From Actinomycetota bacterium (GTDB lineage: Bacteria > Actinomycetota > Thermoleophilia > RBG-16-64-13), in NCBI GenBank assembly GCA_016278725.1, contig JADQBG010000015.1, forward strand, positions 1 through 64,000: 64,000 bases of DNA. Reading direction: 5' to 3'. The translations under genes and the position numbers were made by a program. Shown in pieces: positions 1 to 64,000 of the stretch. How positions within the stretch are numbered: position 1 is the first letter of the stretch; the number at the start of each line of letters is the position of its first letter. The notes under the pieces were generated by a model. The model was not told the origin of the DNA and made no database searches. It saw only the letters and a program-made list of their open reading frames with translations.

Positions 1-49
1 CACACCGATCTCCAGGGTCCGGGGACAATAACGTGTGTGGGCGGTACAG

Positions 50-583
50 CTAGCCTTCGGCTTCGCCGATCCACGCTCTCCAGGAATCGATGACCTCGGG
101 AGGATAACGCTCCAGCCGGGTCTGAGCGGCAGCGCGATGAGATTTTTCCCCCGGAAGGTGCAGAACCTCCCGCCCCCGCCAGACCAGATAGTCGGCGATC
201 AAGGAGCGGTGACACCTCCACCATAGAGCCTCGGCGCAGAGCAGCGCGAGGTCCTGTTCCTCACCCCGGCGGAGCGCTTTCTCCACCGCTTCGAGCCACT
301 CCGGCTCAGCCGTCCGCCAGGCATAGGCCTCAAAGCTGGGATCTTCCCAACCGGAAGCGCCACGCTCTATTCCCGGTGGCAGCCGCCGCCGTCCCCCTAG
401 GAGCGGCTCCCACTCATAGTCCACTCCGGCCGCCGGCAACCAATCGGAAAGCGCTTCGCGGGAGAAGTGGGGGAACTTGCGCGAGCCCGGATGGGCGCGG
501 ACGTCGAGCACCAGGGTCACGGGCCCCAGCAACTCGAGAAAGTCGGACTCGGCGAGAGTGGAGTGTCCCACGGTGTACAGCAA
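50..583 (-). CDS. DUF488 family protein
   Basis: This 177-residue protein opens with the DUF488 signature (YTVGHSTL, residues 3-10), followed by VLDVRAHPGS and KFPHFSREAL, and later LALLCAE with a W-R-C-H-R-S segment (residues 139-144). DUF488 proteins are small soluble proteins of unknown biochemical role. The start is TTG at 583, preceded by an AGAGGAG ribosome site six bases upstream. It is divergent from dnaE2, sharing the 584-815 intergenic region. The family call is secure; the function is unknown. Confidence 0.9.
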   Translation of the reverse strand: MLYTVGHSTLAESDFLELLGPVTLVLDVRAHPGSRKFPHFSREALSDWLPAAGVDYEWEPLLGGRRRLPPGIERGASGWEDPSFEAYAWRTAEPEWLEAVEKALRRGEEQDLALLCAEALWWRCHRSLIADYLVWRGREVLHLPGEKSHRAAAQTRLERYPPEVIDSWRAWIGEAEG

Positions 584-686
584 AAGGGCTCCTCTTCAGA
601 AGGCAAGCCGATCTTACCGCGCGTGACTTACGCGCGTGCCGTACCGCGACCACTGGCTCCCTACCGCGCGCGCCGTGGGGCCGCGG

Positions 687-716
687 TTGCTTTACGAACA
701 AATGTTCGTTTATACT
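687..716 (+). promoter_or_regulatory. Sigma70-type promoter with LexA (SOS) box for dnaE2
   Basis: TTGCTT (687-692) and TATACT (711-716) are separated by 18 bases. Inside the spacer lies CGAACAAATGTTCG (695-708), a perfect match to the Gram-positive/actinobacterial LexA consensus CGAAC-RNRY-GTTYG. LexA bound here would block the promoter, so dnaE2 should be induced by DNA damage. The position of the box and the identity of the downstream gene support each other. Confidence 0.88.
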
Positions 717-815
717 TGCCGGCCCGGGGTAAAAGCAGCTTCCCCAGGAGGCAAATAGGCTGGCTTGCCGGGTCCGGCAGAAAGCTCCCCGGCGTGCGGA
801 GGTAGCGGTTCTCAG

Positions 816-3800
816 ATGATACCTAAGGCGGGCTCCGGCCCAGACAAACGGGGTGAGCGAGGGAAGGCCAACCTCGGCTCCTTTCCGGTCAAGGGCTTTT
901 CTCCCACCTACGGCGCCCTCTACAACGACGGCCGTCATACCGATGACGGCAGCAAGTTCGGATACGGCCACCACAACCATCGCACCGAGAACGGTGAGGT
1001 CGGGAAGAAGACGGGGGGCCCGGCAGATTCGGCTGAGGCGGAGGGGACGGAGGGGACGGCCGCGGACCCGGCAGACGCCGCCGACTTCCCCGGGCGATTC
1101 GACCAGGACGGCTCCGGTCAGGACTATCCCTTCATCAATCTGCACGCTCACTCCAACTTCACCTTCTTGGGCGGAGCCGCCCGCATCGGTGAGCTGGTCG
1201 ACCGCGCGGCCGAGCTGGGCCAACCCGGGGTGGCCCTCACCGACCGGGATGGATTGTATGGGATTGTCCGCTTCGCCAAGGCCTGCGAGCGGCGGGGAGT
1301 CCGGGCCATCCTGGGCGTCGAACTCTGTGTGGAGCCCGTGTTCCCGGAGGAGTCGCCACAGGGACCACCGCAGGACCCACTTGCCCCATCACTGGAGGCA
1401 AGTGAGGCGCCGCAGGCCCCCCCGCTGTCAACGGCCATGCATCCCTATCGTCTGGTCTTGCTGGCCGAGAACCGCGAGGGCTACGCCAACCTCTGCCGGC
1501 TGGTCAGCGAAGCCCATCTCTCGACCCCCGAGCGCGACCGCCCTCCCACCGTAAACGCCGAGCTACTGCGCCGGCACCGCACCGGTTTGATCTGCCTGAC
1601 GGGAGGGCGGCAAGGAGAAGTGGGACGATTGGTGGATGCCGGGCGGGAGGCGGATGCGGAAAGGGCGCTCGAGGAACTGCGCAGGATATTCGGGACCGAT
1701 CATCTCTTTGTCGAACTCACCCACTTCGGCTACGAGCCGCATCGGGAGGTGCAAGCCGGCCAGGACGGCGCCCCCGTCTATCACAAGGTGCGCGGGGACG
1801 ACGGTAGGCTGCGGCACTACGCCCATGACCCCGGCCACCCGGCGGCGAGACCTGCTCCTCACCCCGGACGAGGGGGAACACCGGGCGCGCCGCGGGACCC
1901 CGGTCCCCGCCGCGCTCCCCGGCAGGCTCCCCCCAAAACCGACAACCACTCGTACTCTGATGCAATTGGAATTGCAAAACATATAAAACGCAAACCAGCG
2001 AATCCGGCGGACCGCCTCGACCTGCCCCGGGATCACCCCCAGAGGCTCAATCCAGCGGACTACGACGTGGGCTTCCACGATGCCGGGGACGCCTGGAAAC
2101 TCTCGTGCGGAGCCTACTGCGATCGCCTTCTCGGACTTGCCCGCCGGTGCGGTTTGAACGCCGTGGTCACCACCGACGCCTACTACTCCCGCCCGGAGGA
2201 CCGCGACCTTCACTTGGTTCTGCGGGCGGCGGGCCGGGATGAGCCTTTGTCCGGGTACCCCGAACGCGTTCCCGGAGCCCGCTGCCTGCGTTCCCGCAAG
2301 GCTTTGGCCGACGAGCTCACGCCGTTACTCTCTTTGCACGTTGAAAATAATGCACTATTTAATGCAAACAGGAAGCCCCAACCGGATGCCTCTTTACTTG
2401 CAGAAACTCAACCGCACCAGGAGGCACTGCAAGAGAGATTGCGCGCGGGCACCACGAATGCTCCGCCCCTGCTCAGCGTCTCGCCCCTGGATACCCCTTG
2501 GCTGATTGCCCAGCGCTGTCAGGTGGACCTGGAGTTGGGCCGCTACCACTTCCCCCAGGTACCCATTCCGGCCGGGGAGACGGCCTACTCGCTCCTGGCC
2601 AAGCGCTGTTTCCGGGGGATCGAGCGCCGGTACCGCCCGGTTCCCCCGAGGGCCGTCGAGTTGCTCGAGCACGAACTCGCCATGATCGAGCAGATGGGTT
2701 TCGCCCACTACTTCTTGGTGGTGCACGACATCGTCCGCTGGGCCCGCGCCAAAGGGATCGCGGCCAGCGGCCGGGGCAGCGCCGGCAACTCCCTGGTCTG
2801 TCACTTGCTGGACATCACCGCGTCGGAGCCAATCGGGCACAATCTGCTGTTCGAGCGCTTCCTCAACCCCAACCGGCGGGAGATGCCGGACATCGATGTG
2901 GACTTTTGTAGCGCACGGCGGGACGAGGTAGTCGAGCACATCTATCGCACCTTCGGTGACGAGAACGTCGCCGTCGTCGCCAACGTCAACACGGCCAGTC
3001 CGCGCTCGGCGGTACGCCTGGTGGCCGAAGCGCTGGGCTTCGCGCCTCTCGAGGTCAACACCTTGGCCAAGAACGTTCCCCGCCACGGCGACTCCGCCAA
3101 GATCCGCGAGTACCTGGCTGGAGGCTGGCCCGAACTGCAGAACTCGCTGCTGCAGGACGAGAAGCGCTACGGGCCCCTGCTCGATCTGGTCGAGCGACTG
3201 GACTCCTTTCCCCTGCATCTCGGGACCCATCTGGGCGGCTTCGTCATCGCCGACCGGCCCGTCACCTACTACGCTCCCCTGCAATGGGCGGCCAAGGGGG
3301 TGGTGGTCACCCAGTTCAACAAAGACGATGTCGCCGATCTGGGGCTGGTCAAGATGGACATCCTCGGCCTGCGCACCCATTCCGCGGTGATGGAGACGGT
3401 CCACCTGATCCGCCAGCGCACCGGCCGGCGAATCGACCCCTACGAACTCTCCCCCGAAGATCCCGCCGGCGACGACCCCGCCGCCTACGAGATCATCTCC
3501 AACGGCGGTTCGATCGGGCTGTTCCAGTTGGAATCGGCGGGACAGCGCAACCTGGCCACGCGGCTGCGCGAGCGCACCTTCGACGACATCATCGCCGCCA
3601 TCGCTCTCTACCGGCCGGGCCCCCTGGAAGCCGAGATGATCACACCCTTCATCGACCGCCGCTGGGGCGTGGCTCCCGTGGAGCTCCCCCACTCCACCAT
3701 GGCCGAAGCCCTGCGGGACACCTACGGAGTCATCCTCTATCAGGAGCAGGTCCTGCGGGTGGCCCAGTTGGTGGCGGGCTTCTCCCCGGCCGAGGCCGAC

Positions 3801-5489
3801 AGCCTGCGCCGGGCGATGACGCGGGACAAGAACCGGGAGCAGATGCGCGAAATCGGCGAGACTTTCGTGCATCACGCGGTGGCCAACGGGGTCCCCGAAG
3901 CCGCCGCCCGGGAGATCTTCCGCCAGCTCGAGGGTTTTGCCGCCTACGGCTTCAACAAGTCGCACTCGGTCTGCTTCGCCGTCATCAGCTATGCCACCGC
4001 TTACCTCAAGGCCCACTACCCCGCCGAGTTCCTCTGCGCCGTGCTCAACAATCAGCCGATGGGTTTCTACACCCCGCGCACCGTGCTGAACGACGCCCGT
4101 CGCTTCGGCCTCGAGGTGCGGCCGCTGGACATCAATCTGTCGGGGCGCGGCTTCACCGTGGAAGACGTTCGGCCGCCGGCGGCCGGCTACAACCCTTTCG
4201 CCCTGGCCTGGACCCGGGATCACAACTGGGGACTGACCGCGGAGGATCTGGCCGAACTCGAGGCCATCCACGGAGATGGCGTTCCCCTGGGCCGAAACGA
4301 GTGGTTGGTGGTGGACGGGTCGGTCCGCAGGCAAGAGGAGATTGGCGAAGTCAAAGGGGCCGAGGAGCCGGGGGAGCGGCGGGCGAAGTCGACAGCAGAC
4401 GGGCAGGCGGAGTCGGCAGCAGAAGCGCGGGCGGTCTCCGTCAGGGGCCACCGTCCTTCGGCCCGGGGCGGGGTGTCGCCCGGAGCCTGCCTGGCCCCCG
4501 CGGGCACCCCGGATCCCGGAGGGGGCACAGCGCTGCGCGTGGGCTTGTCGCAGGTCAAGCAGATGTCGGAGCGGGCACTCAAGGCGATAGAAGCCGAGCG
4601 GCAACAGGTCCCCTTCGAGAGCTTCGAAGATTTCTATCTGCGTACGCGCGTCGAGTATCCGATAGCCGAGAACCTCATCCGCCTAGGCGCTTTTGACTCG
4701 CTGGAGCCGGACCGCACCGAACTCCTCTGGCGGCTCCCGCTTCTGCACGACCGCCTCGAATCCCTGGCCGGCGCCTCCGGCCGGCGGCAGGGACAGCTCA
4801 AGGCCTTCACCTCTCCTCCCCAGAAGACCGGCCTGGTCCGGGAGTGGACCCGCGAGGATAGAGTCAGGGTGGAACTCGAGCTGATGGGACTGACGGTGAC
4901 CTGCCACCCCCTCGAACTCTACGAAGAGGAGCTGCGCCGTCTCGGGGTCCGGATGAGCTATGAGCTCCCCGATCTGGGCGACGAGGTGAGGGTGACGGTG
5001 GCGGGCGTCTACGAGCGGGCCCAGAACCCCTGGATGCGTTCGGGGCGGCGCACCATGTTCCTCACCCTGGAAGACGCCTACGGCCTCTTCGAGTGCGTGG
5101 TTTTCGAATCCAAGTTGCCCCGCTACGCTCCCATCGTCGCTCGAGCCACCTATTTTCTGGTCAAAGGGCGCCTGCAGAACAATCGCAAGCGCGGCCTGGC
5201 GATCGTCGCGGAGGAGATCCACGACCTGGAGGACGTGCTGGCCCGAATGGAAAGACAACCCCACAGCGGTGCGGGGCGCGCCTCCGGGGCGCGCCCCGCC
5301 ACCCTGGGTAGAGAAATCGAGCAGCCAAGCCTCGAAGAACGCCGGCGAATGCGGGGGCAGCGCGAACAAGAGGTCTACGGCGCGGGCTCGGTCGATCCGC
5401 GAAGCCGCCCGCAGACCGAAGCCGGCGGTGAACCGGCCAAGCGGCCTCCGGGCGCGGGCAGCAACGCGATCCCCAAACGGGTGGGCTGA
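816..5489 (+). CDS. dnaE2: Error-prone DNA polymerase III alpha subunit (DnaE2)
   Basis: A DNA polymerase C family protein. The PHP domain begins near residue 105 (FINLHAHSNFTFLGG), the polymerase active site has PDIDVDF at 691-697, and the DnaE2-type segment NNQPMGFYTPRTVLNDARR and an OB-fold near residues 1395-1475 follow. DnaE2 performs translesion synthesis in SOS mutagenesis, normally with ImuA/ImuB, which are not in this window. The ATG at 816 follows GGAGG at 798-802; a TTG at 765 after AGGAGG is an alternative. At about 1557 residues it is far longer than the usual 1050-1100. The excess is a low-complexity N-terminal extension (1-104) and three inserts (about 302-435, 501-558 and 1164-1239). 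Two inserts contain short AT-rich patches unlike the rest of the gene. Confidence 0.93.
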   Translation: MIPKAGSGPDKRGERGKANLGSFPVKGFSPTYGALYNDGRHTDDGSKFGYGHHNHRTENGEVGKKTGGPADSAEAEGTEGTAADPADAADFPGRFDQDGSGQDYPFINLHAHSNFTFLGGAARIGELVDRAAELGQPGVALTDRDGLYGIVRFAKACERRGVRAILGVELCVEPVFPEESPQGPPQDPLAPSLEASEAPQAPPLSTAMHPYRLVLLAENREGYANLCRLVSEAHLSTPERDRPPTVNAELLRRHRTGLICLTGGRQGEVGRLVDAGREADAERALEELRRIFGTDHLFVELTHFGYEPHREVQAGQDGAPVYHKVRGDDGRLRHYAHDPGHPAARPAPHPGRGGTPGAPRDPGPRRAPRQAPPKTDNHSYSDAIGIAKHIKRKPANPADRLDLPRDHPQRLNPADYDVGFHDAGDAWKLSCGAYCDRLLGLARRCGLNAVVTTDAYYSRPEDRDLHLVLRAAGRDEPLSGYPERVPGARCLRSRKALADELTPLLSLHVENNALFNANRKPQPDASLLAETQPHQEALQERLRAGTTNAPPLLSVSPLDTPWLIAQRCQVDLELGRYHFPQVPIPAGETAYSLLAKRCFRGIERRYRPVPPRAVELLEHELAMIEQMGFAHYFLVVHDIVRWARAKGIAASGRGSAGNSLVCHLLDITASEPIGHNLLFERFLNPNRREMPDIDVDFCSARRDEVVEHIYRTFGDENVAVVANVNTASPRSAVRLVAEALGFAPLEVNTLAKNVPRHGDSAKIREYLAGGWPELQNSLLQDEKRYGPLLDLVERLDSFPLHLGTHLGGFVIADRPVTYYAPLQWAAKGVVVTQFNKDDVADLGLVKMDILGLRTHSAVMETVHLIRQRTGRRIDPYELSPEDPAGDDPAAYEIISNGGSIGLFQLESAGQRNLATRLRERTFDDIIAAIALYRPGPLEAEMITPFIDRRWGVAPVELPHSTMAEALRDTYGVILYQEQVLRVAQLVAGFSPAEADSLRRAMTRDKNREQMREIGETFVHHAVANGVPEAAAREIFRQLEGFAAYGFNKSHSVCFAVISYATAYLKAHYPAEFLCAVLNNQPMGFYTPRTVLNDARRFGLEVRPLDINLSGRGFTVEDVRPPAAGYNPFALAWTRDHNWGLTAEDLAELEAIHGDGVPLGRNEWLVVDGSVRRQEEIGEVKGAEEPGERRAKSTADGQAESAAEARAVSVRGHRPSARGGVSPGACLAPAGTPDPGGGTALRVGLSQVKQMSERALKAIEAERQQVPFESFEDFYLRTRVEYPIAENLIRLGAFDSLEPDRTELLWRLPLLHDRLESLAGASGRRQGQLKAFTSPPQKTGLVREWTREDRVRVELELMGLTVTCHPLELYEEELRRLGVRMSYELPDLGDEVRVTVAGVYERAQNPWMRSGRRTMFLTLEDAYGLFECVVFESKLPRYAPIVARATYFLVKGRLQNNRKRGLAIVAEEIHDLEDVLARMERQPHSGAGRASGARPATLGREIEQPSLEERRRMRGQREQEVYGAGSVDPRSRPQTEAGGEPAKRPPGAGSNAIPKRVG

Positions 5490-5505
5490 CGGCGGCCCGC
5501 CGCCC

Positions 5506-5736
5506 TCAGTGCTCGAGTTCCAAGGTGGTCACCGGTGCTCGCGACCCATCCGGCGCGCCTTCGTATACCTCGGCCTCGGAGGCAGCGTAGAGGTTACCGA
5601 GCAGAAATAGCGCCGAGCCACCGATAATCAGCGCCACGGTGAGCGCGCCCAACACCTTGAGCGGGCGCGAAGGCCGGCTCAGCAGATAGGCCGCGAGCAC
5701 AAGCAGGGAGACCACGATCAAGAAAAGCAGAGACAT
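5506..5736 (-). CDS. Small two-helix membrane protein, unknown function
   Basis: A 76-residue protein with two hydrophobic helices (about residues 2-19 and 28-50) and a short polar tail. The ATG at 5736 has a GAGGAGG ribosome site just upstream. It lies 10 bases after the secreted-protein gene on the same strand, so the two are probably co-transcribed. I do not recognise a family. Confidence 0.65.
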   Translation of the reverse strand: MSLLFLIVVSLLVLAAYLLSRPSRPLKVLGALTVALIIGGSALFLLGNLYAASEAEVYEGAPDGSRAPVTTLELEH

Positions 5737-5746
5737 CTTCGCCTCC

Positions 5747-6448
5747 TCAGGTGCCCTTGGACCAGCTGACGCTACCGTCGCGGTACACGGTGAACTCGAT
5801 CCAGGGCAACACCTGCTGGATCATGTACCCGGCCACCACGTCGCGGAAGTCACCCTGCCATCCGCGGCGCCAGGAAGAGAAGCCTTTGCCGCCAAAGGAC
5901 CATTGGTTGAAACGAGCCTTCTGACAGCGCCAGAAGACGGCGTAGACCGAAGCGGTTGGATTCGAACGTCCCCCCACTATCTGAGAACCGTTCCACTCCC
6001 ACTCCACCGTATGGGTGTAGGACCACAAACTGTTGCCCAGATAGGACTTCCCCGTGTAGGTGATGCTCATCTCGCTTTGGTAGACGCCTCCACCAAGATA
6101 GTCGGCAGGCGGCTTGTACCAGCCGAAGTAGGCCGGTTCCAGCCAGACCGTCGCCGTGCTCCTCTCCGGATCGGCCAGGGTGAGAACCCCCAACAGACGA
6201 CCCGGCTCTCCGGCCGGCCCCTCCCGCATCTCGATGTAGTAGGTCTCCTGGCCCCGAACCCAGCGGTCCTCGGCCTTTTGCGGATGTCCCCTGACCTTGC
6301 CGATGGTCGGTCCCCAGGCGGCCGCCTCGCCCGCGGGCGCGAACTCGTCCCCGCCACCCCGATTTGCAGAAGCGGCGCCCGCCAATAGCAGCTGCCACAA
6401 GATCAGCGCGACCAGCCCAGCCGACAAAATCAGCTGCTTCTTCCTCAT
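5747..6448 (-). CDS. Exported protein, unknown function
   Basis: About 233 residues. It begins with a typical signal peptide (MRKKQLILSAGLVALILWQL, then LLAGAASA), with likely cleavage after ASA near residue 28. The mature part has many Trp and Tyr residues and reads like a beta-rich extracytoplasmic domain. The ATG at 6448 is chosen because a GGGGGAGGG ribosome site sits 8-9 bases before it; a GTG at 6457 is too close to that site. It is followed by the small membrane protein at 5506-5736. No family recognised. Confidence 0.7.
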   Translation of the reverse strand: MRKKQLILSAGLVALILWQLLLAGAASANRGGGDEFAPAGEAAAWGPTIGKVRGHPQKAEDRWVRGQETYYIEMREGPAGEPGRLLGVLTLADPERSTATVWLEPAYFGWYKPPADYLGGGVYQSEMSITYTGKSYLGNSLWSYTHTVEWEWNGSQIVGGRSNPTASVYAVFWRCQKARFNQWSFGGKGFSSWRRGWQGDFRDVVAGYMIQQVLPWIEFTVYRDGSVSWSKGT

Positions 6449-6661
6449 TCGAACCACCCTCCCCCAGACTCCGCGGGAGTCCTTAGCTTGCCCTCGAGTG
6501 AGGATAGGTTCGGGGCCGGAGAAAGCGGATCGAACTTTGGCCTGAGATTGACCCTCTATCCCGCCGAGGCCGGCGCACCCGTTCCCCGGCCTGGCGGAGA
6601 TGATCCAGCGCCGGCCCTCCCCGGCAGGAGAGCCGGTGATAGGCCCTCTAGAGCCCCCGTC

Positions 6662-7318
6662 CTACCTCAGGCTGAAGGGTGGATAGCGGTCGGTGATCAA
6701 CAGGCTGACGTAGGCCTGGACTCGCAGAGCCCAACGCCCGACTCCCACCACGTAGTCGAAGAGGGCCTGCGGATAGCGTCCGGTGAAGAGTATGGCGAAC
6801 CAGGCGGCAATGATCGCGAAAACCGCGCCTATGGCCAGGAAGAACAGCACAACGTAGTGAGGGATGGCCAGGAACCACTTCACCAGCGGCAACCAGCGGT
6901 TGAGATCGCGCTCCACCTCAGGATAGTCCAGTTCCAAATGCACCGACTGCTCCTCGACTGTGGACGGATAGCGGTCGGTCAGCAGGGCCAGGTATGCCCC
7001 GATTCGTGCGGAAAAACGGGTGAACTCCCGGGCGAAGTCGAACCACCAGCGCGGATAGCGGCGCCGAAACAGGATCATCAGCGCGGTGGCCACGGCGAGG
7101 CCTGCCATGATCCCGCCCCCACTGGTGGTCACCCGCCTCACGGTCTCGCCGGTCTCGGTCGCCACGTAGGCCGTGGTCTCGGAGTCCGCCGAAATCAGTG
7201 CCAGTATGACCACGATCGGTATGGCCCAGATCAGCCGAAAGAACGTGGTCAACCGGTCGAGCTTCGCCGGATAGTCGATCTCCAGGCGGGCCGCGTAATC
7301 GTCGGACCGAGTAGCCAT
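6662..7318 (-). CDS. DUF4389 domain membrane protein
   Basis: About 218 residues with two copies of the DUF4389 pattern. Each has DYPxxxxRxxxxxRLxWAIPHYVV-like segments followed by membrane helices and F-xGRYPxxLFDF/Y motifs (for example LFTGRYPQALFDYVVGVGRWALRV). The family is of unknown function. The ATG at 7318 is preferred over an upstream GTG at 7357 because an AAAGGGG ribosome site lies about seven bases before it and the DUF4389 domain begins soon after. Confidence 0.82.
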   Translation of the reverse strand: MATRSDDYAARLEIDYPAKLDRLTTFFRLIWAIPIVVILALISADSETTAYVATETGETVRRVTTSGGGIMAGLAVATALMILFRRRYPRWWFDFAREFTRFSARIGAYLALLTDRYPSTVEEQSVHLELDYPEVERDLNRWLPLVKWFLAIPHYVVLFFLAIGAVFAIIAAWFAILFTGRYPQALFDYVVGVGRWALRVQAYVSLLITDRYPPFSLR

Positions 7319-7426
7319 GAACGCCCCTTTCGCCCTGATGCGTCTGCCTCTCTCCACTCTAGTGCGTTTGAGGGGCGCGCGCGCCGGTCGATCGGGCGAA
7401 TTTGAACCTATCTGCTCTCAGTGAGC

Positions 7427-7449
7427 CCGCGCGGCTTTAGCCCGCGCGG
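7427..7449. terminator. GC-rich hairpin, possible terminator
   Basis: Two copies of CCGCGCGG (7427-7434 and 7442-7449) are separated by seven bases and can pair as an 8-bp stem. The hairpin lies beyond the stop of the ABC permease gene (7482, minus strand) and upstream of the DUF4389 gene. No U-run follows, so it would be an atypical terminator. Confidence 0.35.
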
Positions 7450-7481
7450 CTGCGGATTGTCGTGGCGGCAGCCGGTCCCGG

Positions 7482-8243
7482 TCAGCGCGCCAGCCTGGTG
7501 GAACGCACTGCCTCCCGCACAGCCAGTGCCCCGGTCAGCGTGGCCGTGCCCACGACTACGAGCAGCCCCAGTCCCACGTCTCGCCAATCCCATCCTGTCA
7601 TCAGCACCGCCCGCATCCCCTCGAAAACATAGGTGGTCGGATTGATGATGGCGGCCACCTTCAACCACCCGTCCAGGAATTCGAGCGGCACAAAGGTGCT
7701 CGAGAGAAAGAGCAGCGGAAAGAAGGCCAGCGTGGCCGCCTGCGCCGCCGCGGCGTTCTTGAAGCGCAGGGCGGCAAAGGCGGCGTAACCGGCGAAGGCC
7801 ATCCCCCAGAGAAAGGCGAAGACGACGACCATCAGCAGTCCCGGCACACCGGTGGCCGAATGCAGACCGATGATCAGGCCCAGCACGAGAATCAACACCA
7901 CCTGGCCGACCAGGAGGATGGCGGCGGCCACCATGGGCCCCCAGACTATGGACAGGCGGTGCGCCGGGGTGAGCAGCAGCTTGGAGAAGTAGCCGGATTC
8001 CAGATCGCGCACCAACTCTTGACCGGCCACCCCCGCGCCGCCCACGGCCGCGGAGAGGATCGCCACCGGCAGGATGAAGGCCAGATAGGAGCCCTCGAAG
8101 CCGGGGAGGTTCTCCACCGCGTTCAATCCCGCGTTGTACACGAAGAGGAAGAACACGCTGATCGCCACGTTGGGAATGATCGCCGCCGGCTGGCGCAGGG
8201 CCACCCGCAAGGAGCGCCTGATGAGGAGCAGGGCTTCGGTCAC
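7482..8243 (-). CDS. ABC-2 type transporter permease (DrrB-like)
   Basis: A 253-residue integral membrane protein with the ABC-2 layout of about six helices. Segments such as GGAGVAGQELVRDLESGYFSKLLLTPAHRL and PLLFLSSTFVPLEFLDGWLKVAAIINPTTYVFEGMR are typical of daunorubicin-resistance (DrrB) type permeases. It overlaps the upstream ATPase gene by four bases, so they form a translationally coupled exporter. The substrate is unknown: DrrAB-like pairs export drugs, lipids or polyketides in different hosts. Confidence 0.9.
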   Translation of the reverse strand: MTEALLLIRRSLRVALRQPAAIIPNVAISVFFLFVYNAGLNAVENLPGFEGSYLAFILPVAILSAAVGGAGVAGQELVRDLESGYFSKLLLTPAHRLSIVWGPMVAAAILLVGQVVLILVLGLIIGLHSATGVPGLLMVVVFAFLWGMAFAGYAAFAALRFKNAAAAQAATLAFFPLLFLSSTFVPLEFLDGWLKVAAIINPTTYVFEGMRAVLMTGWDWRDVGLGLLVVVGTATLTGALAVREAVRSTRLAR

Positions 8244-9229
8244 GGCTCCACCTTCTCCCCGAGATGCGAGTCGTCCCCCTCCTCCATGCGCTCGCCCGTG
8301 GCCCGGAGGAAGACGTCGTCCAGCGAGGGTTGGGCTAGGCTCAACCCCTTGAGGACGAGTCCGTGCGCATCCAGGCGACGGACGAGGCTCGGCACCAACT
8401 CGGCTGCCTTGGCGGAGTAGACCAGGAGCTCTCGCCCGGCCAACTGCCGTGAACCATCGAGCTGACCGAGCACGTCTTCGGCCTGGCGGGCGTCTTCGTC
8501 CTCGGCAAAGACCAAGCTGATGACCTCCTGGCCCACTTCCCGTTTGAGTTCTTCGGGCGAGCCCTGAGCCACGATGTGGCCGCGGCTGATGATGGCCACC
8601 TCATCGGCCAACCGGTCGGCCTCTTCCAGATACTGAGTGGTGAGGAAGATGGTGACGCCCTGATCGCGGTTCAGCCGGCGTACCTCGGTCCAGATTTCCG
8701 CCCGGCTGACCGGGTCGAGCCCCGTGGTGGGCTCGTCGAGAAATAGGATGGCGGGGTCGTGCACCAGGGCCAGAGCCAGATCCAGCCGACGCTTCATGCC
8801 TCCCGAGTAGGCGCCCACCCGCTTTTCCGCCGGCACGTCGTCCAAACCCACCCGTTCCAGCAGCAGGCGGCCCCGGTCGCGTGCGGCCTCTGGCGTGTGG
8901 CCGAACAACCGTGCCTGGAGTTGCAGCAGCTCGGAAGCCGTCATCAGAGGATCCAGGCCAACGTCCTGCAGGGCCACGCCGATCAGGGAACGCACCTGAT
9001 GCCCCTCCGAGACCACGTCGTGCCCGCCCACCAAAGCGCGGCCGCTGGTGGGGGCCAATATGGTGGTGAGCACCTTCACCAGCGTACTCTTGCCGGCGCC
9101 GTTCGGCCCCAGAAAGCCGAAGATCCTGCCCGAGTCGATCTGCAGGTCTACCGAATCGACGGCGCAGAGGTCGCCGTAGCAGCGGGTCAAATTCTCCACC
9201 ACTATGCTGCGATCAGCCGGCGAACTCAT
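8240..9229 (-). CDS. ABC transporter ATP-binding protein (DrrA-like)
   Basis: A 329-residue ATPase with Walker A GPNGAGKST, signature YSGGMKRRLD and Walker B ILFLDEPTTGLDP, followed by the long DrrA-type C-terminal domain ending in LAQPSLDDVFLRATGERMEE. It powers the ABC-2 permease encoded immediately downstream with a four-base overlap. The gene is divergent from yceI; the roughly 200-base intergenic region carries both promoters. Confidence 0.93.
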   Translation of the reverse strand: MSSPADRSIVVENLTRCYGDLCAVDSVDLQIDSGRIFGFLGPNGAGKSTLVKVLTTILAPTSGRALVGGHDVVSEGHQVRSLIGVALQDVGLDPLMTASELLQLQARLFGHTPEAARDRGRLLLERVGLDDVPAEKRVGAYSGGMKRRLDLALALVHDPAILFLDEPTTGLDPVSRAEIWTEVRRLNRDQGVTIFLTTQYLEEADRLADEVAIISRGHIVAQGSPEELKREVGQEVISLVFAEDEDARQAEDVLGQLDGSRQLAGRELLVYSAKAAELVPSLVRRLDAHGLVLKGLSLAQPSLDDVFLRATGERMEEGDDSHLGEKVEP

Positions 9230-9431
9230 ATCTCGTACGCATCCCGTCCCGCTACGACCACCCTATCCCGCGCCATTGGCGAGTATACCCTTGGGACGCC
9301 CGGGTTCGCGCGTCCCGGGCCAGATGCATGAAGAACCGCGAATGCGGCGATATGCAAGCCTATTCAAAACCCATTATCGGACCGAGCGACAGGCCTCCGC
9401 GAGGGGGCCGAAGCCGGAAAGAAGGACCCCA

Positions 9432-9980
9432 ATGGCTCTCGCCAAATGGATCGTGGACAGGGCCCACTCCGACCTGACCTTCCGCGTACGGCACATGGTC
9501 ATCGCCCGGGTGAGCGGCACGTTTGGCCGGTGGGATGCGGACCTGCGGCTTGACCCGGACGACCTGGAATCCTCCGAGATCGAGGTCACCGTGGATACGG
9601 CGAGCGTCGACACCCGCGAGGCCTCCCGGGACGCCCACCTGCGCTCCGAGGACTTCTTCCATGTCGAGGAACACCCGCGCATGACCTTCAAGAGCAAACG
9701 GATCGAGAGAAAGGACGACGAGCACCTCCGCGTGTGGGGCGATCTCACCGTCCGCGACAGCACCCGGGAGATCCCGCTTGACGTACACTACAGCGGCCGG
9801 CTGACCGACCCCTGGGGAAACGACCGCGTGGGTTTCGAGGGCCGTACGGAGATCAACCGCAAGGACTTCGGGCTGGAGTGGAACACCACCCTCGAAACCG
9901 GTGGAGTGCTGGTCGGCGAGAAGGTCGAGATCACCGTGGACCTGGAGGCCACACGACAAAACGGAGAGAGCGGGTCCTAA
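9432..9980 (+). CDS. YceI family protein
   Basis: A 182-residue YceI-domain protein starting [23 protein letters not shown]. The family forms a lipocalin-like beta barrel that binds polyisoprenoid lipids. The typical motifs [26 protein letters not shown] and [14 protein letters not shown] are present. There is no signal peptide, so it is probably cytoplasmic, as with many actinobacterial homologues. The ATG at 9432 follows a GGAAAGAAGG ribosome site. Confidence 0.92.
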
Positions 9981-10141
9981 CCGGCCGCCCGGAGCCGGCC
10001 CGTTACTCCGCGGCTCCCCGTTCACTCTTACGCGGCAGCCCTCGGCCCCCCCATGTGGGCAGTCCAACTCTGGCCCGCCGGCGAGTAGTGCCCGGGCTAG
10101 CTGAGCGAGAGAATGGGGAACATCGACTTCGAGGAGGCAAC

Positions 10142-10858
10142 ATGGCCGAACCAATAGTGCGCGCGGTCGGCGTGCACAAGACATACGACACCGGCAAGAT
10201 CAAAGTCAACGCGCTGCAGGGCGTTGATCTGACCATCGACCGCGGCGAGATGGTGGCCATCGTCGGCCCCTCGGGCTGCGGCAAGACCACCCTGCTGAAC
10301 GTGCTCTCGGGCCTGGACGACCTGACCGCGGGCGAAGCCTACATTGAAGGCGAACCTCTGCAGAAGATGTCGGACCGCAAGCGCACGCGCTACCGCGCGG
10401 AACGCATGGGCTTCGTCTTTCAGTTCTTCAACCTGCTCCCGGTGCTCTCGGCCGCCGAAAACGTCGAACTGCCTCTGCTTGTCGCCGGCGTCAAGCCCGG
10501 GGAGGCCCGCGACCGAGCCGCCGATGCGCTTGCGCTCGTGGGGCTCGGCGGAGAGGAAGACAAACGTCCGGCGGAGATGTCGGGCGGCCAGCAGCAAAGG
10601 GTGAGCATCGCCCGCGCCTTGGTGAATCGGCCCGCCATAGTCTGGGGCGACGAGCCCACCGGCAGCCTGGACAGCGAGAACTCCGCGGACATCATGCAAC
10701 TGCTCAGACAGTTGAATCAGGAGCACGACCAGACGTTCGTGCTGGTGACCCACGATCCCACCGTTGCCGCGGCCACCGACCGGATCATCCGCATGCGCGA
10801 CGGTCTGGTCGAAGACCATGGGAGCCCCCTCCCAGCCGCCGCCGGAACCCGAGGCTAG
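10142..10858 (+). CDS. ABC transporter ATP-binding protein (LolD/MacB type)
   Basis: A 238-residue ATPase with Walker [10 protein letters not shown], signature [15 protein letters not shown] and Walker [14 protein letters not shown], with the LolD/MacB-like [23 protein letters not shown] stretch. A GAGGAGG site lies just before the ATG at 10142. The FtsX-type permease starts eight bases after its stop, so the pair is an ABC export or lipoprotein/peptide-handling system of the type VII mechanotransmission family. Confidence 0.93.
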
Positions 10859-10866
10859 GCGGCGTC

Positions 10867-13800
10867 ATGCAAAAGCTTTTTGGAGTGCCTATCGACCAGC
10901 TGATGATCGTGCTGGTCGCCATCTTCTCTCTGGGCGTGCTGATCTTCGTGATAGCCGCCCTGCGCAACCGGGTGGTGTTCAAACTGGCGGTGCGCAACAT
11001 TCCCCGGCGAAAGACGCAAACCGCCCTGATCATCCTCGGGCTCATGCTGGCGACCCTGCTCTTCTCCGCCGCGTTTGCCACCGGGGACACGCTTACCAAC
11101 AGCATCAGGCACCAGGCTCTGAGCGAGATCGGGCAAACCGACGAGATTGTGAGGCCGGAGGGAAGGGCGGCAACGCCGGCCGCTCCCGGTGCCGTCGAGA
11201 CCCCCGAGTACTTTTCCGAAGACGTCGCCGTCAAAGTCCAAAACGCCCTCTCGGGGATACCCGAGGTCGAAGCGGTCGTGCCCGCCCTGCGCGAATCGCT
11301 GCCCGCCTTCTCTCCCGACGGCGGGTTGAGCGAACCCCAGCTCGCGGTGATCGGTTTACCCTCCGAGGGCCCACAGATCGGGCGGCTGGAGGCGGCCGAC
11401 GGCAGCGCACTCCAGGTGAGCGAACTCACCGAGGATCAGGCCTATCTGAGCGCGCAGGCCGCCGAAAACCTGGACGTAGCCCTGGGCGAACAGGTTCAGG
11501 TGTTCGCGGGACCCCAACCGCGCACTTTCACCGTGGCCGGTATCTACGACCAGGGGGAACACCCCGCGGGAACGGTCTCGATGGTCGTCACACTCCCCGT
11601 CGCCCAGGATCTCCTGGACGCGGACGGCCGGCTAAACCAGGTGCTGATCAGCAACGAAGGCGACGCCGTGCGGGGAGCAAGACACACCGACCTGGTCGTC
11701 TCGACCCTGGAACCCGTGCTCGCCGGCACCGACCTGGAGGTCGCCCCGGTCAAACAGGACGCCCTCGACGACGCGGACCAGGCGGGAGCCAGCTTCTCCA
11801 CCATCTTCATCCTCTTCGCGCAGTTCTCGGTGGCGGCCGGAGTCCTGCTGATCTTCCTGATCTTCGTGATGCTGGCGGCCGAGCGCAAGCACGAGATGGG
11901 CATAGCCCGTGCCGTGGGCGCGCAGCGGGGACACGTCATTCGCGTCTTCACCTTCGAGGGAGCCGTCTACGCAGTGGTGGCCGCAGCGGTAGGCAGTCTG
12001 CTTGGAGTGGCCGTCGGCTACGCCATGGTATTCATCTTGAAGGCCGCCTTCAGCCAGATCGCCGACGCCAACGGTTCGTTGGAGCTGACCTTCGCCTTCA
12101 ACTGGAAGAGCGTGGTGATTGCCTACACCCTGGGAGTGGTTCTGACGTTCATCGTGGTGCTGGTTTCCTCCTGGCGAGTCAGCCGGCTCAACATCGTTCG
12201 AGCGGTGAGGGACATCCCTGAACCCAACATCAATCGGCGCAGCTGGAAGAGCCTGGCGATGGGCATCGCCCTTCCCCTCATCGGCGTGCTGCTCGCCGTG
12301 GTCGGGCTGCAGAGCACGCAGTACGGTCCCTTTAGCCTGGGCGTCTCCCTGGTCATTATCGGCCTGCCACTTTTGGCCCGGCGCTTTGGCCTACCCGAGC
12401 GGGTTGCCTTCACCGCAGCCGGCGCGGGCCTCCTCGCCTTTTGGCTGATGCCTGCCTCGGTACTCGATGCGTTTCTCCCCGAGATGGAGCAGGGAATCGA
12501 GATGTTCTTCCTCTCCGGGATCATGTTGGTGATCGGCGGGGTCTGGGTGGTCATCTTCAACAGCCAAGTGCTGCTCTCCCTAGTGGTGGCGGTCTTTGGC
12601 CGTATCAAAGGGGCGCCCCCGGTCCTAAAGACGGCGGTGGCCTATCCCATGCAGAGCCGCTTCCGCACCGGGATGACCCTGGCCATGTTCTCGCTCGTGG
12701 TCTTCACCTTGGTGGTGATGTCCTTCATCACCGCGGCCCTCGGGCAGGTGTTCTCCGATGAAGAGGCGCTGTCCGGCGGCTATGAGGTCAGGGCGACCAG
12801 CGGCCTGCTCAATCCCATCGAGGACATCCGCGCCGCGATCGCCGCTCCTCCCGATTCGGGGGTCAGCGGTGGCGCCGGCCAAGACGAACCGGGGAGCACC
12901 CTCGATCCCGCAGACTTCACCGCCATAGGCAGCGTCTCGCTTTCTCTGATCGAGGCTCGGCCGAGCGACGCCGAGATCCAACCCGAAGAGATCGGACTGC
13001 AGGGCGCCGATCAGGGTTACCTCGATTCCGTCGGCTACGGTTTCGCTCTCACCGCCCCGGGCTACGAATCGGACCGGGCGGTCTGGCAGGGTCTGACCGA
13101 ACCAGATACCGTCGTGGTCTCGGCCGCCTTGGTGCCTACCCGGGCGGACTTCTCGCAAGGAGCGCCCGAACCGCCCTTCCGTTTCGACGGCTTCTACGTG
13201 CAGGACGACGTCCTTCCCGAGGATGTGAGGTTGACGGTAACGGATCCGGCCACCGGCGAATCCCGAGAGCTGCGGGTCATCGGTGTCATCGACTCGCTCG
13301 CCATCTACACGGGGATGGCCATCACCTCCCAGGACACGCTCGCAGGAATCGTGGGAGGTCCCGTTCCCCCCAGCTCCTTCTGGTTCCAACTCGCGCCGGA
13401 CCGCGATCCTCAGACGGTCGCCCGCACGCTCGAGAGGACGTTCCTCGCCAGCGGCCTGCAGGCCGTGTCCACGGGACAGGAGATCGAGGAGTTCTCTTCC
13501 GCCAACGTCATGATCAACCAGTTGCTGCAGGGATTCATGGCCCTGGGACTCGTGGTGGGGATAGCCGCTCTGGGCGTGATTGCGGCCCGCTCCGTCGTCG
13601 AACGGCGACAGTCGATCGGCGTGCTCCGCGCGATCGGTTTCCAACGGGAGATGGTGCGGAACTCCTTCCTGCTGGAATCTTCCTTCATCGCGCTGCTCGG
13701 TATCGGTCTGGGTCTGGCTCTGGGCTTTGCGCTCTCTCCGCAGATCGTGAATTCCATGGCGGAGGACTTCGACGGCCTGCATATGGTGATCCCCTGGGGA

Positions 13801-13911
13801 ACCACCCTGATAGTCGTGGGCGTGGCCTATGTCGCGGCCCTGGTGACTACCCTCTACCCCGCGCGTCAGGCCGCGGCCATCTATCCGGCCGAGGCGCTGC
13901 GTTACGAGTAG
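10867..13911 (+). CDS. FtsX-like ABC permease, duplicated core
   Basis: A 1014-residue membrane protein. It has an N-terminal helix, a first extracytoplasmic domain, and a first FtsX core (about residues 310-440, with ERKHEMGIARAVGAQRGHVIR). A second set of helices and extracytoplasmic domain follows (about 600-880), and then a second FtsX core (about 885-1010, with ERRQSIGVLRAIGFQREMVRN). This is the single-chain permease architecture in which one polypeptide supplies both halves. It is encoded directly after its ATPase. The substrate is unknown. Confidence 0.9.
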   Translation: MQKLFGVPIDQLMIVLVAIFSLGVLIFVIAALRNRVVFKLAVRNIPRRKTQTALIILGLMLATLLFSAAFATGDTLTNSIRHQALSEIGQTDEIVRPEGRAATPAAPGAVETPEYFSEDVAVKVQNALSGIPEVEAVVPALRESLPAFSPDGGLSEPQLAVIGLPSEGPQIGRLEAADGSALQVSELTEDQAYLSAQAAENLDVALGEQVQVFAGPQPRTFTVAGIYDQGEHPAGTVSMVVTLPVAQDLLDADGRLNQVLISNEGDAVRGARHTDLVVSTLEPVLAGTDLEVAPVKQDALDDADQAGASFSTIFILFAQFSVAAGVLLIFLIFVMLAAERKHEMGIARAVGAQRGHVIRVFTFEGAVYAVVAAAVGSLLGVAVGYAMVFILKAAFSQIADANGSLELTFAFNWKSVVIAYTLGVVLTFIVVLVSSWRVSRLNIVRAVRDIPEPNINRRSWKSLAMGIALPLIGVLLAVVGLQSTQYGPFSLGVSLVIIGLPLLARRFGLPERVAFTAAGAGLLAFWLMPASVLDAFLPEMEQGIEMFFLSGIMLVIGGVWVVIFNSQVLLSLVVAVFGRIKGAPPVLKTAVAYPMQSRFRTGMTLAMFSLVVFTLVVMSFITAALGQVFSDEEALSGGYEVRATSGLLNPIEDIRAAIAAPPDSGVSGGAGQDEPGSTLDPADFTAIGSVSLSLIEARPSDAEIQPEEIGLQGADQGYLDSVGYGFALTAPGYESDRAVWQGLTEPDTVVVSAALVPTRADFSQGAPEPPFRFDGFYVQDDVLPEDVRLTVTDPATGESRELRVIGVIDSLAIYTGMAITSQDTLAGIVGGPVPPSSFWFQLAPDRDPQTVARTLERTFLASGLQAVSTGQEIEEFSSANVMINQLLQGFMALGLVVGIAALGVIAARSVVERRQSIGVLRAIGFQREMVRNSFLLESSFIALLGIGLGLALGFALSPQIVNSMAEDFDGLHMVIPWGTTLIVVGVAYVAALVTTLYPARQAAAIYPAEALRYE

Positions 13912-13920
13912 TCCCGGCCC

Positions 13921-15105
13921 GTGGACCTCCTCTTTGCCTTTGCAGTAACCCTGCTGGCGGCCGTCCTCATCTCGGACCTGGCCGACCGCACGGTGCTGAG
14001 TACCGCGGTTCTGTTTCTGGTCGTGGGATTCGTCCTGGGGAGCGGGGTCCTGGGCATCCTGCCGGAGGATCCAAATGATCCCGTGGTCAAGACTCTGCCC
14101 GAGCTCGCCCTCTTCGCGATCCTCTTTACCGACGGCATGCGGGTAGGCCTGCGGGATCTCAGTTCAGCATGGCGTCTCCCCGGACGGGCTCTCTTCTTCG
14201 GCCTGCCCCTGACCATGATCCTGATCGCCTTCATGGCCCACTTCCTCACCGGCCTGACGTGGGCGGAGGCCCTGCTCCTGGGCGCGGTCCTCAGCCCCAC
14301 CGACCCGGTGTTCGCCGCGGCCATCGTGGGACGCGAGGGCGTACCCTATCGGCTGCGCCACCTCCTCAACGTCGAGAGCGGACTGAATGATGGCCTCGCT
14401 CTGCCCGTGGTGCTCATCCTGATCGACGTCGTCAGTGAGGACCCCATTCAGCTGGGCACCGTACTGCTCGAGCTGCTCGCCGGGATCGCCGTTGGCATCG
14501 CGATCCCCTACGTGTTCATCAAGCTCGAGGAAACCCGCTTCCTCTCCGCCTCCAAGGGCTACCAGCCGCTCCACGCCTTCGCCCTGGGACTCGTCATCCT
14601 GGCGATCACTCTCGTCACGGGGGCCAACGAGTTCCTCGCCGCCTTCGCCGGCGGCATGACGGTGGCAACCATCTCCTCAGGAGTGCGGGAGGATTTCCAG
14701 AAGTTCGGGGAGTTGGTGGCCGAGCTCCTCAAGCTGGCCTCGATCATGGTCTTCGGAGCGCTCATCTCCACTGAGGTTCTCTTTGCCGACGTGGGCTGGA
14801 GCGGCTGGGTCTTCGCCCTGCTGGTGATCTTCGCGGCCCGGCCTATTGCCATCCTCCTGTCTCTCCTCGGCAGCCGGCTGGACCGCCGGGAGTGGGCCGC
14901 GGCCGCCTGGTTCGGGCCGAAGGGGTTCGCCTCCCTCGTCTACGCACTGCTGGTCTTCCACACCCCCTCCTCACAATCGTCGCTGATGTTCCACCTGAGC
15001 GCCCTCGCCATCGGGCTCTCGATCCTGCTGCACTCGTCAACCGACGTGGTGACCGCCCAGTGGCTGATGAAACACATGAAGAACGGTGACTCCCCCGGTT
15101 CTTAG
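13921..15105 (+). CDS. CPA1-family sodium/proton antiporter (NhaP-like)
   Basis: A 394-residue protein with about 12 membrane helices and CPA1 hallmarks: AELALFAILFTDGMR, GAVLSPTDPVFAAAIVGRE and the ion-site motif LLNVESGLNDGLALP. It exchanges Na+ (or K+) for protons across the cytoplasmic membrane. It starts at GTG 13921, nine bases after the FtsX permease stop, with no clear ribosome site, which suggests translational coupling to the ABC operon. Confidence 0.92.
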   Translation: MDLLFAFAVTLLAAVLISDLADRTVLSTAVLFLVVGFVLGSGVLGILPEDPNDPVVKTLPELALFAILFTDGMRVGLRDLSSAWRLPGRALFFGLPLTMILIAFMAHFLTGLTWAEALLLGAVLSPTDPVFAAAIVGREGVPYRLRHLLNVESGLNDGLALPVVLILIDVVSEDPIQLGTVLLELLAGIAVGIAIPYVFIKLEETRFLSASKGYQPLHAFALGLVILAITLVTGANEFLAAFAGGMTVATISSGVREDFQKFGELVAELLKLASIMVFGALISTEVLFADVGWSGWVFALLVIFAARPIAILLSLLGSRLDRREWAAAAWFGPKGFASLVYALLVFHTPSSQSSLMFHLSALAIGLSILLHSSTDVVTAQWLMKHMKNGDSPGS

Positions 15106-15284
15106 CGCGAAACCACCATCGACTCTCGTTTGTCCTTACACAAAGTGCTGTTTTTTCTTGACCCGGACGGTTTCCCACAGTTTGGGTACGGGTAAGGCGC
15201 CCTGCGTGGACGCTGCCACGGGGTGAGATCACTGCCACATACGATCCCCGCCCCGGACCACGGTTTCGGAAGTGAGGAGATAGG

Positions 15285-16868
15285 ATGGCTGACGAGACGC
15301 GTTTGGACGCGCCTGAGGAGCAGGGTCGGTCGGCGCACCCTCCGACCGACGAGGGACGTCGCCAAGAGCTCCAGCGCACCTACGGAGCCGGACCCGAAAC
15401 GGTCACCGGCATTCAAACCCGCTACCGCCACGACGACCGCACCTCGCGCTGGTGGTTGGTCAGCAGCGTCTTTTGGTTCGTGGCGGTGACCACCTTCGGC
15501 ATCATCATCGCGACCGAGCTGGCCGAGCCGGAGGCCTTCCAGGGCGTGAGCTGGCTGGTCTTCAGCCGGGTAAGGCCCGCCCACGTTGAGGGAGTCATCT
15601 TCGCGTGGCTGACCATGATGTACTTCGGCGCGATCTTCTACTTCTCGCCCCGGCTCCTCGGAACGCGGGCCCTCTGGAACGAAACGCTGGGCGTCGTCAC
15701 GGCGATCGTCTACAACGTCGCCCTTATCTACGGGTTCGTTGCCATCCTCGGCGGGGGATCGACCGGACGGGAATACGCTGAGTTTCCCTGGATCGTCGAC
15801 CTCCTGATTGTCGGTTGCTTCGTCAGCAACATCGTCAACATCGTCATGACCGTCAGTATCCGCCTCGTTCGTCCCCTCTACGTATCGATGTGGTGGGCGA
15901 TCGCCGCGCCGATCTGGGTGTCGGCCTCGATCTTCATCGAAAACGTCATGTGGCATCCCGGCCCCAACCCGCTCTGGGGCATGTCTGGGTTCCTGGAGAA
16001 CGGCCTGCATGACGCAATGATCAACTGGTGGGGCAACCACAACCTCTTCGGCTTGTGGCTGACGCCGGTGCTCGTGGCGGTCACCTATTACTTCGTGCCG
16101 CGCATAACCAACACGGCTCTCTATAGCCACACCCTGTCGTTGATCTCCTTCTGGGGGTTGGTCTTCGTCTATGCGGCCGTCGGTGACCACCACCTGCTGC
16201 AGTCACCCAGTCCCGGCTGGCTGAAGACCATCGCCTCGATCAACAGCGTGGCCATCCTCATACCGGTGTTCGCCTTCTTCAGCAACATATTCCTCACCAT
16301 GCGAGGGCAGTGGGACAGGTTCTTCACGAGTCTGGCTTTACGTTTCATCATCACGGGCTGGATCTTCTACTTGCTGGTCAACCTGCAGGGAGCCCTCCAG
16401 GCCATCCAACCCTTCAACGTCTACGTGCACTTCACCTACTTCACCATCGGCCACGCCCACCTCGCCCTCCTCGGTGGATTCACGATCCTCGGCATGGGCG
16501 TCATCTACTACATGCTCCCCCACATATTCAACAAGCCGCCCTACTCCCGTACGCTCGCCGAGTGGCAGTACTGGTTGGTCACGCTGGGTTTCCTCGCCTT
16601 CTTCATCGCGATGACCATCGGTGCATTCGTACAGGGGCAGAGCTGGCTCTCCGGCACTCCGGAAGTGAACGTACTCAACCAGCTGCACCTGTGGAACATC
16701 ATGCGGGCGGTTTCCGGCAGCATGATCTACACGGCGGCCTGGATCCAGCTGGTCAACATTGGGCTGACCTTCTTCCGTGACACTAGAGGCGAAGAGGCAA
16801 AGGCGGCCCGCAAGGACGCCATCGCCGGGCATCCTGCCGATGTAGCCGAACCGCAAGCGACGGCTTAG
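15285..16868 (+). CDS. ccoN: cbb3-type cytochrome c oxidase subunit I (CcoN)
   Basis: A 527-residue heme-copper oxidase subunit I with about 12 helices. Likely heme and CuB ligand histidines are visible in RPAHVEGVIFAWL (low-spin heme), WWGNHNLFGLWLTPVLVAVTYYFVP (CuB), AAVGDHHLL and TIGHAHLALLGGF. It reduces O2 and pumps protons in the membrane. The ATG at 15285 has a GAGGAG ribosome site. CcoO follows 13 bases later, which fixes the cbb3 assignment over a nitric oxide reductase. The gene opens the respiratory island. Upstream (15106-15284) there is only a weak TTGACC box at 15158 without a convincing -10. Confidence 0.92.
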   Translation: MADETRLDAPEEQGRSAHPPTDEGRRQELQRTYGAGPETVTGIQTRYRHDDRTSRWWLVSSVFWFVAVTTFGIIIATELAEPEAFQGVSWLVFSRVRPAHVEGVIFAWLTMMYFGAIFYFSPRLLGTRALWNETLGVVTAIVYNVALIYGFVAILGGGSTGREYAEFPWIVDLLIVGCFVSNIVNIVMTVSIRLVRPLYVSMWWAIAAPIWVSASIFIENVMWHPGPNPLWGMSGFLENGLHDAMINWWGNHNLFGLWLTPVLVAVTYYFVPRITNTALYSHTLSLISFWGLVFVYAAVGDHHLLQSPSPGWLKTIASINSVAILIPVFAFFSNIFLTMRGQWDRFFTSLALRFIITGWIFYLLVNLQGALQAIQPFNVYVHFTYFTIGHAHLALLGGFTILGMGVIYYMLPHIFNKPPYSRTLAEWQYWLVTLGFLAFFIAMTIGAFVQGQSWLSGTPEVNVLNQLHLWNIMRAVSGSMIYTAAWIQLVNIGLTFFRDTRGEEAKAARKDAIAGHPADVAEPQATA

Positions 16869-16881
16869 GAAGGGAGGGAAT

Positions 16882-18381
16882 ATGGCCGAAAAAGACTCGA
16901 AGAAACGCTGGGAGCCGATCTACCGGTCCGCACCTCCCGGCTGGGCGACGCATCCGCGCAAACGAATGCTGATGACCCCCATGCTGATCTTCTTCGGCGG
17001 CATCTTTGCTTTCGCCGTCCCGACGATCGTCGCGGCCTTCTTCCAGATGGCCTTTTTCAGCCCACCGGTGTCCGACAACTGGGCGCCGTACGGCGAGCAG
17101 GCCGCCCGCGGGCGGGAGATCTACCTGGCCAACGGATGCGTGTACTGCCACAGCGGGTTCACCCGGCCCCAAGACGTCCGGCACGGCCTCTACTACACCT
17201 ACCCCCGCATCTCGCTGCCGGGTGATTACGCGACGAGCGACGAGGCGCCCAATCTCTGGGGGACGGCGCGGATCGGCCCCGACCTCAGCCAAGAGGGCGG
17301 CTTTCACCCGTCCGACTGGCAACGGGCGCACTTCAGCGATCCCCGCTTCACGACGCCCAACTCGATCATGCCCCGCTTCAACTTCCTCAGCGACGACGAG
17401 TTCGAAGCGCTCACCGCCTTCGTGCAGCAGCGGGGCGGCAAGGCGGCGCTCGTCCGCTACGCCGGTCAGCAGGTCGCCAAAGACGGCATGCTGGCTGCGA
17501 TGGGCATGCCGGCGCCCCCCGCCAAGTCCGAGGCGGAGGCCATGACCCTGGCCGAGGTGGCCCGCGGCGTGAAGATGGGCGGGTTCATGCAGATGAACAT
17601 GGGGATGGACATGGGAGGCGGCATGGAGGGTGGCGAGGAAGAGCACCAATCGATCCTCCACCCTCACGACGAGTACATGCTCAACTTCGTCGATCGCACC
17701 TACTGGGTGATGAGTAATCCGTTACCGGTCACCGATTACAACCTCCTGCGCGGCCGCATGATCTTCCAGGAGCGCTGCATCGGCTGCCATGGCGTAGGCG
17801 GTGCCGGCGTGAGCCTGGCGACCCGCTTCCTCAGGCCGGTCCCCTTCGACTTCACGACACAGGAGGCGGCTCAGAGCGTTTTCACGTCGGAGGGATCCTG
17901 GTACTACAAGGTGCTCCGCGGCGTTCGCGGCACGGCCATGGAGAACTTCGGGAGCCGGCTGCGGGTTGACGACATCTGGCGGGTGGTCATGTTTCTCAAG
18001 ACCATCCCGAACGGCGGACTCGTGGCCGGCAGCGTGCCCACCATCGACCAGTACTACCAGTGGACGCCGCCGCCCGAGTTGCTCCAGTACATGAAGCAGA
18101 ACCCGGTCGAGAAGGCCTTCGACTTCACCACGGAAGACACCGCGGACGAACCCTTCCTGTTGGAGGCCCACCGCATCATGAACGGCATGGCTCCCGGCTA
18201 CAGCTTCCACATACCGGGGTTCGGCGACGTATCCCTGGAACGCTTCGCGCAGTTGATCGAGGAAGAATACAACCGGCTGCTGGAGGAAGGTTGGGACGCC
18301 TTCATCGCGCGGGATGGCCACCCGATTCCACCTGCGAGTCAGATGGAAATACCGCCTGAACTTAGCAAGGAACTGCGATGA
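16882..18381 (+). CDS. ccoO: cbb3 oxidase subunit II (CcoO) fused to a second cytochrome c domain
   Basis: A 499-residue membrane-anchored cytochrome c. The N-terminal helix (residues about 33-55) is followed by the FixO/CcoO domain with CVYCH at 86-90 and the conserved VRHGLYYTYPRISLPGDY and IGPDLSQEGG segments. A Met/Gly-rich linker follows (about 229-250, MGGFMQMNMGMDMGGGMEGG). A second class I cytochrome c domain has CIGCH at 299-303 with a likely Met ligand in RGTAMENFG, and about 100 residues of unknown C-terminal sequence complete it. Ordinary CcoO has one heme. No separate CcoP is in the island, so the second domain may take over its electron-input role. Confidence 0.9.
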   Translation: MAEKDSKKRWEPIYRSAPPGWATHPRKRMLMTPMLIFFGGIFAFAVPTIVAAFFQMAFFSPPVSDNWAPYGEQAARGREIYLANGCVYCHSGFTRPQDVRHGLYYTYPRISLPGDYATSDEAPNLWGTARIGPDLSQEGGFHPSDWQRAHFSDPRFTTPNSIMPRFNFLSDDEFEALTAFVQQRGGKAALVRYAGQQVAKDGMLAAMGMPAPPAKSEAEAMTLAEVARGVKMGGFMQMNMGMDMGGGMEGGEEEHQSILHPHDEYMLNFVDRTYWVMSNPLPVTDYNLLRGRMIFQERCIGCHGVGGAGVSLATRFLRPVPFDFTTQEAAQSVFTSEGSWYYKVLRGVRGTAMENFGSRLRVDDIWRVVMFLKTIPNGGLVAGSVPTIDQYYQWTPPPELLQYMKQNPVEKAFDFTTEDTADEPFLLEAHRIMNGMAPGYSFHIPGFGDVSLERFAQLIEEEYNRLLEEGWDAFIARDGHPIPPASQMEIPPELSKELR

Positions 18382-18983
18382 GCACCCGCCTCCTCGGACC
18401 GAGAACCAGGGGACGACTGCTCCGAACCGACCGTGGGCCCGCGCGTGCCCTGATGATGTTGGTCGCGGTCAGCCTGCTGCTCGTCGGGTTAGCGGCCGGA
18501 TGCGGCGAAGAAGCTGGGCGCGAGGGAGACACCGTCACGATCCTCATGGAAGGCCTGAAGTTTACGCCGAGCGAGGTGACCATAGAGCCGGGCGTGACGG
18601 TCCGCTGGATCAACAAGGACCAGACGTCCCATACGGCGACCGCCCAAGGGTGGCAGCAGGATGTCGAGCAGCCCCTGCTCTGGAACTCGATGCCGATGAA
18701 TCCTGGCGACTCCTTCGAGCGCACCTTCGACACGGAAGGCATTTTCGACTACTTCTGCATGGTGCACCCGTACATGACCGGCAAGGTCACCGTCGTCGAG
18801 GAGGGCGGACCCGAGCCGACCGATGCGTTCGTCCCCACCACCTCCGGTCAGACGACGACCACCGAGGGCCACCAGGAGTCCGGCGGAGCCGAACATAACG
18901 AAACCACGACGACGATGCACGACGAAGGTACTTCGACCACGCAGGGCGCCGGCGGACCGACCACGACCACGACCGCGGCGTAA
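18378..18983 (+). CDS. Cupredoxin (plastocyanin-like) lipoprotein
   Basis: A 201-residue protein with an N-terminal helix and lipobox LAAGC (Cys42), so it is an anchored lipoprotein. The blue-copper domain covers about residues 50-140, with ligands His85 (TSHTA), Cys127, His130 and Met133 (YFCMVHPYM). A Thr/Glu-rich low-complexity tail follows. It overlaps ccoO by four bases (ATGA), so it is translationally coupled and is a likely electron donor to the oxidase or a copper chaperone for it. Confidence 0.92.
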   Translation: MSTRLLGPRTRGRLLRTDRGPARALMMLVAVSLLLVGLAAGCGEEAGREGDTVTILMEGLKFTPSEVTIEPGVTVRWINKDQTSHTATAQGWQQDVEQPLLWNSMPMNPGDSFERTFDTEGIFDYFCMVHPYMTGKVTVVEEGGPEPTDAFVPTTSGQTTTTEGHQESGGAEHNETTTTMHDEGTSTTQGAGGPTTTTTAA

Positions 18984-18997
18984 GGAGAGGCAGGATC

Positions 18998-19180
18998 ATG
19001 GAACACTCGTTCATCGCCTGGGTCTTCCTCATGTCCTTTGCCCTGGTCGGGCCCGGTCTGGTCTTCCTGCTGGTCGCCTACGTCCGGGGACACCTGAACC
19101 AGACCGAGGAAATGCGTTGGTTGCCGACGAGAACCGAGGAAGAAGACTACTGGCAGCGGACGTGGCCGGGGGGTGAATAG
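18998..19180 (+). CDS. Small single-helix membrane protein of the oxidase cluster
   Basis: A 60-residue protein with one membrane helix (about residues 7-29) and a short acidic/Trp-containing cytoplasmic tail ending EEEDYWQRTWPGG. Size and topology resemble the small CcoQ/CcoS subunits of cbb3 oxidases, but I cannot see a diagnostic motif. Its ribosome site is GGAGAGG, and the next gene starts two bases after its stop. Confidence 0.72.
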   Translation: MEHSFIAWVFLMSFALVGPGLVFLLVAYVRGHLNQTEEMRWLPTRTEEEDYWQRTWPGGE

Positions 19181-19182
19181 CC

Positions 19183-19683
19183 GTGCGCCTGAACTTGTCG
19201 AACAACACCTATCGCTGGGTAGCCCGCCTCTATGTCCTGGCGGCCGTGCTCTACGTGCTCCTCGGGTTCACATTGATCGCGAACGCCTACGCCCGGGGCC
19301 AGGAAGTAAACCCGATGATTCCCGTCCCGTCGGAGTACACCGACGTTCCGACCGGCAGCGACGACGAGGCGGTGGAGGCTTACTACGACTACCTCAACTA
19401 CCGGCATCTCGACGAACTCAACCAGACTTACCTGTTCGATCCCCTCGGCATCACAACGATATACGGCATCCTCGGGGGCATCCTCGTCATCTCTTACTTC
19501 TTCGCCTTCGCGTGGCATGCGCGCATGAGCCGGGGCGACCTCTATCCCGTCGAGGTCTTCAACGGCTATTTGTCGGAGCGCGGGGGCCCCGTGGACCCGT
19601 TCAACTGGGCGGTGTACGCAATCCTGATCGCCTACATGGTGTACTACACCGTTGTCCATCTGATCTTCGGCCAGTACTACTAG
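19183..19683 (+). CDS. Three-helix membrane protein of the oxidase cluster, unknown function
   Basis: A 166-residue protein with helices at about residues 12-33, 87-109 and 143-161, and a polar, acidic loop between the first two (SEYTDVPTGSDDEAVEAYYDYL). It starts at GTG 19183 behind GGGGGG, directly after the preceding small gene. It is probably an accessory oxidase subunit by location only; I recognise no family. Confidence 0.7.
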   Translation: MRLNLSNNTYRWVARLYVLAAVLYVLLGFTLIANAYARGQEVNPMIPVPSEYTDVPTGSDDEAVEAYYDYLNYRHLDELNQTYLFDPLGITTIYGILGGILVISYFFAFAWHARMSRGDLYPVEVFNGYLSERGGPVDPFNWAVYAILIAYMVYYTVVHLIFGQYY

Positions 19684-19738
19684 GAGACAGTGAGTAATTC
19701 GGCCACCCGGCAGGCGGCCGGCGTCTCGGAGGAACGAT

Positions 19739-20131
19739 ATGGCGGAACAGAAACAGAGGGCCAGCGAACTAGAGAAGTTCGAGTCGATCGCGAGAGGCCT
19801 CGGCGGCGCCCGTTACAAGGAATACGACATCGCCCCGTTCTGCGAAATGGTCCAGACCACGGTTCCCGAGGAGCTGTGGAGCAACGTCTTCTACTCGTGG
19901 ACTTCGCTGAAGGGGCATCTCCAGGGGATGCACGGACTCGAGCGAACCGAGATGTTCGCGACGCGGGAAGAGCAGGCCGGAGCCATCTTCGTCTGTTTCT
20001 TCACCATCTGGGGTAGCGGCGATGCCCTCGCCGAGTGGCTGGAGCACGGCTACCCGATCGAGAAGATGCTGACCGGACTGGGCGTCGAGCCGGAGACCAT
20101 CGAAGTGCGGCTGATACGAGACTACTCGTAA
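19739..20131 (+). CDS. Soluble conserved protein, unknown function
   Basis: A 130-residue protein without membrane helices or signal peptide. It has two long segments rich in aromatic residues (VFYSWTSLKGHLQGMHGLER and GAIFVCFFTIWGSGDALAEWLEHGYP) and ends VEVRLIRDYS-like (PETIEVRLIRDYS). The ATG at 19739 follows a GGAGGAACG ribosome site. A compact alpha/beta fold is plausible, but I cannot name it. Its place in the oxidase operon suggests a cytoplasmic maturation or regulatory role. Confidence 0.68.
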   Translation: MAEQKQRASELEKFESIARGLGGARYKEYDIAPFCEMVQTTVPEELWSNVFYSWTSLKGHLQGMHGLERTEMFATREEQAGAIFVCFFTIWGSGDALAEWLEHGYPIEKMLTGLGVEPETIEVRLIRDYS

Positions 20132-20141
20132 GGCGGATACC

Positions 20142-20339
20142 ATGCCAGACCAACAGAACGCACCGGGATTCGAACACAGCGAGTTCTACCAGGACTCGGC
20201 ACAGGCGAGCTACGAACGGCATGACGAGCGCTACAGCCGGGCGAACCAGCTCCGTGACTGGCTGATTCTCTTTGCCATCGGCGCCGTCCACTTCATCTGG
20301 ATGCTGATCGTGTTTCTCTTCGAGCCGGGCATACGTTAG
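20142..20339 (+). CDS. Small single-helix membrane protein
   Basis: A 65-residue protein with a polar, His/Glu/Gln-rich N-terminal half and one C-terminal membrane helix (about residues 42-61, LILFAIGAVHFIWMLIVFLF). It starts at ATG 20142, 10 bases after the preceding stop. It is probably another small subunit of the respiratory cluster. No family recognised. Confidence 0.65.
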   Translation: MPDQQNAPGFEHSEFYQDSAQASYERHDERYSRANQLRDWLILFAIGAVHFIWMLIVFLFEPGIR

Positions 20340-20400
20340 GTACGGCCACCACCCGCTTCGGCGGACGGGCGCACGAAGCTAACGAAGAAAGCGGTAACCA

Positions 20401-20970
20401 ATGCTGATGTTCATAATCTACGCGATTATCGCCGTGCTCCTGGTGTTCATCGCGGCCGGGGCAGTCATCGTGGCGTCGTCATTGATTCGCCCCCACGTCC
20501 GGACCGCTGCACCACCTGCACACTCGACCTCGCGGGACCTCGTGCCCCCAGAGATGCCCCCAGGGGTGCCCTCAGGGAGAGAGACGACCAACGGCGGCCG
20601 GAACGACCCGCCGGGCGTACGAGGCACGCTGCACCGATATGTGGGCCCTGTGGAGCCTCGCCACGCCTTACTGACCGCACCGGTTAGGGTGGCCGTCGAG
20701 TTCGTCGCCGCGCTCTTCGGCTTCCCCGGTCTCGGTTGGCTGATATCCGGGAAGGTCATGACCGGGCTGTTCCTGCTCGTTGTCGGACCGTCCATCTTCT
20801 GGGGCGTCCTTCCCGCCTACCTTGTCGTCACCGAGAGGATAGTCGGCAATCCCTACCTGACAGTTCAGTACCTGCCGGTACTCGCGGTGGTGAGCGCCAC
20901 CGCGCTGGGCGTCTACCAGCTCAGGCTGTCCCGCGGGGATCAGGGGAGGCGGCTTGAAGCGGAGGGCTAA
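20401..20970 (+). CDS. Membrane protein, unknown function
   Basis: A 189-residue protein with an N-terminal helix (about residues 2-28), a Pro-rich hydrophilic stretch, and three further helices in the C-terminal half. These include the sequence VAALFGFPGLGWLISGKVMTG, which resembles the Gly-rich FPGLGWL motif of small multi-spanning proteins. It overlaps the next gene by 17 bases. The role is unknown. Confidence 0.68.
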   Translation: MLMFIIYAIIAVLLVFIAAGAVIVASSLIRPHVRTAAPPAHSTSRDLVPPEMPPGVPSGRETTNGGRNDPPGVRGTLHRYVGPVEPRHALLTAPVRVAVEFVAALFGFPGLGWLISGKVMTGLFLLVVGPSIFWGVLPAYLVVTERIVGNPYLTVQYLPVLAVVSATALGVYQLRLSRGDQGRRLEAEG

Positions 20971-21463
20971 GACCGGCATGGTAGCGGCGCTCGGCGCCGC
21001 CTTCCTCCTGGCCGGACTCCTGCCCTTCACACTGCTGGCCCTCCCGAATCCGCCCGAGTACCAGGACGCCGAGGCTATGACCGAGCGGGGAGCCTACCTC
21101 CTCGAGGGCCAGCGGCTGGTCCGACTCTACCCCCATCCCGAGAGTCTGGAAGAACTGCCCGAGGGAGCCGTCCGCGTTGGCAAGGGAATCGAGCTCCTCG
21201 TCAAGTCGCGCCGGTACGACGAGATCGACCGCTACCGCCTCCTCGAGTACGGCTCTCGGCGGGAAGTGCCCCTCGAGTCCGTCATAGACGACACCCGGAT
21301 CCTGCGCTTGGAGCCTCGGCAACCTCTGCAGCCGGGTCTCTACGAGTTCGTATCGGTGAAGGATTCGATGTATGGAGAGGAGGAGTTCTACTACTTCGAA
21401 GTGTCTGCATCTGGAGGCGGCCCAACCGATAGTGGTTCCGCCTCTCCGACGCGCTCGAGGTGA
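20954..21463 (+). CDS. Membrane-anchored or exported protein, unknown function
   Basis: A 169-residue protein with a basic N-terminus and one hydrophobic helix (about residues 9-30), then a hydrophilic, beta-rich extracytoplasmic domain (GKGIELLVKSRRYDEIDRYR, EPRQPLQPGLYEFVSVKD). It starts at TTG 20954 behind GGGGAGG (20943-20949), inside the end of the previous gene, so the two are coupled. No family recognised. Confidence 0.66.
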   Translation: MKRRAKTGMVAALGAAFLLAGLLPFTLLALPNPPEYQDAEAMTERGAYLLEGQRLVRLYPHPESLEELPEGAVRVGKGIELLVKSRRYDEIDRYRLLEYGSRREVPLESVIDDTRILRLEPRQPLQPGLYEFVSVKDSMYGEEEFYYFEVSASGGGPTDSGSASPTRSR

Positions 21464-21501
21464 TGATCTCGAGCGCCCCCGACGGCGGGGACGACTGAGC
21501 G

Positions 21502-23352
21502 TTGCCCCAGCGGCGCCGCTCACCGATCCGGACGGCCCTACTCGCCGCCTGCCTTCTCCTCGCGCTGATGCTCACGGCCGCCGGGCCGGCGCTGGCCCAT
21601 TCGGAGCTGACGGGCATCGACGTGAAGACCGAGGCCGCCGGAGGTGGAGCTCCCGCCTCCATGGTCCTCAGCCTGAGTTTCAGCGAAGCCGTCGACCCCG
21701 GCTTCGGACGCCTGGACGTGGTGGGGCCCGACGGGCGCCGGCTCGAAGTGACGGAGGTCGCGGTGACCGACGACCTGCGGCACCTGACGGCCCGAGTCGC
21801 ACCGCCGCCCCCGGCCGGGGTCTATACGATCGGCTGGTTCGTTCGCTCCCGCGACGGGGACGCCTCGAACGGCTCCTCGGAGCTGACCGTGCCGGCCCAG
21901 GGGGGGCAAACGGCCGTGCTGCCTCCCGTGAACGCCCGCGACCCCGCATGGCAGCCGCCGATGACTTGGCGGATGACCACAGTCTCGGCTTTGCTGCGCT
22001 GGCTCAATTACTTGGGCGCTGCCCTCTTCGTCGGTACCTTGCTTTTTCGACTGCTCGTCTGGCCGGCCGCTCGGAACGACGCACGCTCGACAGGGGTGGT
22101 GGCGTCCGGCGGCAGTACCGGCGAGGGCGGCCGCCGCGACGCGGCGGCCCGTGCGATGCCCGGCTTTCAGGCCCTCCTCTTTGCCGGCCTCGGGAGCATG
22201 TTCTTCGCCAATATCCTCCTGCTCCTGCTGCAGGCTTCGTTCCTGCAACTCGCCACTCTGCAACCCGTGGACAACGCCTCCCCCATCCCACTCGACCCTT
22301 CCGGGCTGCAGCGCGCACGCACGGGCAATGCGCTGGGAGAGATCTTCGGAACCTTCGCCGGCGGCGTGTGGATCGTGCGCATGGCACTGATCGCCGCACT
22401 GGCCCCACTCGTCTGGCGCCTGGCCGGCCCTCGCTCGGAGCGAAACCCGACATTGCTCTCGGCCCTGCTCGGCGGTCTCGGGTTGCTCTTGACGATCAGT
22501 CTGAGCGCCCACGCGGCATTCGTCCCCGTCACGTTTAGCCGGGCCGCGACGGCCGTCCTGATCGACTGGACGCACCTGGTGGCCATGTCGCTCTGGCTGG
22601 GAGGACTCCTCCCCCTGCTTCTGGCCCTGAGGGGAGTGGAATCGGCCGCCGGCGGGCCGAACGAGTCCGGCCCGCGTCTCCTGAACCGCTTCTCTGCGCT
22701 GGCCTTGGGATCGGTGGCTTACCTGGCTCTCTCGGGCCTCGCCTCTTCTTACTTCCAGGTCGGCGATCCCAGTCTGCTCGTTCGCACGGTATACGGGGTG
22801 ACGCTGAGCGTGAAGCTGGCCCTGGTCGCCGTCCTGGTCGCGCTGGGCGCGCTCAACCGTTTCGTCCTCATCCCCCGCGTCCGGGAGACCCGCCTCGCGG
22901 GCGGGTTCTCGAGGAGCCTGCCGGTCGAGATCGGTTTCGGGCTACTGCTCCTCTTCTCGGTGGCGATGCTCGCCAGCCAGGGCGCAGCCGCCACGGCGTG
23001 GCCGGCCCACCGGGCCCTTGGCCTCGCTGAACAGAGCCGAGTCGGGGACACAGCATTCCTACTGCGGATCGCTCCGGGAGAAACGGGCACCAACGCCGTG
23101 GCGATCGACGTAACCGACCAACGAGCCGGAGCTTGGCGAACGGAGGGTGTCGCCGTGATCAGCCTGCTGGGCTCCCAGGGAACCGAGTGGGCCACCGAGC
23201 GCCTGACCTTCGCGAACACTCTGACCGAGCGTTTCCTCGTGCCGGGCGCGGTCTTGCTCGAGATCCAGTCCGGCGACTTTCGCGTACGGCTGGAGCGGCC
23301 GGGGTATGAGCCGATAGTCGCCGAGTTTGGCGCGCGCCTCAGGGATCCTTGA
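21502..23352 (+). CDS. CopC-CopD fusion, copper resistance/uptake protein
   Basis: A 616-residue protein. A signal peptide (about residues 1-32) ends in ALA, leaving His33 as the first mature residue; an N-terminal His is the classic Cu(II) ligand of CopC. The CopC domain (33-135) is followed by a CopD domain with about eight helices (GGLLPLLLALRG, HLVAMSLWLGG). The family imports or stores periplasmic copper. The TTG start at 21502 is preferred because the arginine-rich signal-peptide n-region begins there. It sits between the oxidase and nuo genes, consistent with copper supply to the oxidase. Confidence 0.9.
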   Translation: MPQRRRSPIRTALLAACLLLALMLTAAGPALAHSELTGIDVKTEAAGGGAPASMVLSLSFSEAVDPGFGRLDVVGPDGRRLEVTEVAVTDDLRHLTARVAPPPPAGVYTIGWFVRSRDGDASNGSSELTVPAQGGQTAVLPPVNARDPAWQPPMTWRMTTVSALLRWLNYLGAALFVGTLLFRLLVWPAARNDARSTGVVASGGSTGEGGRRDAAARAMPGFQALLFAGLGSMFFANILLLLLQASFLQLATLQPVDNASPIPLDPSGLQRARTGNALGEIFGTFAGGVWIVRMALIAALAPLVWRLAGPRSERNPTLLSALLGGLGLLLTISLSAHAAFVPVTFSRAATAVLIDWTHLVAMSLWLGGLLPLLLALRGVESAAGGPNESGPRLLNRFSALALGSVAYLALSGLASSYFQVGDPSLLVRTVYGVTLSVKLALVAVLVALGALNRFVLIPRVRETRLAGGFSRSLPVEIGFGLLLLFSVAMLASQGAAATAWPAHRALGLAEQSRVGDTAFLLRIAPGETGTNAVAIDVTDQRAGAWRTEGVAVISLLGSQGTEWATERLTFANTLTERFLVPGAVLLEIQSGDFRVRLERPGYEPIVAEFGARLRDP

Positions 23353-23426
23353 GGCGCCGGGGCCGGCGACGGAGGCGGGCATCGTAGACGGGAACTGAAA
23401 ACCGAGCGGGAGGTGGCTGCGGACAC

Positions 23427-24365
23427 GTGGCCGGCGAATCGAAGAAATCTGTCATAGCCGCTTTGATAGGCAACGCACTGATCGCCGCCACCAAGTTTAC
23501 GGCGGCCGTCTTCACCGGCAGTTCGGCCATGCTCGCCGAAGCCATCCATTCCACGTCCGACACCGGTAACCAAGTCCTGCTGCTCCTGGGCCTCCGGCAG
23601 AGCAAGAAGCCGGCCGACCGGATGCACCCTTTCGGGCACGGAAAAGAAATCTACTTCTGGAGCCTCATCGTCGCCGTCAGCCTCTTCGGCATCGGCGGCG
23701 GCATCTCCGTCTACGAGGGCATTCTGGCCGTATCGAACCCGCACCCAGTGGAGAGCGCCTTCTGGAACTACATCGTCCTGGGCCTCGCCCTGATCTTCGA
23801 GATGGGTTCCTTCACGATCGCCGCCCGCGAGTTCTGGAAGTACAAAGGCGACCGCGGGCTCCTGGAGGCCGTCCATCAGGGCAAGGACCCGACCTTCTTC
23901 GTCGTCCTCTTCGAGGACACGGCAGCCATCATCGGCATCCTCGTGGCGGCGGCCGGCATCTACCTGGCCGGTGCCCTGGACATGCCGGTCTTCGACGCCG
24001 CCGCCTCCATCGTCATCGGCGTGATCCTCTGCATTGTGGCCCTATGGCTCGCTTGGGAGAGCAAGGGCCTCCTCGTGGGCGAGAGCGCCGACGAGAGCAT
24101 GGTCAAACGGGTGGATGCGATTGCCACGGAAGACCCCGCCGTCGAACACGCCACGAAGGTCCTGACGATGCACGTGGGGCCCGATGACATCCTCGTCACG
24201 ATGGACCTGCAGTTCTTCGAGGACCTCAGTGCCGAGGACCTCCACGACTCGGTCGAGCGCATCGAAAAGCGCGTGCGGAAGGAGTATCCGGCTGTAACGA
24301 ACATGTTCATCGAGATCGAGTCGTTCGCCCGGCGGCGCGGTGATAGGGGGGCCGCCGCCGAATGA
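23427..24365 (+). CDS. Cation diffusion facilitator (CDF) metal transporter
   Basis: A 312-residue CDF protein with six helices and a C-terminal cytoplasmic domain. Conserved metal-site residues are seen in LAEAIHSTSDTGNQ (helix 2, H-x3-D) and in FFVVLFEDTAAIIG (helix 5, where the typical His is replaced by Glu). It exports a divalent metal such as Zn2+, Fe2+ or Mn2+ in exchange for protons. It starts at GTG 23427, and its stop overlaps the nuoA ATG (ATGA), linking metal export with the nuo operon. Confidence 0.9.
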   Translation: MAGESKKSVIAALIGNALIAATKFTAAVFTGSSAMLAEAIHSTSDTGNQVLLLLGLRQSKKPADRMHPFGHGKEIYFWSLIVAVSLFGIGGGISVYEGILAVSNPHPVESAFWNYIVLGLALIFEMGSFTIAAREFWKYKGDRGLLEAVHQGKDPTFFVVLFEDTAAIIGILVAAAGIYLAGALDMPVFDAAASIVIGVILCIVALWLAWESKGLLVGESADESMVKRVDAIATEDPAVEHATKVLTMHVGPDDILVTMDLQFFEDLSAEDLHDSVERIEKRVRKEYPAVTNMFIEIESFARRRGDRGAAAE

Positions 24366-24679
24366 TCGTCGACCACTACGCCCTCGTCGGCCTCCTCGCC
24401 CTGATCGGGACGGGCCTCTCGCTCCTTATCGCCGCCGTTTACCGACCGGACGTGCCCGTCGTCCCGGTCCCGGCCGCGTGGGCTTCCTACCGCTTCGGAT
24501 TCCCCGTCTACGCCTTGATCTTCCTGTCTTTCGACATGGAGATGATCTTCATGTACCCCTGGGCCGTCGTCTTCGCCGACCTCGGGCTCGAGGCCTTCCT
24601 GGACATGCTCGTCTTCATCGCCATCCTCTCGGCGGGCATCACCTACGCCTGGAAGATGGGAGGTCTGCGATGGGAGTGA
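24362..24679 (+). CDS. nuoA: Complex I subunit NuoA, divergent
   Basis: A 105-residue three-helix protein. The helix-2 signature FLSFDMEMIFMYPWAVVF (residues 54-71) matches the NuoA motif F-x-FDxE-x-FLYPWA. However, the usual loop between helices 1 and 2, which carries YECG and helps line the quinone site, is shortened to a Val/Pro-rich stretch (residues 28-45) with no Cys or acidic residue. It overlaps the CDF gene by four bases. No nuoB, C or D follows as in standard operons. Confidence 0.85.
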   Translation: MIVDHYALVGLLALIGTGLSLLIAAVYRPDVPVVPVPAAWASYRFGFPVYALIFLSFDMEMIFMYPWAVVFADLGLEAFLDMLVFIAILSAGITYAWKMGGLRWE

Positions 24680-24749
24680 TCCCGCCCACACGACCCGATT
24701 TGGTTCCTCGTTACCCCTCCGTTCCGGGGCCGACAGTCGGGGAGGGCCC

Positions 24750-25655
24750 GTGGAGCTAACCCTGAGAGCCCTCGGCGTCCTCGCCGCCCTCGGGCTGGCC
24801 GCCTTACTGACCCACTTCTTCGAGCCCGCCGCGCTGTCCGACGCGCAGGAGCGAGGACCGGCCGCACCGGCCGGCCCCCGCGCACCGGCCGAGTTGGCGT
24901 CCAACCCCGACCGCTGGATGCATCCCGCCGGGCCGGTGATGGCCCTCCTCGGCGTGCTCTTCGCGCTGGTCGTCATCCCCTTCGGGCCCGACCTCGTCCC
25001 CAGCGACCTCGGCATCGGGGTCTTCTACTTCATCGTCGTCGTGGACTTTGTCGTCCTCGGCCTCTCGCTTGGCGGTTGGGGGGCCAACACCCGGAATTCC
25101 GTGGACGTCTACTATCGGGCGACCGCACAGCTGGTGGCATACGTCGTGCCTCTTGGCCTCGCCTACATCGGGGCGATCATGATGGCCCGCTCGCTCTCGA
25201 CGGTGAGCATCGTGGAGGCCCAGGCGGGCATGTGGTTCATCGTGCTGCAGCCTGTGGGATTCGCGCTCTACCTGGTCACCGGCCTCATGCAGGCGTACCG
25301 GCCCCCCTTCGTGGAGCCCTTCGCCGCCTTCATCGATCACGGCGTCTACGGTGCTTCCTTCCCGTGGCAGGCTCTCCTCTGGCGGCTCGCCCTATCCTCC
25401 CTGATGTTCCTGATCGCGGCGATGGGGGCGGTCCTCTACCTGGGCGGGTGGAGAGGGCCCCTGCTGCCCGGCCCCGTTTGGATGCTGCTAAAGACCTTCG
25501 CGCTGATGGCCGTCATGGTCTGGGGCGGCAGCCGGGCTCCGCTCCTGACCACCGGGCGCATGCTCGAGCTCTCCTGGAAAGTGCTGACGCCGGTCGGGCT
25601 GGTGAACGTCCTCTTGGTGGGAGCCCTCATCCTCCTGGGGGTGGGCCCGTCGTGA
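24750..25655 (+). CDS. nuoH: Complex I subunit NuoH, divergent
   Basis: A 301-residue protein with about eight helices. GWGANTRNSVDVYYRATAQL (109-128) matches the NuoH family, but key quinone-site and E-channel features are altered. The first loop (ERR..GPNRVGP..QP.AD.. in normal NuoH) is an Ala/Pro-rich stretch (25-55). The helix motif SYE-IPLGL reads AYV-VPLGL (130-137), losing the Glu. The PFDLPEAE loop reads PFVEPFAAF (186-194). The fold is kept and the quinone chemistry probably is not. GTG 24750 follows GGGGAGGG. Confidence 0.85.
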   Translation: MELTLRALGVLAALGLAALLTHFFEPAALSDAQERGPAAPAGPRAPAELASNPDRWMHPAGPVMALLGVLFALVVIPFGPDLVPSDLGIGVFYFIVVVDFVVLGLSLGGWGANTRNSVDVYYRATAQLVAYVVPLGLAYIGAIMMARSLSTVSIVEAQAGMWFIVLQPVGFALYLVTGLMQAYRPPFVEPFAAFIDHGVYGASFPWQALLWRLALSSLMFLIAAMGAVLYLGGWRGPLLPGPVWMLLKTFALMAVMVWGGSRAPLLTTGRMLELSWKVLTPVGLVNVLLVGALILLGVGPS

Positions 25656-26587
25656 GCTTCGCCGAAGTCGCCGAATGGTTCGCTTTCGCGATCCTGGCCG
25701 TCATCAGCGTGGCCGGCGCCCTGGGGATGGCGACCACCATGAGCATGTTCCGCAGCGGTATCTTCCTGATGGCCTCGTTCATTGGGGTGGCGGGGCTCTT
25801 CGTGCTGCTGTCGGCCGACCTGCTGGGCCTCCTCCAGGTGATGATGTACATCGGCGGCATGCTCGTGATGATTCTCTTCATGGTGCTCTTCAGCCACGAC
25901 CCGGGCGGCAGCATGATGGCCGAAATGGACATGTCTCTCATCGAGCGCTTCTTCAGCCTGGGCCTTTCATCACCTCCCGACGAGGGCATGGAGCACGGGG
26001 ACGGCATGGACATGGGCGGCTCGGGCGGGCACGAGGGCATGGAGCACGAGGGCATGGAGCACGGGGACGGCATGGACATGGGCGGCTCGGGCGGGCACGA
26101 GGGCATGGACATGGGCGGCATGGACATGTCCATGACCACGCCGGTCAAGCGCTGGGCCGCAGCCCTCTCCCTGGTCCTGGGCGGAGGCCTCGTGGCGCTG
26201 CTCCTGCTTCGCCCCGCCTGGCCCACCACGGACGCCACACCCTCTCCCGAATCCGCCCGCATGATCGGCGAACTCCTGATGAGCAAGTACATGATGGCCT
26301 TCGAGAGCGCCGGCCTGTTGATCCTGATCGGGATATTCGGCGCCGTCCTGGTCGCGCGCCCGGGCGCCTACCCCGATCGTGACGCCCGGGATGCTTACGT
26401 CACGGCGGATCTCCCACCCGCCCCCATCGAGGAGGGCCGCCCACCGTCGGCAGACGCGCCCGTGCCCCCCGAGGCCCTCGAGGAAGTGACCGTCAACGAG
26501 GCGCACCGGGACAAGGCCGGCGGCCCGCCGTCCCTGAACGGCCCCGCCGGTCATGCCGCGTCGCAGAGCGCAGAAGGGGACAACTGA
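25652..26587 (+). CDS. nuoJ: Complex I subunit NuoJ with Met/His/Gly-rich insert
   Basis: A 311-residue protein; typical NuoJ is about 165-190. The N-terminal four helices keep the family motif GLLQVMMYIGGMLVMILFMVLF. A polar insert after the third or fourth helix (about residues 95-170) contains two copies of a 22-residue Met/His/Gly/Asp unit. Then comes a helix, a second helix and a Pro/Ala-rich tail. It begins GTG 25652, overlapping the nuoH stop (GTGA). The insert looks like a soft-metal (Cu+/Ag+) binding region, which is inference. Confidence 0.85.
   Translation: MSFAEVAEWFAFAILAVISVAGALGMATTMSMFRSGIFLMASFIGVAGLFVLLSADLLGLLQVMMYIGGMLVMILFMVLFSHDPGGSMMAEMDMSLIERFFSLGLSSPPDEGMEHGDGMDMGGSGGHEGMEHEGMEHGDGMDMGGSGGHEGMDMGGMDMSMTTPVKRWAAALSLVLGGGLVALLLLRPAWPTTDATPSPESARMIGELLMSKYMMAFESAGLLILIGIFGAVLVARPGAYPDRDARDAYVTADLPPAPIEEGRPPSADAPVPPEALEEVTVNEAHRDKAGGPPSLNGPAGHAASQSAEGDN
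25982..26113 (+). repeat. 66-bp tandem repeat, two copies, inside nuoJ
   Basis: Copies at 25982-26047 and 26048-26113 are nearly identical and in frame. Each encodes 22 residues beginning EGMEHGDGMDMGGSGGHEGM; the second ends DM instead of EH. A third, partial continuation (GGMDMSM) follows. The very low divergence suggests recent duplication. The encoded unit is rich in Met, His and Asp/Glu. Confidence 0.9.
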
Positions 26588-26898
26588 TGGCGGTGCCCCT
26601 CACCGCCTACCTGATCGTCGGCGCCCTGCTCTTCGGCATCGGCGTGTACGCCGTCATCGCCCAGCGCTCGGCCGTGATGATCTTGATGGGTATCGAGGTG
26701 CTCCTGAACGCGATCGGCCTCAACCTCATCGCCTTCTGGCGGTTCGTCAACCCGGAGGACTACTCCGCCCAGATCTTCACCATCCTCATCGTCACGATCG
26801 GGGCCGTGGAGATGGGCATCGGTCTCGGCATCATGATGCTCCTCTACCGCAACCGCGGAACCGTGCAGGTGGACCAGTACGACTCGCTGAAAGGCTAG
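26587..26898 (+). CDS. nuoK: Complex I subunit NuoK
   Basis: A 103-residue three-helix protein, the usual NuoK size. The two conserved membrane glutamates of the proton path are present: Glu37 (MGIEVLLNAIGLN) and Glu75 (IGAVEMGIGLGIMM). The start ATG overlaps the nuoJ stop by one base. It is a subunit of the antiporter-like membrane arm. Confidence 0.92.
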   Translation: MAVPLTAYLIVGALLFGIGVYAVIAQRSAVMILMGIEVLLNAIGLNLIAFWRFVNPEDYSAQIFTILIVTIGAVEMGIGLGIMMLLYRNRGTVQVDQYDSLKG

Positions 26899-26903
26899 GA
26901 GAC

Positions 26904-28853
26904 GTGACCGCGCTGCTCCTCACTGCTCTCCTGGCTCCCTTCACCGCATCCATCGCCCTGGTGGTCTGGGGTCGCGTACGGCCCGGGACCTCTCCGGCCG
27001 CCGCCGGCTGGGTCAGCACCGGGGCTGCCGCCGTCTTCCTCGCCGCCGTGATCGGCCTCGCCGGAAGTGACGCCGCCACCCATCTGACTTGGCTCGAGAC
27101 GGGCTCATTCCCTCTGACGATCGGGGTCACCGTCACCGGCCTGACCTGGTTTGCCGCCCTCCTCGTTGCCGGCGTCTCCCTGCTGGTCGCGGTCTACTCG
27201 GTCGGCTACATGGCCGAGAGCGAAGGGCACCTGCGCTTCTTTGCCGAGCTCAGCTTCTTCACGGGCAGCATGCTCACCCTCGTGCTGGCCGACTCCCTGC
27301 TGCTGCTCTTCGCCGCCTGGGAGGCCGTCGGGGTTGCCTCCTTCCTGTTGATCGGCTTCCACTTCGAGCAGTCGGACGCCCGCCGCGGCGCCTACAAGGC
27401 GTTTGTGATGACCCGATTGGGCGATCTCGGCTTCCTCCTCGCCTGGTTGCTGCTGCTCCAGGAGACGGGCAGCGTGCGCATATCCGAGGTCCTCGGGGCC
27501 GTCGAGGGCGGGGCGCTCTCCGATCCCCGGCTGACGCTAATCGCCCTGCTTCTGTTCGCCGCCGCGGTGGGCAAGAGCGCCCAACTGCCCCTCACCGCCT
27601 GGCTGCCGGCGGCCATGGCCGGCCCCACCCCGGTGTCGGCCCTGATCCACTCGGCGACCATGGTCGCGGCCGGCGTCTTCCTCGTTCTCCGGCTCTTCCC
27701 GCTGTTCGAGCGCGCGCCGGTCGCCCTCGACGTCCTGCTGTGGACGGGACTGGTCACAGCCTTCCTGGCCGCCTTGGTCGCCACCATTCAGGTCGATTTC
27801 AAGCGGGTGCTCGCCTGGTCCACCGTCTCCCAATTGGGGGAGATGGTGCTCGCCCTCGGCCTGGGCGCCCCGCTCGCCGCCGCCTACCACCTCGCCGCCC
27901 ATGCCACTTTCAAGGCCACCCTCTTCCTGACGGCCGGAGCGGTGGACCACGGTGCCGGCACGCGAGATCTCCGTCGGCTGGGAGGCCTCGCCCGCCACAT
28001 GCCCCTGACGGCGTCATTCATGATCGTTGCAGCCCTGGCCCTTGCCGGGATCCCCCCCTTCGCGGGCTTCTGGAGCGAGGAACTGATCCTGAGCGCGGCC
28101 GTGCAGAACAGGCCCTGGGTGGCGGTCGCCCTCCTCGGCCTGATCTTCCTGGCCGGCTTCTACATCGGCCGAGCGGTGACAGCGATCCTCGAGCCGTGGC
28201 CGGGTGCACCCCGCCCGCGTGCAGAGGAACCCAAAGCCACGATGCTGACGAGTACCGCCGTCCTCGCCGCCGGCGCAGCGGTCAGCGGCGGCGTCCTCGC
28301 GCTCTGGGGGGCGCGGTTGCTGCCCTTCGAGGAGCACGCTCCCGGGCCGGTGGCCTGGCGGGTCGGCGCGGTCCTGCTGGGAGCCCTCGGACTCCTTCTC
28401 GGCCGCACCCTCGTCCGCCGCTACGGGCCCATCGCGCCCCTGCGCCTGGTGGCTCTGCCCCTCGAGAACTTCGTCGAACTGCTTTTCGTGGGAGCCGGCC
28501 GCCTGGTCTTGCTGGTGGCCTTCGCGGTAGGCTTCATCGAGAGGCTGCTCGACGGCGGGGCGCGCGCCCTCGCCCGGGGCGCGCGGAAAACGGCCTGGCT
28601 GACGAGCCGGGCGGAGGACGGCTTCGATCGTCTCGCCCTCGGTGGCGCAGCCGGGGCCATGGCCGGCGCCGGCCTCGCCGAACTCCTCGAGCGGGAGGCC
28701 TTCGGCGCGGGAGGCGACCAGGCCGCCACCTCGCTGTTCCAGGCGGGAGGCGGCCTGCGGCTCGGTCAGACGGGCCGCCTGTACCTGTACACTCTCGGGC
28801 TCTTCGTCTGGGTCGGCGCTGCCGGCCTCCTGAGCCTGCTCTGGTGGAGGTGA
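26904..28853 (+). CDS. nuoL: Complex I subunit NuoL
   Basis: A 649-residue antiporter-like subunit. The proton-translocation residues are intact: Glu140 in AAWEAVGVASFLLIGF and Lys224 in AVGKSAQLPLTAWLP. The C-terminus extends into the lateral-helix region, where the Arg/Leu-rich segment near 555-590 is seen. GTG 26904 lies five bases after the nuoK stop behind TAGGAGA. NuoL moves one proton per cycle at the distal end of the membrane arm. Confidence 0.92.
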   Translation: MTALLLTALLAPFTASIALVVWGRVRPGTSPAAAGWVSTGAAAVFLAAVIGLAGSDAATHLTWLETGSFPLTIGVTVTGLTWFAALLVAGVSLLVAVYSVGYMAESEGHLRFFAELSFFTGSMLTLVLADSLLLLFAAWEAVGVASFLLIGFHFEQSDARRGAYKAFVMTRLGDLGFLLAWLLLLQETGSVRISEVLGAVEGGALSDPRLTLIALLLFAAAVGKSAQLPLTAWLPAAMAGPTPVSALIHSATMVAAGVFLVLRLFPLFERAPVALDVLLWTGLVTAFLAALVATIQVDFKRVLAWSTVSQLGEMVLALGLGAPLAAAYHLAAHATFKATLFLTAGAVDHGAGTRDLRRLGGLARHMPLTASFMIVAALALAGIPPFAGFWSEELILSAAVQNRPWVAVALLGLIFLAGFYIGRAVTAILEPWPGAPRPRAEEPKATMLTSTAVLAAGAAVSGGVLALWGARLLPFEEHAPGPVAWRVGAVLLGALGLLLGRTLVRRYGPIAPLRLVALPLENFVELLFVGAGRLVLLVAFAVGFIERLLDGGARALARGARKTAWLTSRAEDGFDRLALGGAAGAMAGAGLAELLEREAFGAGGDQAATSLFQAGGGLRLGQTGRLYLYTLGLFVWVGAAGLLSLLWWR

Positions 28854-28866
28854 TCGAGGTGACCCC

Positions 28867-30342
28867 GTGCTGAGTTTGACCATCTTCTTTCCGCTGGCCG
28901 CCGGCCTGGTGGCCCTCGCCTTGCCGGCCGGCCGCCCCGGACTCGTCCGGCGCTTCGCCTTGGGGGCCTCCCTCGTGGAGTTCATCCTGGCCGTCGTCCT
29001 GCTTGCCGGGTTCGACCGCAACGACTCGGCCCTGCAGTGGCGCACCACGCTCGACTGGATCCCTTCGCTCGGCGCGCGTTACGACGTCGCCGTCGACGGC
29101 ATCTCCCTCCCCCTGGTCGTCCTGACGGCCACTCTCATGGTGGTCGTCATGGTCTTCGTGCTGCCCAAGCACGACCGCCCGCGAGGGCACGCCTTCCTCT
29201 TCCTTCTGATGGAGACCGGCCTCATCGGCCTCTTCTCCTCCCGGGACCTGCTCCTCTTCTACGTCTTCTTCGAGGTGGGGCTGGTGCCCATGTACTTCAT
29301 CATCGGCATCTGGGGGCACGAGCACCGGCGCTACGCGGCCATCAAGTTCTTCCTCTACACGCGGGCGGCGAGCCTCGCCATGCTGCTCGCCTTCTTGGCC
29401 CTCTACCTGAACACCGCTCCCCGGACCTTCTCCCTGGACGCGATGGCCCAGAATCCACCGCTGGCCGGGAGGGCGGCGGCACTGGCCCTGCTAGGCCTCG
29501 TCATCGGGTTCGGCGTGAAGTTGCCCCTGGTCCCACTGCACAACTGGCTCCCGGACGCCCACGTGGAAGCACCGACCGAAGGCAGCGTCATGCTCGCGGG
29601 CGTCCAATTGAAGATGGGGGCCTACGGTCTGGTCGCCGTCATGCTGCGGGTGCTCCCCGAGTCCGTCCGGGAATACGATTGGCTGCTGCTCGTCGTCGCG
29701 CTGATCACCCTGGTCTACGGCGCCTTGGCCGCCCTGGCTCAGTCGGATCTCAAGCGCCTGGTCGCCTACACCTCCATCAACCACATGGGGTACGTGCTGC
29801 TGGCGGTGGCGGTTTGGGGGCTGGCCACCGATGCCGACAGCCGTCAGTTGGCCCTGAACGGCGCCGTCATCCAGATGGTCAGCCACGGCCTGCTCACGGC
29901 CGGGCTCTTCTTTCTCGTGGGGATGCTCCAGGACCGAACCCATACCCGGGAGATGGACCGTTTTCAGGGGCTCCTCGCCCAAATGCCCGTCTACTCCTGG
30001 CTCCTGGGATTGTTCGCCTTCGGCTCCCTGGGACTGCCCGGCCTATCCGGCTTCGTCGCGGAGTTCCAGGTGCTCGGCGCCACCGTCTTCAACAACGTGG
30101 CGGCGGCGGCCATCGCCCTGCTCGGGCTGATCATCATCACCGGCCTCTTCATTCGCATGTTGGTCTCCGTCGCGCTGGGCGAGCCGCGCTCGGACCTCGC
30201 TCCCCTTACGGACCTCGGGGCGCGCGAGCTGATCAGCGTGATTCCCCTGGCGGCCCTCTCCCTCTTAATCGGCGTGCTACCGGGGCTGCTCGTAGCTCTG
30301 GTTGAAACCGCCACCGGCCCTCTCGCGGCCATGGGATTATGA
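28867..30342 (+). CDS. nuoM: Complex I subunit NuoM
   Basis: A 491-residue antiporter-like subunit. The signature residues are kept: Glu136 in YVFFEVGLVPMYFIIGIWG and Lys218 in GFGVKLPLVPLHNWLPDAHVEAPTEGSVMLAG. GTG 28867 comes 13 bases after the nuoL stop, with a GGAGG-like site, and the stop overlaps nuoN ATG by four bases. Confidence 0.93.
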   Translation: MLSLTIFFPLAAGLVALALPAGRPGLVRRFALGASLVEFILAVVLLAGFDRNDSALQWRTTLDWIPSLGARYDVAVDGISLPLVVLTATLMVVVMVFVLPKHDRPRGHAFLFLLMETGLIGLFSSRDLLLFYVFFEVGLVPMYFIIGIWGHEHRRYAAIKFFLYTRAASLAMLLAFLALYLNTAPRTFSLDAMAQNPPLAGRAAALALLGLVIGFGVKLPLVPLHNWLPDAHVEAPTEGSVMLAGVQLKMGAYGLVAVMLRVLPESVREYDWLLLVVALITLVYGALAALAQSDLKRLVAYTSINHMGYVLLAVAVWGLATDADSRQLALNGAVIQMVSHGLLTAGLFFLVGMLQDRTHTREMDRFQGLLAQMPVYSWLLGLFAFGSLGLPGLSGFVAEFQVLGATVFNNVAAAAIALLGLIIITGLFIRMLVSVALGEPRSDLAPLTDLGARELISVIPLAALSLLIGVLPGLLVALVETATGPLAAMGL

Positions 30343-31844
30343 CCTCCGGCTCCCTCGATCTCTGGGCCATCATCCCGGAGCTGATCCTCGCCGGGACCGG
30401 GCTCGTCCTCGTGCCCGTCGCGGCCTTCGTCCACGGACACGGCAACTGGCGCTACCTTCCGATGGTGCTGACGGTTACCGCCCTGCTGGCCGCCCTCGGC
30501 TTCACGGCCCGCATGCTCCCGTGGGAGGATCAGGCCGTCTTCTCCGGGACCTATGCGATCGACGGCTTTGGCAACGTCTTCAAGCTCATCCTGGAACTCG
30601 GCGGCCTCGTCAGCCTGCTCACGATAACGGCCCACTTCCGCGAACGCGACCAGGTGGCCCACGCGCCCATGGCCCTCCTGTTCGTCACACTCGGTGGAGT
30701 GGGCCTTGTCTCGGCTCTCGACCTCGGGCTCATCGTGCTCTTCCTGCAGATGCTCAGCATGCCCGCCTACCTCCTCGTCACCCTGGTGCGCTCCGACCGC
30801 CGGGGCAACGAGGCCACCCTCAAGTACTTCATCTACGCGGCGGCAGCCCTCGCCATCATGGCCTACGGGCTGACCTTCCTGTACGGCATGACGGGCAGCC
30901 TGGAGCTCCGCACCATCGGCAGGGAGCTCGCCGCCGGGGGCGACGCCGTGTGGGTCGCCCTATCCCTGGGACTGATCCTCATCGGCTACGGCTTCGAGAT
31001 GACCCTGGTGCCCTTCCACTTCTGGGCGCCGGACGTCTACAGCGGAGCCACGGCGCCCGTGACCGGCTTTGTCTCCGTGGTGCCGAAAGTGGCGGGCTTC
31101 GCCGCCTTCCTGCGTTTCGCCCTCCTGGCCTATCCGGACGGGGCGGCCGCTTGGCCCACTCTGGTAGCGGTTCTCGCGGTCGCCACCATGACCCTCGGCA
31201 ACCTGGTCGCGCTCCGGCAAAGCCGGCTCAAGCGGCTCCTCGCGTACTCGAGCATTGCCCAGGCGGGATACGTGCTCGTTGCGGTCGCCGTCGCCGGCCG
31301 GGCCGAGGACGCGCTGAGCGCCGCCGCGTACTACCTCTCCGCCTACCTCTTCATGAACCTGGCGGCCTTCGCCGTCGTCGCGCAGGTCGAGCGGCATCGG
31401 GGCAGCGATGAGCTCGCTCAGTACCGGGGGTTCGGGCTGCGGGCGCCTTGGGCCGGAGCGGTGCTCGCTCTGGCCCTGCTCTCGCTGGCCGGTCTACCGC
31501 CCCTGGCGGGCTTCGCCGGCAAGGTGTTCGTGTTGACGGCGGCCATAGACGGCGACATGACCTGGCTGGCAGTCGTGGCCGCGGTCAACATGGTTATCGG
31601 CCTCTACTACTACGTGGCCGTCCTTGCGGAGATGTACCTGAGGCGGCCGCCGGAGCCCAGTTCTGCCACACCCCATCCCAGCGGGCGGCCGGGTCCCTGG
31701 ACCCCCAGCGCTCCCCTGGCTCCCGGTGGGCCTGCCGCCTACTGGCCGGCCTACCTGCTGACGACCGCGGGCACCCTGGCCTTGGGCATCCTCCCGGGGC
31801 CGGTGCTGCGTCTGCTCGACGAGGCGCAGAGGCTAGTTTCCTGA
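30339..31844 (+). CDS. nuoN: Complex I subunit NuoN, with altered proton-path residues
   Basis: A 501-residue antiporter-like subunit with the NuoN motif PFHFWAPDVYSGATAPVTGF. Two positions usually conserved are changed by my alignment. The helix-5 Glu (ELLSLPLY in relatives) is Gln137 (LQMLSMPAY), and the helix-7 Lys (FKIAAVPFH) is Glu220 (FEMTLVPFH). The central Lys in SVVPKVAGF and the LKRLLAYSSIAQAGY segment are kept. It is the last gene of the island and a hairpin follows it. Confidence 0.9.
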   Translation: MTSGSLDLWAIIPELILAGTGLVLVPVAAFVHGHGNWRYLPMVLTVTALLAALGFTARMLPWEDQAVFSGTYAIDGFGNVFKLILELGGLVSLLTITAHFRERDQVAHAPMALLFVTLGGVGLVSALDLGLIVLFLQMLSMPAYLLVTLVRSDRRGNEATLKYFIYAAAALAIMAYGLTFLYGMTGSLELRTIGRELAAGGDAVWVALSLGLILIGYGFEMTLVPFHFWAPDVYSGATAPVTGFVSVVPKVAGFAAFLRFALLAYPDGAAAWPTLVAVLAVATMTLGNLVALRQSRLKRLLAYSSIAQAGYVLVAVAVAGRAEDALSAAAYYLSAYLFMNLAAFAVVAQVERHRGSDELAQYRGFGLRAPWAGAVLALALLSLAGLPPLAGFAGKVFVLTAAIDGDMTWLAVVAAVNMVIGLYYYVAVLAEMYLRRPPEPSSATPHPSGRPGPWTPSAPLAPGGPAAYWPAYLLTTAGTLALGILPGPVLRLLDEAQRLVS

Positions 31845-31868
31845 GCCGCGCGGGCAAGCTTCACCAGA

Positions 31869-31888
31869 GCGGCCGTCCGCACGGCCGC
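31869..31888 (+). terminator. GC-rich hairpin after nuoN
   Basis: GCGGCCGT (31869-31876) and ACGGCCGC (31881-31888) form a perfect 8-bp stem with a four-base loop, 25 bases after the nuoN stop and before the convergent SRPBCC gene. There is no U-tract. It is a plausible end of the long respiratory operon. Confidence 0.5.
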
Positions 31889-31933
31889 CCCCCGACACGC
31901 GGGGCGCCGTCTGCGGCTCGCCGGGGCGGGTGA

Positions 31934-32407
31934 TCAACTGTGCGCTTGGGCCGTCCAGGTGGCGACCACGCCGCGCCCCTCGAGGATATCCCTCAAGCGA
32001 TGCAGATCTTTGCGGGACTCGTGGCCGATAGCGCGGGCCACGAACGGAGCGCTGAAACCGGAAAATCTCTGGGCGGGGCCGCGGCTCTCGACGGTCATCT
32101 TTGTCCCACCCCAAGCCCGCTCCCACGTGTAGCGGGTCTCGAAAGACAACGGGCCATCCACGGTGTGGACCACCAGAAGACTACCGGGTACCAAGTCGCT
32201 GACTTCGTAGGTCGAGGTAACGTGATGTCCGAGAAAGTGAGCCACGAACTTGACCCGGGATCCGACGGCGATGGGCTTCCCCGGGGGCCATTCAACCGAA
32301 TCGAGGTTGGTGTACCACTCTCGGGCATGCTCGGGCTTCGTGGAATACTCATAGACTTCCGTAAGGGGGCGATCGATCAGTACTGAGTTGGAGACGTCGA
32401 CATTCAT
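31934..32407 (-). CDS. SRPBCC family protein
   Basis: A 157-residue START/SRPBCC (polyketide cyclase-like) protein. It begins VSNSVLIDRPLTEVYEYSTKPEHAREWYTNL, with the family's hydrophobic-pocket layout and a long C-terminal helix (RAIGHESRKDLHRLRDILEG). Such proteins bind hydrophobic ligands; this one's ligand is unknown. ATG 32407 follows GGAGG, and a GATAAT box lies at 32445-32450 on the minus strand. Confidence 0.85.
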   Translation of the reverse strand: MNVDVSNSVLIDRPLTEVYEYSTKPEHAREWYTNLDSVEWPPGKPIAVGSRVKFVAHFLGHHVTSTYEVSDLVPGSLLVVHTVDGPLSFETRYTWERAWGGTKMTVESRGPAQRFSGFSAPFVARAIGHESRKDLHRLRDILEGRGVVATWTAQAHS

Positions 32408-32586
32408 CTCGGGCCTCCGATGATTAATTAGGTGCGCGACGCGAATTATCCCCGCCAGGGGGTTGACCTAACCAGCTGTGACCGGGAAGTAGAGTTCGTC
32501 TGCGCGCACTCTCCTGCGAGGCTGAGTCGCTAGCCGCGGGCCATCTCCAGTAACGTGGTCACGGTCTTCCAATTTCTTCCGGTAGC

Positions 32587-32907
32587 CGGGGTTTTCAAAG
32601 CATTTTCGTCTGGAAATCGGGCCCCGGGACGATCCGCTCCGAAATCGTGGATCTCACCCCCCACGCTCGCATGTCCTGGACCGGCACCTCGCTGGGCATC
32701 CACGCCATACATGTTTGGAAGCTGCAGCCGGTCGACGGCCGCACGCGCGTGCAAACCGAGGAATCCTGGGAGGGCCTGCTCCCCCGGCTGGCGTCCGGCT
32801 ACAGCCGCCGGACGCTGGACAAAGCCCTGCCCGACGGGCTCAGCCACCTCAAGGCCGAAGCCGAGAGGCGCGCTCAAGACTATGCGTCCGACCCCGGCTT
32901 GGCCTGA
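32587..32907 (+). pseudogene. N-terminally truncated SRPBCC remnant
   Basis: From about 32590 the frame reads GFQSIFVWKSGPGTIRSEIV, then DLTPHARMSWTGTSLGIHAIHVWKL and a complete SRPBCC C-terminal half ending in LDKALPDGLSHLKAEAERR. Upstream in the same frame is a TAA at 32551 and no N-terminal SRPBCC sequence or ribosome site, so roughly the first 50-60 residues are missing. A short GTG-initiated product (from 32647) is possible but would lack half of the fold. Its end overlaps the convergent DUF2239 gene. Confidence 0.62.
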
Positions 32908-33518
32908 GGTTCGAGCGCCTCGGCGGCGAGCCCCAGCGCGTATTCCCGCACGTCCTCCGGCCACCCCGCGGAGCTTTGCTCGAACCGCTCCCGGTTGCCC
33001 GCGAAGAGCGCCCGGGCAGCCTCCTCGTAGCCCGGCTCGTCGCCCGCCATGGCCGACATGAACCGGTGCGCTGCCTCCTGCGAACGTCGAACCCGGTCCT
33101 TCCCGGCGAAGTCCCGACGGGCCTGCTCGACCAACTTTCTCAGGGTGACCGATGCGCCTCCGGGCTGCTCGTTCAACCATTCCCAGTGACGAGGAAGCAG
33201 GGTGACCTCACGCCCGACCACGCCGAGCTTGGGCCGGCCGGGAGAACGCGGACCGCTGTCCTCGGTGGCCCTGACGCCTTCTCCGGCGGTGCCCGCCTCA
33301 ACGAAACGGGCCCGCAGCCGCTCGAGCACAGCTTGTTCGCTCCCGCGGAAGTCGATCTCGACCGGCCTCGCGGAGACGTCGTCAAAAATCAAGAGACCCC
33401 GCTGTTCTCCCCTCTCGAGCAACTGCTTGCTCGTTCGCGCGACCTCCTCGATGTCCCCGGAGGCCACACGCTCCTTGCCCAGGAAGGCCGTACACGAACG
33501 CGGCTTACTCGAACTCAC
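32880..33518 (-). CDS. DUF2239 family protein
   Basis: A 212-residue protein with the DUF2239 core GRPKLGVVGREVTLLPRHWEWLNEQPGGASVTLRKLVEQAR (about residues 93-134) and upstream LLIFDDVSARPVEIDFRG. The family is of unknown function. The compact, basic central region with WLNEQPGGAS could be nucleic-acid binding, which is speculation. A strong promoter with two copies of a palindromic operator lies upstream (33562-33604). Confidence 0.87.
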   Translation of the reverse strand: MSSSKPRSCTAFLGKERVASGDIEEVARTSKQLLERGEQRGLLIFDDVSARPVEIDFRGSEQAVLERLRARFVEAGTAGEGVRATEDSGPRSPGRPKLGVVGREVTLLPRHWEWLNEQPGGASVTLRKLVEQARRDFAGKDRVRRSQEAAHRFMSAMAGDEPGYEEAARALFAGNRERFEQSSAGWPEDVREYALGLAAEALEPQAKPGSDA

Positions 33519-33561
33519 ATTTATCTCCCGTTTCCGGTGGTGCGACTGTAACCCGCGACGT

Positions 33562-33604
33562 ATTTTACCCGGGTATAACGAACGCTGTCAATACTACCCG
33601 GGTA
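33562..33604 (-). promoter_or_regulatory. Promoter with twin palindromic operators for the DUF2239 gene
   Basis: On the minus strand, TTGACA (complement of 33586-33591) and TAAAAT (complement of 33562-33567) are 18 bases apart. Two copies of the perfect palindrome TACCCGGGTA sit at 33566-33575 and 33595-33604, with centres 29 bp apart. One overlaps the -10 element and spacer, the other sits just upstream of -35. This is a classic repressor arrangement; the repressor is not identified in the window. Confidence 0.75.
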
Positions 33605-33682
33605 AAAATAGCGCCACCACCACCTCAGCGCCTGCCGGCACAGCCCCTGCACTTCCACATGCGAAGGCCGGGACAAGGAACC

Positions 33683-34357
33683 CTACTGACCCCCTACAAG
33701 CCGCGGTGAGGCGACCACGATTTCGCTCGATACAGACCAAGCCTGTACGACGCTGCGGTGTCGGATTTCCCATCCGGCGGCAATTAGCAGCGGGGCCAGA
33801 TCGATCGGCCGACAGCCGCCGACAATGCGGGCGTCGAGTTGCCACAGGCGCCGCCAACCGGCCGACACCAATCGACTCGAACCGGACCTGCCCGGAGTCA
33901 GGCTGACCAGACAAAGCAGACCCGCCTGTCCCAGCAGGCGGCGGGCCTCTTCCAGCACGCGAACACTGTAGCCGGGCGCCAGGAGGTCGAAGACATATGC
34001 AGCGAGGTAGCGATCGTACCCGCCGTCTGGTCCGGGTAGCGGCAAAGAACCGTCCACCAAGTCGATCCTCGCCCTCTCGGCCCAACGATGCAGGCGCTCA
34101 CGGGCCAGGCGGACCATCTTGGGACTGACGTCTACTCCTCGGTAGCGCGCATCTTTGGGCAGGTAGTCCGAGAGCAGGCGTTCGGCCAGAGCGCCCGTCC
34201 CGGGTCCCAATTCGTAAACGGAGCGGGCTTTGGCAAAATTGCCTGCGCGCAGCAACTCGGCGATGGCGGGACCTTCGTACAGGCTTTGCCAATCCTGCAG
34301 ACGCCCGATGCGGTCGTAAACGCATGCCGCTTCGCGCGGGCTGAGCGCTCCACTCAT
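33683..34357 (-). CDS. Class I SAM-dependent methyltransferase
   Basis: A 224-residue methyltransferase with motif I VYELGPGTGALAERLL (about residues 47-62) and the following YRGVDVSPKMVRLARERL segment that binds SAM. LVDGSLPLPGPDGGYDRYLAAYVFDLL is the post-motif II/III region. The acceptor substrate is unknown. The gene starts ATG 34357 and lies downstream of the dynamin-like GTPase on the same strand, with a 24-base gap. Confidence 0.88.
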   Translation of the reverse strand: MSGALSPREAACVYDRIGRLQDWQSLYEGPAIAELLRAGNFAKARSVYELGPGTGALAERLLSDYLPKDARYRGVDVSPKMVRLARERLHRWAERARIDLVDGSLPLPGPDGGYDRYLAAYVFDLLAPGYSVRVLEEARRLLGQAGLLCLVSLTPGRSGSSRLVSAGWRRLWQLDARIVGGCRPIDLAPLLIAAGWEIRHRSVVQAWSVSSEIVVASPRLVGGQ

Positions 34358-34381
34358 CTCCGTCGCGCCTCGCGTCCCACG

Positions 34382-36112
34382 CTAGAGCGCCTCCAGACGC
34401 CGCTTAAGCGACTGAAGCTCCCGGTCTGCCTCCTCCAGCTGGCCGTGCATCTCCTCCAGCCGCTCCCGCTCCGCGCGGACGAAGCGGGTGTACGGAGCGA
34501 TGGCCTCGCGTACCCGAAAGAGACTCCGTTCGATCTCATGGTCGAACTGCTCGGTGACGGTGGCCAGGAGCTGCGTGCGCAGCTCGGCGATCTTCTCGGT
34601 GAACTCCTGCTTGGCCCGGCGGCGGCGGGCGGGAAGAATGAAGAGGCCCAAGGTGGCTATGGTGCCCGCCGCCAGGATGCCGGTGACGTCAACCAGGGTA
34701 GTGGTGGCCAGCGCGGTGATTACCGCCCCCAAGCCCAAAGCCCCCACCTCGAGCAGGGCGATGCCGGCCACCGAGGTCCTTACCGACTCGGCCAGTCGCC
34801 GGGCCTCCGCCGTGCGGTCGTAGCGATCGATGGCCTTCTGCGCCGCCCGGCCCACCGTGTCCAGCAGTTGGCCGCGGTCGTAGTCGAAACTCCCCACCTG
34901 CCCCACAATACGCTCGGCATGCTGGGCGCGGCGGTCGGCGATCAGCGCGTTGACCGTCTGCCACTGCCGAAGCTCGGCGCCCACCATCCAGTCGATCACC
35001 TCTTCGACCTTCTGCTCGATCTGCTGGGGAGCGTCCGCCACCACCTTGCGCTCGAACTGATCCCGGATCTTGTCCCGGTTGATCAGCTCAAAGGCCCGCG
35101 TCAGACGGATGGTTTCGTCGAAGAACTCGAGGCCGCGCTTTTCGAACTCAAAGAGCACGTTGTCCACGTCGGTAAGCCGGAAGCGGAACTCCCGCGAGAG
35201 ATCCTCCCGATAGAGGCTGAGCTGCCGCTCGATGTCGTCCAGGGCAGAGACGTCCCCTTTGAGCAGGCCCAGACGCCCCTCGGTGGCCTCCACGTACTTC
35301 TCCACCAGGTTGACGCCCACCCCCACCGGGTTGAGCAGCTTCAGCCGGACCCGTTCCTTCTCGTCGAGGGTGTCGACCAGGTAGCGCTCGAGCTCCGCGA
35401 AGCGGCTCTCCGGAGGAGGGGTGCCGCCGTTGCCCGCCGTCTTGGCCATGAGCGCCTGCCGCGACGAGACGGCAAAGATCTCCGGGCTGAACCCGAGCAG
35501 CCGCTGCGCGTTCTCGGTTATGAAGGCTTCGATCTCCGCAACCGCGGGGGCGCCGCTCAGGATGTCGATCTTGTTCACGATGAAGACGAGCTTCTTGCCC
35601 CAGCCCCTGATCTGCTCGATGAAGGCGCGCTCGCTCTCGGTGAACGGCCGGTCGGCGGAGGTGACGAAGAGGACCAGATCCGAACGGGGAATGAAGCTCT
35701 GGGTGATCAGCTCGTGTTGGCGGTCGAGCGCATTGGTTCCCGGCGTGTCGACGATCTGGACCTGCCTGAGCAGTTCGACCGGCGCCTCGACCCGCTCGAT
35801 CCCGTTCTCGCCCACCTGGCGCACTTCCTGCTCGCCGAACGTCAGGGTGTGGATGCGGGTGGTGGTCGGCGTGACTCCTTCTTCCAGCAAAGGCCTACCC
35901 AGCAGGGCGTTGATGAAGGTGCTCTTGCCCGAGTTGAACTCGCCCGCCACCACGAGCAGGAAGAGCTCGTCCAGTTGGCGCAGCGAGCGCCGCAGGATTT
36001 CCTGGTCGTCGCGGCTGGCCTCGAAGCGGGCCAATACGGCCAGGACGCCTTCCAGTTGATGGCGCGCTTCGGTCAAAAGCTCTTGCTGGCGATCGGTGAG
36101 AATCCGTTTCAA
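34382..36112 (-). CDS. Dynamin-like GTPase
   Basis: A 576-residue protein. The GTPase domain has G1 GEFNSGKST (residues 57-65), G3 DTPGTNA and G4 NKID. It is followed by a long helical stalk and a hydrophobic double segment near residues 455-500 (VGALGLGAVITALATTTLVD and ILAAGTIATLGLFIL) that probably inserts in the membrane. C-terminal coiled-coil sequence (RERLEEMHGQLEEADRELQSLKRRL) closes the protein. Bacterial dynamin-like proteins remodel or protect membranes. The start is TTG 36112 behind GGCGGGG. Confidence 0.9.
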   Translation of the reverse strand: MKRILTDRQQELLTEARHQLEGVLAVLARFEASRDDQEILRRSLRQLDELFLLVVAGEFNSGKSTFINALLGRPLLEEGVTPTTTRIHTLTFGEQEVRQVGENGIERVEAPVELLRQVQIVDTPGTNALDRQHELITQSFIPRSDLVLFVTSADRPFTESERAFIEQIRGWGKKLVFIVNKIDILSGAPAVAEIEAFITENAQRLLGFSPEIFAVSSRQALMAKTAGNGGTPPPESRFAELERYLVDTLDEKERVRLKLLNPVGVGVNLVEKYVEATEGRLGLLKGDVSALDDIERQLSLYREDLSREFRFRLTDVDNVLFEFEKRGLEFFDETIRLTRAFELINRDKIRDQFERKVVADAPQQIEQKVEEVIDWMVGAELRQWQTVNALIADRRAQHAERIVGQVGSFDYDRGQLLDTVGRAAQKAIDRYDRTAEARRLAESVRTSVAGIALLEVGALGLGAVITALATTTLVDVTGILAAGTIATLGLFILPARRRRAKQEFTEKIAELRTQLLATVTEQFDHEIERSLFRVREAIAPYTRFVRAERERLEEMHGQLEEADRELQSLKRRLEAL

Positions 36113-36214
36113 GGGCCCCGCCTATCCCGGAGTGGGCCGCGCCTTGGCGGCGGCCTCTCGATAACTGCTCTCATCTTACCGGATGGATCTTCGCCAAATC
36201 GATAGGATAGAGAC

Positions 36215-36919
36215 ATGAAAGAGATCCTTCCGGGCGTTTACCACTGGTCCACCCTCCACGAGCACATCGGCTCGCAGGTCAGCTCCTACTATCTGAGCGG
36301 CGCGGACGACCAAGCCGGCCGGGACGGCGGCGAGGACGGAGACGGCGACGGGGTCGGCAGCGGCCGAGAGGACGGAGGATCGCTAAGCCGGGTTCTCATC
36401 GACCCCCGGGTCCCGCCGGAAGGGTTGGAGTGGTTCAGTGACAGGCCGCCCACCGACGTGCTTCTCTCGAACCGCCACCACTTTCGCCACTCGCGCGAAT
36501 TCCAGCGGGCGTTCGGCGTGAGTGTCTGGTGCCACCGGGAAGGACTGCACGAGTTCTCCGCCTCACAGGAGGTTCGCGGATTCGAGTTCGGACAGGGACT
36601 TCCGGGCGGGGTCGATGCCGTCGAGGTGGCGGCCATCTGCCCGGACGAAACCGCCCTCTACATCCCCTGGGCGGGCGCGGTTTCCCTGGCGGACGGGATC
36701 ATCCGCCGGCCCTACGACGGACCGCTCACCTTCGTGCCCGACTTCCTGATGGGCGACGATCCGGAGGCAGTCAAGCAGGGTTTGTTCGCCGCCTTCGAAC
36801 GCCTGCTCGAACTCGACTTTGACACCCTCCTGCTCGCCCATGGTGCCCCGCTTGTCGGCCGAGGCCGGGAGGAACTGGCGGCGTTCGTTTCTGCCCACGG
36901 TGGGGCGAGGGGATCATGA
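36215..36919 (+). CDS. MBL-fold-like protein lacking the metal-binding motif
   Basis: A 234-residue protein that reads like a metallo-beta-lactamase fold: EILPGVYHWSTLHEHIG at the start, VLIDPRVPPEGLEWF, VLLSNRHHFRHSREFQRAFG, and LDFDTLLLAHGAPLVGRGREEL at the end. The canonical HxHxDH is degenerate (NRHHFRHS), so hydrolase activity is uncertain. A low-complexity Gly/Asp insert occurs near residues 28-50. ATG 36215 was chosen as the first in-frame start. Confidence 0.7.
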   Translation: MKEILPGVYHWSTLHEHIGSQVSSYYLSGADDQAGRDGGEDGDGDGVGSGREDGGSLSRVLIDPRVPPEGLEWFSDRPPTDVLLSNRHHFRHSREFQRAFGVSVWCHREGLHEFSASQEVRGFEFGQGLPGGVDAVEVAAICPDETALYIPWAGAVSLADGIIRRPYDGPLTFVPDFLMGDDPEAVKQGLFAAFERLLELDFDTLLLAHGAPLVGRGREELAAFVSAHGGARGS

Positions 36920-36986
36920 AGACGCTCGACCTGCGCAGGGAACTCAAGTATAGAATCGTTCGGCAACGAGAGGAAAGGAAAGCGAC

Positions 36987-37190
36987 ATGCCCGTGATCAC
37001 CGTCGAAGGCCCGGAACTCAAGGACATGGAGAAGAAGCGCGCCTTCGCCAAAGCGCTCACCGAAGCGGCCACTAAAGCCTATGCCCTTCCGCAAGAAGCG
37101 ATGGTCGTAATCCTTCACGAGAATCCCCTCGAATGCGTGGCCAGCGGAGGCGAACTCGTCTGCGACCGGGGGGCTCCGCCCGCGAAGTAG
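36987..37190 (+). CDS. 4-oxalocrotonate tautomerase family protein
   Basis: A 67-residue tautomerase: MPVITVEGPEL, with Pro2 that becomes the catalytic N-terminal proline after Met removal, then the helix KKRAFAKALTEAATKAY and VVILHEN. These enzymes act as small homo-oligomers on keto-enol substrates. A GAGGAAAGGAAAG ribosome site precedes ATG 36987. It lies just upstream of the ArsR selenoprotein gene; the link is only positional. Confidence 0.88.
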   Translation: MPVITVEGPELKDMEKKRAFAKALTEAATKAYALPQEAMVVILHENPLECVASGGELVCDRGAPPAK

Positions 37191-37200
37191 ATTTCCGGAC

Positions 37201-37249
37201 TTGCCCACGCCGCCGGTTCGCGAGATGATGATATCTATGAATCTAGATA
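37201..37249 (+). promoter_or_regulatory. Promoter and inverted-repeat operator over the arsR start
   Basis: TTGCCC (37201-37206) and GATGAT (37224-37229) are 17 bases apart. The predicted transcription start is then at about 37236, next to the ATG at 37237, so the message would be leaderless or nearly so. TATCTA (37232-37237) and TAGATA (37244-37249) form a perfect 6-bp inverted repeat with a six-base spacer across the start codon, matching ArsR-type operators and suggesting autorepression. The -10 is only a fair match. Confidence 0.55.
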
Positions 37250-37596
37250 CCTCCATCCCTGGCAACGGAGCGGATTCGCTGGCCGCATTCTTCAAGACTC
37301 TCAGCGAACCCGCCCGCCTGCGCATCATCATGGCGTTGACCGACGAATGCCGGCCGGTAACCGAGGTAGTCCGGCTCACCGGTCTCCCCCAACCCCTGGT
37401 CTCCCACCATCTGCGCATCCTCCGCGACGCCGGGTTGGCCCGCGGCGAGCGTCGCGGGGCCTACGTTTTCTACTGACTGCGCTCGGGGGCGGTTCGTGAA
37501 ACCGTAATGACCGGGCGCGAGGCCCTGGCCAGCCTCGAGCAGGCCTCCGCGGCACCGGCCCCGGCCCTCCCGAGCAAGGCCCGAGGAAGCCGATGA
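37237..37596 (+). CDS. ArsR-family regulator with in-frame UGA, candidate selenoprotein
   Basis: Winged-helix ArsR protein (ALADPSR-type motif as TLSEPARLRIIMALT, recognition helix LPQPLVSHHLRILRDAGLARGER). UGA at 37474-37476 interrupts it at residue 80, directly after GAYVFY where relatives continue with the last wing strand and C-terminal helix. Beyond the UGA the frame continues LRSGAVRETVMTGREALASL and stops at 37594-37596, overlapping the next ATG (ATGA), as expected for a real coupled gene end. A hairpin with a CGUGA loop begins 13 bases downstream of the UGA. With readthrough the protein is 119 residues; without it, a 79-residue truncated form. A C-to-T nonsense mutation of an Arg CGA codon is the main alternative. 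Confidence 0.7.
37490..37504 (+). promoter_or_regulatory. Candidate SECIS hairpin after arsR UGA
   Basis: CGGTT (37490-37494) pairs perfectly with AACCG (37500-37504) around the loop CGTGA, 18 bases between UGA and loop. Bacterial SECIS elements are small hairpins in the coding region with a G/U-containing loop about 16-37 bases after UGA. Loop sequence, stem length and spacing are the same as after the thioredoxin-like UGA at 38911. Confidence 0.6.
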
Positions 37597-38696
37597 GCGA
37601 AGCCCCGAGCTTGACCGAAGCCTGTTCGGTTTGCGGCAGCTCTCTCGAATACCTCGACCGGGCGGTGGGCGCGGTCTGCACGCTCTGCGGTACGGCCGAA
37701 AGCGGTCACGTGCGCTGCCCGGAGGGCCACTATCTCTGCGAAGCCTGTCACGGCCGGGGCGTCGAGGCGCTGATTCGGGGCACGCTCTTGGAATCAAAGG
37801 AGACCGTCCCCACCCGGCTGGCCGAGGAACTGCTCGAACTACCCCAACTCCCCATGCTGGGTTGCGAACACGCGCTTATCGCCGGCGGAGCCCTGATGGC
37901 TTCGCTGAGGAACCGCGGGTTGGGGGTCAGCCAGGCGCATGTAGATGAGGTTCTGGTGCGCAGCAAGCGCCAGGCCGTCGGCGCCTACTGCGGATTGACC
38001 GGAGTGTGCGGAGTAGTACCCGCCCTCGGCGCCTGCTACAGCGTCTTGGTCGGGGGTCAATGTGGCAAAGGACCGGAGACCCGTGGGGCGATGGAGCTGG
38101 TTTCCCGCCTGGCCGCGGTTACCGCCGCCGAGGCCGACCCGGGCTGCTGCAAAGCCTTCGTCAGAACGGCTTTGATCGCCACCGAGCTCTACCTCGAGGA
38201 GAAGTTGGGGATCGCGGCGACGGAACCGGTTGCGGCCGTCTGCGCGCACAGCGACCGCCATCCCCACGGCTGCAGGGGACCGCTATGTTCGTACCATCCC
38301 GAGGCGGACAAGAAGGCCCGGCCGATCTCGCCAACCAGCCAAGGAGGGCCGATGATGACGAGCCAAACCGGCGGAACCGAGCATCCCAGCACCGCTACCC
38401 ACGCCCAGGACCGATACGACGAGTTCTTTGAGTTCGCCTACGCCGACGGAGCCCTCGACCGGCGCACCAAGATCCTGATCGCCTTGGGGGCCGGACTCGG
38501 TGCGGGCTGTGCTCCCTGAACCTCATACTGCCTCTCGGTGGGGAGAGAGCTCGGCATAACGGAGGCGGAATTCGACGAAGCGGTGCACCTCGCCATGACC
38601 GTCGGCGCGAGCAAGGCCTTGATGTTGGCGCGCGCCGAGAGAGGCGCGCTCGGCTTCGCCGCGGCAGCGGTGGTGCCGGGGAGCGAAGCCGGCTGA
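37593..38696 (+). CDS. DUF5714 protein fused in frame to an AhpD-like selenoprotein
   Basis: The first about 250 residues match DUF5714: four Cys-pair N-terminus (CSVCGSS, CTLCGTA), CPEGHYLCEACH, LGCEHALIAGGALMASLRN, GAYCGLTGVCGVVPALGACYSVL, DPGCCKAFV and a terminal HPHGCRGPLCSYHP. There is no stop before the AhpD-like domain, whose own ribosome site and ATG lie at 38341-38357. In that domain UGA (38517-38519) gives C-A-P-U, residue 309 of the fusion. The frame continues to TGA 38694-38696, about 367 residues. A fusion protein, an internally initiated short protein, or both may be made. The ATG overlaps the arsR stop (ATGA). Confidence 0.72.
38355..38696 (+). CDS. AhpD-like (carboxymuconolactone decarboxylase family) selenoprotein, internal start
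   Basis: Starting at ATG 38355 behind a strong AAGGAGG (38341-38347), the 113-residue product is a small AhpD-like domain: YDEFFEFAYADGALDRRTKILIALGAGLGAGCAP, then UGA as residue 55, then TSYCLSVGRELGITEAEFDEAVHLAMTVGASKALMLARAE. The UGA falls on the second Cys of the AhpD CxxC (CAPU), the nucleophile position in AhpD-type peroxidase or disulfide chemistry. AhpD-like selenoproteins with CxxU are an established bacterial selenoprotein family. The same bases are part of the longer DUF5714 fusion. Confidence 0.72.
38532..38547 (+). promoter_or_regulatory. Candidate SECIS hairpin after AhpD-like UGA
   Basis: CTCTC (38532-38536) pairs with GAGAG (38543-38547) around the loop GGTGGG, starting 18 bases after the UGA. 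The stem is short but lies at the right distance and has a GU-containing loop, as in bacterial SECIS elements. Confidence 0.5.
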
Positions 38697-38862
38697 GGGG
38701 GAACGGGTAGCGACGCCGGTGCGGCGTCAGAGACGGCTCAGGCCGACGGTGCGGACGGCGGCCCAACCGGGGGCCGCGCGGAAGCGCCGGCCCCGTCCGG
38801 CTGAAAGTGAGGCGGGCCGCCGGGCGCGGCCGCCGCAGAGAAAACTCAGAAAAGGAGGATGC

Positions 38863-39156
38863 ATGGCCCCCACCCTGCCCCATATCGACCTGATCTCCAA
38901 AGGCCCCTCGTGAGTGCTCTGCAATCTCGCGCGTGACGCGATGGCCGCGATCGAAACCGAGAACCCCGGGCGCTTCACCTGGACCATGCTGGACGCCTCC
39001 ACCCGGGACGGGGTCAAGCGCCTACAGGAGCTTCGCCCCGCCGCCGGACGGCAGATCCCCGTCCCCGGAGTCCTCATGGACGGGGAGATCGTCTTCGACA
39101 ACATTCCCGAAATGGAAGAGTTCAGCGAGTGGCTGGCGGGCCAAACCGGCGTCTGA
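38863..39156 (+). CDS. Thioredoxin-like selenoprotein (UxxC)
   Basis: A 97-residue thioredoxin-fold protein if UGA at 38911-38913 is selenocysteine 17: MAPTLPHIDLISKGPS-U-VLCNLARDAM. This places U-V-L-C where small thioredoxins have CxxC. The later GRQIPVPGVLMDGEIVFDNIPEMEEFSEWL carries the cis-Pro segment and last strand/helix. AAAGGAGG (38851-38858) is an excellent ribosome site for ATG 38863, so truncation to 16 residues would be pointless, which argues for readthrough. It probably acts with the AhpD-like protein as its reductant. A 166-base GC-rich gap precedes it. Confidence 0.78.
38927..38941 (+). promoter_or_regulatory. Candidate SECIS hairpin after thioredoxin-like UGA
   Basis: TCGCG (38927-38931) pairs perfectly with CGCGA (38937-38941) around the loop CGTGA, which starts at the 19th base after UGA. 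Loop and spacing are identical to the hairpin after the arsR UGA. Confidence 0.62.
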
Positions 39157-39208
39157 GACGCCCCGAGCGAGGCGCGCCGATCGGAGGCCGCGCGGGTTTC
39201 TCCCTCTC

Positions 39209-39223
39209 CCGCTCCAGGAGCGG
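39209..39223. terminator. Hairpin between convergent genes
   Basis: CCGCTC (39209-39214) and GAGCGG (39218-39223) form a 6-bp stem with a three-base loop, between the end of the thioredoxin-like gene and the end of arsM. It could serve as a bidirectional terminator, though no U-tract is seen. Confidence 0.4.
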
Positions 39224-40069
39224 TTAGGAGCCCGCCTTTCGCCCGGTTACGAGCACGCTCGCCACCTTGCCCTCCAATACCGACGCTGCCCTTTGCAGCA
39301 AGTCGTCCCGATGCCCGTTTTCGCCGTCGTCGACGAGTTCGGAACCCAGCAGTTCGCGCAGCTGAACGATGTCGTAGACCAGCCGCTCATCGATACCCAC
39401 TTCATCGAGACCCGCGGAGCGGAGCCCCTCCAGGTATTCCTGCTCGGAGACAGCGCCCGCGATGCAGGACGAGTAGAGATCAGCATCCTCGCGCACCCAG
39501 TCGGGCAAGTCCTCGGCCACCAAATCCGAGATTCTCAGGCGGGCACCCGGGGCCATCGCGCGCGCGATCTCGGCGAAGACCCGAGGCTTATCGGGTGACA
39601 GATTGACCACGCAGTTGGAGATGACCACGTCCACCGTCCCGGTCTCGACCGGCAGGTCCTCGATGTAGCCCTGTCGCACCTCGACATTCTCGTAGCCGGC
39701 TGCGGCGATGTTCCGGCGCGCCCGGTCGAGCATCTCCTCGGTCATATCGACGCCGATCACCCGGCCTTCGGGTCCCACCTTCTCGGCGGCAAGCAGCAGG
39801 TCGATTCCCGCTCCGCAACCCAGATCGAGCACGGTCTCGCCCGGGCGCAGCTCGCTGAAAGCGGTCGGATTCCCGCAGCCGAAGGAATTTTCCACCGCAT
39901 CCGCGGGGAGCGCCTCCAGTTGGGACGCCTCATAGCCGGCGCTTTGCACGACCGTTCCCTTCTGCCGCGGCTCGCCGCAGCAACCCGGGCCGCAGCCGCA
40001 TCCGCTGTTGATCGCCCTGGTGTAGGCCTCGGATACCTGCCGCCTGATGTCGTCGCTACTTCTCTCCAT
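39224..40069 (-). CDS. arsM: Arsenite S-adenosylmethionine methyltransferase (ArsM)
   Basis: A 281-residue ArsM. The SAM motif [20 protein letters not shown] (80-99) and the three arsenite-binding cysteines are present: Cys65 (SFGCGNP), Cys153 ([12 protein letters not shown]) and Cys202 (SSCIAGA), matching the As(III)-binding triad of the family. An extra Cys-rich patch ([10 protein letters not shown], 23-32) lies near the N-terminus. It methylates As(III) to methylated arsenicals. It overlaps arsR by 14 bases, so the two are coupled. ATG 40069 follows GGAGGAAGGG. Confidence 0.93.
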
Positions 40070-40433
40070 GGTTCCCTTCCTCCGACGATGCTGCGGGACA
40101 ACAAGATTCGAATGCGTCGGCCAGATTGCGCAGGTAGCGGACGAGCCCTCCGGTCTCCAGCCGATACCAGACCTCCCGGCCTCTCCTCTCCGACTCGACC
40201 ACTCCCGCCTCACGCAAAATGGTGAGGTGGCGAGAGACCACGGAGAGATCTTGCGGGCAGCAGGTGCCCACCTCGGTAACGCGAAGCGGCCGCCCGGCCG
40301 AAGCCAGGCTACTCAAAATGGCGGCTCGGCTGGGGTCGGCCAACGCCTTGAAAAGTTCCACCGCGATCGGTTCGCGGAGACCCTCGTTCTCCCCCTCCGG
40401 GCAATTGTCTAGGTTGCACGCTTGCACATTCAT
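40056..40433 (-). CDS. arsR: ArsR-family arsenic-responsive repressor
   Basis: A 125-residue ArsR/SmtB winged-helix protein. ALADPSRAAILSSLAS and the recognition helix LSVVSRHLTILREAGVVESERRGREVWYRL are clear. Cysteines at 6 and 11, the vicinal pair 58-59 just before the recognition helix (GTCCPQDLS), and a C-terminal CC are candidate As(III) ligands. It controls the downstream arsM. The promoter and operator at 40420-40468 place the transcription start at the ATG, so the message is probably leaderless. Confidence 0.92.
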   Translation of the reverse strand: MNVQACNLDNCPEGENEGLREPIAVELFKALADPSRAAILSSLASAGRPLRVTEVGTCCPQDLSVVSRHLTILREAGVVESERRGREVWYRLETGGLVRYLRNLADAFESCCPAASSEEGNHGEK

Positions 40434-40468
40434 GCAAGCATTGTCGCCCTAACAGCCCGGGCTGTCAA
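40420..40468 (-). promoter_or_regulatory. Leaderless arsR-arsM promoter with two palindromes
   Basis: On the minus strand TTGACA (complement of 40463-40468) is 17 bases from GACAAT (complement of 40440-40445), and the seventh base beyond -10 is the A of the arsR ATG at 40433. A 14-bp palindrome ACAGCCCGGGCTGT (40452-40465) fills the spacer and overlaps the -35. GCTTGCA (40420-40426) and TGCAAGC (40433-40439) form an inverted repeat with a six-base spacer over the start codon. Both are candidate repressor sites. Confidence 0.72.
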
Positions 40469-40586
40469 GGGGGAAGTCACCCATTCTCGGGGGGACCTGC
40501 TCAGGCTTCTACCAAATAGGCGCGCCGTCCGGGGCGAGGCCCGGGCGGCGCGTCGACGCCAGGTCGGAGGGCGCGTAACGGTGATG

Positions 40587-40967
40587 TCACCTGAGCCAGC
40601 CGTCCAGGGCGGGCGACGATGCGCTCACCGTTGGGACGACCCACCCATCCAGGGCAACCGGGGAGGCAACTCGCACCCAGCCGTCCAAGGCCGCGGCCGG
40701 CGCATTGGCCGCCACCCAGCCGTCCAAGGCTACGGGCGCCTGCACCGCGGCCCAGCCGTCCAGCGGCACGGGTTCAGCGGCGTCGCCCCACCCCCAAAGG
40801 ACCACGAGGGCGAGCATGAGAATCAAGAGAATGGCCAAAGCACCGCCCAAAAGGCCGGCGCCGGTCTCCTCCGGGTGCCGGAGCGCCTGGCGCAGGGGCG
40901 CTACCCGCCGGTTCCTGTCGACCCTTAGACCACTCTTGAAGGGCGCAGGATGTCTAATAGCATTCAT
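40587..40967 (-). CDS. Single-pass membrane protein with five LDGW repeats
   Basis: A 126-residue protein: a basic N-terminal segment, one membrane helix (about residues 38-60, LLGGALAILLILMLALVVLW), then a C-terminal tail made of five LDGW units at 69-72, 81-84, 94-97, 106-109 and 121-124, spaced 12-15 residues apart by short Ala/Val/Pro-rich linkers. The ATG at 40967 follows AGGTGA. I do not recognise the repeat. By helix orientation the tail is probably outside the membrane. Confidence 0.72.
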   Translation of the reverse strand: MNAIRHPAPFKSGLRVDRNRRVAPLRQALRHPEETGAGLLGGALAILLILMLALVVLWGWGDAAEPVPLDGWAAVQAPVALDGWVAANAPAAALDGWVRVASPVALDGWVVPTVSASSPALDGWLR

Positions 40968-41121
40968 GGCTGTCACCTCGACAGGCAAACAATGATAGAG
41001 ACGGAGGCTCTGCATTCTGCCGGGCCAGCAGATGATCTATTCCCTTAGTAACACTTGTTACAACCTCTCTTCACGCTGTTCGGTTGCGTCGCCGTTGTCT
41101 CGGCGATAACAGAGCCAAGCC

Positions 41122-42246
41122 ATGCAACGATCTGTCCCCAGCCAAACCGTCCGCGCCCTCCGCACACGGGCTCAAGGACTCCGGCCACCCAGCGATCGCC
41201 CATCATCCACGACCGTTGCGGGTGTGATTGACCGAGTCGAGGTTCAGGCTCAGGAGGAGAAAGCCGCGGCGCTCCAGGTGAGAGCGCGCAGCACCGGCCT
41301 CACCCGGGACGATGTGGAGAGAGCGCGAACCGAGGACCGGGCGGTGATCAGGATCTGGCTGATGCGCGGGACCCTTCACCTGGTGACCCCGACAAACCTC
41401 GAGTGGCTTCTTCCGTTGCTTGGCCCGCACTTCGTCAAGGCCGGGCGCCGACGTCTTCTCTCTCTGTGGCGGAACGAGGACACGCTGCAGAGGGGGCTGC
41501 GCGAACTAGTGCGGGCGCTCGACGAACGCCCCCTCACCAGAGAGGAGCTGCGGGAACATCTGCTGCGCAAGGGGCTCCCCGCCGCCGGGCAGGCGTCCAT
41601 ACACCTGGTGCGTTACGCGGCCCTGCAGGGTGATCTCTGCTACGGTCCCAGTCGAGACGGCAAAGAGAGCTTCGTCCTGCTTCGCGACTGGATCAAATAC
41701 GCTCCCCGTCCTCCGAGCGACGACACCTTGGCCGCTCTCACGCGTCGCTATCTAGCCGGTTACGGACCGGCTACTCCCGCGGACATGGCCGCCTGGGCCG
41801 GGTTACCCCTCGAGTTGGTGCTCCGGGGCTGGCGCCTGGTGGAGCATGAGTTGTCCGAGGTGCGCGTCGATGGCCGGACTTCGGCTCTCTGGTTCCTCGG
41901 GGAGGCAGAGGGGGAGCTTGAGTCGGCGGCCGGCCCAGTCCAGGTAAGGCTTCTCGGGCGCTTCGATACCTACATCCTCGGCTACGACGACCGCGAGCTT
42001 CTCTATGAGAGCGCACACGCGCGCCGGGTCAATGCCGGAGGGGGCCTCATCCGGCCAACGCTGGCCGTCGACGGCAGGTTCGTGGGAACCTGGGGGTTGG
42101 ATTCGCGCCCCAAGCTCGCGGCCGTCAGCGTCGAGCCGTTCGGCAGACTTCCTCAGAAAGCCGAGCGCGGCCTACTGGAAGAGACCAAAGACGTCGGCCG
42201 ATTTCTCGGCATCTCTACGCGCCTCGCGCCGAACCAAAGGCCGTGA
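41122..42246 (+). CDS. Winged-helix DNA-binding domain protein (AlkZ/HTH_42 type)
   Basis: A 374-residue protein of the winged helix DNA-binding family related to the DNA glycosylase AlkZ. Typical segments are RARSTGLTRDDVERARTEDRAVIRIWLMRGTLHLV, ASIHLVRYAALQGDLCYGP and RRYLAGYGPATPADMAAWAGLP, and late in the protein LLGRFDTYILGYDDRELL. Homologues unhook interstrand cross-links or are uncharacterised; the catalytic QxQ motif of AlkZ is not obvious here. Start ATG 41122. Confidence 0.82.
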   Translation: MQRSVPSQTVRALRTRAQGLRPPSDRPSSTTVAGVIDRVEVQAQEEKAAALQVRARSTGLTRDDVERARTEDRAVIRIWLMRGTLHLVTPTNLEWLLPLLGPHFVKAGRRRLLSLWRNEDTLQRGLRELVRALDERPLTREELREHLLRKGLPAAGQASIHLVRYAALQGDLCYGPSRDGKESFVLLRDWIKYAPRPPSDDTLAALTRRYLAGYGPATPADMAAWAGLPLELVLRGWRLVEHELSEVRVDGRTSALWFLGEAEGELESAAGPVQVRLLGRFDTYILGYDDRELLYESAHARRVNAGGGLIRPTLAVDGRFVGTWGLDSRPKLAAVSVEPFGRLPQKAERGLLEETKDVGRFLGISTRLAPNQRP

Positions 42247-42260
42247 CCCGAGGGCGAAGC

Positions 42261-42425
42261 TCAATCCTCTGAAGCTCCGGGCTTTTCCGAATCCTCTTCC
42301 TTCTCGGGCCGCTCTTCGACCCCCATCAGCCTTTCCCGAATGCTTTCCTGCTCTTTGCGCTTCTTCTCCTCCCAGTACGCCTCCATATTGCGGCAGGCGC
42401 CGCAGGCCTTACTCGAATCATCCAT
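42261..42425 (-). CDS. Small CxxC protein, unknown function
   Basis: A 54-residue protein. The N-terminus carries CGAC (MDDSSKACGACRNMEAYW) and the rest is highly charged, Glu/Lys-rich helix. A GGAG ribosome site lies five bases before the ATG at 42425. It follows the FrnE-like selenoprotein gene on the same strand, so the two may be co-transcribed and the CxxC may be a redox partner or a metal site. Confidence 0.55.
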   Translation of the reverse strand: MDDSSKACGACRNMEAYWEEKKRKEQESIRERLMGVEERPEKEEDSEKPGASED

Positions 42426-42507
42426 TGCTACTCCAGACCTTCGCAGAGTCCTATTGCTTCACCCTCCGACGCACCCGGCCGTCCCGCGCTAACCCACCGC
42501 ATGCACC

Positions 42508-43116
42508 TTAGAGTTGCTCCCGCTGAACCTTGTCCAGCAACTCCCGGAATACATCGAGGGGCTGAGCGCCGACCAGAGCGTAACGGCCCTCGAAGGTGAA
42601 GGCGGGCACCCCACCGAAACCGTACCGCGCCGCCTCTTCCTGAACGGCCTGACGCCGGGCCGCGTAGCGCCCGGAATCTAGCGCCTCGCCCATTTCATCG
42701 GGATCCAGCCCAGCTTCCTCGGCGAGGCGCCGCAGCACCGCCAAATCCCCGATGTCCTCGACTTTGGCGAAGTAGGCTTGGAACACCGCGCGGTGAAACT
42801 CCTCGAACTTCCCTTGGTCCCTCGCGAACTCCGAGGCTTCGATGGCGAGGCGGCTGTTGGAGAGCCGCTGCGACGGGCGGTAGGGCAGATCGAAATCCTC
42901 TGCGCGCCGCCGCATTCCCTCCGCCGAGGCTTCCATATCCCGCCCGGGGAAGAGCTCGGCCAAGGGTACGCCTTCCGCCCTGGTCTCCGGATGGATCTCG
43001 AAGCTTACCCATTCCACTTCCAGAGGGAATTCTGCGCTGAGCTTGTCGACGATGCCCGTCGCGACGTAGCAGAAGGGTCAGATGTAGTCCGAATAGACCT
43101 TTAACTCAATAGCCAT
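42508..43116 (-). CDS. FrnE/DsbA-like oxidoreductase selenoprotein (UxxC)
   Basis: From ATG 43116 the protein reads MAIELKVYSDYI, UGA, PFCYVATGIVDKLSAEFPL, then EVEWVSFEIHPETRAEGVPL. This is the start of a FrnE-type DsbA-family protein with the active site C-P-F-C changed to U-P-F-C at residue 13. The downstream 169 residues are a normal FrnE domain including FGGVPAFTFEGRYALVGAQP. Without readthrough only 12 residues would be made, or translation would start at an internal site lacking the active site. With readthrough it is 202 residues. A DsbA-like UxxC selenoprotein is known in bacteria. Confidence 0.8.
43047..43061 (-). promoter_or_regulatory. Candidate SECIS hairpin in the FrnE-like gene
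   Basis: On the minus strand CGACG and CGTCG (43057-43061 and 43047-43051) form a perfect 5-bp stem around the loop GGCAT, starting 22 bases after the UGA (43078-43080). Position and size fit a bacterial SECIS; the loop begins with G. Confidence 0.5.
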
Positions 43117-43189
43117 GAATCCAGTTTACTCTCCCGGGAGGACGGCAAGGCCAATCTAATGCCGCGCTGTCGGCCGGCCACCACCCAAT

Positions 43190-43414
43190 CTACTGCGGGC
43201 GCTGTCGGCTGGCCCACCAAAGACCGGCCGCGATCTCGGCGACGCCTGCGGCTCTGGCGAGCGCCGGGCTCTCCACGAAGACGTCCATTCCCCGGGCCCA
43301 CCAACGGGGCCCGTCTCTCCAGAGCCTCATATGCCGCCGGGGCTGCACCAGGGCGGCCACCCCATCGCCGATAGCCAACAAGGCGAGAATCTCGTCCATC
43401 CGCGATTTCCACAT
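43190..43414 (-). CDS. Small protein, unknown function
   Basis: A 74-residue protein with two amphipathic or weakly hydrophobic helices (residues about 6-22 and 48-68, ALARAAGVAEIAAGLWWAS) joined by an Arg/Trp-rich segment (RRHMRLWRDGPRWW). AGGAGG lies just before ATG 43414, and it lies 20 bases downstream of the pirin gene on the same strand. No family recognised. Confidence 0.6.
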   Translation of the reverse strand: MWKSRMDEILALLAIGDGVAALVQPRRHMRLWRDGPRWWARGMDVFVESPALARAAGVAEIAAGLWWASRQRPQ

Positions 43415-43434
43415 TTCGTCCTCCTGCTCGGAGC

Positions 43435-44133
43435 CTAGGCCAAATCGAACAGCAACAACTCAGAATCCTCTTCCGCTCGGATTTCCACCGCGGTCTCCTG
43501 CTCCAGGGCGGCGCCGTCTCCCTGGTCCAAGCGCTCGCCGCCCACCGTGACCGCCCCCTGAGCCACCTGCACCCAGGCGGCCCGTCCCTCGGCCAAGTCA
43601 TGGCTGATCTGGTCGCCGGCGGAGAGCAGGGTCGAGTAGATCGAGGCGTCTTGGTGGATCTCGAGCGACCCGTCGCGCCCGTCCTTGGAGGCCACCAGCC
43701 GCAGACGCCCGCGGCGCTCATCCTCCGCAAACTCCTTCTGCTCGTAACCCGGGGTGATCCCCTCCTCGTCGGGGAGAATCCAGATCTGCAGGAGGTGGAC
43801 GGGCTCGGTCTCCGAGGGGTTGAATTCGCTGTGGCGTACACCGCTGCCCGCCGTCATATGCTGCACCACGCCCGGGCGGATCACTCCCCCGCCCCCGCTG
43901 GAGTCCTTGTGCTCCAGGGCTCCGCTGAGTACCAGGGTGATGATCTCCATATCGCGGTGGGGGTGCAGGCCGAATCCTCGATCCGGGTCCACCTTGTCCT
44001 CGTTGATCACCCTCAGCGTGCGAAAGCCCATGTGAGCCGGATCCATGTACCCGGCGAAAGAGAAGGTGTGACGGGTATCCAGCCAACCGTGGTCGAAGTG
44101 ACCGCGGTCTTCGGAGCGACGGATGGTGATCAT
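43435..44133 (-). CDS. Pirin family protein (YhhW-like)
   Basis: A 232-residue bicupin: MITIRRSEDRGHFDHGWLDTRHTFSFAGYMDP, LHPHRDMEIITLVLSGALEHKDSSG, VQHMTAGSGVRHSEFNPS and WILPDEEGITPGYEQKEF. The His ligands of the metal site are in HPHRDME and the GSGVRHSE segment. Homologues are quercetinases or redox-regulated proteins. ATG 44133 follows GAGGAGAG. A later C-terminal cupin domain is included. Confidence 0.93.
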   Translation of the reverse strand: MITIRRSEDRGHFDHGWLDTRHTFSFAGYMDPAHMGFRTLRVINEDKVDPDRGFGLHPHRDMEIITLVLSGALEHKDSSGGGGVIRPGVVQHMTAGSGVRHSEFNPSETEPVHLLQIWILPDEEGITPGYEQKEFAEDERRGRLRLVASKDGRDGSLEIHQDASIYSTLLSAGDQISHDLAEGRAAWVQVAQGAVTVGGERLDQGDGAALEQETAVEIRAEEDSELLLFDLA

Positions 44134-44183
44134 TTGATCTTCTCTCCTCAAAGCTTTTTTCGAGCCTAAGTGATTCATTTCCC

Positions 44184-44258
44184 CTCAGCAGCGCCGGGTT
44201 ACGCGCAGCGACCCTCGGCTGCGCCGCGGGGACTCAGCACCGCCGGGTTACGCGCAGC
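44184..44258. repeat. Two 26-bp direct repeats
   Basis: Copies at 44184-44209 and 44233-44258 differ at one base. The core is CGCCGGGTTACGCGCAGC and the copies are spaced 49 bp apart. They lie in the 285-base non-coding gap between the pirin and ATPase genes. No function is apparent: they could be operator sites or small repeats. Confidence 0.6.
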
Positions 44259-44418
44259 CGCCGTCAAGCGCGCGCGGCCCTCAGGCGCGCCTCTGGGGCA
44301 AAGGTGCGTCTCATGCGCCGCGCTCGAGCGCCCACTGCCCCCTGACTTCTTTCCCAGCCTGCAGGGCAGATGATGAAAGCGGCGAATAGCCGTTTGCAGG
44401 GGAAAGGAGGTTGACGCG

Positions 44419-45408
44419 ATGGGTGCGCCCGAAGACCACGGAAGACCGATCCCCATGAGCGAGGGGCTCGAATTGCTGTTCTCCAAGCGGGCGCAGGGAG
44501 ACGCCGAGCCCCGGGGGGAGTCCGCGGCCCCCGCCGAACCCGGCGGCCCCAAGGCGGCCGGCGACTCCGGCGCCGAGTGGTCCGGCGGCGAAGGCCCCTC
44601 GGCGCCGGAAGACAGCCCACCACGGGAGCACAGTTCCCACTTCCGCGCCTTCCAAGAAGAACGCCCGCGCGGCGGCGTGCTGCCCACGGGTATACCTCAG
44701 TTGGATGAGGTGTTGGGCGGAGGACTCGACTTCGGTCTGATTACGGTCGCCGGCGCTCCCGCCACGGGAAAGACGCTCCTCTTGGAGGAGACCGGGAGAT
44801 CCGCCCTTCTGCAAAACCGGACGGTGATCTACGCCAGTCTCCAGGACGGTTCCCTGGCGGCGTGGCAAAGGCTGATGGCCCGCTTCAGCGAGGACGTGGC
44901 CGGGTTGCCCCTCCCGCTCGCCGATCTGAGGGCCCGGTCCCTCGACCAGCAGGCTTCGGAAAGACTCGAGGAGCTCGACGCCCGCTTCGCCCACGAAATA
45001 CAGCCTAGGCTCATATTGCTCGATCGCCTCCCTCCGGGAAACGACGGTCTGCAAGGCCTGCTCGACAATATCTGGTGGCGGGTCCGCGAAGCCATGGAGC
45101 GGCAGCAACCCTCTCCCGTTCTCCTGCTGGACGGCCTAGAGGCGGTGGAGTTTCAGACGGCGCGGCTGCATCAGGGCCTGCAACGGCTGGGCGTGCCGGG
45201 CCTAGCCACCGCAGAATCGGTCGAAGCAGGGGCCCAGGTGGACGGCGGCGGCCTGCTTCTGCTGCAGGAGACCGATGACCAAGCCATGGGCTACGAGGCC
45301 CAAATCCTGCTCACCGTGGCGAGAAACCCGAGGACCGGTTGGCAGGGCCGCATTCAGCTGCGGCTCGACCGTAGCTCCGGACGGCTGGAGACCCCTCGCC
45401 CGGATTGA
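44419..45408 (+). CDS. RecA/KaiC-like P-loop ATPase, unknown function
   Basis: A 329-residue protein. A disordered N-terminus (about 1-85) is followed by a RecA-fold domain with LPTGIPQLDEVLGGGLDFGL, Walker A GAPATGKT (about 114-121) and Walker B PVLLLDGLEAVEF. This resembles KaiC/DnaB/SAMP-type ATPases, but no second domain or specific partner is visible. It begins with ATG 44419 after AAAGGAGG. A good candidate for a signalling or DNA-related ATPase; the role is unknown. Confidence 0.72.
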   Translation: MGAPEDHGRPIPMSEGLELLFSKRAQGDAEPRGESAAPAEPGGPKAAGDSGAEWSGGEGPSAPEDSPPREHSSHFRAFQEERPRGGVLPTGIPQLDEVLGGGLDFGLITVAGAPATGKTLLLEETGRSALLQNRTVIYASLQDGSLAAWQRLMARFSEDVAGLPLPLADLRARSLDQQASERLEELDARFAHEIQPRLILLDRLPPGNDGLQGLLDNIWWRVREAMERQQPSPVLLLDGLEAVEFQTARLHQGLQRLGVPGLATAESVEAGAQVDGGGLLLLQETDDQAMGYEAQILLTVARNPRTGWQGRIQLRLDRSSGRLETPRPD

Positions 45409-45438
45409 CAAGAATTCGCCCAGGAGTAAGCTCCCTGG

Positions 45439-46758
45439 GTGTCTCCTTCGTATTCATCCAAAATACAGCTCGTCGTGGTCGCCGCGGCGGGCTTCGTGGT
45501 TTGGGCGGGCTTCGGCGCGGTCCTCCCCTACCTTCCCCTGTTCCTGCAAGAGCAGGCGCACGCTTCGGTTGCCCTGATCGGCGTGGTCGCGGCCGCCTAT
45601 TACGTGGGCAGCTTCCTCTTCTCATCGCCCATGGGCATGTTGAGCGACCATGTGGGCCGCAAGCCGCTGCTGGTGGCGGGAGTCGCGCTCTATTCGGTCT
45701 CCACCCTGCTTTTCGTCACCACCACCAAGCCCGAGTGGTTCGTGCTCTTCCGGCTTCTCGAGGGCGCCGGGGCGGGCATCGTCACTCCCGCAGCCATGGC
45801 TTTCGTCGCCGACATCACGCCGGAGCCGGAACGGGGCCGCGCCTACGGGTGGCTGACGTCCGCACAGTTCGGCGGACTGGTGGCCGGGCCCGGTTTGGGC
45901 ATCCTCTTCTACAATCTCGGCGGGGGAGCCGGCCTCTGGGCCTTCTACAGCATTTTCCTCTTCGGTGCAGCGGCCTCGGCCCTCACCGCTCTGGCGCTGG
46001 TGCTCTTCGTGCGGGAACCCCGGCGAGATGAGGTGTCCGGAGCCCCCGGGTCGGCCGAATCGCCGGGTACGCCCCCCTCGCGGCGTCCCTCTTATCGCAC
46101 GCTGATGAGTCCCCCGGTGATCGCTTTCATGGTGGTGGCGGCCACGGGCAATCTGGCCATGGGCGCCTGGGAGGTGCTCTGGAGCATCTGGCTGCGCCAC
46201 ATCGGGGCGTCCATGGCTTTCGTCGGTCTTACCTGGACCGCTTTCAGCGTGCCCATGCTGCTCTCGTTCCTTGGGGGACGCCTGGCCGACAGGCACAACC
46301 GTTTTGTCCTGATGTTCTCGGGACTGGGTTTTGCCGCTATGACCTGGATAGCCTACGGAGTGCTGCGCGACCTCGAGGTCTTCCTGGTCTTTTGCGTGCT
46401 GGAAGGTCTCGCCATGGCCGTCGCTTTCCCGGCGAAGCAGGCATTCCTCGTCCAGGTGAGCCCGCCGCAGTGGGTGGGCTCGGTGCAGGGAATCGAGGCG
46501 TCGACCATGCAGCTGGCCGGGTTGGCCGGCACCCTGATTGCACCTCTCCTCTACGAGCGGGTTTCGGGCCTGGCAATCAGCCTTAGCGGCGGCGCGGCCC
46601 TCGTGGGACTCGCGGTAGCCGCCCCTGCGCTCTACCGGGCGTCCAAGGAGTCAGGGCATTCATCCAGGTCGGGGAGGCCTCCCGAGGAACAAAACCACCC
46701 GCCCGAGGAGAGAGGTCTGCGCCGGGAGCCCGCCCTGCGCACGTCCGGCCGAGCGTAG
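45439..46758 (+). CDS. MFS transporter
   Basis: A 439-residue major facilitator with 12 helices. The motif A region GMLSDHVGRKPLLVAG (loop 2-3) and its second-half counterpart GGRLADRHNRFVLM are visible. It resembles drug or multidrug exporters of the MdtG/TCR type. GTG 45439 was chosen since it lies 30 bases after the ATPase stop, with GGAG nearby. The last residues are Arg/Glu-rich. The substrate is unknown. Confidence 0.9.
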   Translation: MSPSYSSKIQLVVVAAAGFVVWAGFGAVLPYLPLFLQEQAHASVALIGVVAAAYYVGSFLFSSPMGMLSDHVGRKPLLVAGVALYSVSTLLFVTTTKPEWFVLFRLLEGAGAGIVTPAAMAFVADITPEPERGRAYGWLTSAQFGGLVAGPGLGILFYNLGGGAGLWAFYSIFLFGAAASALTALALVLFVREPRRDEVSGAPGSAESPGTPPSRRPSYRTLMSPPVIAFMVVAATGNLAMGAWEVLWSIWLRHIGASMAFVGLTWTAFSVPMLLSFLGGRLADRHNRFVLMFSGLGFAAMTWIAYGVLRDLEVFLVFCVLEGLAMAVAFPAKQAFLVQVSPPQWVGSVQGIEASTMQLAGLAGTLIAPLLYERVSGLAISLSGGAALVGLAVAAPALYRASKESGHSSRSGRPPEEQNHPPEERGLRREPALRTSGRA

Positions 46759-46908
46759 CCGCCTCGGCTCGCCCGAAACGGCGTTTCGCAAGAACGCCGG
46801 TGGTTCGTCCGCCAGCGTGAGGATGAAGGCGATCACCAGAAGAACGATCACCGCCAGGACGGCCAGTCCTCCGAGTAGGCTGGTCCAGGGCTTTCTTCTA
46901 TCCGACAT
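46660..46908 (-). CDS. Small single-helix membrane protein
   Basis: An 82-residue protein with one strong membrane helix (about residues 14-34, GLAVLAVIVLLVIAFILTLA) after a short basic N-terminus. ATG 46908 has a GAGG site at nine bases. Its C-terminal half overlaps the 3' end of the MFS gene on the other strand, so the tail may not be conserved. Confidence 0.42.
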   Translation of the reverse strand: MSDRRKPWTSLLGGLAVLAVIVLLVIAFILTLADEPPAFLRNAVSGEPRRLRSAGRAQGGLPAQTSLLGRVVLFLGRPPRPG

Positions 46909-47144
46909 CTCCACCGCCCTCTTCAGGCCAGGCCTTCGCGCTTCTCCTTATCCTCTAGAGCACGCTTTTTCCAGGGCCAGGTACCCTCCAGTTCGACGTC
47001 TATCGCCCAGGATAAGAAGGGAAATCTTTTCGAAGATGTTGTCAAGCGACTCCACGCCGCCCTCTTCCCCGTTACGAGGGGTGCTACAATCTTTTGTCGC
47101 ACTTTACTCGCGAAAGCTTTGTTCACCCCCCGCTATCTCTTAGG

Positions 47145-49100
47145 ATGCGCATGCCCACCACGCCCGACAAGATCCGCAATCTGGCGATCATCGCCCACAT
47201 CGATCACGGCAAGACCACTCTGATCGACGCAATATTCCGCGCGGCGAGAACCTTCCGCGACAACGCGCGCATCGAAGAGCGGGTCATGGACTCGAACGAC
47301 CTGGAGCGCGAGCGGGGCATCACCATCCGCGCCAAGCACTGCACCGTGGACTGGGACGGTTACCGCATCAATCTGGTCGATACCCCCGGTCACGCCGATT
47401 TCTCCGGCGAGGTGGAACGGGTCCTCTCTATGGTCGACTCGGTCCTGCTCTTGGTGGACGCCAACGAGGGCCCCATGCCGCAGACCCGTTACGTGCTCAC
47501 CCGAGCGCTTCGCCTCGGCTACCACCCCATCGTGGTGGTGAACAAGGTGGACCGGCCCAACGCCGATCCCGACCGGGCGCTCGAGGAGACCTTCAATCTC
47601 TTCCTGGAGCTGGGGGCCACCGACGAGCAGGCCGACTTCCCGGTGGTCTACGGCTCGGGGCTCGAGGGTTGGCTGGTATCCAACTTAGAAGCCGCCCAGA
47701 GCCTGTTGGCAGAGGGACGAAAGCCCGAGGGCATGGAGGATCTCTTCCGCACGGTCATCGAGCACGTCCCTGCGCCGGAGGCCGATCTGGAAGCGCCCTT
47801 CCGCATGCAGATCTCGACGCTTGCCTGGAGCGACTACCTGGGGCGCATCGGCTGCGGCCGCGTGCTTTCGGGCACGCACCGCCGGGGCGAGCAGTTGCTG
47901 CGCACCAGCGTGGCCGGCGAAGCGACGGACGACGCGACCGCGGGATTCTCCCCTACGCAGGATTCCGAGGAGCAAACCTGGCTGGTGACCGGAACCGAGG
48001 CCACCCGCTCGAGCCACCTCTACGTCACCGAGGGCCTCGAGCGAGTCGAGGTGGACGAGGTCTCCGCCGGCGACATCGTCTGGCTGGCGGGCTCGGACGA
48101 CCTCTTCATTGGCGACACGATCAGCGATCTGGACTTCCCCGAGCCCGCGCTGCCCCCGCTGGAAATCGAAGAGCCCACGGTTTCGATGTTTTTCCTGGTC
48201 AACACCGGCCCCTTTTCCGGTAAGGAAGGCCGCGCGGCCACCCTGAGACAAATCCGCGAGCGCCTGGAGCGCGAGGCTCGGGTGAACGTCGCCCTGCGCG
48301 TCGAGGACCTCGGCCGCGCCGACGGTCTCAAGGTATCAGGGCGCGGGGAGCTCCATCTGGCCATCCTAATCGAGGAGATGCGCCGAGAGGGTTTCGAGCT
48401 CTGCGTCTCGCGTCCCGAGGTGATCACCAAGCGCGGAGCCAACGAGTCCCTGCTCGAGCCCTACGAAGACCTGGTGATCGACGTGCCCGGGGACTATCAG
48501 GGAGTGGTGATCGAGAAGCTGGCGCGCCGCCAAGGCGAGCTCAGGGCCATGCACACGGAAGGCTCAGGAGTGGTCCGCCTGGAGTTCTCCATCCCCACCC
48601 GCGGCCTGATCGGCTACCGCACCGAATTCCTGACCGACACCCGGGGTTACGGCGTGATGAATTCCCGCGTGAGCGGCTATCGGCCCTGGGCGGGCCAGGT
48701 TGTCTCGCGCGACCGGGGCTCGCTGGTCAGCATGGAGGCGGGAACCGCCACCGGCTACAGCCTGGAGAACCTCCAGTCGCGGGGCACTCTCTTCGTCTCC
48801 CCCGGCGAACAGGTCTATGCGGGAATGATCGTGGGCGAGCACACCCGGGGCGAGGATCTGGCCTGCAACCCCACCAAGACCAAGAAGCTGGGCAACTACC
48901 GCTCCGAGAACAAGGAGATCGACGTGGGGCTCAAAGTTCCGCGCAAACCCAGCCTGGATCAGGCGCTCGAGTGGATCGGCGACGATGAGCTGGTGGAGAT
49001 CACCCCCGAGTCCATCCGGGTGAGGAAGGCCATCCTCGACGCCGAGGAACGCAAGCGCGAGGAGAAGCGCTCCACCGCCAGGGACGCCTCGGCCGCCTGA
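47145..49100 (+). CDS. typA: Ribosome-associated GTPase TypA/BipA
   Basis: A 651-residue translational GTPase, slightly longer than the usual 600-615. [36 protein letters not shown] and NKVDRPNA are the G1-G4 and switch motifs, followed by domains II, III and the BipA-specific C-terminal domain ([42 protein letters not shown]). Binds the 70S ribosome and aids stress and cold growth. A TACAAT box lies at 47085-47090. ATG 47145 is used; ATG 47151 is also possible. Confidence 0.95.
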
Positions 49101-49172
49101 CCCTAGGCGGGTGCCTGACCCTCGGCCGCCTGACCCGGCCCGGCCTTGGCCCGCGCCTCGGCCGCCTGACCC
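49087..49172 (+). repeat. Three copies of a 17-bp repeat at the typA end
   Basis: The sequence CCTCGGCCGCCTGACCC occurs perfectly at 49087-49103, 49120-49136 and 49156-49172, at spacings of 33 and 36 bp. The first includes the typA stop codon (TGA 49098-49100). They lie just upstream of the tipA promoter. Partial duplication or repeated slippage is likely. Confidence 0.8.
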
Positions 49173-49181
49173 CGGTTCCCC

Positions 49182-49212
49182 TTGACTCTCACGTTACGTG
49201 AGAGTCTACACT
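49182..49212 (+). promoter_or_regulatory. MerR-type promoter with long-spacer operator for tipA
   Basis: TTGACT (49182-49187) and TACACT (49207-49212) are 19 bases apart, the unusually long spacer of MerR-activated promoters. The spacer is filled by a near-perfect palindrome with arms GACTCTCACGT (49184-49194) and ACGTGAGAGTC (49196-49206) around a single T. This predicts that the downstream MerR regulator controls its own gene. Confidence 0.85.
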
Positions 49213-49246
49213 CGTTCTCGATCGTCAGCGAAACGGGGGCGCCGGG

Positions 49247-50002
49247 ATGGCATACAAGGTAAATCAGTTGGCTCAGCTCGCGGGCATCAGCGTGCGCACC
49301 CTGCACCACTACGACGAGATCGGCTTGTTGGAGCCGTCGGGCCGCAGTGAAGCGGGTTACCGGCTCTACTCCATCGCCGAACTCGAGCGGCTGCAGCAGA
49401 TCCTCTATTACCGGGAGCTCGGCTTCCCTCTGACCGCCATTCGCCGGGTGATGAGCCATCCGAGCTTCGACCGGCTGGAGGCACTGGCCGAGCAGCGCCG
49501 CCTGCTGATCGAGAAACGGCGCCGGATAGACGCCATGATCACCGGCCTGGACCGGGCGCTCGCGAGCGCGGAGAAAGGAATCAATATGGACGAGAAAGAC
49601 ATGTTCGAGGTCTTCGGGGACTTCGACCCCACTCGGTACGAGGAAGAAGTGAAGGAGCGTTGGGGAGAGACCGACGCCTACAAGGAGTCCGCGCGCCGCA
49701 CCGCCGCATACGGCAAGGAGGATTGGGCCCGGATCAAGACCCAGCAAGACGAGATCAACCGGGATCTGGTCGATTTGGCCGCGGGCGGCGCCGCCCCCGA
49801 TGACGAGCGCGTCCAGGAAGTGGTGGAGCGCCACTGGCGCAGCCTGAACGACAACTTCTACGAATGCCCAGCTGAGATGTACCGAGGGCTGGGCGAGATG
49901 TACGTGGCCGATCCCAGGTTCAAAGCCACCTACGACGCCATGCACCCGGGACTGGCCGAGTTCTTTCGCGACGCGATCCGCCTGTGGGCGGCAGGGCGCT
50001 GA
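49247..50002 (+). CDS. TipA-like MerR-family transcriptional regulator
   Basis: A 251-residue protein. The MerR winged-helix DNA-binding domain is at the start (YKVNQLAQLAGISVRTLHHYDEIGLLEPSGRSEAGYRLYS, followed by a dimerisation helix). The C-terminal TipAS domain (about residues 125-250, YEEEVKERWGETDAYKESARR, FYECPAEMYRGLGEMYVADPRFKATYDAMHPGLAEFF) binds thiopeptide-like drugs in the founding member. The long-spacer promoter just upstream points to drug-induced autoregulation. Confidence 0.92.
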   Translation: MAYKVNQLAQLAGISVRTLHHYDEIGLLEPSGRSEAGYRLYSIAELERLQQILYYRELGFPLTAIRRVMSHPSFDRLEALAEQRRLLIEKRRRIDAMITGLDRALASAEKGINMDEKDMFEVFGDFDPTRYEEEVKERWGETDAYKESARRTAAYGKEDWARIKTQQDEINRDLVDLAAGGAAPDDERVQEVVERHWRSLNDNFYECPAEMYRGLGEMYVADPRFKATYDAMHPGLAEFFRDAIRLWAAGR

Positions 50003-50032
50003 GACACTAGGGCCTGGCGCGGGGCGAAGCGC

Positions 50033-51460
50033 CTAGCCTTCGCCCCGCGCCCTGTGGGCCGCTGACCTTCCTCTCGACCGCGAACGCCTGGTTTCCCCGT
50101 GCGGCAGAACCAGCGTGACCGTGGAACCCTTCCCCAGCTCGCTTTCGATTTCGAGTTTGCCGCCGTGGGCCTCGGCGATTCCCGCGACAATGGCAAGCCC
50201 GAGCCCCAAACCGGCGCCGTCCTGGAGCGGTCCGTGGAAGAAGCGCTCGGTCACCCGCTCCCTCACCTCGGGAGCCATCCCCGCTCCCTCGTCACGCACC
50301 CAGAGGCGAACGTGCCCGTCGGCGACCGCTCCCCCGAGCGCGATCGGAGTGTCCGGGTCCGTGTGCCGGACCGCATTCTGCATCAGATTCAAGAAGGCCT
50401 GAGTCAACCGGTCCTGATCGGCCTGAATGGTTACCCCCGGCAACTGATCCACCGCCCAAAGCCGCTTCCCCAGGTGTTCCCCCTGGCTGGTAAGGGTGCT
50501 GAGCAGATTGTCGAGGTCGACACTCCCCCATTCCAGGACGTCCGTCCGCTGCAGCCGGGCCAACGTGAGGAGTTCCTCCACGAGCCGGTTCATGCGGTCG
50601 AGTTCGTCGAGCACCAAGGCGTGCTCCTTCTTGACCAGGGCGGGATCCGGATCGACTTCCCGATCGAGCACCTGCAGGTGACCCTTGATTATGGTGAGCG
50701 GAGTGCGCAGCTCGTGAGAGACATCCGAGATGAAGCGGTCCTGGGCCCCGAAAGCAGATTCCAGACGGGCCAACATACCGTTCAAAGTACCGGCCAGCTC
50801 CCCCAACTCGTCGGGCGGTCCCTGGTAGGCGATGCGGCGGCTCAGATCCTCCCGGCTGATCTCCGCAGCGGTTCCGGTCATCCGCCGGACGGGTTCCAAC
50901 GTCTTCCCGATCAGAAACCAGAAGCCCAACCCAATGATGATGGTGGCGAGCGCGGCGGTGAGGATGAGCACAAACAACACCTGACGCTGGATATCGCGCA
51001 CCGGCGCCAAAGGAGCCGCCAATTCCACCCCGCCTATGGTCTCGCTGCCGAGAACCAGTGGCCGGCCGGCCAAGAGATAGTCCTGGGCTCCCCTCTCTAC
51101 GACTCCCAACACGGGCTCGCCCTGCCTCACCAACGGACCGCTTTGGTCGAGCGTCTCCAGATCGAAGTCGACGTCATTCGAGAGGACCGGTCCCCGGTTC
51201 AGGAACAGGGTGAAGACCATGCCGCGGCGGCGGAGCGAGTCGGATTCGGGGCGGACCAAGTACTCGCGGGTGAACGCGAGCAACTCTTCGTCGCCTGCGA
51301 GTTCGGGGAGCATCTCTTCGAACTGGGCGAGCTCACCGAGGACGTCCTCCTGAACGTGATCGGTCAGCTGCCGGCCAAGAAGCACGTCGGTGAAACCAAC
51401 GCCGAGCACGACCAATATGACCGTGGCGAGAACAGCCCCAACGGTAAGCCGGAATCTCAT
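50033..51460 (-). CDS. Sensor histidine kinase
   Basis: A 475-residue kinase. Two membrane helices (about 8-25 and 163-185) flank an extracytoplasmic sensor domain, then a HAMP domain (about 186-235) and HisKA with phosphoacceptor His249 (DVSHELRTPLTIIKGHL). The catalytic domain follows (MQNAVRHTD, EGAGMAPEVRERV, GLGLGLAIVAGIAEAHGG). It pairs with the adjacent response regulator. The signal is unknown, but the neighbouring Met/His-rich exported protein suggests a metal. Confidence 0.92.
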   Translation of the reverse strand: MRFRLTVGAVLATVILVVLGVGFTDVLLGRQLTDHVQEDVLGELAQFEEMLPELAGDEELLAFTREYLVRPESDSLRRRGMVFTLFLNRGPVLSNDVDFDLETLDQSGPLVRQGEPVLGVVERGAQDYLLAGRPLVLGSETIGGVELAAPLAPVRDIQRQVLFVLILTAALATIIIGLGFWFLIGKTLEPVRRMTGTAAEISREDLSRRIAYQGPPDELGELAGTLNGMLARLESAFGAQDRFISDVSHELRTPLTIIKGHLQVLDREVDPDPALVKKEHALVLDELDRMNRLVEELLTLARLQRTDVLEWGSVDLDNLLSTLTSQGEHLGKRLWAVDQLPGVTIQADQDRLTQAFLNLMQNAVRHTDPDTPIALGGAVADGHVRLWVRDEGAGMAPEVRERVTERFFHGPLQDGAGLGLGLAIVAGIAEAHGGKLEIESELGKGSTVTLVLPHGETRRSRSRGRSAAHRARGEG

Positions 51461-51509
51461 GGGGACCCGCTCCCCCCGCTCTCAGAGCCAGATGGCTTGC
51501 CTTGGCGAA

Positions 51510-52190
51510 CTACTGCTCTTTACCCTTCCGCAGGCGATAGCCCCCACCGCGAACGGTCTCGATCAACTGCGCATCCCGGTCCCCGAGCTTACCGCGCAGA
51601 TAGCCCACGTACACATCGACGACGTTACTGCCCGGATCGAAGTCGTAACCCCACACCGCGCTGAGAATCTGCGGCCGAGTGAGCACCTGGCCCTGATGAC
51701 GCATCATGAACTCCAACAGAGCGAACTCTCTAGAAGTCAGATCGACGGTCTTGCCGTTGAGATTCGCCTGCCGGGTCCTCAGATCGAGGCAGACCTCTCC
51801 ACAAGTCAACTCGAATGAGGCGGGCTGGCGCACGTCGCGCAGCCGCGCCCTGACCCGGGCCAAAAGCTCCTCGAAGTCGAACGGCTTGGGCATGTAGTCG
51901 TCTGCCCCCAGATCGAGCCCTTTGACTCTGGAGGGAACGTCACTGCGCGCCGTGAGCACGATTACCGGGGTATCCTGGTCGACCGAACGAAATTCGGCGA
52001 GCATCTCGAAGCCGCTGCGGTCGGGCAGACCGATATCCAGCAGGATCAGATCCGGCCGTTCGGCGCCCAGTGCCTGGTCGATACCAGCGGAAGCGGTCGG
52101 CGCCACCTCCGTGCGGTATCCCGCAGCCTCGAGGCCCTTCTGTACGAAGTCCGCCACCCGCGCCTCGTCTTCGACCAGGAGTATCTTCAA
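51510..52190 (-). CDS. OmpR-family response regulator
   Basis: A 226-residue regulator. The receiver domain has phosphoacceptor Asp52 (LILLDIGLPDRSGFEML), TAR and MPKPF; the C-terminal winged helix has LTSREFALLEFMMRHQGQVLTR and VDVYVGYLRGKL. It lies 49 bases upstream of the histidine kinase gene and one base after the exported protein gene, so all three are one operon. Confidence 0.93.
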   Translation of the reverse strand: MKILLVEDEARVADFVQKGLEAAGYRTEVAPTASAGIDQALGAERPDLILLDIGLPDRSGFEMLAEFRSVDQDTPVIVLTARSDVPSRVKGLDLGADDYMPKPFDFEELLARVRARLRDVRQPASFELTCGEVCLDLRTRQANLNGKTVDLTSREFALLEFMMRHQGQVLTRPQILSAVWGYDFDPGSNVVDVYVGYLRGKLGDRDAQLIETVRGGGYRLRKGKEQ

Positions 52191-52191
52191 A

Positions 52192-52758
52192 TTACCCGCC
52201 CCCGTGCATGCCGCCGTCGCTCTGGCCGTCGTGTGGCGCAGGCTCGACCGGTTGAGTTTGCTGCTGCGGGGACATCGAGGTCCCGCCGGCCGTCGGGGAG
52301 GGACCGCTATGGGGCTCCGGCTCGGCCATGGGTTGGCTGGTGGCCGTGGTGGCGTCCGTGGCGTGATGAATCGTCGATGGAGTGGTGGCAGAGGGAGCCG
52401 GCGCGGTTGCGGTCGAGCCCGTGCTTCCCTGGGTCATCTGCGTATGGTTCGGATCCGAAAGAGAGCCGTCGTGCTCCGGAGATGCCATGTCGCGAAGGTG
52501 GACCGGGGACACCAACTCCTGCCCGCCCCCAGTGGCCATTTCCGTGGCCGGAGTCCCCTCCATGGCTTTCCATCCGGCCACGCCATCCTGGTCCATACCG
52601 CCGGCGCCCTCCGAGCCGCTCGCCGTGAGAACGATCGGCTCCATTCCCTCAGCGGAAGCCTCGCCCGCCAGCATCCCCAGGACCCAGATGCCCAGCCCCA
52701 CGACCATCAGCGCCAGGACCATCACCATGAGAATGCTTGTTATTCGATTGAGAGTCAT
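52192..52758 (-). CDS. Met/His/Ser/Thr-rich exported or anchored protein
   Basis: A 188-residue protein with an N-terminal membrane helix (about 6-31, ILMVMVLALMVVGLGIWVLGML) followed by a low-complexity extracytoplasmic tail with many Met, His, Ser, Thr and Pro residues, ending HDGQSDGGMHGGG. ATG 52758 follows GAGGAAG. It is the first gene of the operon with the response regulator and histidine kinase. Metal or stress sensing at the cell surface is a reasonable guess, not shown. Confidence 0.65.
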   Translation of the reverse strand: MTLNRITSILMVMVLALMVVGLGIWVLGMLAGEASAEGMEPIVLTASGSEGAGGMDQDGVAGWKAMEGTPATEMATGGGQELVSPVHLRDMASPEHDGSLSDPNHTQMTQGSTGSTATAPAPSATTPSTIHHATDATTATSQPMAEPEPHSGPSPTAGGTSMSPQQQTQPVEPAPHDGQSDGGMHGGG

Positions 52759-52871
52759 AGCTTCCTCGCTGATTGTACTCGCCCACGACGGTATGACGAA
52801 GGGCCACACCTGCCTATAAGCTAACCCTTGGTAGTAAGACGGGGCTGAGAGGAGAATGAGAGCTTGCTCAC

Positions 52872-53207
52872 CTAGCGCTCGACGGGCCCGCTCCACTTCT
52901 GGATACCGCCCAGCAGGTTATGCACGGCGTAGCCTTGGTCACCGAGCAGACGTGCGGCCGTGCGGCTGCGGTGACCCCGGGCGCAGTAGACGACCACCGG
53001 GCGGTCCTTCTCCAGTTGGCCAAGCCGGCCTTCCAGTTCGCTCAGCGGTATCAGCCGGGCGCCGGGCAGATGGCCCTGCCGGTACTCTCCCACCGTCCGC
53101 ACGTCTAGTAGTTGAGGGGCGTCTTCCTGACCGCGCCACTGCTCCACGGCCTCCGGGGTAATGTCTTCGTAGACCTTGGGGCCCCGGGCAAAAAGATTAA
53201 ATCTCAT
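52872..53207 (-). CDS. Rhodanese-like sulfurtransferase
   Basis: A 111-residue single rhodanese domain. QLLDVRTVGEYRQGHLPGARLIP and active-site Cys75 in VVYCARGHRSRTAARLL. It moves sulfane sulfur or reduces thiosulfate. It overlaps the end of the alkA-like gene by 11 bases on the same strand, so it is probably the last gene of the glycosylase operon. Confidence 0.9.
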   Translation of the reverse strand: MRFNLFARGPKVYEDITPEAVEQWRGQEDAPQLLDVRTVGEYRQGHLPGARLIPLSELEGRLGQLEKDRPVVVYCARGHRSRTAARLLGDQGYAVHNLLGGIQKWSGPVER

Positions 53208-54174
53208 CCTGATCTCTCGCTCGATTGACTTCGCCCGCATGATACCCCAGCAATCCGCACCGGTCCGCCGCCAGCAGATAGGAGGCGAAAAGACCCCGCC
53301 AGGGGGCGAACGGCAGAAGCAAATCGTGCACCTTCTCCCCGGATACGCGCTCGCCCCCTCCCAGCGTCTGCCCCACCACCGTCCGGATTCCCAGATCATC
53401 AGCGGGCACCGAATCCACGCGGCCCAATCCGCGAACGAGGATGTACTCCGCCGACCAACGGCCGAAGCCCCTCATCGACATCACGGCGCCGGCAACTTCT
53501 TCGTCGCCCAGATGCTCGAGCCCCTCGAGATCCACCTCCCCCGAAACCACCCGTCGGCTGAGTTCCCGGACGTACTCGGCCTTGCGTTGGGAGAGGCCGC
53601 ACCGCCGGAGTTCCTCCACCGAGGCCCCAGCGAGGCTCTCCGGCCGGGGGAACGCGACCAGGCCGGCGCGTTCCGCTCCAAAGCGGCCCACCAACCGCCT
53701 CCGGATGCTGTGGGCCGCCCGCAGCGAGATCTGCTGCTCGATCACCGCGATCACCGCCATCTCGTAAACGCGGGCCGGACGAAGCGGCTTGAGCCCCTGG
53801 AACTCCTGCACCATCCAGCCGAACCCGCCCTGGGTCTGCAGCAGATCGTAGAAGGGCTCGAGATCTAGGTCGGCCCGAACGACGCGGGCAACCAGAGATT
53901 CCAGGGCTGCGACGCCGCCGGTATAACCATCCTTGCCGGGGATTGAAGCGTCGTATCGGATCCTGTCCGGAGCGGTTTGGGCGATCTCGACCAATACCGG
54001 TTCGGCGGCCGGCTCCGGCGGCCGGCCCTCCGGCCAAACCAGCATGCGCAGTACCTCCCGCCCGCCCTGACCCGCGGACTCGCCACTCTCGTGCTCGGGC
54101 GTCTCCGCGAACGACCGGCCCACCCGCAAGGAAAGGGAGAGGTCGTAGGGCGCGGCTATCCTGAGCTCGCTCAC
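53197..54174 (-). CDS. DNA-3-methyladenine glycosylase II-like (AlkA family)
   Basis: A 325-residue HhH-GPD protein. RGFGRWSAEYILVRGLGRVDSVPADDLGIR (about 235-264) is the helix-hairpin-helix with catalytic Asp near 259-260, as in AlkA. An N-terminal domain precedes it. Removes alkylated bases. The start GTG 54174 overlaps the fpg stop (GTGA). Part of a three-glycosylase operon with fpg and mug. Confidence 0.9.
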   Translation of the reverse strand: MSELRIAAPYDLSLSLRVGRSFAETPEHESGESAGQGGREVLRMLVWPEGRPPEPAAEPVLVEIAQTAPDRIRYDASIPGKDGYTGGVAALESLVARVVRADLDLEPFYDLLQTQGGFGWMVQEFQGLKPLRPARVYEMAVIAVIEQQISLRAAHSIRRRLVGRFGAERAGLVAFPRPESLAGASVEELRRCGLSQRKAEYVRELSRRVVSGEVDLEGLEHLGDEEVAGAVMSMRGFGRWSAEYILVRGLGRVDSVPADDLGIRTVVGQTLGGGERVSGEKVHDLLLPFAPWRGLFASYLLAADRCGLLGYHAGEVNRARDQDEI

Positions 54175-55148
54175 TCGAGCTTCCTCTCCGCGGAGGCCCC
54201 TCCCGCCGGAGGCCCGCCGCCACCGGTCCGGCCCCTGGCCTCGAGTTCGTCCACCGTCCGCGGCCAATCGGCTTTCAGCAGCCGCGACAGCGAGCGGTCG
54301 GCGAGCATCCGCCCCTCGGTCTGACAACGGGGGCAATAGTTGGATTCGTTCTCCGCGTACTTGATCCGTTGAACCGCCGTTCCGCAAACCGGGCACGGTT
54401 CGCCATACTTGCCGTGCACGGACATCTCCGGGCGGAAGGCCGTGACCTTCGCGGGAAATTCGCTCCGCGCCTCGGCCACCAGCTTCCGGGTCCAATCTCC
54501 GAGAACCGCCAGGGTGGCCTGGTGCAGGCGCTCGAACTCCGCCGGAGAGAGGCTGCCCGTCTGCCGGAACGGTGAAAGCCGAGCGCGGTGAAGGATTTCG
54601 TCGGAGTAGGCATTACCAATGCCGCTCAAGATGTGCGGATCGGTCAGCGCGCGCTTGAGGGTGTGGTTGGTTGCGGTCAAAGCCTCCACGAACTCATCCA
54701 AACTCGAATCCAGCACTTCCAGACCCCCGGGATCCATCTCCGCCAGCGCCGCCCGCCCCTCCAGCAGGTGGAGCGATGCCCGCCGCTTCTTCCCCGCTTC
54801 GGTCAGCAGGAGAGTTCCCTTCGCAAAATCGAAGGCGGCCAAGCCCCGGCCTCGAGCAACCGGAGCGTCCGGAGGCAACCATTGAAGGCGTCCGGCGATC
54901 ATCAGATGAAGCACGAGGAATAGGGGCGTGTCTCTGCCTCGCTCGGCGGCGCCCTCGCCCATTTCGAAGACCAATCGCTTGCCCAGCCGGGAGAGGCCGA
55001 CCACCCGCCGGCCGGCCACCGCTTCCAGGGGAGGCTCCACCGTGCGCAGCAGAAATGGATGGACCAAGCGGATTCCGAAAAGCTCCTCTCCCAGGACGCG
55101 GGAGCGCAGGGCCTCGAGGTAAGCCTCTATGTCGGGCAGTTCCGGCAC
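54171..55148 (-). CDS. Formamidopyrimidine/endonuclease VIII-type DNA glycosylase
   Basis: A 325-residue Fpg/Nei protein. The catalytic N-terminus MPELPDIEAYLEALR exposes Pro2 and Glu3 after Met removal. H2TH region GIGNAYSDEILHRARLSP and C-terminal zinc finger with Cys252, 255, 272 and 275 (CPVC...CPRC) follow. It removes oxidised purines or pyrimidines. Which of Fpg or Nei substrate class is not settled. Confidence 0.92.
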   Translation of the reverse strand: MPELPDIEAYLEALRSRVLGEELFGIRLVHPFLLRTVEPPLEAVAGRRVVGLSRLGKRLVFEMGEGAAERGRDTPLFLVLHLMIAGRLQWLPPDAPVARGRGLAAFDFAKGTLLLTEAGKKRRASLHLLEGRAALAEMDPGGLEVLDSSLDEFVEALTATNHTLKRALTDPHILSGIGNAYSDEILHRARLSPFRQTGSLSPAEFERLHQATLAVLGDWTRKLVAEARSEFPAKVTAFRPEMSVHGKYGEPCPVCGTAVQRIKYAENESNYCPRCQTEGRMLADRSLSRLLKADWPRTVDELEARGRTGGGGPPAGGASAERKLE

Positions 55149-55178
55149 GGGCAGCTTCGCTCCAGCTCGGCTGAAAAT

Positions 55179-55616
55179 CTAACCGAGTGCCCGGCGCACC
55201 AGGCCCGCGACGTTCCCGCCGAGCGTGTACCAGGTGACGGTCATGACCGCAGTCCCGGTGCTCCGGGCGGCCGGTTCTTTGCTCAGTCCGAGCAGGGGAG
55301 GCAGGAAGACCGCCCCGAGTCCGCCCAACAGGCCGAGCGCGGCGCCTCGCGGGAGGGCTCCTTCGGGGCGGCCCAGTCCCACAAGCGAATAGTAAGCTGC
55401 GTTCGAAACCAGATCCCCGCCCAGAGCCGCCGCATATAGGGAGCGCTCGTCGTCCGGCGGCCGCACGCCCACCCGGGGAAGGTAGCGCTTCAAGGCGCTC
55501 TTCCCCACCACATCGACTCGCGGCGCCGACGGGATCACGCTTCGGGCCGATTCGTGAATCAAGTTGAGAGCCACGGCCCCGGCCGCGCCGCTCAGCAGAG
55601 ATTTCCAGACGCTCAT
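55179..55616 (-). CDS. Membrane protein, unknown function
   Basis: A 145-residue protein with four weak to moderate helices (for example LLSGAAGAVALNLIHESA and GAALGLLGGLGAVFLPPLLG). It overlaps mug by four bases and precedes fpg by 30. A protein of unknown function, located inside the glycosylase operon. Confidence 0.66.
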   Translation of the reverse strand: MSVWKSLLSGAAGAVALNLIHESARSVIPSAPRVDVVGKSALKRYLPRVGVRPPDDERSLYAAALGGDLVSNAAYYSLVGLGRPEGALPRGAALGLLGGLGAVFLPPLLGLSKEPAARSTGTAVMTVTWYTLGGNVAGLVRRALG

Positions 55617-56257
55617 GAAGGCCCGCCTTCCTCATTTGTTGACGCATCTGGAGGTGGTCTACCCGGTATGGCCGCGGGCATCTCCTGGCGCGAGGCACGG
55701 TGGCGGGCGGTGTCCGCAGCGGCGGCCGCCCGCAATTCGGCGAACAAGGAGATCAGGGCGTCCAGTGGGTAATTGGCGTTCAGTCCGCTGGGGTTCGGCA
55801 GCACCCAGATTCTTGTCGATCCGACTGTTTCTATCTGCCGCCCGATCGTTGCCCGGGGCCGCCCGAAAGCGGAACGGTACGCTCCCACGCCGGCCACCGC
55901 CAGCCATTCCGGGGACCAGCGCGCCACCTTCTCCTCGAGCAGCAGCCTGCCCTCCTGGTATTCCTCCGGCCCAATTTCGGCCGCGGTTGCCGTGGCCCGG
56001 CGGACCACGTTTGTAATCCCCAAGCCCAGGCCGGGCAGGAGGCCTTCCTCCTCCGGTGCAAGGAGACGCGGAGTAAAGCCGGATCCGTGAAGGGCCTTCC
56101 AAAAGCGATTCCCCGGACGAGCAAAGTGATGTCCGGTCGCGGCGGTATACAGGCTTGGATTGATGCCACAGAAGAGAATGCGAAGTTCGGGGCCCACCAC
56201 GTCAGGCACCGTCCTTCCCCTCGCCGCCAAGAGGTCGGCCCGAGTGGGTTTCTTCAC
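55613..56257 (-). CDS. mug: G/U mismatch-specific DNA glycosylase (Mug)
   Basis: A 214-residue uracil-DNA-glycosylase superfamily protein of the Mug/TDG type. GINPSLYTAATGHHFARPGNRFWKALH (31-57) is the catalytic motif, and NPSGLNANY is the second. Removes U or ethenocytosine opposite G. A Ser/Pro-rich tail follows. First gene of the mug-orf-fpg-alkA-rhodanese operon. Confidence 0.9.
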   Translation of the reverse strand: MKKPTRADLLAARGRTVPDVVGPELRILFCGINPSLYTAATGHHFARPGNRFWKALHGSGFTPRLLAPEEEGLLPGLGLGITNVVRRATATAAEIGPEEYQEGRLLLEEKVARWSPEWLAVAGVGAYRSAFGRPRATIGRQIETVGSTRIWVLPNPSGLNANYPLDALISLFAELRAAAAADTARHRASRQEMPAAIPGRPPPDASTNEEGGPS

Positions 56258-56337
56258 AGCGGACCTCCGGTCGAGAGGACCCTTGGCGGGCCACAGTCGT
56301 TCAAATCCAAGCCAACCCGATCCCGAAAGGAACAGCG

Positions 56338-56733
56338 GTGACCCGTTCCGAGCGCAGAAGGGCGGAGAAGCAAAGGCGCGCGCAACGGCGTGAGCAAAAG
56401 CTGCATGCCCTTCTGCAAGATGTCGCCGGCGTGGCCTACGCGGTACCCCTGGTCTCCGGCGCCATAATGTGGTGGGTGAGCGGCAGCGTCCCGCTCGCTC
56501 TCGCGATACTGGGGGCGGGCCTTGCGGCCGTCTCGGCGCAGCTGGCCCGCTTCTACGAGCTGCAAATCAGGCAAGATTCTTCAGCCGACGACCTGAGGCT
56601 GGGCGACGGGCAGAAACTCTCGCGGCGGCGGCGGAAGGCCGGAGTCCGGGGCCGAGGCGCCGTCCTTGCTTTCTTTGCCAACGACCCCGCCGAGGGCGGT
56701 GGTCGTGGTGGTGGTCGTCGCGGCGGAAGGTGA
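56338..56733 (+). CDS. Small membrane protein with Arg/Gly-rich tail
   Basis: A 131-residue protein: a strongly basic N-terminus (RSERRRAEKQRRAQRREQK), two membrane helices (about 32-49 and 53-70), and an Arg/Gly-rich C-terminus. GTG 56338 follows AAAGGAAC. The last 150 bases overlap the convergent gene at 56581-57006, so the tail is uncertain. Confidence 0.5.
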   Translation: MTRSERRRAEKQRRAQRREQKLHALLQDVAGVAYAVPLVSGAIMWWVSGSVPLALAILGAGLAAVSAQLARFYELQIRQDSSADDLRLGDGQKLSRRRRKAGVRGRGAVLAFFANDPAEGGGRGGGRRGGR

Positions 56734-57006
56734 GGTCGTGGAGGCCGTGGAGGTCGTGGAGGCCGTGGTCCTCGCCGAGACCGTCGAGGTCGTGGAGCCC
56801 GCGCTCGAGGACGGCTCCTCCGAAGTGGATTCCGCGCTCGAGGTGGCCGACGCGGAGCCGACTTCCGAGGATGTGGCGCTGATTGCCGGCGCCTGTACCG
56901 CACCCCCGCCATCGGCCCCCAGCAGATCGGTCCCGGCGGCTCCGAGAATCAAGCCCGATACCAGTAGCAATATTCCGGCCGCCAGAAGCGGAGCGCTAAA
57001 GGGCAT
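56581..57006 (-). CDS. Exported or anchored Ser/Thr-rich protein
   Basis: A 141-residue protein with a signal anchor (about 4-27, SAPLLAAGILLLVSGLILGA) followed by a Ser/Thr-rich low-complexity tail with runs such as TTTTTTT. Start ATG 57006. It overlaps the convergent 56338-56733 gene. The low complexity could inflate the frame on one strand, so only one of these two may be real. Confidence 0.52.
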   Translation of the reverse strand: MPFSAPLLAAGILLLVSGLILGAAGTDLLGADGGGAVQAPAISATSSEVGSASATSSAESTSEEPSSSAGSTTSTVSARTTASTTSTASTTSPSAATTTTTTTALGGVVGKESKDGASAPDSGLPPPPREFLPVAQPQVVG

Positions 57007-57047
57007 CTTGCGAGGGCCCTCCCACCATCGAGACGCTCGTGCAGGAA

Positions 57048-59216
57048 TCAGTCGCGCATGGAGAGCGAAATCCGGCGCCGATCGAGATCGACGTCCAGGA
57101 CGGTGACCTCGACGCGCTGACCGACGCTCACTATATCAGCGGGATCCTTGACGTAATGGTCCGCCAGCCTGCTCACGTGAACCAGTCCGTCTTGATGGAC
57201 GCCCACGTCGACAAACGCCCCGAAGGCGGTGACGTTGGTGACGATGCCGGGCAGGCGCATACCCCCCTCCAGGTCCTTCAGGTCATGCACGTTCTCGGCG
57301 AAAGAGAAGACCTCAAACCGCTCGCGAGGATCGCGTCCGGGTTTCTCCAACTCCGCGAGGATGTCCTCGAGCGTGGGATAGCCCACCTCGTCGTCGACAT
57401 ACTTCGCCAAGTCGATCCGGCGGCGCAGATCCCCGTCGCCCAGAAGGGTGGCGACCGAGGCGTTGAGATCGGCCGCGATCCGTTCGACCAGGCCGTACCG
57501 CTCGGGGTGCACCCCGCTGGCGTCCAGAGGGTGGCGGCTCCGCGGCACCCGCAAAAATCCCGCGGCCTGCTCGAAGGCCTTGGGACCCAGCCGAGGAACT
57601 TTGCGCAACTGACTGCGGGAGGCAAAGGGCCCGTTTTCGGCCCGGTAGGCGACCAGGTTCTCGGCGAGCTTGGGCCCCAACCCGCTGACGTAACCGAGCA
57701 GGGGAGCGCTCGCCGTGTTCACCTCCACCCCCACCCGGTTAACGGTCCAGCCCACGGTCTCGTCCAACGCCGTCCGTAGAGCCCCCTGGTCGACGTCGTG
57801 CTGGTACTGACCCACGCCGATGGATTTTGGGTCGAGCTTGACCAGTTCGGCAAGGGGGTCCTGCAAGCGCCGGCCGATGGACACCGCGCCGCGGACGGTG
57901 AGGTCGACGTCGGGTAGTTCCATCCGGGCCAGCTCCGAGGCCGAGTAGATCGACGCCCCGCTCTCGTTCACCGCGACGATCGGCACGTCAGTGGGCAGCT
58001 CGAGGCCGCGAAGGAAAGCCTCGGTCTCCCTGCCGGCGGTGCCGTTGCCCACCCCGATTGCTTCGAGGGAATGCTCCTTGACGAGGGCCGCCACCCGTTG
58101 GGCGGCCCGGCTTCTCTCCCCCGGGGACGCATGCGGCTGGATGGTCTCGTGATGGAGGAGCCCTCCCTGCGCATCGAGCACCACCGTCTTGCAGCCCGTG
58201 CGGAAGCCGGGATCGATGGCCAACACCCGCTTGGCGCCCAACGGCGGAGCCAGCAGCATCTCGCGCAGGTTGTTGACGAAGATGGCGATGGCCTCGGCAT
58301 CGGCCCGCTCCTTCTCGCGCCGCCTGGCCTCGGTCTCGAGGGAGGGCAAGGCCAACCGCGTCAGCCCGTCCCGCAACGCGAGCCGAAGCTGACCGACCGC
58401 GGCACCGTCCCCCTTGGGGAGGAATCGCCGCTCGACAATCCGCACCGCGTCGACTTCGGGCACCTCCAGCCTGACCCGCAGGACCCCCAAATCCTCACCC
58501 CGAAAAAGGGCGAGCACCCGATGAGAGGGTGCCGACGCGGCGCGTTCCTGCCAGTCGAAGTAGTCCCGGAACTTAGCTCCGGATTCCTGCTGCCCTTTGA
58601 CCACTCGGCTGCGCAGCACGCCCCGTTCTGCGAACAGCTCCCGCAGGCGGCTCCGCGCCCCAGGGTCTTCTGCAATCAACTCGGCGACGATATCTCTGGC
58701 CCCGGCAAGCGCTTCTTCGCCGGATTCGACCCCCAGCTCCGCGTCGACGAAGCTCTCCGCCAAATGTTCGAGCTCGGTTTGCGCCCGCGGTTCTCCTTTG
58801 AGCAGCTTCTCCGCCAAAGGTTCGAGACCCCGCTCCCGCGCCATCTGGGCCCGGGTTCGCCGCTTGGGCCGGTAGGGCAGGTAAAGGTCCTCGAGTTCGG
58901 TCAGGGTTGCCGCCGCCCGCAACTGCTCTTGGAGCGAGGGGGTCAGCAGTTCGCGCTCGAGGAGCGATTGGAGAATTGCGTCCCGGCGTCTCTCGAGCTC
59001 CTCCAGCCGCGCAAGGCCATCGCGCACCGCGGCAATCTGCACCTCGTCCAGAGAACCCGTCGCTTCTTTACGGTAGCGGGCGATGAAGGGGACCGTCCCC
59101 CCTTCGCCGAGCAGGCGGGCGACCGAAGCGACCTGCGCCACACTCACGCCGAGCTCGCGGGCGAGCCGGGCGATGCGCGCGCGCTCTTCCGCTTCGGGTT
59201 GTTCGGGTAAGCTCAT
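57048..59216 (-). CDS. tex: RNA-binding transcription accessory protein Tex
   Basis: A 722-residue Tex protein. N-terminal helical region with ATGSLDEVQIAAVRDGLARLEEL; YqgF-like domain VLAIDPGFRTGCKTVVLD; HhH segments LDPKSIGVGQYQHDV and FASRSQLRKVPRLGPKAFEQAAGFLRV; C-terminal S1 domain GIVTNVTAFGAFVDVGVHQDGLVHVS. It binds nucleic acid and affects transcription in several species. ATG 59216 is used; the ribosome site is weak. It is divergent from the PLP gene with only 70 bases between. Confidence 0.94.
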   Translation of the reverse strand: MSLPEQPEAEERARIARLARELGVSVAQVASVARLLGEGGTVPFIARYRKEATGSLDEVQIAAVRDGLARLEELERRRDAILQSLLERELLTPSLQEQLRAAATLTELEDLYLPYRPKRRTRAQMARERGLEPLAEKLLKGEPRAQTELEHLAESFVDAELGVESGEEALAGARDIVAELIAEDPGARSRLRELFAERGVLRSRVVKGQQESGAKFRDYFDWQERAASAPSHRVLALFRGEDLGVLRVRLEVPEVDAVRIVERRFLPKGDGAAVGQLRLALRDGLTRLALPSLETEARRREKERADAEAIAIFVNNLREMLLAPPLGAKRVLAIDPGFRTGCKTVVLDAQGGLLHHETIQPHASPGERSRAAQRVAALVKEHSLEAIGVGNGTAGRETEAFLRGLELPTDVPIVAVNESGASIYSASELARMELPDVDLTVRGAVSIGRRLQDPLAELVKLDPKSIGVGQYQHDVDQGALRTALDETVGWTVNRVGVEVNTASAPLLGYVSGLGPKLAENLVAYRAENGPFASRSQLRKVPRLGPKAFEQAAGFLRVPRSRHPLDASGVHPERYGLVERIAADLNASVATLLGDGDLRRRIDLAKYVDDEVGYPTLEDILAELEKPGRDPRERFEVFSFAENVHDLKDLEGGMRLPGIVTNVTAFGAFVDVGVHQDGLVHVSRLADHYVKDPADIVSVGQRVEVTVLDVDLDRRRISLSMRD

Positions 59217-59286
59217 GGCACGAGGTTGCCAGAGCCGGCCCTCGCGGACAAGGATCACGGTCGAATCGGAGAGAGGAGGCCACCAG

Positions 59287-60426
59287 GTGCGCAAAGAGAC
59301 CGAGGCCGTGCACGTCGGTGTCGACAAGGACGAAGCCTACAACTCGGTGACCACCCCCATTTACATGAGTTCCAGCTTCCGGTTCGAAGCGGTGGGCGAG
59401 CTGCCCCGCTTTCATTACACCCGCGCGGGCAACCCCACCCGGGCGGCCCTCGAAGAGAGCCTGGCCGCGCTGGAGAACGGCAAATATGCCTGGGTCACGG
59501 GCACGGGGATGGCGGCCATCACCGCGGTGGCCTTCCTCCTGAAGTCAGGCGATCACATCCTGGCCCCCCAGGACATCTACGGCGGCACCTACCGCCTGTT
59601 CCAAAACATCATGCCCCGCTTCGACCTGTCGGTCAGCTTCGTCGACATGCGCGACCTCGAGGCCGTGCGGCGGGCGCGGCGCGAGCAAACGGCCCTGATT
59701 TGGATCGAGACGCCGTCCAATCCTCTGCTCCGGGTCACCGATATCCGCGGAGTGGTCCAGATCGCCGCGGAGATGGGCGCCCTGACGGCCGCCGATAACA
59801 CCTTCCTCAGTCCCTATTTTCAGCAGCCGCTCGACCTGGGGGTGGACCTGGCCGTTCACTCGACCACCAAATATCTCAACGGCCACAGCGACGTGGTCGG
59901 CGGCGCCCTGATCACCGGCCGCGAGGACCTCTCCGCCAAGCTGGGCCTGATCGTGCCCGGCCTGGGGTTGAGCGGTTCGCCCTTCGACTCCTGGCTGGTG
60001 CTGCGGGGGGTAAAGACCCTGGCGGCGCGCATGGAGGCCCATCAGAAGAACGCCTTCGCCGTCGCCCGCTTCCTCGAAGGCCACGAGCGCGTGCGCCGCG
60101 TGTACTTCCCCGGTCTGGAGAGCCATCCCGGCCACGAGTTGGCGCTGACTCAGCAGTCTGGGTTCGGCGGCGTGGTGAGTTTCGATTTGGATCTGGACGC
60201 CGTCAGCGCCGAGAAATTCTTCGCCAATTTGCGCTACTTCGCCCTCGCCGAGTCCCTGGGCGGGGTCGAATCTCTGGCGGCCCAACCCTGGACCATGAGC
60301 CACAAGACCATGCCCCCCAGCGCACGCGAAGCCTGCGGGCTGACTCCCGGGACGGTCCGGCTGTCGGTGGGGATCGAACATCCCGACGACCTGCTGGAAG
60401 ACCTGGAGAGGGCATTGGGAGCATAG
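59287..60426 (+). CDS. Trans-sulfuration PLP enzyme (cystathionine gamma-synthase / O-acetylhomoserine sulfhydrylase type)
   Basis: A 379-residue Cys/Met-metabolism PLP enzyme. PLP-binding Lys195 in VHSTTKYLNGHSDVVGGA, YTRAGNPTRAALEESLAALE, and FRFEAVGELPRFHY near the start. The members of this family cannot be told apart by sequence alone; cystathionine gamma-synthase, gamma-lyase or sulfhydrylase are all possible. GTG 59287 has GAGAGGAGG (59271-59279) at the right distance. Confidence 0.9.
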   Translation: MRKETEAVHVGVDKDEAYNSVTTPIYMSSSFRFEAVGELPRFHYTRAGNPTRAALEESLAALENGKYAWVTGTGMAAITAVAFLLKSGDHILAPQDIYGGTYRLFQNIMPRFDLSVSFVDMRDLEAVRRARREQTALIWIETPSNPLLRVTDIRGVVQIAAEMGALTAADNTFLSPYFQQPLDLGVDLAVHSTTKYLNGHSDVVGGALITGREDLSAKLGLIVPGLGLSGSPFDSWLVLRGVKTLAARMEAHQKNAFAVARFLEGHERVRRVYFPGLESHPGHELALTQQSGFGGVVSFDLDLDAVSAEKFFANLRYFALAESLGGVESLAAQPWTMSHKTMPPSAREACGLTPGTVRLSVGIEHPDDLLEDLERALGA

Positions 60427-61311
60427 ATGGCCGCGGCGACTTCGGCCTCTGAGCGCACGCAGGCGGCTATCTCCGTGGAGGACCTCACCTACGCTTACGG
60501 CGACCTGGTCGCCGTCGACGGCATAAGTTTTTCGGTAGCCCCCGGAGAGGTGCTGGGTTTTTTGGGGCCGAACGGCGCGGGCAAATCGACCACCATCAAG
60601 GTTTTGACCGGCCAGCTCAGCCCCCGCTCGGGCTCCGCCCGCATTCTGGGCCAGGACGTCGGCCGGGACCGGCCTGAGGTGCAGGCGCGCATAGGCGTCT
60701 GTTTCGAGGAAAAGAACCTCTACCTGAATATGTCCGGCCGGGAGAACCTGCGCTTCTTCGCGCGGCTCTTCGGAATGCCCCGCTTCGATCCCGATCCGCT
60801 GCTGCTGCGGGTGGGGCTTGCCGATCGCGGCGGCGACCGCGTCCAGGGCTACAGCAAAGGCATGCGCCAGCGCCTGATGGTGGCGAGGACCCTGGTCAAT
60901 CATCCGGACGTGCTCTTTCTGGACGAGCCCACCGACGGGCTCGACCCCGTCTCCGCCCGAACCATTCGGGACATAATCCGGGAGGAGGCAGCCCGGGGGG
61001 CCGCCGTGCTCCTGACCACCCACGATATGTGGGAAGCGGATGAGCTTTCCGACCGGGTGGCCTTCATCAACGAGGGCCGCATCGCGGCGCTGGATACTCC
61101 CGAGAACCTGAAACTGCAGTACGGGGAGCGCCGGGTGAAAGTGCGCACGCGCGTGCAGGGAGAGATACAAGAAGAACTGATCTCCCTGGATGATCCCGAA
61201 GCCGGCGAGCGCCTCCGGGCCGCGGCGGCGAAGGATCTGCTCACCATTCACACCGAGGAGGCGACCCTCGAGCAGATATTCATCCGGCTCACCGGCCGTG
61301 GCCTGCAGTGA
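60427..61311 (+). CDS. ABC transporter ATP-binding protein
   Basis: A 294-residue ATPase. Walker A GPNGAGKST (47-55), signature YSKGMRQRLMVART and Walker B DVLFLDEPTDGLDP. The C-terminal region ends LEQIFIRLTGRG. It starts at ATG 60427, right after the PLP gene stop, and overlaps the first permease by four bases. It drives the two ABC-2 permeases downstream. Confidence 0.92.
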   Translation: MAAATSASERTQAAISVEDLTYAYGDLVAVDGISFSVAPGEVLGFLGPNGAGKSTTIKVLTGQLSPRSGSARILGQDVGRDRPEVQARIGVCFEEKNLYLNMSGRENLRFFARLFGMPRFDPDPLLLRVGLADRGGDRVQGYSKGMRQRLMVARTLVNHPDVLFLDEPTDGLDPVSARTIRDIIREEAARGAAVLLTTHDMWEADELSDRVAFINEGRIAALDTPENLKLQYGERRVKVRTRVQGEIQEELISLDDPEAGERLRAAAAKDLLTIHTEEATLEQIFIRLTGRGLQ

Positions 61312-62432
61312 AGCCTCCCTCCCGCACGGCGATCGTCGCTGCGATTCTCCGCAAGGACTTCAGGGCTTACTCCCGGGACCGGCTGTGGGTAATCCTTTCA
61401 GCGTTGATGCTCGTGCTCCTGATCGTCGTCTTCTGGCTGCTGCCCGCGACGGTCGACGAAACTGTGGAGGTGGGCATCGCCCACCGCGACCTGGGCGAAC
61501 TGGCGGAGCAGTTGACCGCGGGCAACGTCGAGGAAGGAATCAGCGTCGTCGAGTTTCCCTCGGACGAGGCGCTGCAGCGCTCGGTGGCGGGAGAAGCTCC
61601 CCTGCCGGGCGCGGAGGACCTTCCCCAGGTGCAGGTCGGGCTCTCCTTCGCTCCGGACTTCCGGCAGGCGGTGACCGAGGGCCGAGAGAGCCGGGTAACC
61701 ATCTACGTGAGCAGCGGGGTTCCCCCCGAGATCCGCAATACCATGGGCAGCTTCGTGCGCGAACTGGCCTTCAGCCTGGCGGGCGAGGAACTGCCGGTCA
61801 CTGAGCCCCAGCAGGAGGAGATCATCCTGGGAGAGGACCGCGCGGGCAATCAGGTGTCGCCCCGGGAGCACATGCGGCCCCTATTTGCCTTCATGGTGCT
61901 GCTGGTCGAGTCCTTCGCCCTGGCCTCGCTGATCGCCGAGGAGATCCAGGCGCGCACCATCACCGCCCTCCTGGTGACCCCCGCCCGGACGGCCGATGTC
62001 CTGGCGGCCAAGGCGCTGATGGGCACCCTGCTGGCTCTGGGGCAGGCACTGGTCTTCCTGCTCGCGGTGCGGGCTTTTCAGGGCAATGCCGGCGCGCTGC
62101 TGGTCGCCATCGTTCTGGGGGCGGTGATGGCGGCCGCCGTGGGGATGATTGCCGGGGCGGCGGGCAAGGACTTCATGGGAACCATTTTCTACGGGGTGCT
62201 CTTCTTCATTCCGCTGGCGATTCCCGCCTTCGGCAGCCTCTTCCCGGGAAGCGCCTCGACCCTGGTGCAGGTCCTGCCGTCATACGGCGTGGTGGAAACC
62301 ATCGTCGGGGCGACCGCCTACGACGAGGGTTGGGGAGCACTCGGTCCCAAGCTGGGAATGGCCCTTGCCTGGGACGCGGCGCTGCTCGGCCTGGGCTTCT
62401 TCATCCTCAAGCGCAAAGTGGAAACGCTGTGA
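61308..62432 (+). CDS. ABC-2 type permease, first
   Basis: A 374-residue permease. A short N-terminal cytoplasmic segment, one membrane helix (about 28-49), a large extracytoplasmic domain (to about 180), and five or six C-terminal helices. This is the ABC-2 (Nat B-like) layout with an outside domain, as in Na+ or lipid/antibiotic exporters. GTG 61308 overlaps the ATPase stop (GTGA). Confidence 0.87.
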   Translation: MKPPSRTAIVAAILRKDFRAYSRDRLWVILSALMLVLLIVVFWLLPATVDETVEVGIAHRDLGELAEQLTAGNVEEGISVVEFPSDEALQRSVAGEAPLPGAEDLPQVQVGLSFAPDFRQAVTEGRESRVTIYVSSGVPPEIRNTMGSFVRELAFSLAGEELPVTEPQQEEIILGEDRAGNQVSPREHMRPLFAFMVLLVESFALASLIAEEIQARTITALLVTPARTADVLAAKALMGTLLALGQALVFLLAVRAFQGNAGALLVAIVLGAVMAAAVGMIAGAAGKDFMGTIFYGVLFFIPLAIPAFGSLFPGSASTLVQVLPSYGVVETIVGATAYDEGWGALGPKLGMALAWDAALLGLGFFILKRKVETL

Positions 62433-63496
62433 GCCTCTCCCGAGTTCTCAACGTCCTGCGTAAGGACCTGCGGTTGGGGCCCCGCTCCCCCATCTTCCTC
62501 TGGACTTTGGTCCTGCCCTTCGCCGCCACCCTGCTGATGCAGGTGGTATTCGGCAGCCTGCTGGACCCCAATCCCCGCCTGGGCGTGGTCGATCTGGGCG
62601 ACTCCGAGATCAGCCGGGACGTGCAGGCGATCGAGGGCATCCGGGTAGCCCTGCTGGACGATCCCGCCGAACTGAAGGAGCAGGTGGAGGCGCACGATCT
62701 GGACGCCGGCCTGATTCTGCCGGCCGGCTTCGACGAGGCCCTGCGCGCGGGCGAGAAACCCCCGCTCGAGCTCTACATCAGTGGCCAGAGCGCCCGCTCG
62801 GACCGCGCCATCCTGGCGGTCACCGCTCTCGATCTGGTGCGGCAGGTGGAGGGCAGCGCCTCCTTGGTGGACGTCCAGTTGGTTTCCCTCGGCGAGGGCG
62901 AGGCCCTGGCCATCTCCGAACGGCTGATTCCTCTGCTGGTGCTGCTCGCCCTGGTGATCGCGGGAGTCTTCCTCACCTCGTTCACTCTGGTGGAAGAGCG
63001 GGAACGGCACACGCTGGACGCCTTGCTGGTCACACCGCTCACCATCACCGAGGTGCTGCTCTCCAAGGCGGTGCTCGGCCTGCTGCTGGCGCTCGCCATG
63101 GCGGTGGTCACCCTGGCCCTTAACGGGGCCTTGAGCGCCGCACCCGTCGCGCTGTTGCTCTCTCTGCTCGCCGGAGCGGTGATGTCGGTGGAGATCGGCC
63201 TGCTCTACGGCACCGCCGCCAGGGACACCAAGTCGCTCTACACCCTGGTCAAGTCGCTCAACCTGCTGGTCTTCGCCCCGGTGATCTTCTACCTGTTTCC
63301 CGACTGGCCCCAGTGGATCGCCAAGCTCTTCCCCACCTACTGGTTCCTCGAGCCCATTTTCGAAGTGGCGGTGAACGGCGCCGGCCTGAGCGAGGTCTGG
63401 TTCGAGCTCCTGGTTTCACTCGCCCTGAGTGTGGCCTTCATCCCGGTCATCATCGTGCTGGGCCGCCGCATGCAGGCCCAACTCGGCGCCGCCTAG
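62429..63496 (+). CDS. ABC-2 type permease, second
   Basis: A 355-residue permease with the same plan as its partner: an N-terminal helix (about 21-42), an extracytoplasmic domain with acidic residues, then about six helices (for example LIPLLVLLALVIAGVFLTSF). Contains the EERERHTLDALLVTPLTITEVLLSK coupling segment. GTG 62429 overlaps the previous stop. The three genes form one heteromeric exporter of unknown substrate. Confidence 0.87.
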   Translation: MSLSRVLNVLRKDLRLGPRSPIFLWTLVLPFAATLLMQVVFGSLLDPNPRLGVVDLGDSEISRDVQAIEGIRVALLDDPAELKEQVEAHDLDAGLILPAGFDEALRAGEKPPLELYISGQSARSDRAILAVTALDLVRQVEGSASLVDVQLVSLGEGEALAISERLIPLLVLLALVIAGVFLTSFTLVEERERHTLDALLVTPLTITEVLLSKAVLGLLLALAMAVVTLALNGALSAAPVALLLSLLAGAVMSVEIGLLYGTAARDTKSLYTLVKSLNLLVFAPVIFYLFPDWPQWIAKLFPTYWFLEPIFEVAVNGAGLSEVWFELLVSLALSVAFIPVIIVLGRRMQAQLGAA

Positions 63497-63636
63497 ACCC
63501 ATACGTCCTAGGACGACGAATCCCTCCGCCCACTGGCGACCCACTGGCGATGTAGCGAACGCTACAGCGCCCCCTTCGAGCGGGGACTAAGCTGAAATCG
63601 CAGACCGATACGCAAAGTCCGAACCAAGGAGTCGAA

Positions 63637-63876
63637 ATGGATGTCAAAGCCGAACTCAAGCGACAGATCCGGGAGGCGCTAAAGGGGGCCGACTTCCCCC
63701 TGGAGTCACCCGAGGAGCTGCTCTCAGCATTTCCCCAGGGAGCGGATACCACGTGCGAAGCAGGCGACGTCAGACTGCGCGCCGGTGACGCCGGCGGCGT
63801 GCTCCAACCGGCCGACTTCCCCTTCAGGTCGGCCGACGCAGTCGCCGATACCATCGTCGATCGGGCAGTCCAGTAG
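63637..63876 (+). CDS. MTH865 family small protein
   Basis: A 79-residue protein matching the MTH865 family: ALKGADFPLESPEELLSAFPQGADTTCEAGDVRLRAGDAG and DFPFRSADAVADTIVDRAV. The family was first seen in methanogens and is of unknown function; the structure is an EF-hand-like helical fold in the archetype. ATG 63637 follows AAGGAG. A hairpin lies 25 bases after it. Confidence 0.85.
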   Translation: MDVKAELKRQIREALKGADFPLESPEELLSAFPQGADTTCEAGDVRLRAGDAGGVLQPADFPFRSADAVADTIVDRAVQ

Positions 63877-63900
63877 GACCGTTCGTCCAGCCGAAGGCTC

Positions 63901-63936
63901 CGGCGGCCGGTTTTCCTCAAACGCAACCGGCCGCCG
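63901..63936 (+). terminator. Strong GC-rich hairpin after the MTH865 gene
   Basis: CGGCGGCCGGTT (63901-63912) and AACCGGCCGCCG (63925-63936) form a perfect 12-bp stem with a 12-base loop, 25 bases after the stop. There is no U-run after it, but the position and strength suit a terminator. Confidence 0.6.
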
Positions 63937-63964
63937 GGCCCCGCCTCCTGCTAGCATCGACCGA

Positions 63965-64000
63965 ATGAGCAGTTCGATTCCTTCGTCCGAGTCTTGCCTG
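63965..64000 (+). CDS. Start of a gene running off the window
   Basis: ATG 63965 opens a frame with 12 codons (MSSSIPSSESCL) before the window ends. A TAGCAT element lies just upstream, and no ribosome site is evident, so the start is uncertain. No product can be named. Confidence 0.25.
   Translation, partial: MSSSIPSSESCL

Follow-up and report, generated by a model that had tools for sequence, protein, structure and literature searches.

A 2026 catalogue of prokaryotic selenoproteins comprises enzymes, redox proteins, transporters and unknowns, and its FmdB-family entry is described only as a "putative regulatory protein" (PMC13188914). The catalogue attributes to Haft and Tolstoy 2025 the MduS, MbdU, ArsM-AhpD and ArsM-DUF2284 double selenoproteins and the HUIPC thioredoxin-like family, and it links the methyltransferase/DUF2284/DUF5714 toolkit to metal(loid)s (PMC13188914). 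We compared our locus with this set through the NCBIfam models NF045649, NF045648, NF041537, NF041536, and NF047660. The Sec-assisted organometallic (SAO) system is likewise a multi-selenoprotein operon, with organometal chemistry and a thioredoxin-like UxxC protein, SaoT (PMC13188914). Among regulators, TsoR (NF045707) is an ArsR/SmtB protein linked by its name to the Tso multi-selenoprotein operon, but it is not called a selenoprotein in NCBIfam and is absent from the catalogue's selenoprotein table. ArArsR, an ArsR repressor that senses arsenicals, binds methylarsenite through a loop residue, Cys41, and a β-sheet residue, Cys82, and for As(III) it additionally requires Cys80 (PMC11868830).

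The window analyzed here is a stretch of 64,000 nt on the forward strand of contig JADQBG010000015.1 (Actinomycetota bacterium, GCA_016278725.1), with a GC content of 66%. Its plus strand carries an operon that starts with arsR-U (37237 to 37596), encoding an ArsR/SmtB-family repressor with a UGA codon for Sec80 at 37474 to 37476 (FYUL). The TGA stop of this gene overlaps the start of the next one (ATGA), which encodes a fusion of a DUF5714 domain (PF18978), an AhpD domain with a CxxU motif (PF02627), and a C-terminal tail ending at UGA 38694 (37593 to 38696). The UGA of the AhpD domain is at 38517 to 38519, in the motif CAPU (CAPUTSYC). The last gene (38863 to 39156) encodes a thioredoxin-like protein of the UxxC type, with its UGA at 38911 to 38913 (PSUVLC). 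The initial annotation had already pointed out the in-frame UGAs at 37474, 38517, and 38911, and we confirm that all three frames run into family homology and have sensible gene ends. It had also treated DUF5714 and the AhpD-like part as two proteins and 38694 as a plain AhpD stop; instead, a single open frame runs from 37593 to 38519 and beyond, with the same fusion in L031, L034, L035, L036, and L051, and the C-terminal UGA, probably a further Sec codon, had been missed.

Using the DUF5714 protein as the query, we found six further genomes with a close DUF5714 protein (57 to 86% identical). Five of the six (G001/L031, G006/L032, G013/L034, G012/L035, and G004/L036) also encode ArsR and the thioredoxin-like protein, with the gene order unchanged and each TGA at the same residue. 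The AhpD domain has its TGA at the same residue in four genomes (L031, L034, L035, and L036), and the corresponding motif in L051 is CQPU. Overall, the operon recurs in related genera down to 52 to 60% identity, with the UGA of ArsR retained down to 52%. The named relatives are metagenome-assembled genomes (MAGs), given in public records as actinobacterial MAGs. DUF5714 genes of Clostridia and Desulforudis (L037 to L039) lie in surroundings without a match to ArsR, AhpD or thioredoxin, and a scan of IMG/VR for DUF5714 returned no relatives, giving no sign of viral origin. A divergent DUF5714 gene (L029, genome G002) has an in-frame TGA, between KRGTF and ALL, where its relatives have a residue other than Cys; it is possibly an error or decay.

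Are these UGA codons read as selenocysteine? The source genome has a tRNA-Sec (74.9 bits), SelB (above the cut-off), SelA (556 bits), and SelD (401 bits), so that all the components which the initial annotation had proposed to look for are present. Its SelD gene (G000 C26:106754-107677, L072) has one in-frame TGA itself, which is consistent with a Sec-containing SelD. It is highly improbable that normal termination codons or sequencing errors account for the UGAs, with the downstream homology a remnant or a coincidence. Errors do occur in MAG assemblies, and with a GC content of 66% a TGA often has an open stretch behind it: 37% of the TGA codons in the window have at least 38 open codons behind them, so an open frame after TGA proves nothing here, and we dropped open-frame length as evidence. 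However, 10 genomes have the UGA of ArsR at one and the same residue, and a Cys replaces it only where SelA is absent. Furthermore, the dN/dS of the post-UGA codons between the window and L031 is about 0.17 for the thioredoxin-like protein, 0.19 for AhpD, and 0.29 for ArsR, and that of ArsR between L050 and L068 is 0.12; a value near 1 for ArsR between L034 and L036 comes from a short post-UGA stretch with few changes. In most comparisons, including the clearest ones, the codons after the UGAs are under purifying selection, which also speaks against ordinary stops or errors.

The hairpins 3' of the UGAs argue in the same direction. Taking as SECIS-like a hairpin 16 to 37 nt after the UGA with a G starting the loop, the strict bacterial form follows all four UGAs of the window, compared to 9.3% of background codons. 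The hairpin of arsR (37489 to 37505, GCGGTT-CGTGA-AACCGT) has a 6-bp stem and a 5-nt loop 18 nt 3' of the UGA, an offset found in 11/11 Sec versions. In this hairpin, 97% of the cells are paired, three pairs show compensatory changes on both sides, which stand against a stop or an error, and the covariation is 0.415 versus a shuffled mean of 0.275 (0/500 as high), with slid controls at 0.01 to 0.22. The SECIS-like hairpin of AhpD (38528 to 38550, loop GGTG/GGTC) lies about 17 nt 3' of the UGA, and in L034 and L035 its stem is perfect over 9 bp. That of the thioredoxin-like gene (38927 to 38941, TCGCG-CGTGA-CGCGA) does not vary in its four inner base pairs across six loci and takes the strict form in the window and L031 only. 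Sec machinery, a conserved UGA with coding sequence after it, and a SECIS-like hairpin are thus found together, with a Cys homologue for ArsR only. On this sequence evidence, ArsR, the AhpD domain and the thioredoxin-like protein are almost certainly selenoproteins. The selenoprotein reading of the initial annotation is therefore strongly supported by the sel genes, by a Cys/Sec swap, seen for ArsR, and by the hairpins; the sel genes are in place, a Cys does align with a Sec, and the frames have not decayed.

The DUF5714 domain of the fusion has a Cys-rich N-terminal part resembling a zinc ribbon, followed by more invariant Cys residues; a fold search with its model gave no significant match. 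The tail after AhpD has the motif F.A..V.....G.GU. This motif is followed by UGA in L031 to L036, with a second stop two codons further on in L032, L034, L035, and L036, so that the tails of these four relatives are of the UXX-star type (GGGUTG, GGGUST or GSGUST before the stop). In L032 and L033 the tail comes directly after DUF5714, without AhpD, and in the distant relative L051 the protein ends in CUTP-TAA and its tail aligns to the end of MduS. By comparison with these tails, the UGA at 38694 to 38696 probably represents a fourth Sec codon, C-terminal and of the UXX-star type. Only slightly less than an even chance is left for a true stop of the fusion in the window's genus, which would give the operon three Sec codons instead of four: the second stop of UXX-star is missing in both the window and L031, and the codons after 38694 show no third-position bias between these two (7, 6, and 4 changes by codon position). 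Yet the preceding tail motif is recognizable in all loci, and the hairpin that follows (38712 to 38728, GACGCC-GGTGC-GGCGTC), a candidate SECIS for this UGA, is identical in the window and L031. Across seven loci, 95% of its cells are paired, with little covariation (65/500 shuffles as high).

The thioredoxin-like protein is 64 to 91% identical in five relatives, and its UGA is invariant at the same residue. Its motif is SUVLC, and it scores 51.9 bits against the HUIPC model NF047660, below the cut-off of 105, which places it outside that family as modeled. A PDB sequence search with its profile found no match.

The ArsR protein belongs to the ArsR/SmtB family by profile (NF033788 at 74.1 bits, cut-off 55; also PF01022) and has a winged-helix fold, with SmtB, CzrA, SqrR, and BigR among its fold matches. 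Its second-best NCBIfam match is TsoR, at 60.1 bits versus a cut-off of 115, and no match to TsoA, TsoB or TsoC was found among the proteins scanned. The in-frame UGA is kept in 10 genomes of three families, including one genome from another class. A class-wide search yielded ten TGA-bearing arsR genes and one gene without the stop, all with E values of 1.2e-31 or better, whereas the remaining ArsR matches are weaker than 1e-21 and none of them has a TGA. A phylum-wide profile search gave two ArsR proteins of the Sec type beyond those of the five relatives with the operon, both TGA-bearing and one of them in another class. The YUL context is invariant in the eight Sec rows of the aligned set and in L059, L060, and L067. 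In a tree, the Sec and Cys forms cluster together (support 84/86), apart from other ArsR proteins; the tree was built with C in place of U and shows the grouping, not the direction of the swap. One genome, G006, has a second, divergent Sec-ArsR (L070) in addition to that of L032, adjoining a gene similar to MtaA/CmuA-type methylcobamide methyltransferases (5441 to 6493, minus strand).

The Cys form is the ortholog in G518 (L061), with YYC at the Sec position and Cys38 kept. G518 is a one-contig genome without SelA, whereas SelA is found in 10/10 Sec-ArsR genomes. A tRNA-Sec scores above the cut-off in 9/10 of the latter, the exception being G012, which is 78% complete; the best tRNA-Sec scores in G518, 49.4 and 47.2 bits, are at the cut-off and at the level of secondary matches in other genomes. 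Cys38 and Sec/Cys80 are the only Cys/Sec columns invariant across all 11 aligned ArsR rows, and Cys38 is also kept in the L067 paralog. In the AlphaFold model of the ArsR (pLDDT 86.7), β1 spans residues 39 to 40, β3 residues 76 to 81, and α5 residues 84 to 105. The position of the UGA just before α5 raises another possibility, that the codon gauges the selenium supply: when selenium is lacking, the repressor would end at residue 79, lose its last helix and fail to dimerize, and expression would track that supply. We consider this improbable, since the ortholog in the genome without SelA has a Cys there and Cys38 is co-conserved, both pointing to a chemical role of residue 80. Moreover, the other products of the operon also need Sec, and derepression without selenium would yield truncated products.

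How might such a repressor be wired to its operon? A promoter, TTGCCC-17 nt-GATGAT (37201 to 37229, plus strand), ends 7 nt 5' of the arsR ATG, predicting a near-leaderless start. The motif TTGCNN-N17-NANNNT, 6 to 7 nt 5' of the arsR ATG, is common to all six related loci, and it occurs once among 634 ATGs on the plus strand of the window. In other Sec-ArsR clusters, the palindrome ATAAACN4GTTTAT lies just 5' of arsR (L050, 4614 to 4629; L051, 5320 to 5335, possibly overlapping the arsR start; L068, 5313 to 5328), and among 75 loci it has no occurrence outside the genomes of these three. It is a candidate operator of Sec-arsR, and the sequence is suggestive of operator binding by ArsR in L050, L051, and L068 only.

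The neighborhood bears on what is sensed. Downstream, on the minus strand, are an arsenite methyltransferase gene, arsM (39224 to 40069; NF008823 at 288.6 bits, cut-off 263), and a second arsR without UGA (40056 to 40433; NF033788 at 71.2 bits), which is found at the same position in L031 only. The initial annotation had proposed that the operon detoxifies or senses arsenicals or peroxides beside arsR-arsM. The pair is indeed present, but in this genus only, being absent at the other four operon loci; arsenic detoxification as the sole reading is weakened, as ArsM adjoins the operon only within the genus. Neither an efflux pump nor an organometal lyase was recognized within the operon. Elsewhere, Sec-ArsR neighbors an MtaA/CmuA-type methyltransferase (L051 and L070) or an MduS-like methyltransferase and a DUF2284 protein. 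The MduS-like methyltransferase is assigned by position near L050, L068, and L069 and in L069 also by score (267 bits), and one also lies near the Cys-ArsR of G518 (230 bits). These methyltransferase and DUF2284 partners favor a signal and substrate that is a methylated metal(loid), a reading that matches the neighbors of Sec-ArsR no worse than inorganic arsenic or peroxide would; since the partners differ between lineages, the ligand could differ too. Two small proteins were also observed: a predicted one in the window (40587 to 41015, minus strand) that has a single hydrophobic segment and repeats LDGW five times, and a DF-family-like one with an in-frame UGA (GFSUR) in the Sec-ArsR clusters of L068 (from 6625) and L069 (from 6723), at 36 bits to NF049942, below the cut-off.

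We propose that Sec-ArsR proteins form a subfamily of repressors whose sensing site is a Cys-Sec pair and whose target operons encode selenoproteins, so that a methylated metal(loid) would be both detected and processed by selenium chemistry (probability roughly 0.6). In this model, ArsR would bind its own promoter (autoregulation). Cys38, just before β1, and Sec80, at the end of β3, would form a two-ligand site for soft metal(loid)s in the winged helix; their closeness is read from the predicted secondary structure, and the precedent is the pairing of a loop Cys with a β-sheet Cys in ArArsR. A methylated or trivalent metal(loid), such as methylarsenite or organomercury, would bind ArsR and release it from the DNA. 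The Cys-rich DUF5714 domain may then hold the metal(loid), the CxxU of AhpD and the UXX-star tail would act on it by thiol/selenol chemistry, to be recycled in turn by the UxxC thioredoxin-like protein. For the window itself, a selenium-dependent detoxification operon under a Sec-containing ArsR repressor has somewhat better than even odds, and the metal(loid)-sensing mechanism of Sec-ArsR stands at about an even chance.

The main rival of metal(loid) sensing is a redox switch, in which peroxide or reactive sulfur species would convert Sec80 and Cys38 to a selenenylsulfide, disrupting the wing, releasing the DNA and inducing the AhpD/thioredoxin antioxidant pair. The operon does encode AhpD- and thioredoxin-type thiol/selenol oxidoreductases, SqrR structures in the reduced and disulfide states are among the ArsR fold matches, and RexT, an ArsR, senses H2O2 through Cys40-Cys41 in α3 and controls a thioredoxin (PMC8960804). 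We nevertheless regard the redox switch as unlikely, for the recurring partners are methyltransferases, DUF2284 and the Cys-rich DUF5714 protein, not catalases or peroxiredoxins.

A Sec-ArsR would carry the use of selenium over to gene switching and provide a metal(loid) sensor amenable to tests, with possibly tighter binding than thiol sensors. It would also mean that annotation pipelines cut such regulators off at the UGA, and Sec-ArsR gives a handle on the substrate of recently described selenoprotein neighborhoods. No ArsR or other clearly DNA-binding regulator is in the 2026 catalogue (PMC13188914). An ArsR selenoprotein is likewise absent from NCBIfam names, the deep-Sep paper and our literature searches, with Haft and Tolstoy 2025 covered through the catalogue and the NCBIfam names, and we found no literature joining selenocysteine, ArsR, and SECIS.

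In comparison with known systems, the operon resembles the MduS/MbdU/ArsM-AhpD/HUIPC set in its AhpD CxxU, its DUF5714, its UxxC thioredoxin-like protein, and two Sec residues per protein. It differs in that DUF5714 is joined to AhpD, where MbdU has DUF2284 and MduS and ArsM-AhpD have a methyltransferase. None of those families is a regulator, and the proteins of the operon score far below their cut-offs: 289.7 bits versus 600 for MbdU (NF045648; profile positions 37 to 281 of 468), and 65.4 and 101 bits for MduS and ArsM-AhpD, through the AhpD part only. No protein scanned matched a Sao family. RexT, SqrR, and BigR have the ArsR fold in common with Sec-ArsR, but these thiol-switch repressors work through disulfide or related sulfur chemistry with Cys residues elsewhere and without Sec. 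ArArsR of Arsenicibacter rosenii, with Cys41, Cys80, and Cys82 (PMC11868830), serves as a precedent at the level of its loop/β-sheet layout and works without selenium. The enzymatic parts (AhpD, UXX-star, and thioredoxin) are the catalogued selenoprotein toolkit, although the DUF5714-AhpD fusion matches no model at its cut-off. We see in Sec-ArsR a selenoprotein family that is new and regulates transcription, within an operon of the familiar multi-selenoprotein kind, and this suggests that selenium can be built directly into a bacterial gene switch.

What the first reader, a model, noticed from the sequence alone, without database searches (positions are those of the whole stretch)
37237..37596. 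ArsR-family regulator with a possible selenocysteine in its last wing
The frame runs through UGA (residue 80) after GAYVFY and stops exactly at an ATGA overlap with the next gene, where a real gene end is expected. A perfect 5-bp hairpin with a CGUGA loop follows at 18 bases, identical in loop and spacing to the one in the thioredoxin-like gene. A Sec-containing ArsR would be very unusual, since Sec is mostly used in redox catalysis; here it could bind arsenic or sense thiol/selenol redox. A nonsense CGA-to-TGA change is the simple rival.
Basis: partly seen in the sequence, partly recalled or inferred. Interest (0 to 1): 0.85.

Follow-up and report, generated by a model that had tools for sequence, protein, structure and literature searches.

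The report
Selenocysteine-containing ArsR-family repressor
A bacterial gene switch of the arsenic/metal-sensor type appears to use selenium, inserted at a UGA codon that normally means stop, in its sensing site; this is conserved across several phyla, and I found no earlier report of a selenium-containing DNA-binding regulator of this kind.

Summary
The ArsR gene (37237-37596) reads through UGA at codon 80 and ends in an ATGA overlap with the next gene. Sixteen distinct homologues, in records labelled Actinomycetota, Bacillota, Chloroflexi, Armatimonadetes and Pseudomonadota, carry TGA at exactly this codon (15 intact, one decayed). Six more carry Cys (TGC); none in the clade carries Arg. Every TGA gene examined has a hairpin at the same spacing, with covarying stems; the nested Cys homologue has a broken one. 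The residue is tied to Cys38: 21 of 23 proteins with Cys/Sec at site 80 also have Cys/Sec at 38, against 3 of 124 other ArsRs. SelA, SelB and tRNA-Sec are in the genome. A palindrome TATCTA-N6-TAGATA occurs once per genome, at this gene's start, in two Sec-form and two Cys-form genomes. Neighbours are metal(loid) methyltransferase-type and other selenoprotein genes (MbdU, MduS, ArsM, DUF2284, MtaA, MerTP). Best reading: an autoregulated ArsR repressor whose Cys38/Sec80 pair senses a soft metal(loid) or thiol redox. A published catalogue of 119 prokaryotic selenoprotein families lists no HTH regulator. The ligand is inferred; Sec insertion has not been shown biochemically.

The parts
37232..37249 (+). 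Operator-like palindrome TATCTA-tgaatc-TAGATA overlapping the start codon
   Evidence: One match in the window at up to 2 mismatches, 0.05 expected. The only site at up to 1 mismatch in G000, and likewise the only one, at the orthologue's start, in G017, S. hygroscopicus (G025) and G026.
37237..37596 (+). Sec-containing ArsR-family regulator, 119 residues, U80 (possible earlier in-frame ATGs at 37225 and 37228)
   Evidence: Pfam HTH_5 49.5 bits; NCBIfam HTH_metalloreg 74.1 bits over its cut-off of 55; AlphaFold2 model pLDDT 90.6, nearest solved folds SmtB/CzrA/BigR/SqrR.
37348..37350 (+). Cys38 codon, proposed partner of Sec80
   Evidence: Invariant in the family; 21 of 23 proteins with C/U at 80 have C/U at 38, 3 of 124 others.
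37474..37476 (+). In-frame UGA, Sec80
   Evidence: TGA at the same codon in 16 distinct homologues, TGC in six others.
37490..37504 (+). bSECIS-like hairpin CGGTT-CGTGA-AACCG
   Evidence: 18 nt UGA to loop; stem covaries across 15 homologues.
37593..38696 (+). MbdU-like selenoprotein: DUF5714 plus AhpD/CMD domain, UGA at 38517-38519 in a CxxU motif
   Evidence: DUF5714 127.9 bits, CMD 41.1 bits; NCBIfam MbdU model 290 bits, below its cut-off of 600; hairpin CTCTC-GGTGGG-GAGAG 17 nt after the UGA.
38863..39156 (+). Thioredoxin-like selenoprotein, UGA at 38911-38913 (UxxC)
   Evidence: HUIPC Trx-like model 51.9 bits, below its cut-off of 105; hairpin with the same loop and spacing as the ArsR gene.

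Best explanation
The gene encodes an ArsR/SmtB-family transcriptional repressor in which UGA codon 80 is translated as selenocysteine, directed by a bSECIS hairpin just downstream (about 0.95 likely, from comparative genomics). Sec80, at the end of the last wing strand, and Cys38, just before the first strand, form a thiol-selenol sensor site (about 0.75, inferred from strict co-occurrence and Sec/Cys exchange). The protein binds a dedicated palindrome at its own start and represses its own operon with the MbdU-like and Trx-like selenoprotein genes. Binding of a soft metal(loid) or organometal(loid), such as trivalent (methyl)arsenic or mercury, to the Cys/Sec pair releases it from DNA (about 0.5); oxidation to a selenenyl-sulfide is the main alternative (about 0.25). 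Shown by sequence: conserved UGA, Cys exchange, covarying hairpin, Sec machinery, unique operator-like site, neighbours. Inferred: the ligand, the direction of regulation and the spatial contact of residues 38 and 80.
For: TGA at the identical codon in 16 distinct homologues and Cys in six. Clean score gap between the TGA genes (160-177 bits) and other ArsRs (66 bits). Hairpin covariation: 98.7% of cells paired, score reached by 0 of 500 shuffles; fits the published bSECIS model. Broken hairpin in the nested Cys homologue L041. tRNA-Sec, SelA and SelB in the genome. Cys38 association p = 3e-20. Downstream frame conserved outside the hairpin and modelled as the C-terminal helix. Genome-unique operator shared with Cys forms. 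Metal(loid)-type neighbours.
Against: No protein-level evidence for Sec. The codon-position signal after the UGA in close pairs is weak. SelA/SelB not found in two of 12 TGA genomes: L050, a decayed gene, and L052, a short contig of a metagenome bin. SelA presence in TGA against Cys genomes is not significant (p = 0.12). Chance of such a hairpin per gene given the amino acids is 16-23%. L044 misses the bSECIS energy limit. The distance between residues 38 and 80 was not measured. Two relevant papers were not held.
Confidence: 0.78

Rival explanations
1. Redox switch: Cys38 and Sec80 form a selenenyl-sulfide on oxidation (peroxide, polysulfide or an organic oxidant), which releases the repressor; the neighbouring UxxC Trx-like protein reduces it.
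For: Only two invariant Cys/Sec residues; UxxC Trx-like and CxxU AhpD-like selenoproteins in the same operon; the redox-sensing ArsRs BigR and SqrR are among the nearest folds.
Against: Neighbours across lineages are mainly metal(loid)/methyltransferase-type genes (ArsM, MduS, DUF2284, MerTP), and the Trx-like gene is not a constant neighbour.
Confidence: 0.25
2. Selenium-status switch: when selenium is scarce, translation stops at UGA80 and yields a 79-residue fragment without the C-terminal dimerisation helix, so repression is lost; Sec itself has no sensor role.
For: The modelled C-terminal helix (84-105) lies entirely after the UGA.
Against: Cys homologues, three of them in genomes without SelA, keep the site, Cys38 and in two cases the same operator, so the chemistry of the residue matters. 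Derepressing selenoprotein genes when selenium is scarce would be wasteful (inference).
Confidence: 0.08
3. The UGA is a true stop: a 79-residue ArsR is the product and the hairpin is an unrelated mRNA element.
For: The ORF up to the UGA holds the whole HTH domain match; the codon-position signal after the UGA is weak in close pairs.
Against: Cys homologues continue in the same frame with similar sequence; in-frame conservation outside the hairpin; never TAA or TAG at the site; spacing and loop fit a bSECIS.
Confidence: 0.03
4. Recent nonsense mutation (CGA to TGA) or sequencing error.
For: Arg is common at this position in other ArsRs.
Against: The same TGA is in independent assemblies from several phyla, and no member of the clade has Arg.
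Confidence: 0.01

Closest known systems
ArsR/SmtB metalloregulators (NF033788; SmtB, CzrA, CadC, ArsR)
   Same: Fold, HTH and size; NF033788 74.1 bits over its cut-off of 55; SmtB and CzrA among the nearest solved structures; palindromic operator at the gene start.
   Different: UGA-encoded Sec on the last wing strand paired with Cys at position 38. Other ArsRs have Arg, Ser, Glu or Ala there. From my own knowledge, described ligand sites lie on the alpha3, alpha5, alpha4C or N-terminal regions, not at these two positions.
BigR / SqrR thiol-redox ArsR repressors
   Same: ArsR fold with two key cysteines; among the nearest folds.
   Different: BigR model not met: 39 against 155 bits. Their cysteines, as I recall the numbering, map to other positions by the profile offset.
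TsoR (NF045707), ArsR-type regulator named together with the Tso selenoproteins
   Same: ArsR-type regulator, second-best NCBIfam match (60.1 bits).
   Different: Below its curated cut-off of 115; the catalogue lists Tso selenoproteins but not TsoR as a selenoprotein.
MbdU, MduS, ArsM-type selenoproteins (Haft and Tolstoy families)
   Same: Neighbours of this regulator in several lineages.
   Different: They are enzyme-like or metal-binding proteins, not DNA-binding regulators.

Membership tests
ArsR/SmtB family | Match to the curated ArsR HTH models above cut-off | tested here: met
   PF01022 49.5 bits (cut-off 22); NF033788 74.1 bits (cut-off 55).
ArsR/SmtB family | Winged-helix fold with a C-terminal helix | tested here: met
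   Model pLDDT 90.6, helices and beta-hairpin in the expected order; SmtB, CzrA and BigR are top fold matches.
ArsR/SmtB family | Binding to a palindromic operator, released by an effector | not testable with these tools
   A genome-unique palindrome at the gene start supports DNA binding; the effector is unknown.
Selenoprotein (bacterial) | TGA conserved in homologues of other organisms, with Cys homologues at the site | tested here: met
   16 TGA and six Cys homologues.
Selenoprotein (bacterial) | bSECIS: loop 3-9 nt, stem 4-16 bp, G in the first two loop positions, UGA-to-loop 16-37 nt, energy at or below -7.5 kcal/mol (PMC13188914) | tested here: met
   Window: loop 5 nt (CGTGA), stem 5-6 bp, G second, 18 nt, -12.5 kcal/mol over 39 nt.
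Selenoprotein (bacterial) | Sec machinery in the genome | tested here: met
   tRNA-Sec 74.9 bits, SelB 320 bits, SelA 464 bits.
Selenoprotein (bacterial) | Sec found in the protein | not testable with these tools
   Needs mass spectrometry or 75Se labelling.
TsoR (NF045707) | Equivalog model above cut-off | tested here: not met
   60.1 bits against a cut-off of 115.
BigR (NF040642) | Equivalog model above cut-off | tested here: not met
   39.2 bits against a cut-off of 155.

The most novel reading that the evidence does not exclude
A selenium-based metalloregulatory switch: a DNA-binding repressor whose sensor site is a cysteine plus a selenocysteine on the wing sheet (a site not described in ArsR proteins, as far as I know), tuned to soft or methylated metal(loid)s and controlling selenoprotein and methyltransferase operons. 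It would be the first Sec-containing helix-turn-helix transcription factor.
Probability: 0.55. Interest if true: 0.9.

Novelty: new variant of a known kind. Interest (0 to 1): 0.84.

Why it matters
Known selenoproteins are mostly redox or methyl-transfer enzymes and metal carriers. The 2026 catalogue of 119 prokaryotic families (PMC13188914) has no helix-turn-helix regulator; its only 'putative regulatory protein' is FmdB. A Sec-containing repressor would extend the use of the 21st amino acid to gene regulation. With a defined operator-like site, natural Cys variants (one in a Streptomyces) and a short sequence, it makes the question of why selenium rather than sulfur is used in a sensor directly testable. 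It also implies that annotation which stops at UGA would truncate such regulators just before their C-terminal helix.

Tried and rejected
Nonsense mutation or sequencing error: rejected by conservation. True stop at UGA: rejected by Cys homologues and frame conservation. Codon-position test after the UGA in close pairs: uninformative, because the tail is short and variable and the hairpin constrains bases. Rfam: no family matches the window. SelA presence in UGA against Cys genomes: right direction but not significant (p = 0.12). The double-UGA copy L050 (UGA also at position 38) looked exciting, but it has no start codon, its downstream methyltransferase is a fragment, and its genome lacks SelA and a SelB over cut-off, so I treat it as decay. 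Literature searches for a Sec-containing ArsR or regulator found no prior report. Haft & Tolstoy 2025 and Haft & Gwadz 2023 are not held, so mention there cannot be excluded.

Full report
Observation. The frame 37237-37596 encodes an ArsR-type winged-helix protein (HTH_5 49.5 bits) with TGA at codon 80 after GAYVFY, and ends in an ATGA overlap with the next gene. The hairpin CGGTT-CGTGA-AACCG is 18 nt after the UGA. The Trx-like gene has the same loop and spacing, and the AhpD-domain UGA in between has its own hairpin.

Is the UGA conserved? Searching the family and order of the window's genome gave seven genes with TGA at exactly this codon (the six relatives 45-86% identical to the window's), scoring 160-177 bits, while the next ArsR scores 66. 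A scan of named genome contigs added TGA forms in records labelled Bacillota (L042, L048), Actinobacteria (L046), Armatimonadetes (L049), Chloroflexi (L050) and Pseudomonadota (L052). Wider genome searches added L142, L143 and L191. In total there are 16 distinct TGA genes, one of them decayed (L050). Six homologues carry TGC (Cys): L041, L043 (Streptomyces hygroscopicus), L045, L047, L051 (Conexibacter) and L171. No member of the clade has Arg. In the tree the TGA forms and the Cys form L041 make one group (support 90/92) with L041 nested inside, as expected of a Sec-to-Cys change.

Is there a SECIS? Every TGA gene has a hairpin at the same spacing with a five-base loop whose second base is G. 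On 15 sequences 98.7% of pair cells are standard, three of five pairs change on both sides, and the covariation score is reached by none of 500 shuffles. The window's hairpin meets the published bSECIS criteria (PMC13188914); L044 misses the energy limit. Given the amino acids, chance would give such a hairpin in 16-23% of cases per gene, yet 12 of the 13 genes then tested have all five pairs and one has four. The Cys homologue L041 keeps the first arm but not the second (CGGTC/GATGG), a likely fossil SECIS; the other Cys forms tested have only two of five pairs there.

Is the downstream part coding? Outside the hairpin, in-frame conservation after the UGA exceeds the other frames (mean BLOSUM 0.59 against -0.89 and -0.81). 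The modelled C-terminal helix (84-105, block pLDDT 84-96) lies wholly after the UGA. The close-pair codon test is weak.

Sec machinery. tRNA-Sec is present. SelA and SelB are adjacent on contig C18 of the genome. They are over cut-off in 10 of 12 UGA-form genomes. SelA is missing in three of five Cys-form genomes, including the Conexibacter one. The two UGA-form exceptions are the decayed copy L050 and L052, a 4.3-kb contig of a metagenome bin. The contrast in SelA presence is in the expected direction but not significant (p = 0.12).

What does the residue do? Sites 38 and 80 go together: 21 of 23 proteins with Cys or Sec at 80 also have Cys or Sec at 38, against 3 of 124 others (p = 3e-20); related sequences are not independent, so the p-value overstates. 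Cys38 lies just before strand beta1 (39-40) and Sec80 in strand beta3 (76-81) of the model. No other Cys is invariant, which suggests a two-ligand site or a Se-S switch.

What does it regulate? A palindrome TATCTA-N6-TAGATA overlaps the ATG (37232-37249). It is the only copy in the genome at up to one mismatch, and in G017, S. hygroscopicus (G025) and G026 the only copy likewise lies at the start of the orthologue. Another branch has ATATAAA-N6-TTTATAT just upstream of the gene. This indicates a dedicated, autoregulated operon. Neighbours by lineage: MbdU-like and Trx-like selenoproteins (window and, by similarity, L037-L040); MduS-like methyltransferase, in some with DUF2284 (L041, L043, L046, L051, L180); ArsM-like methyltransferase (L049, L052), with MerTP in L049; MtaA/URO-D methyltransferase with MbdU (L181); a SHOCT small protein (L041, L042, L048). 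In L044 the next ORF resembles MtaA/URO-D by eye only. The theme is metal(loid) or methyl-metal(loid) chemistry.

Mechanism proposed. A repressor dimer sits on the palindrome over the gene start; a soft metal(loid) bridging Cys38 and Sec80 alters the wing sheet and releases the DNA. The alternative is oxidation to Se-S, reversed by the neighbouring Trx-like protein. Steps shown by sequence: Sec-type UGA, Cys exchange, hairpin, machinery, unique palindrome, neighbours. Steps inferred: Sec in the protein, DNA binding, ligand, contact of residues 38 and 80.

Known or new? The ArsR family is known and sequence and fold membership are met. The TsoR and BigR models are not met. The most recent held catalogue of prokaryotic selenoproteins (119 families) lists no HTH regulator, and literature searches found none. 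Two relevant selenoprotein papers were not held. I therefore call it a new variant of a known kind, with high interest.

Noticed in passing
window 38517-38519: In-frame UGA in a CxxU motif of the AhpD domain fused to the DUF5714 (MbdU-like) protein, with its own hairpin 17 nt downstream; the DUF5714 part has Cys-Cys (GCCKAF) where catalogued MbdU may have Cys-Sec.
   Followed up: partly
window 38911-38913: UGA in a UxxC motif of a Trx-like protein related to the HUIPC family, below that family's cut-off.
   Followed up: partly
window 39224-40433 (minus strand): A second, ordinary ArsR (Arg at the site) next to an ArsM-type arsenite methyltransferase, facing the Sec operon.
   Followed up: partly
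L050 3986-4388: Decayed ArsR copy with UGA at both position 38 and position 80, fused to a methyltransferase fragment, in a genome without SelA.
   Followed up: partly
L041 4226-4270: Cys homologue nested among Sec forms, keeping one arm of the hairpin: a likely fossil SECIS.
   Followed up: yes
L044 (G010): A second, diverged UGA-form ArsR in the same genome, ending in TAG and followed by an MtaA/URO-D-like ORF.
   Followed up: partly
L048 4599-4910; L180 3460-3705: Small Met-rich proteins without a Pfam match follow the UGA-form ArsR in two lineages; possible metal-binding proteins of unknown family.
   Followed up: no
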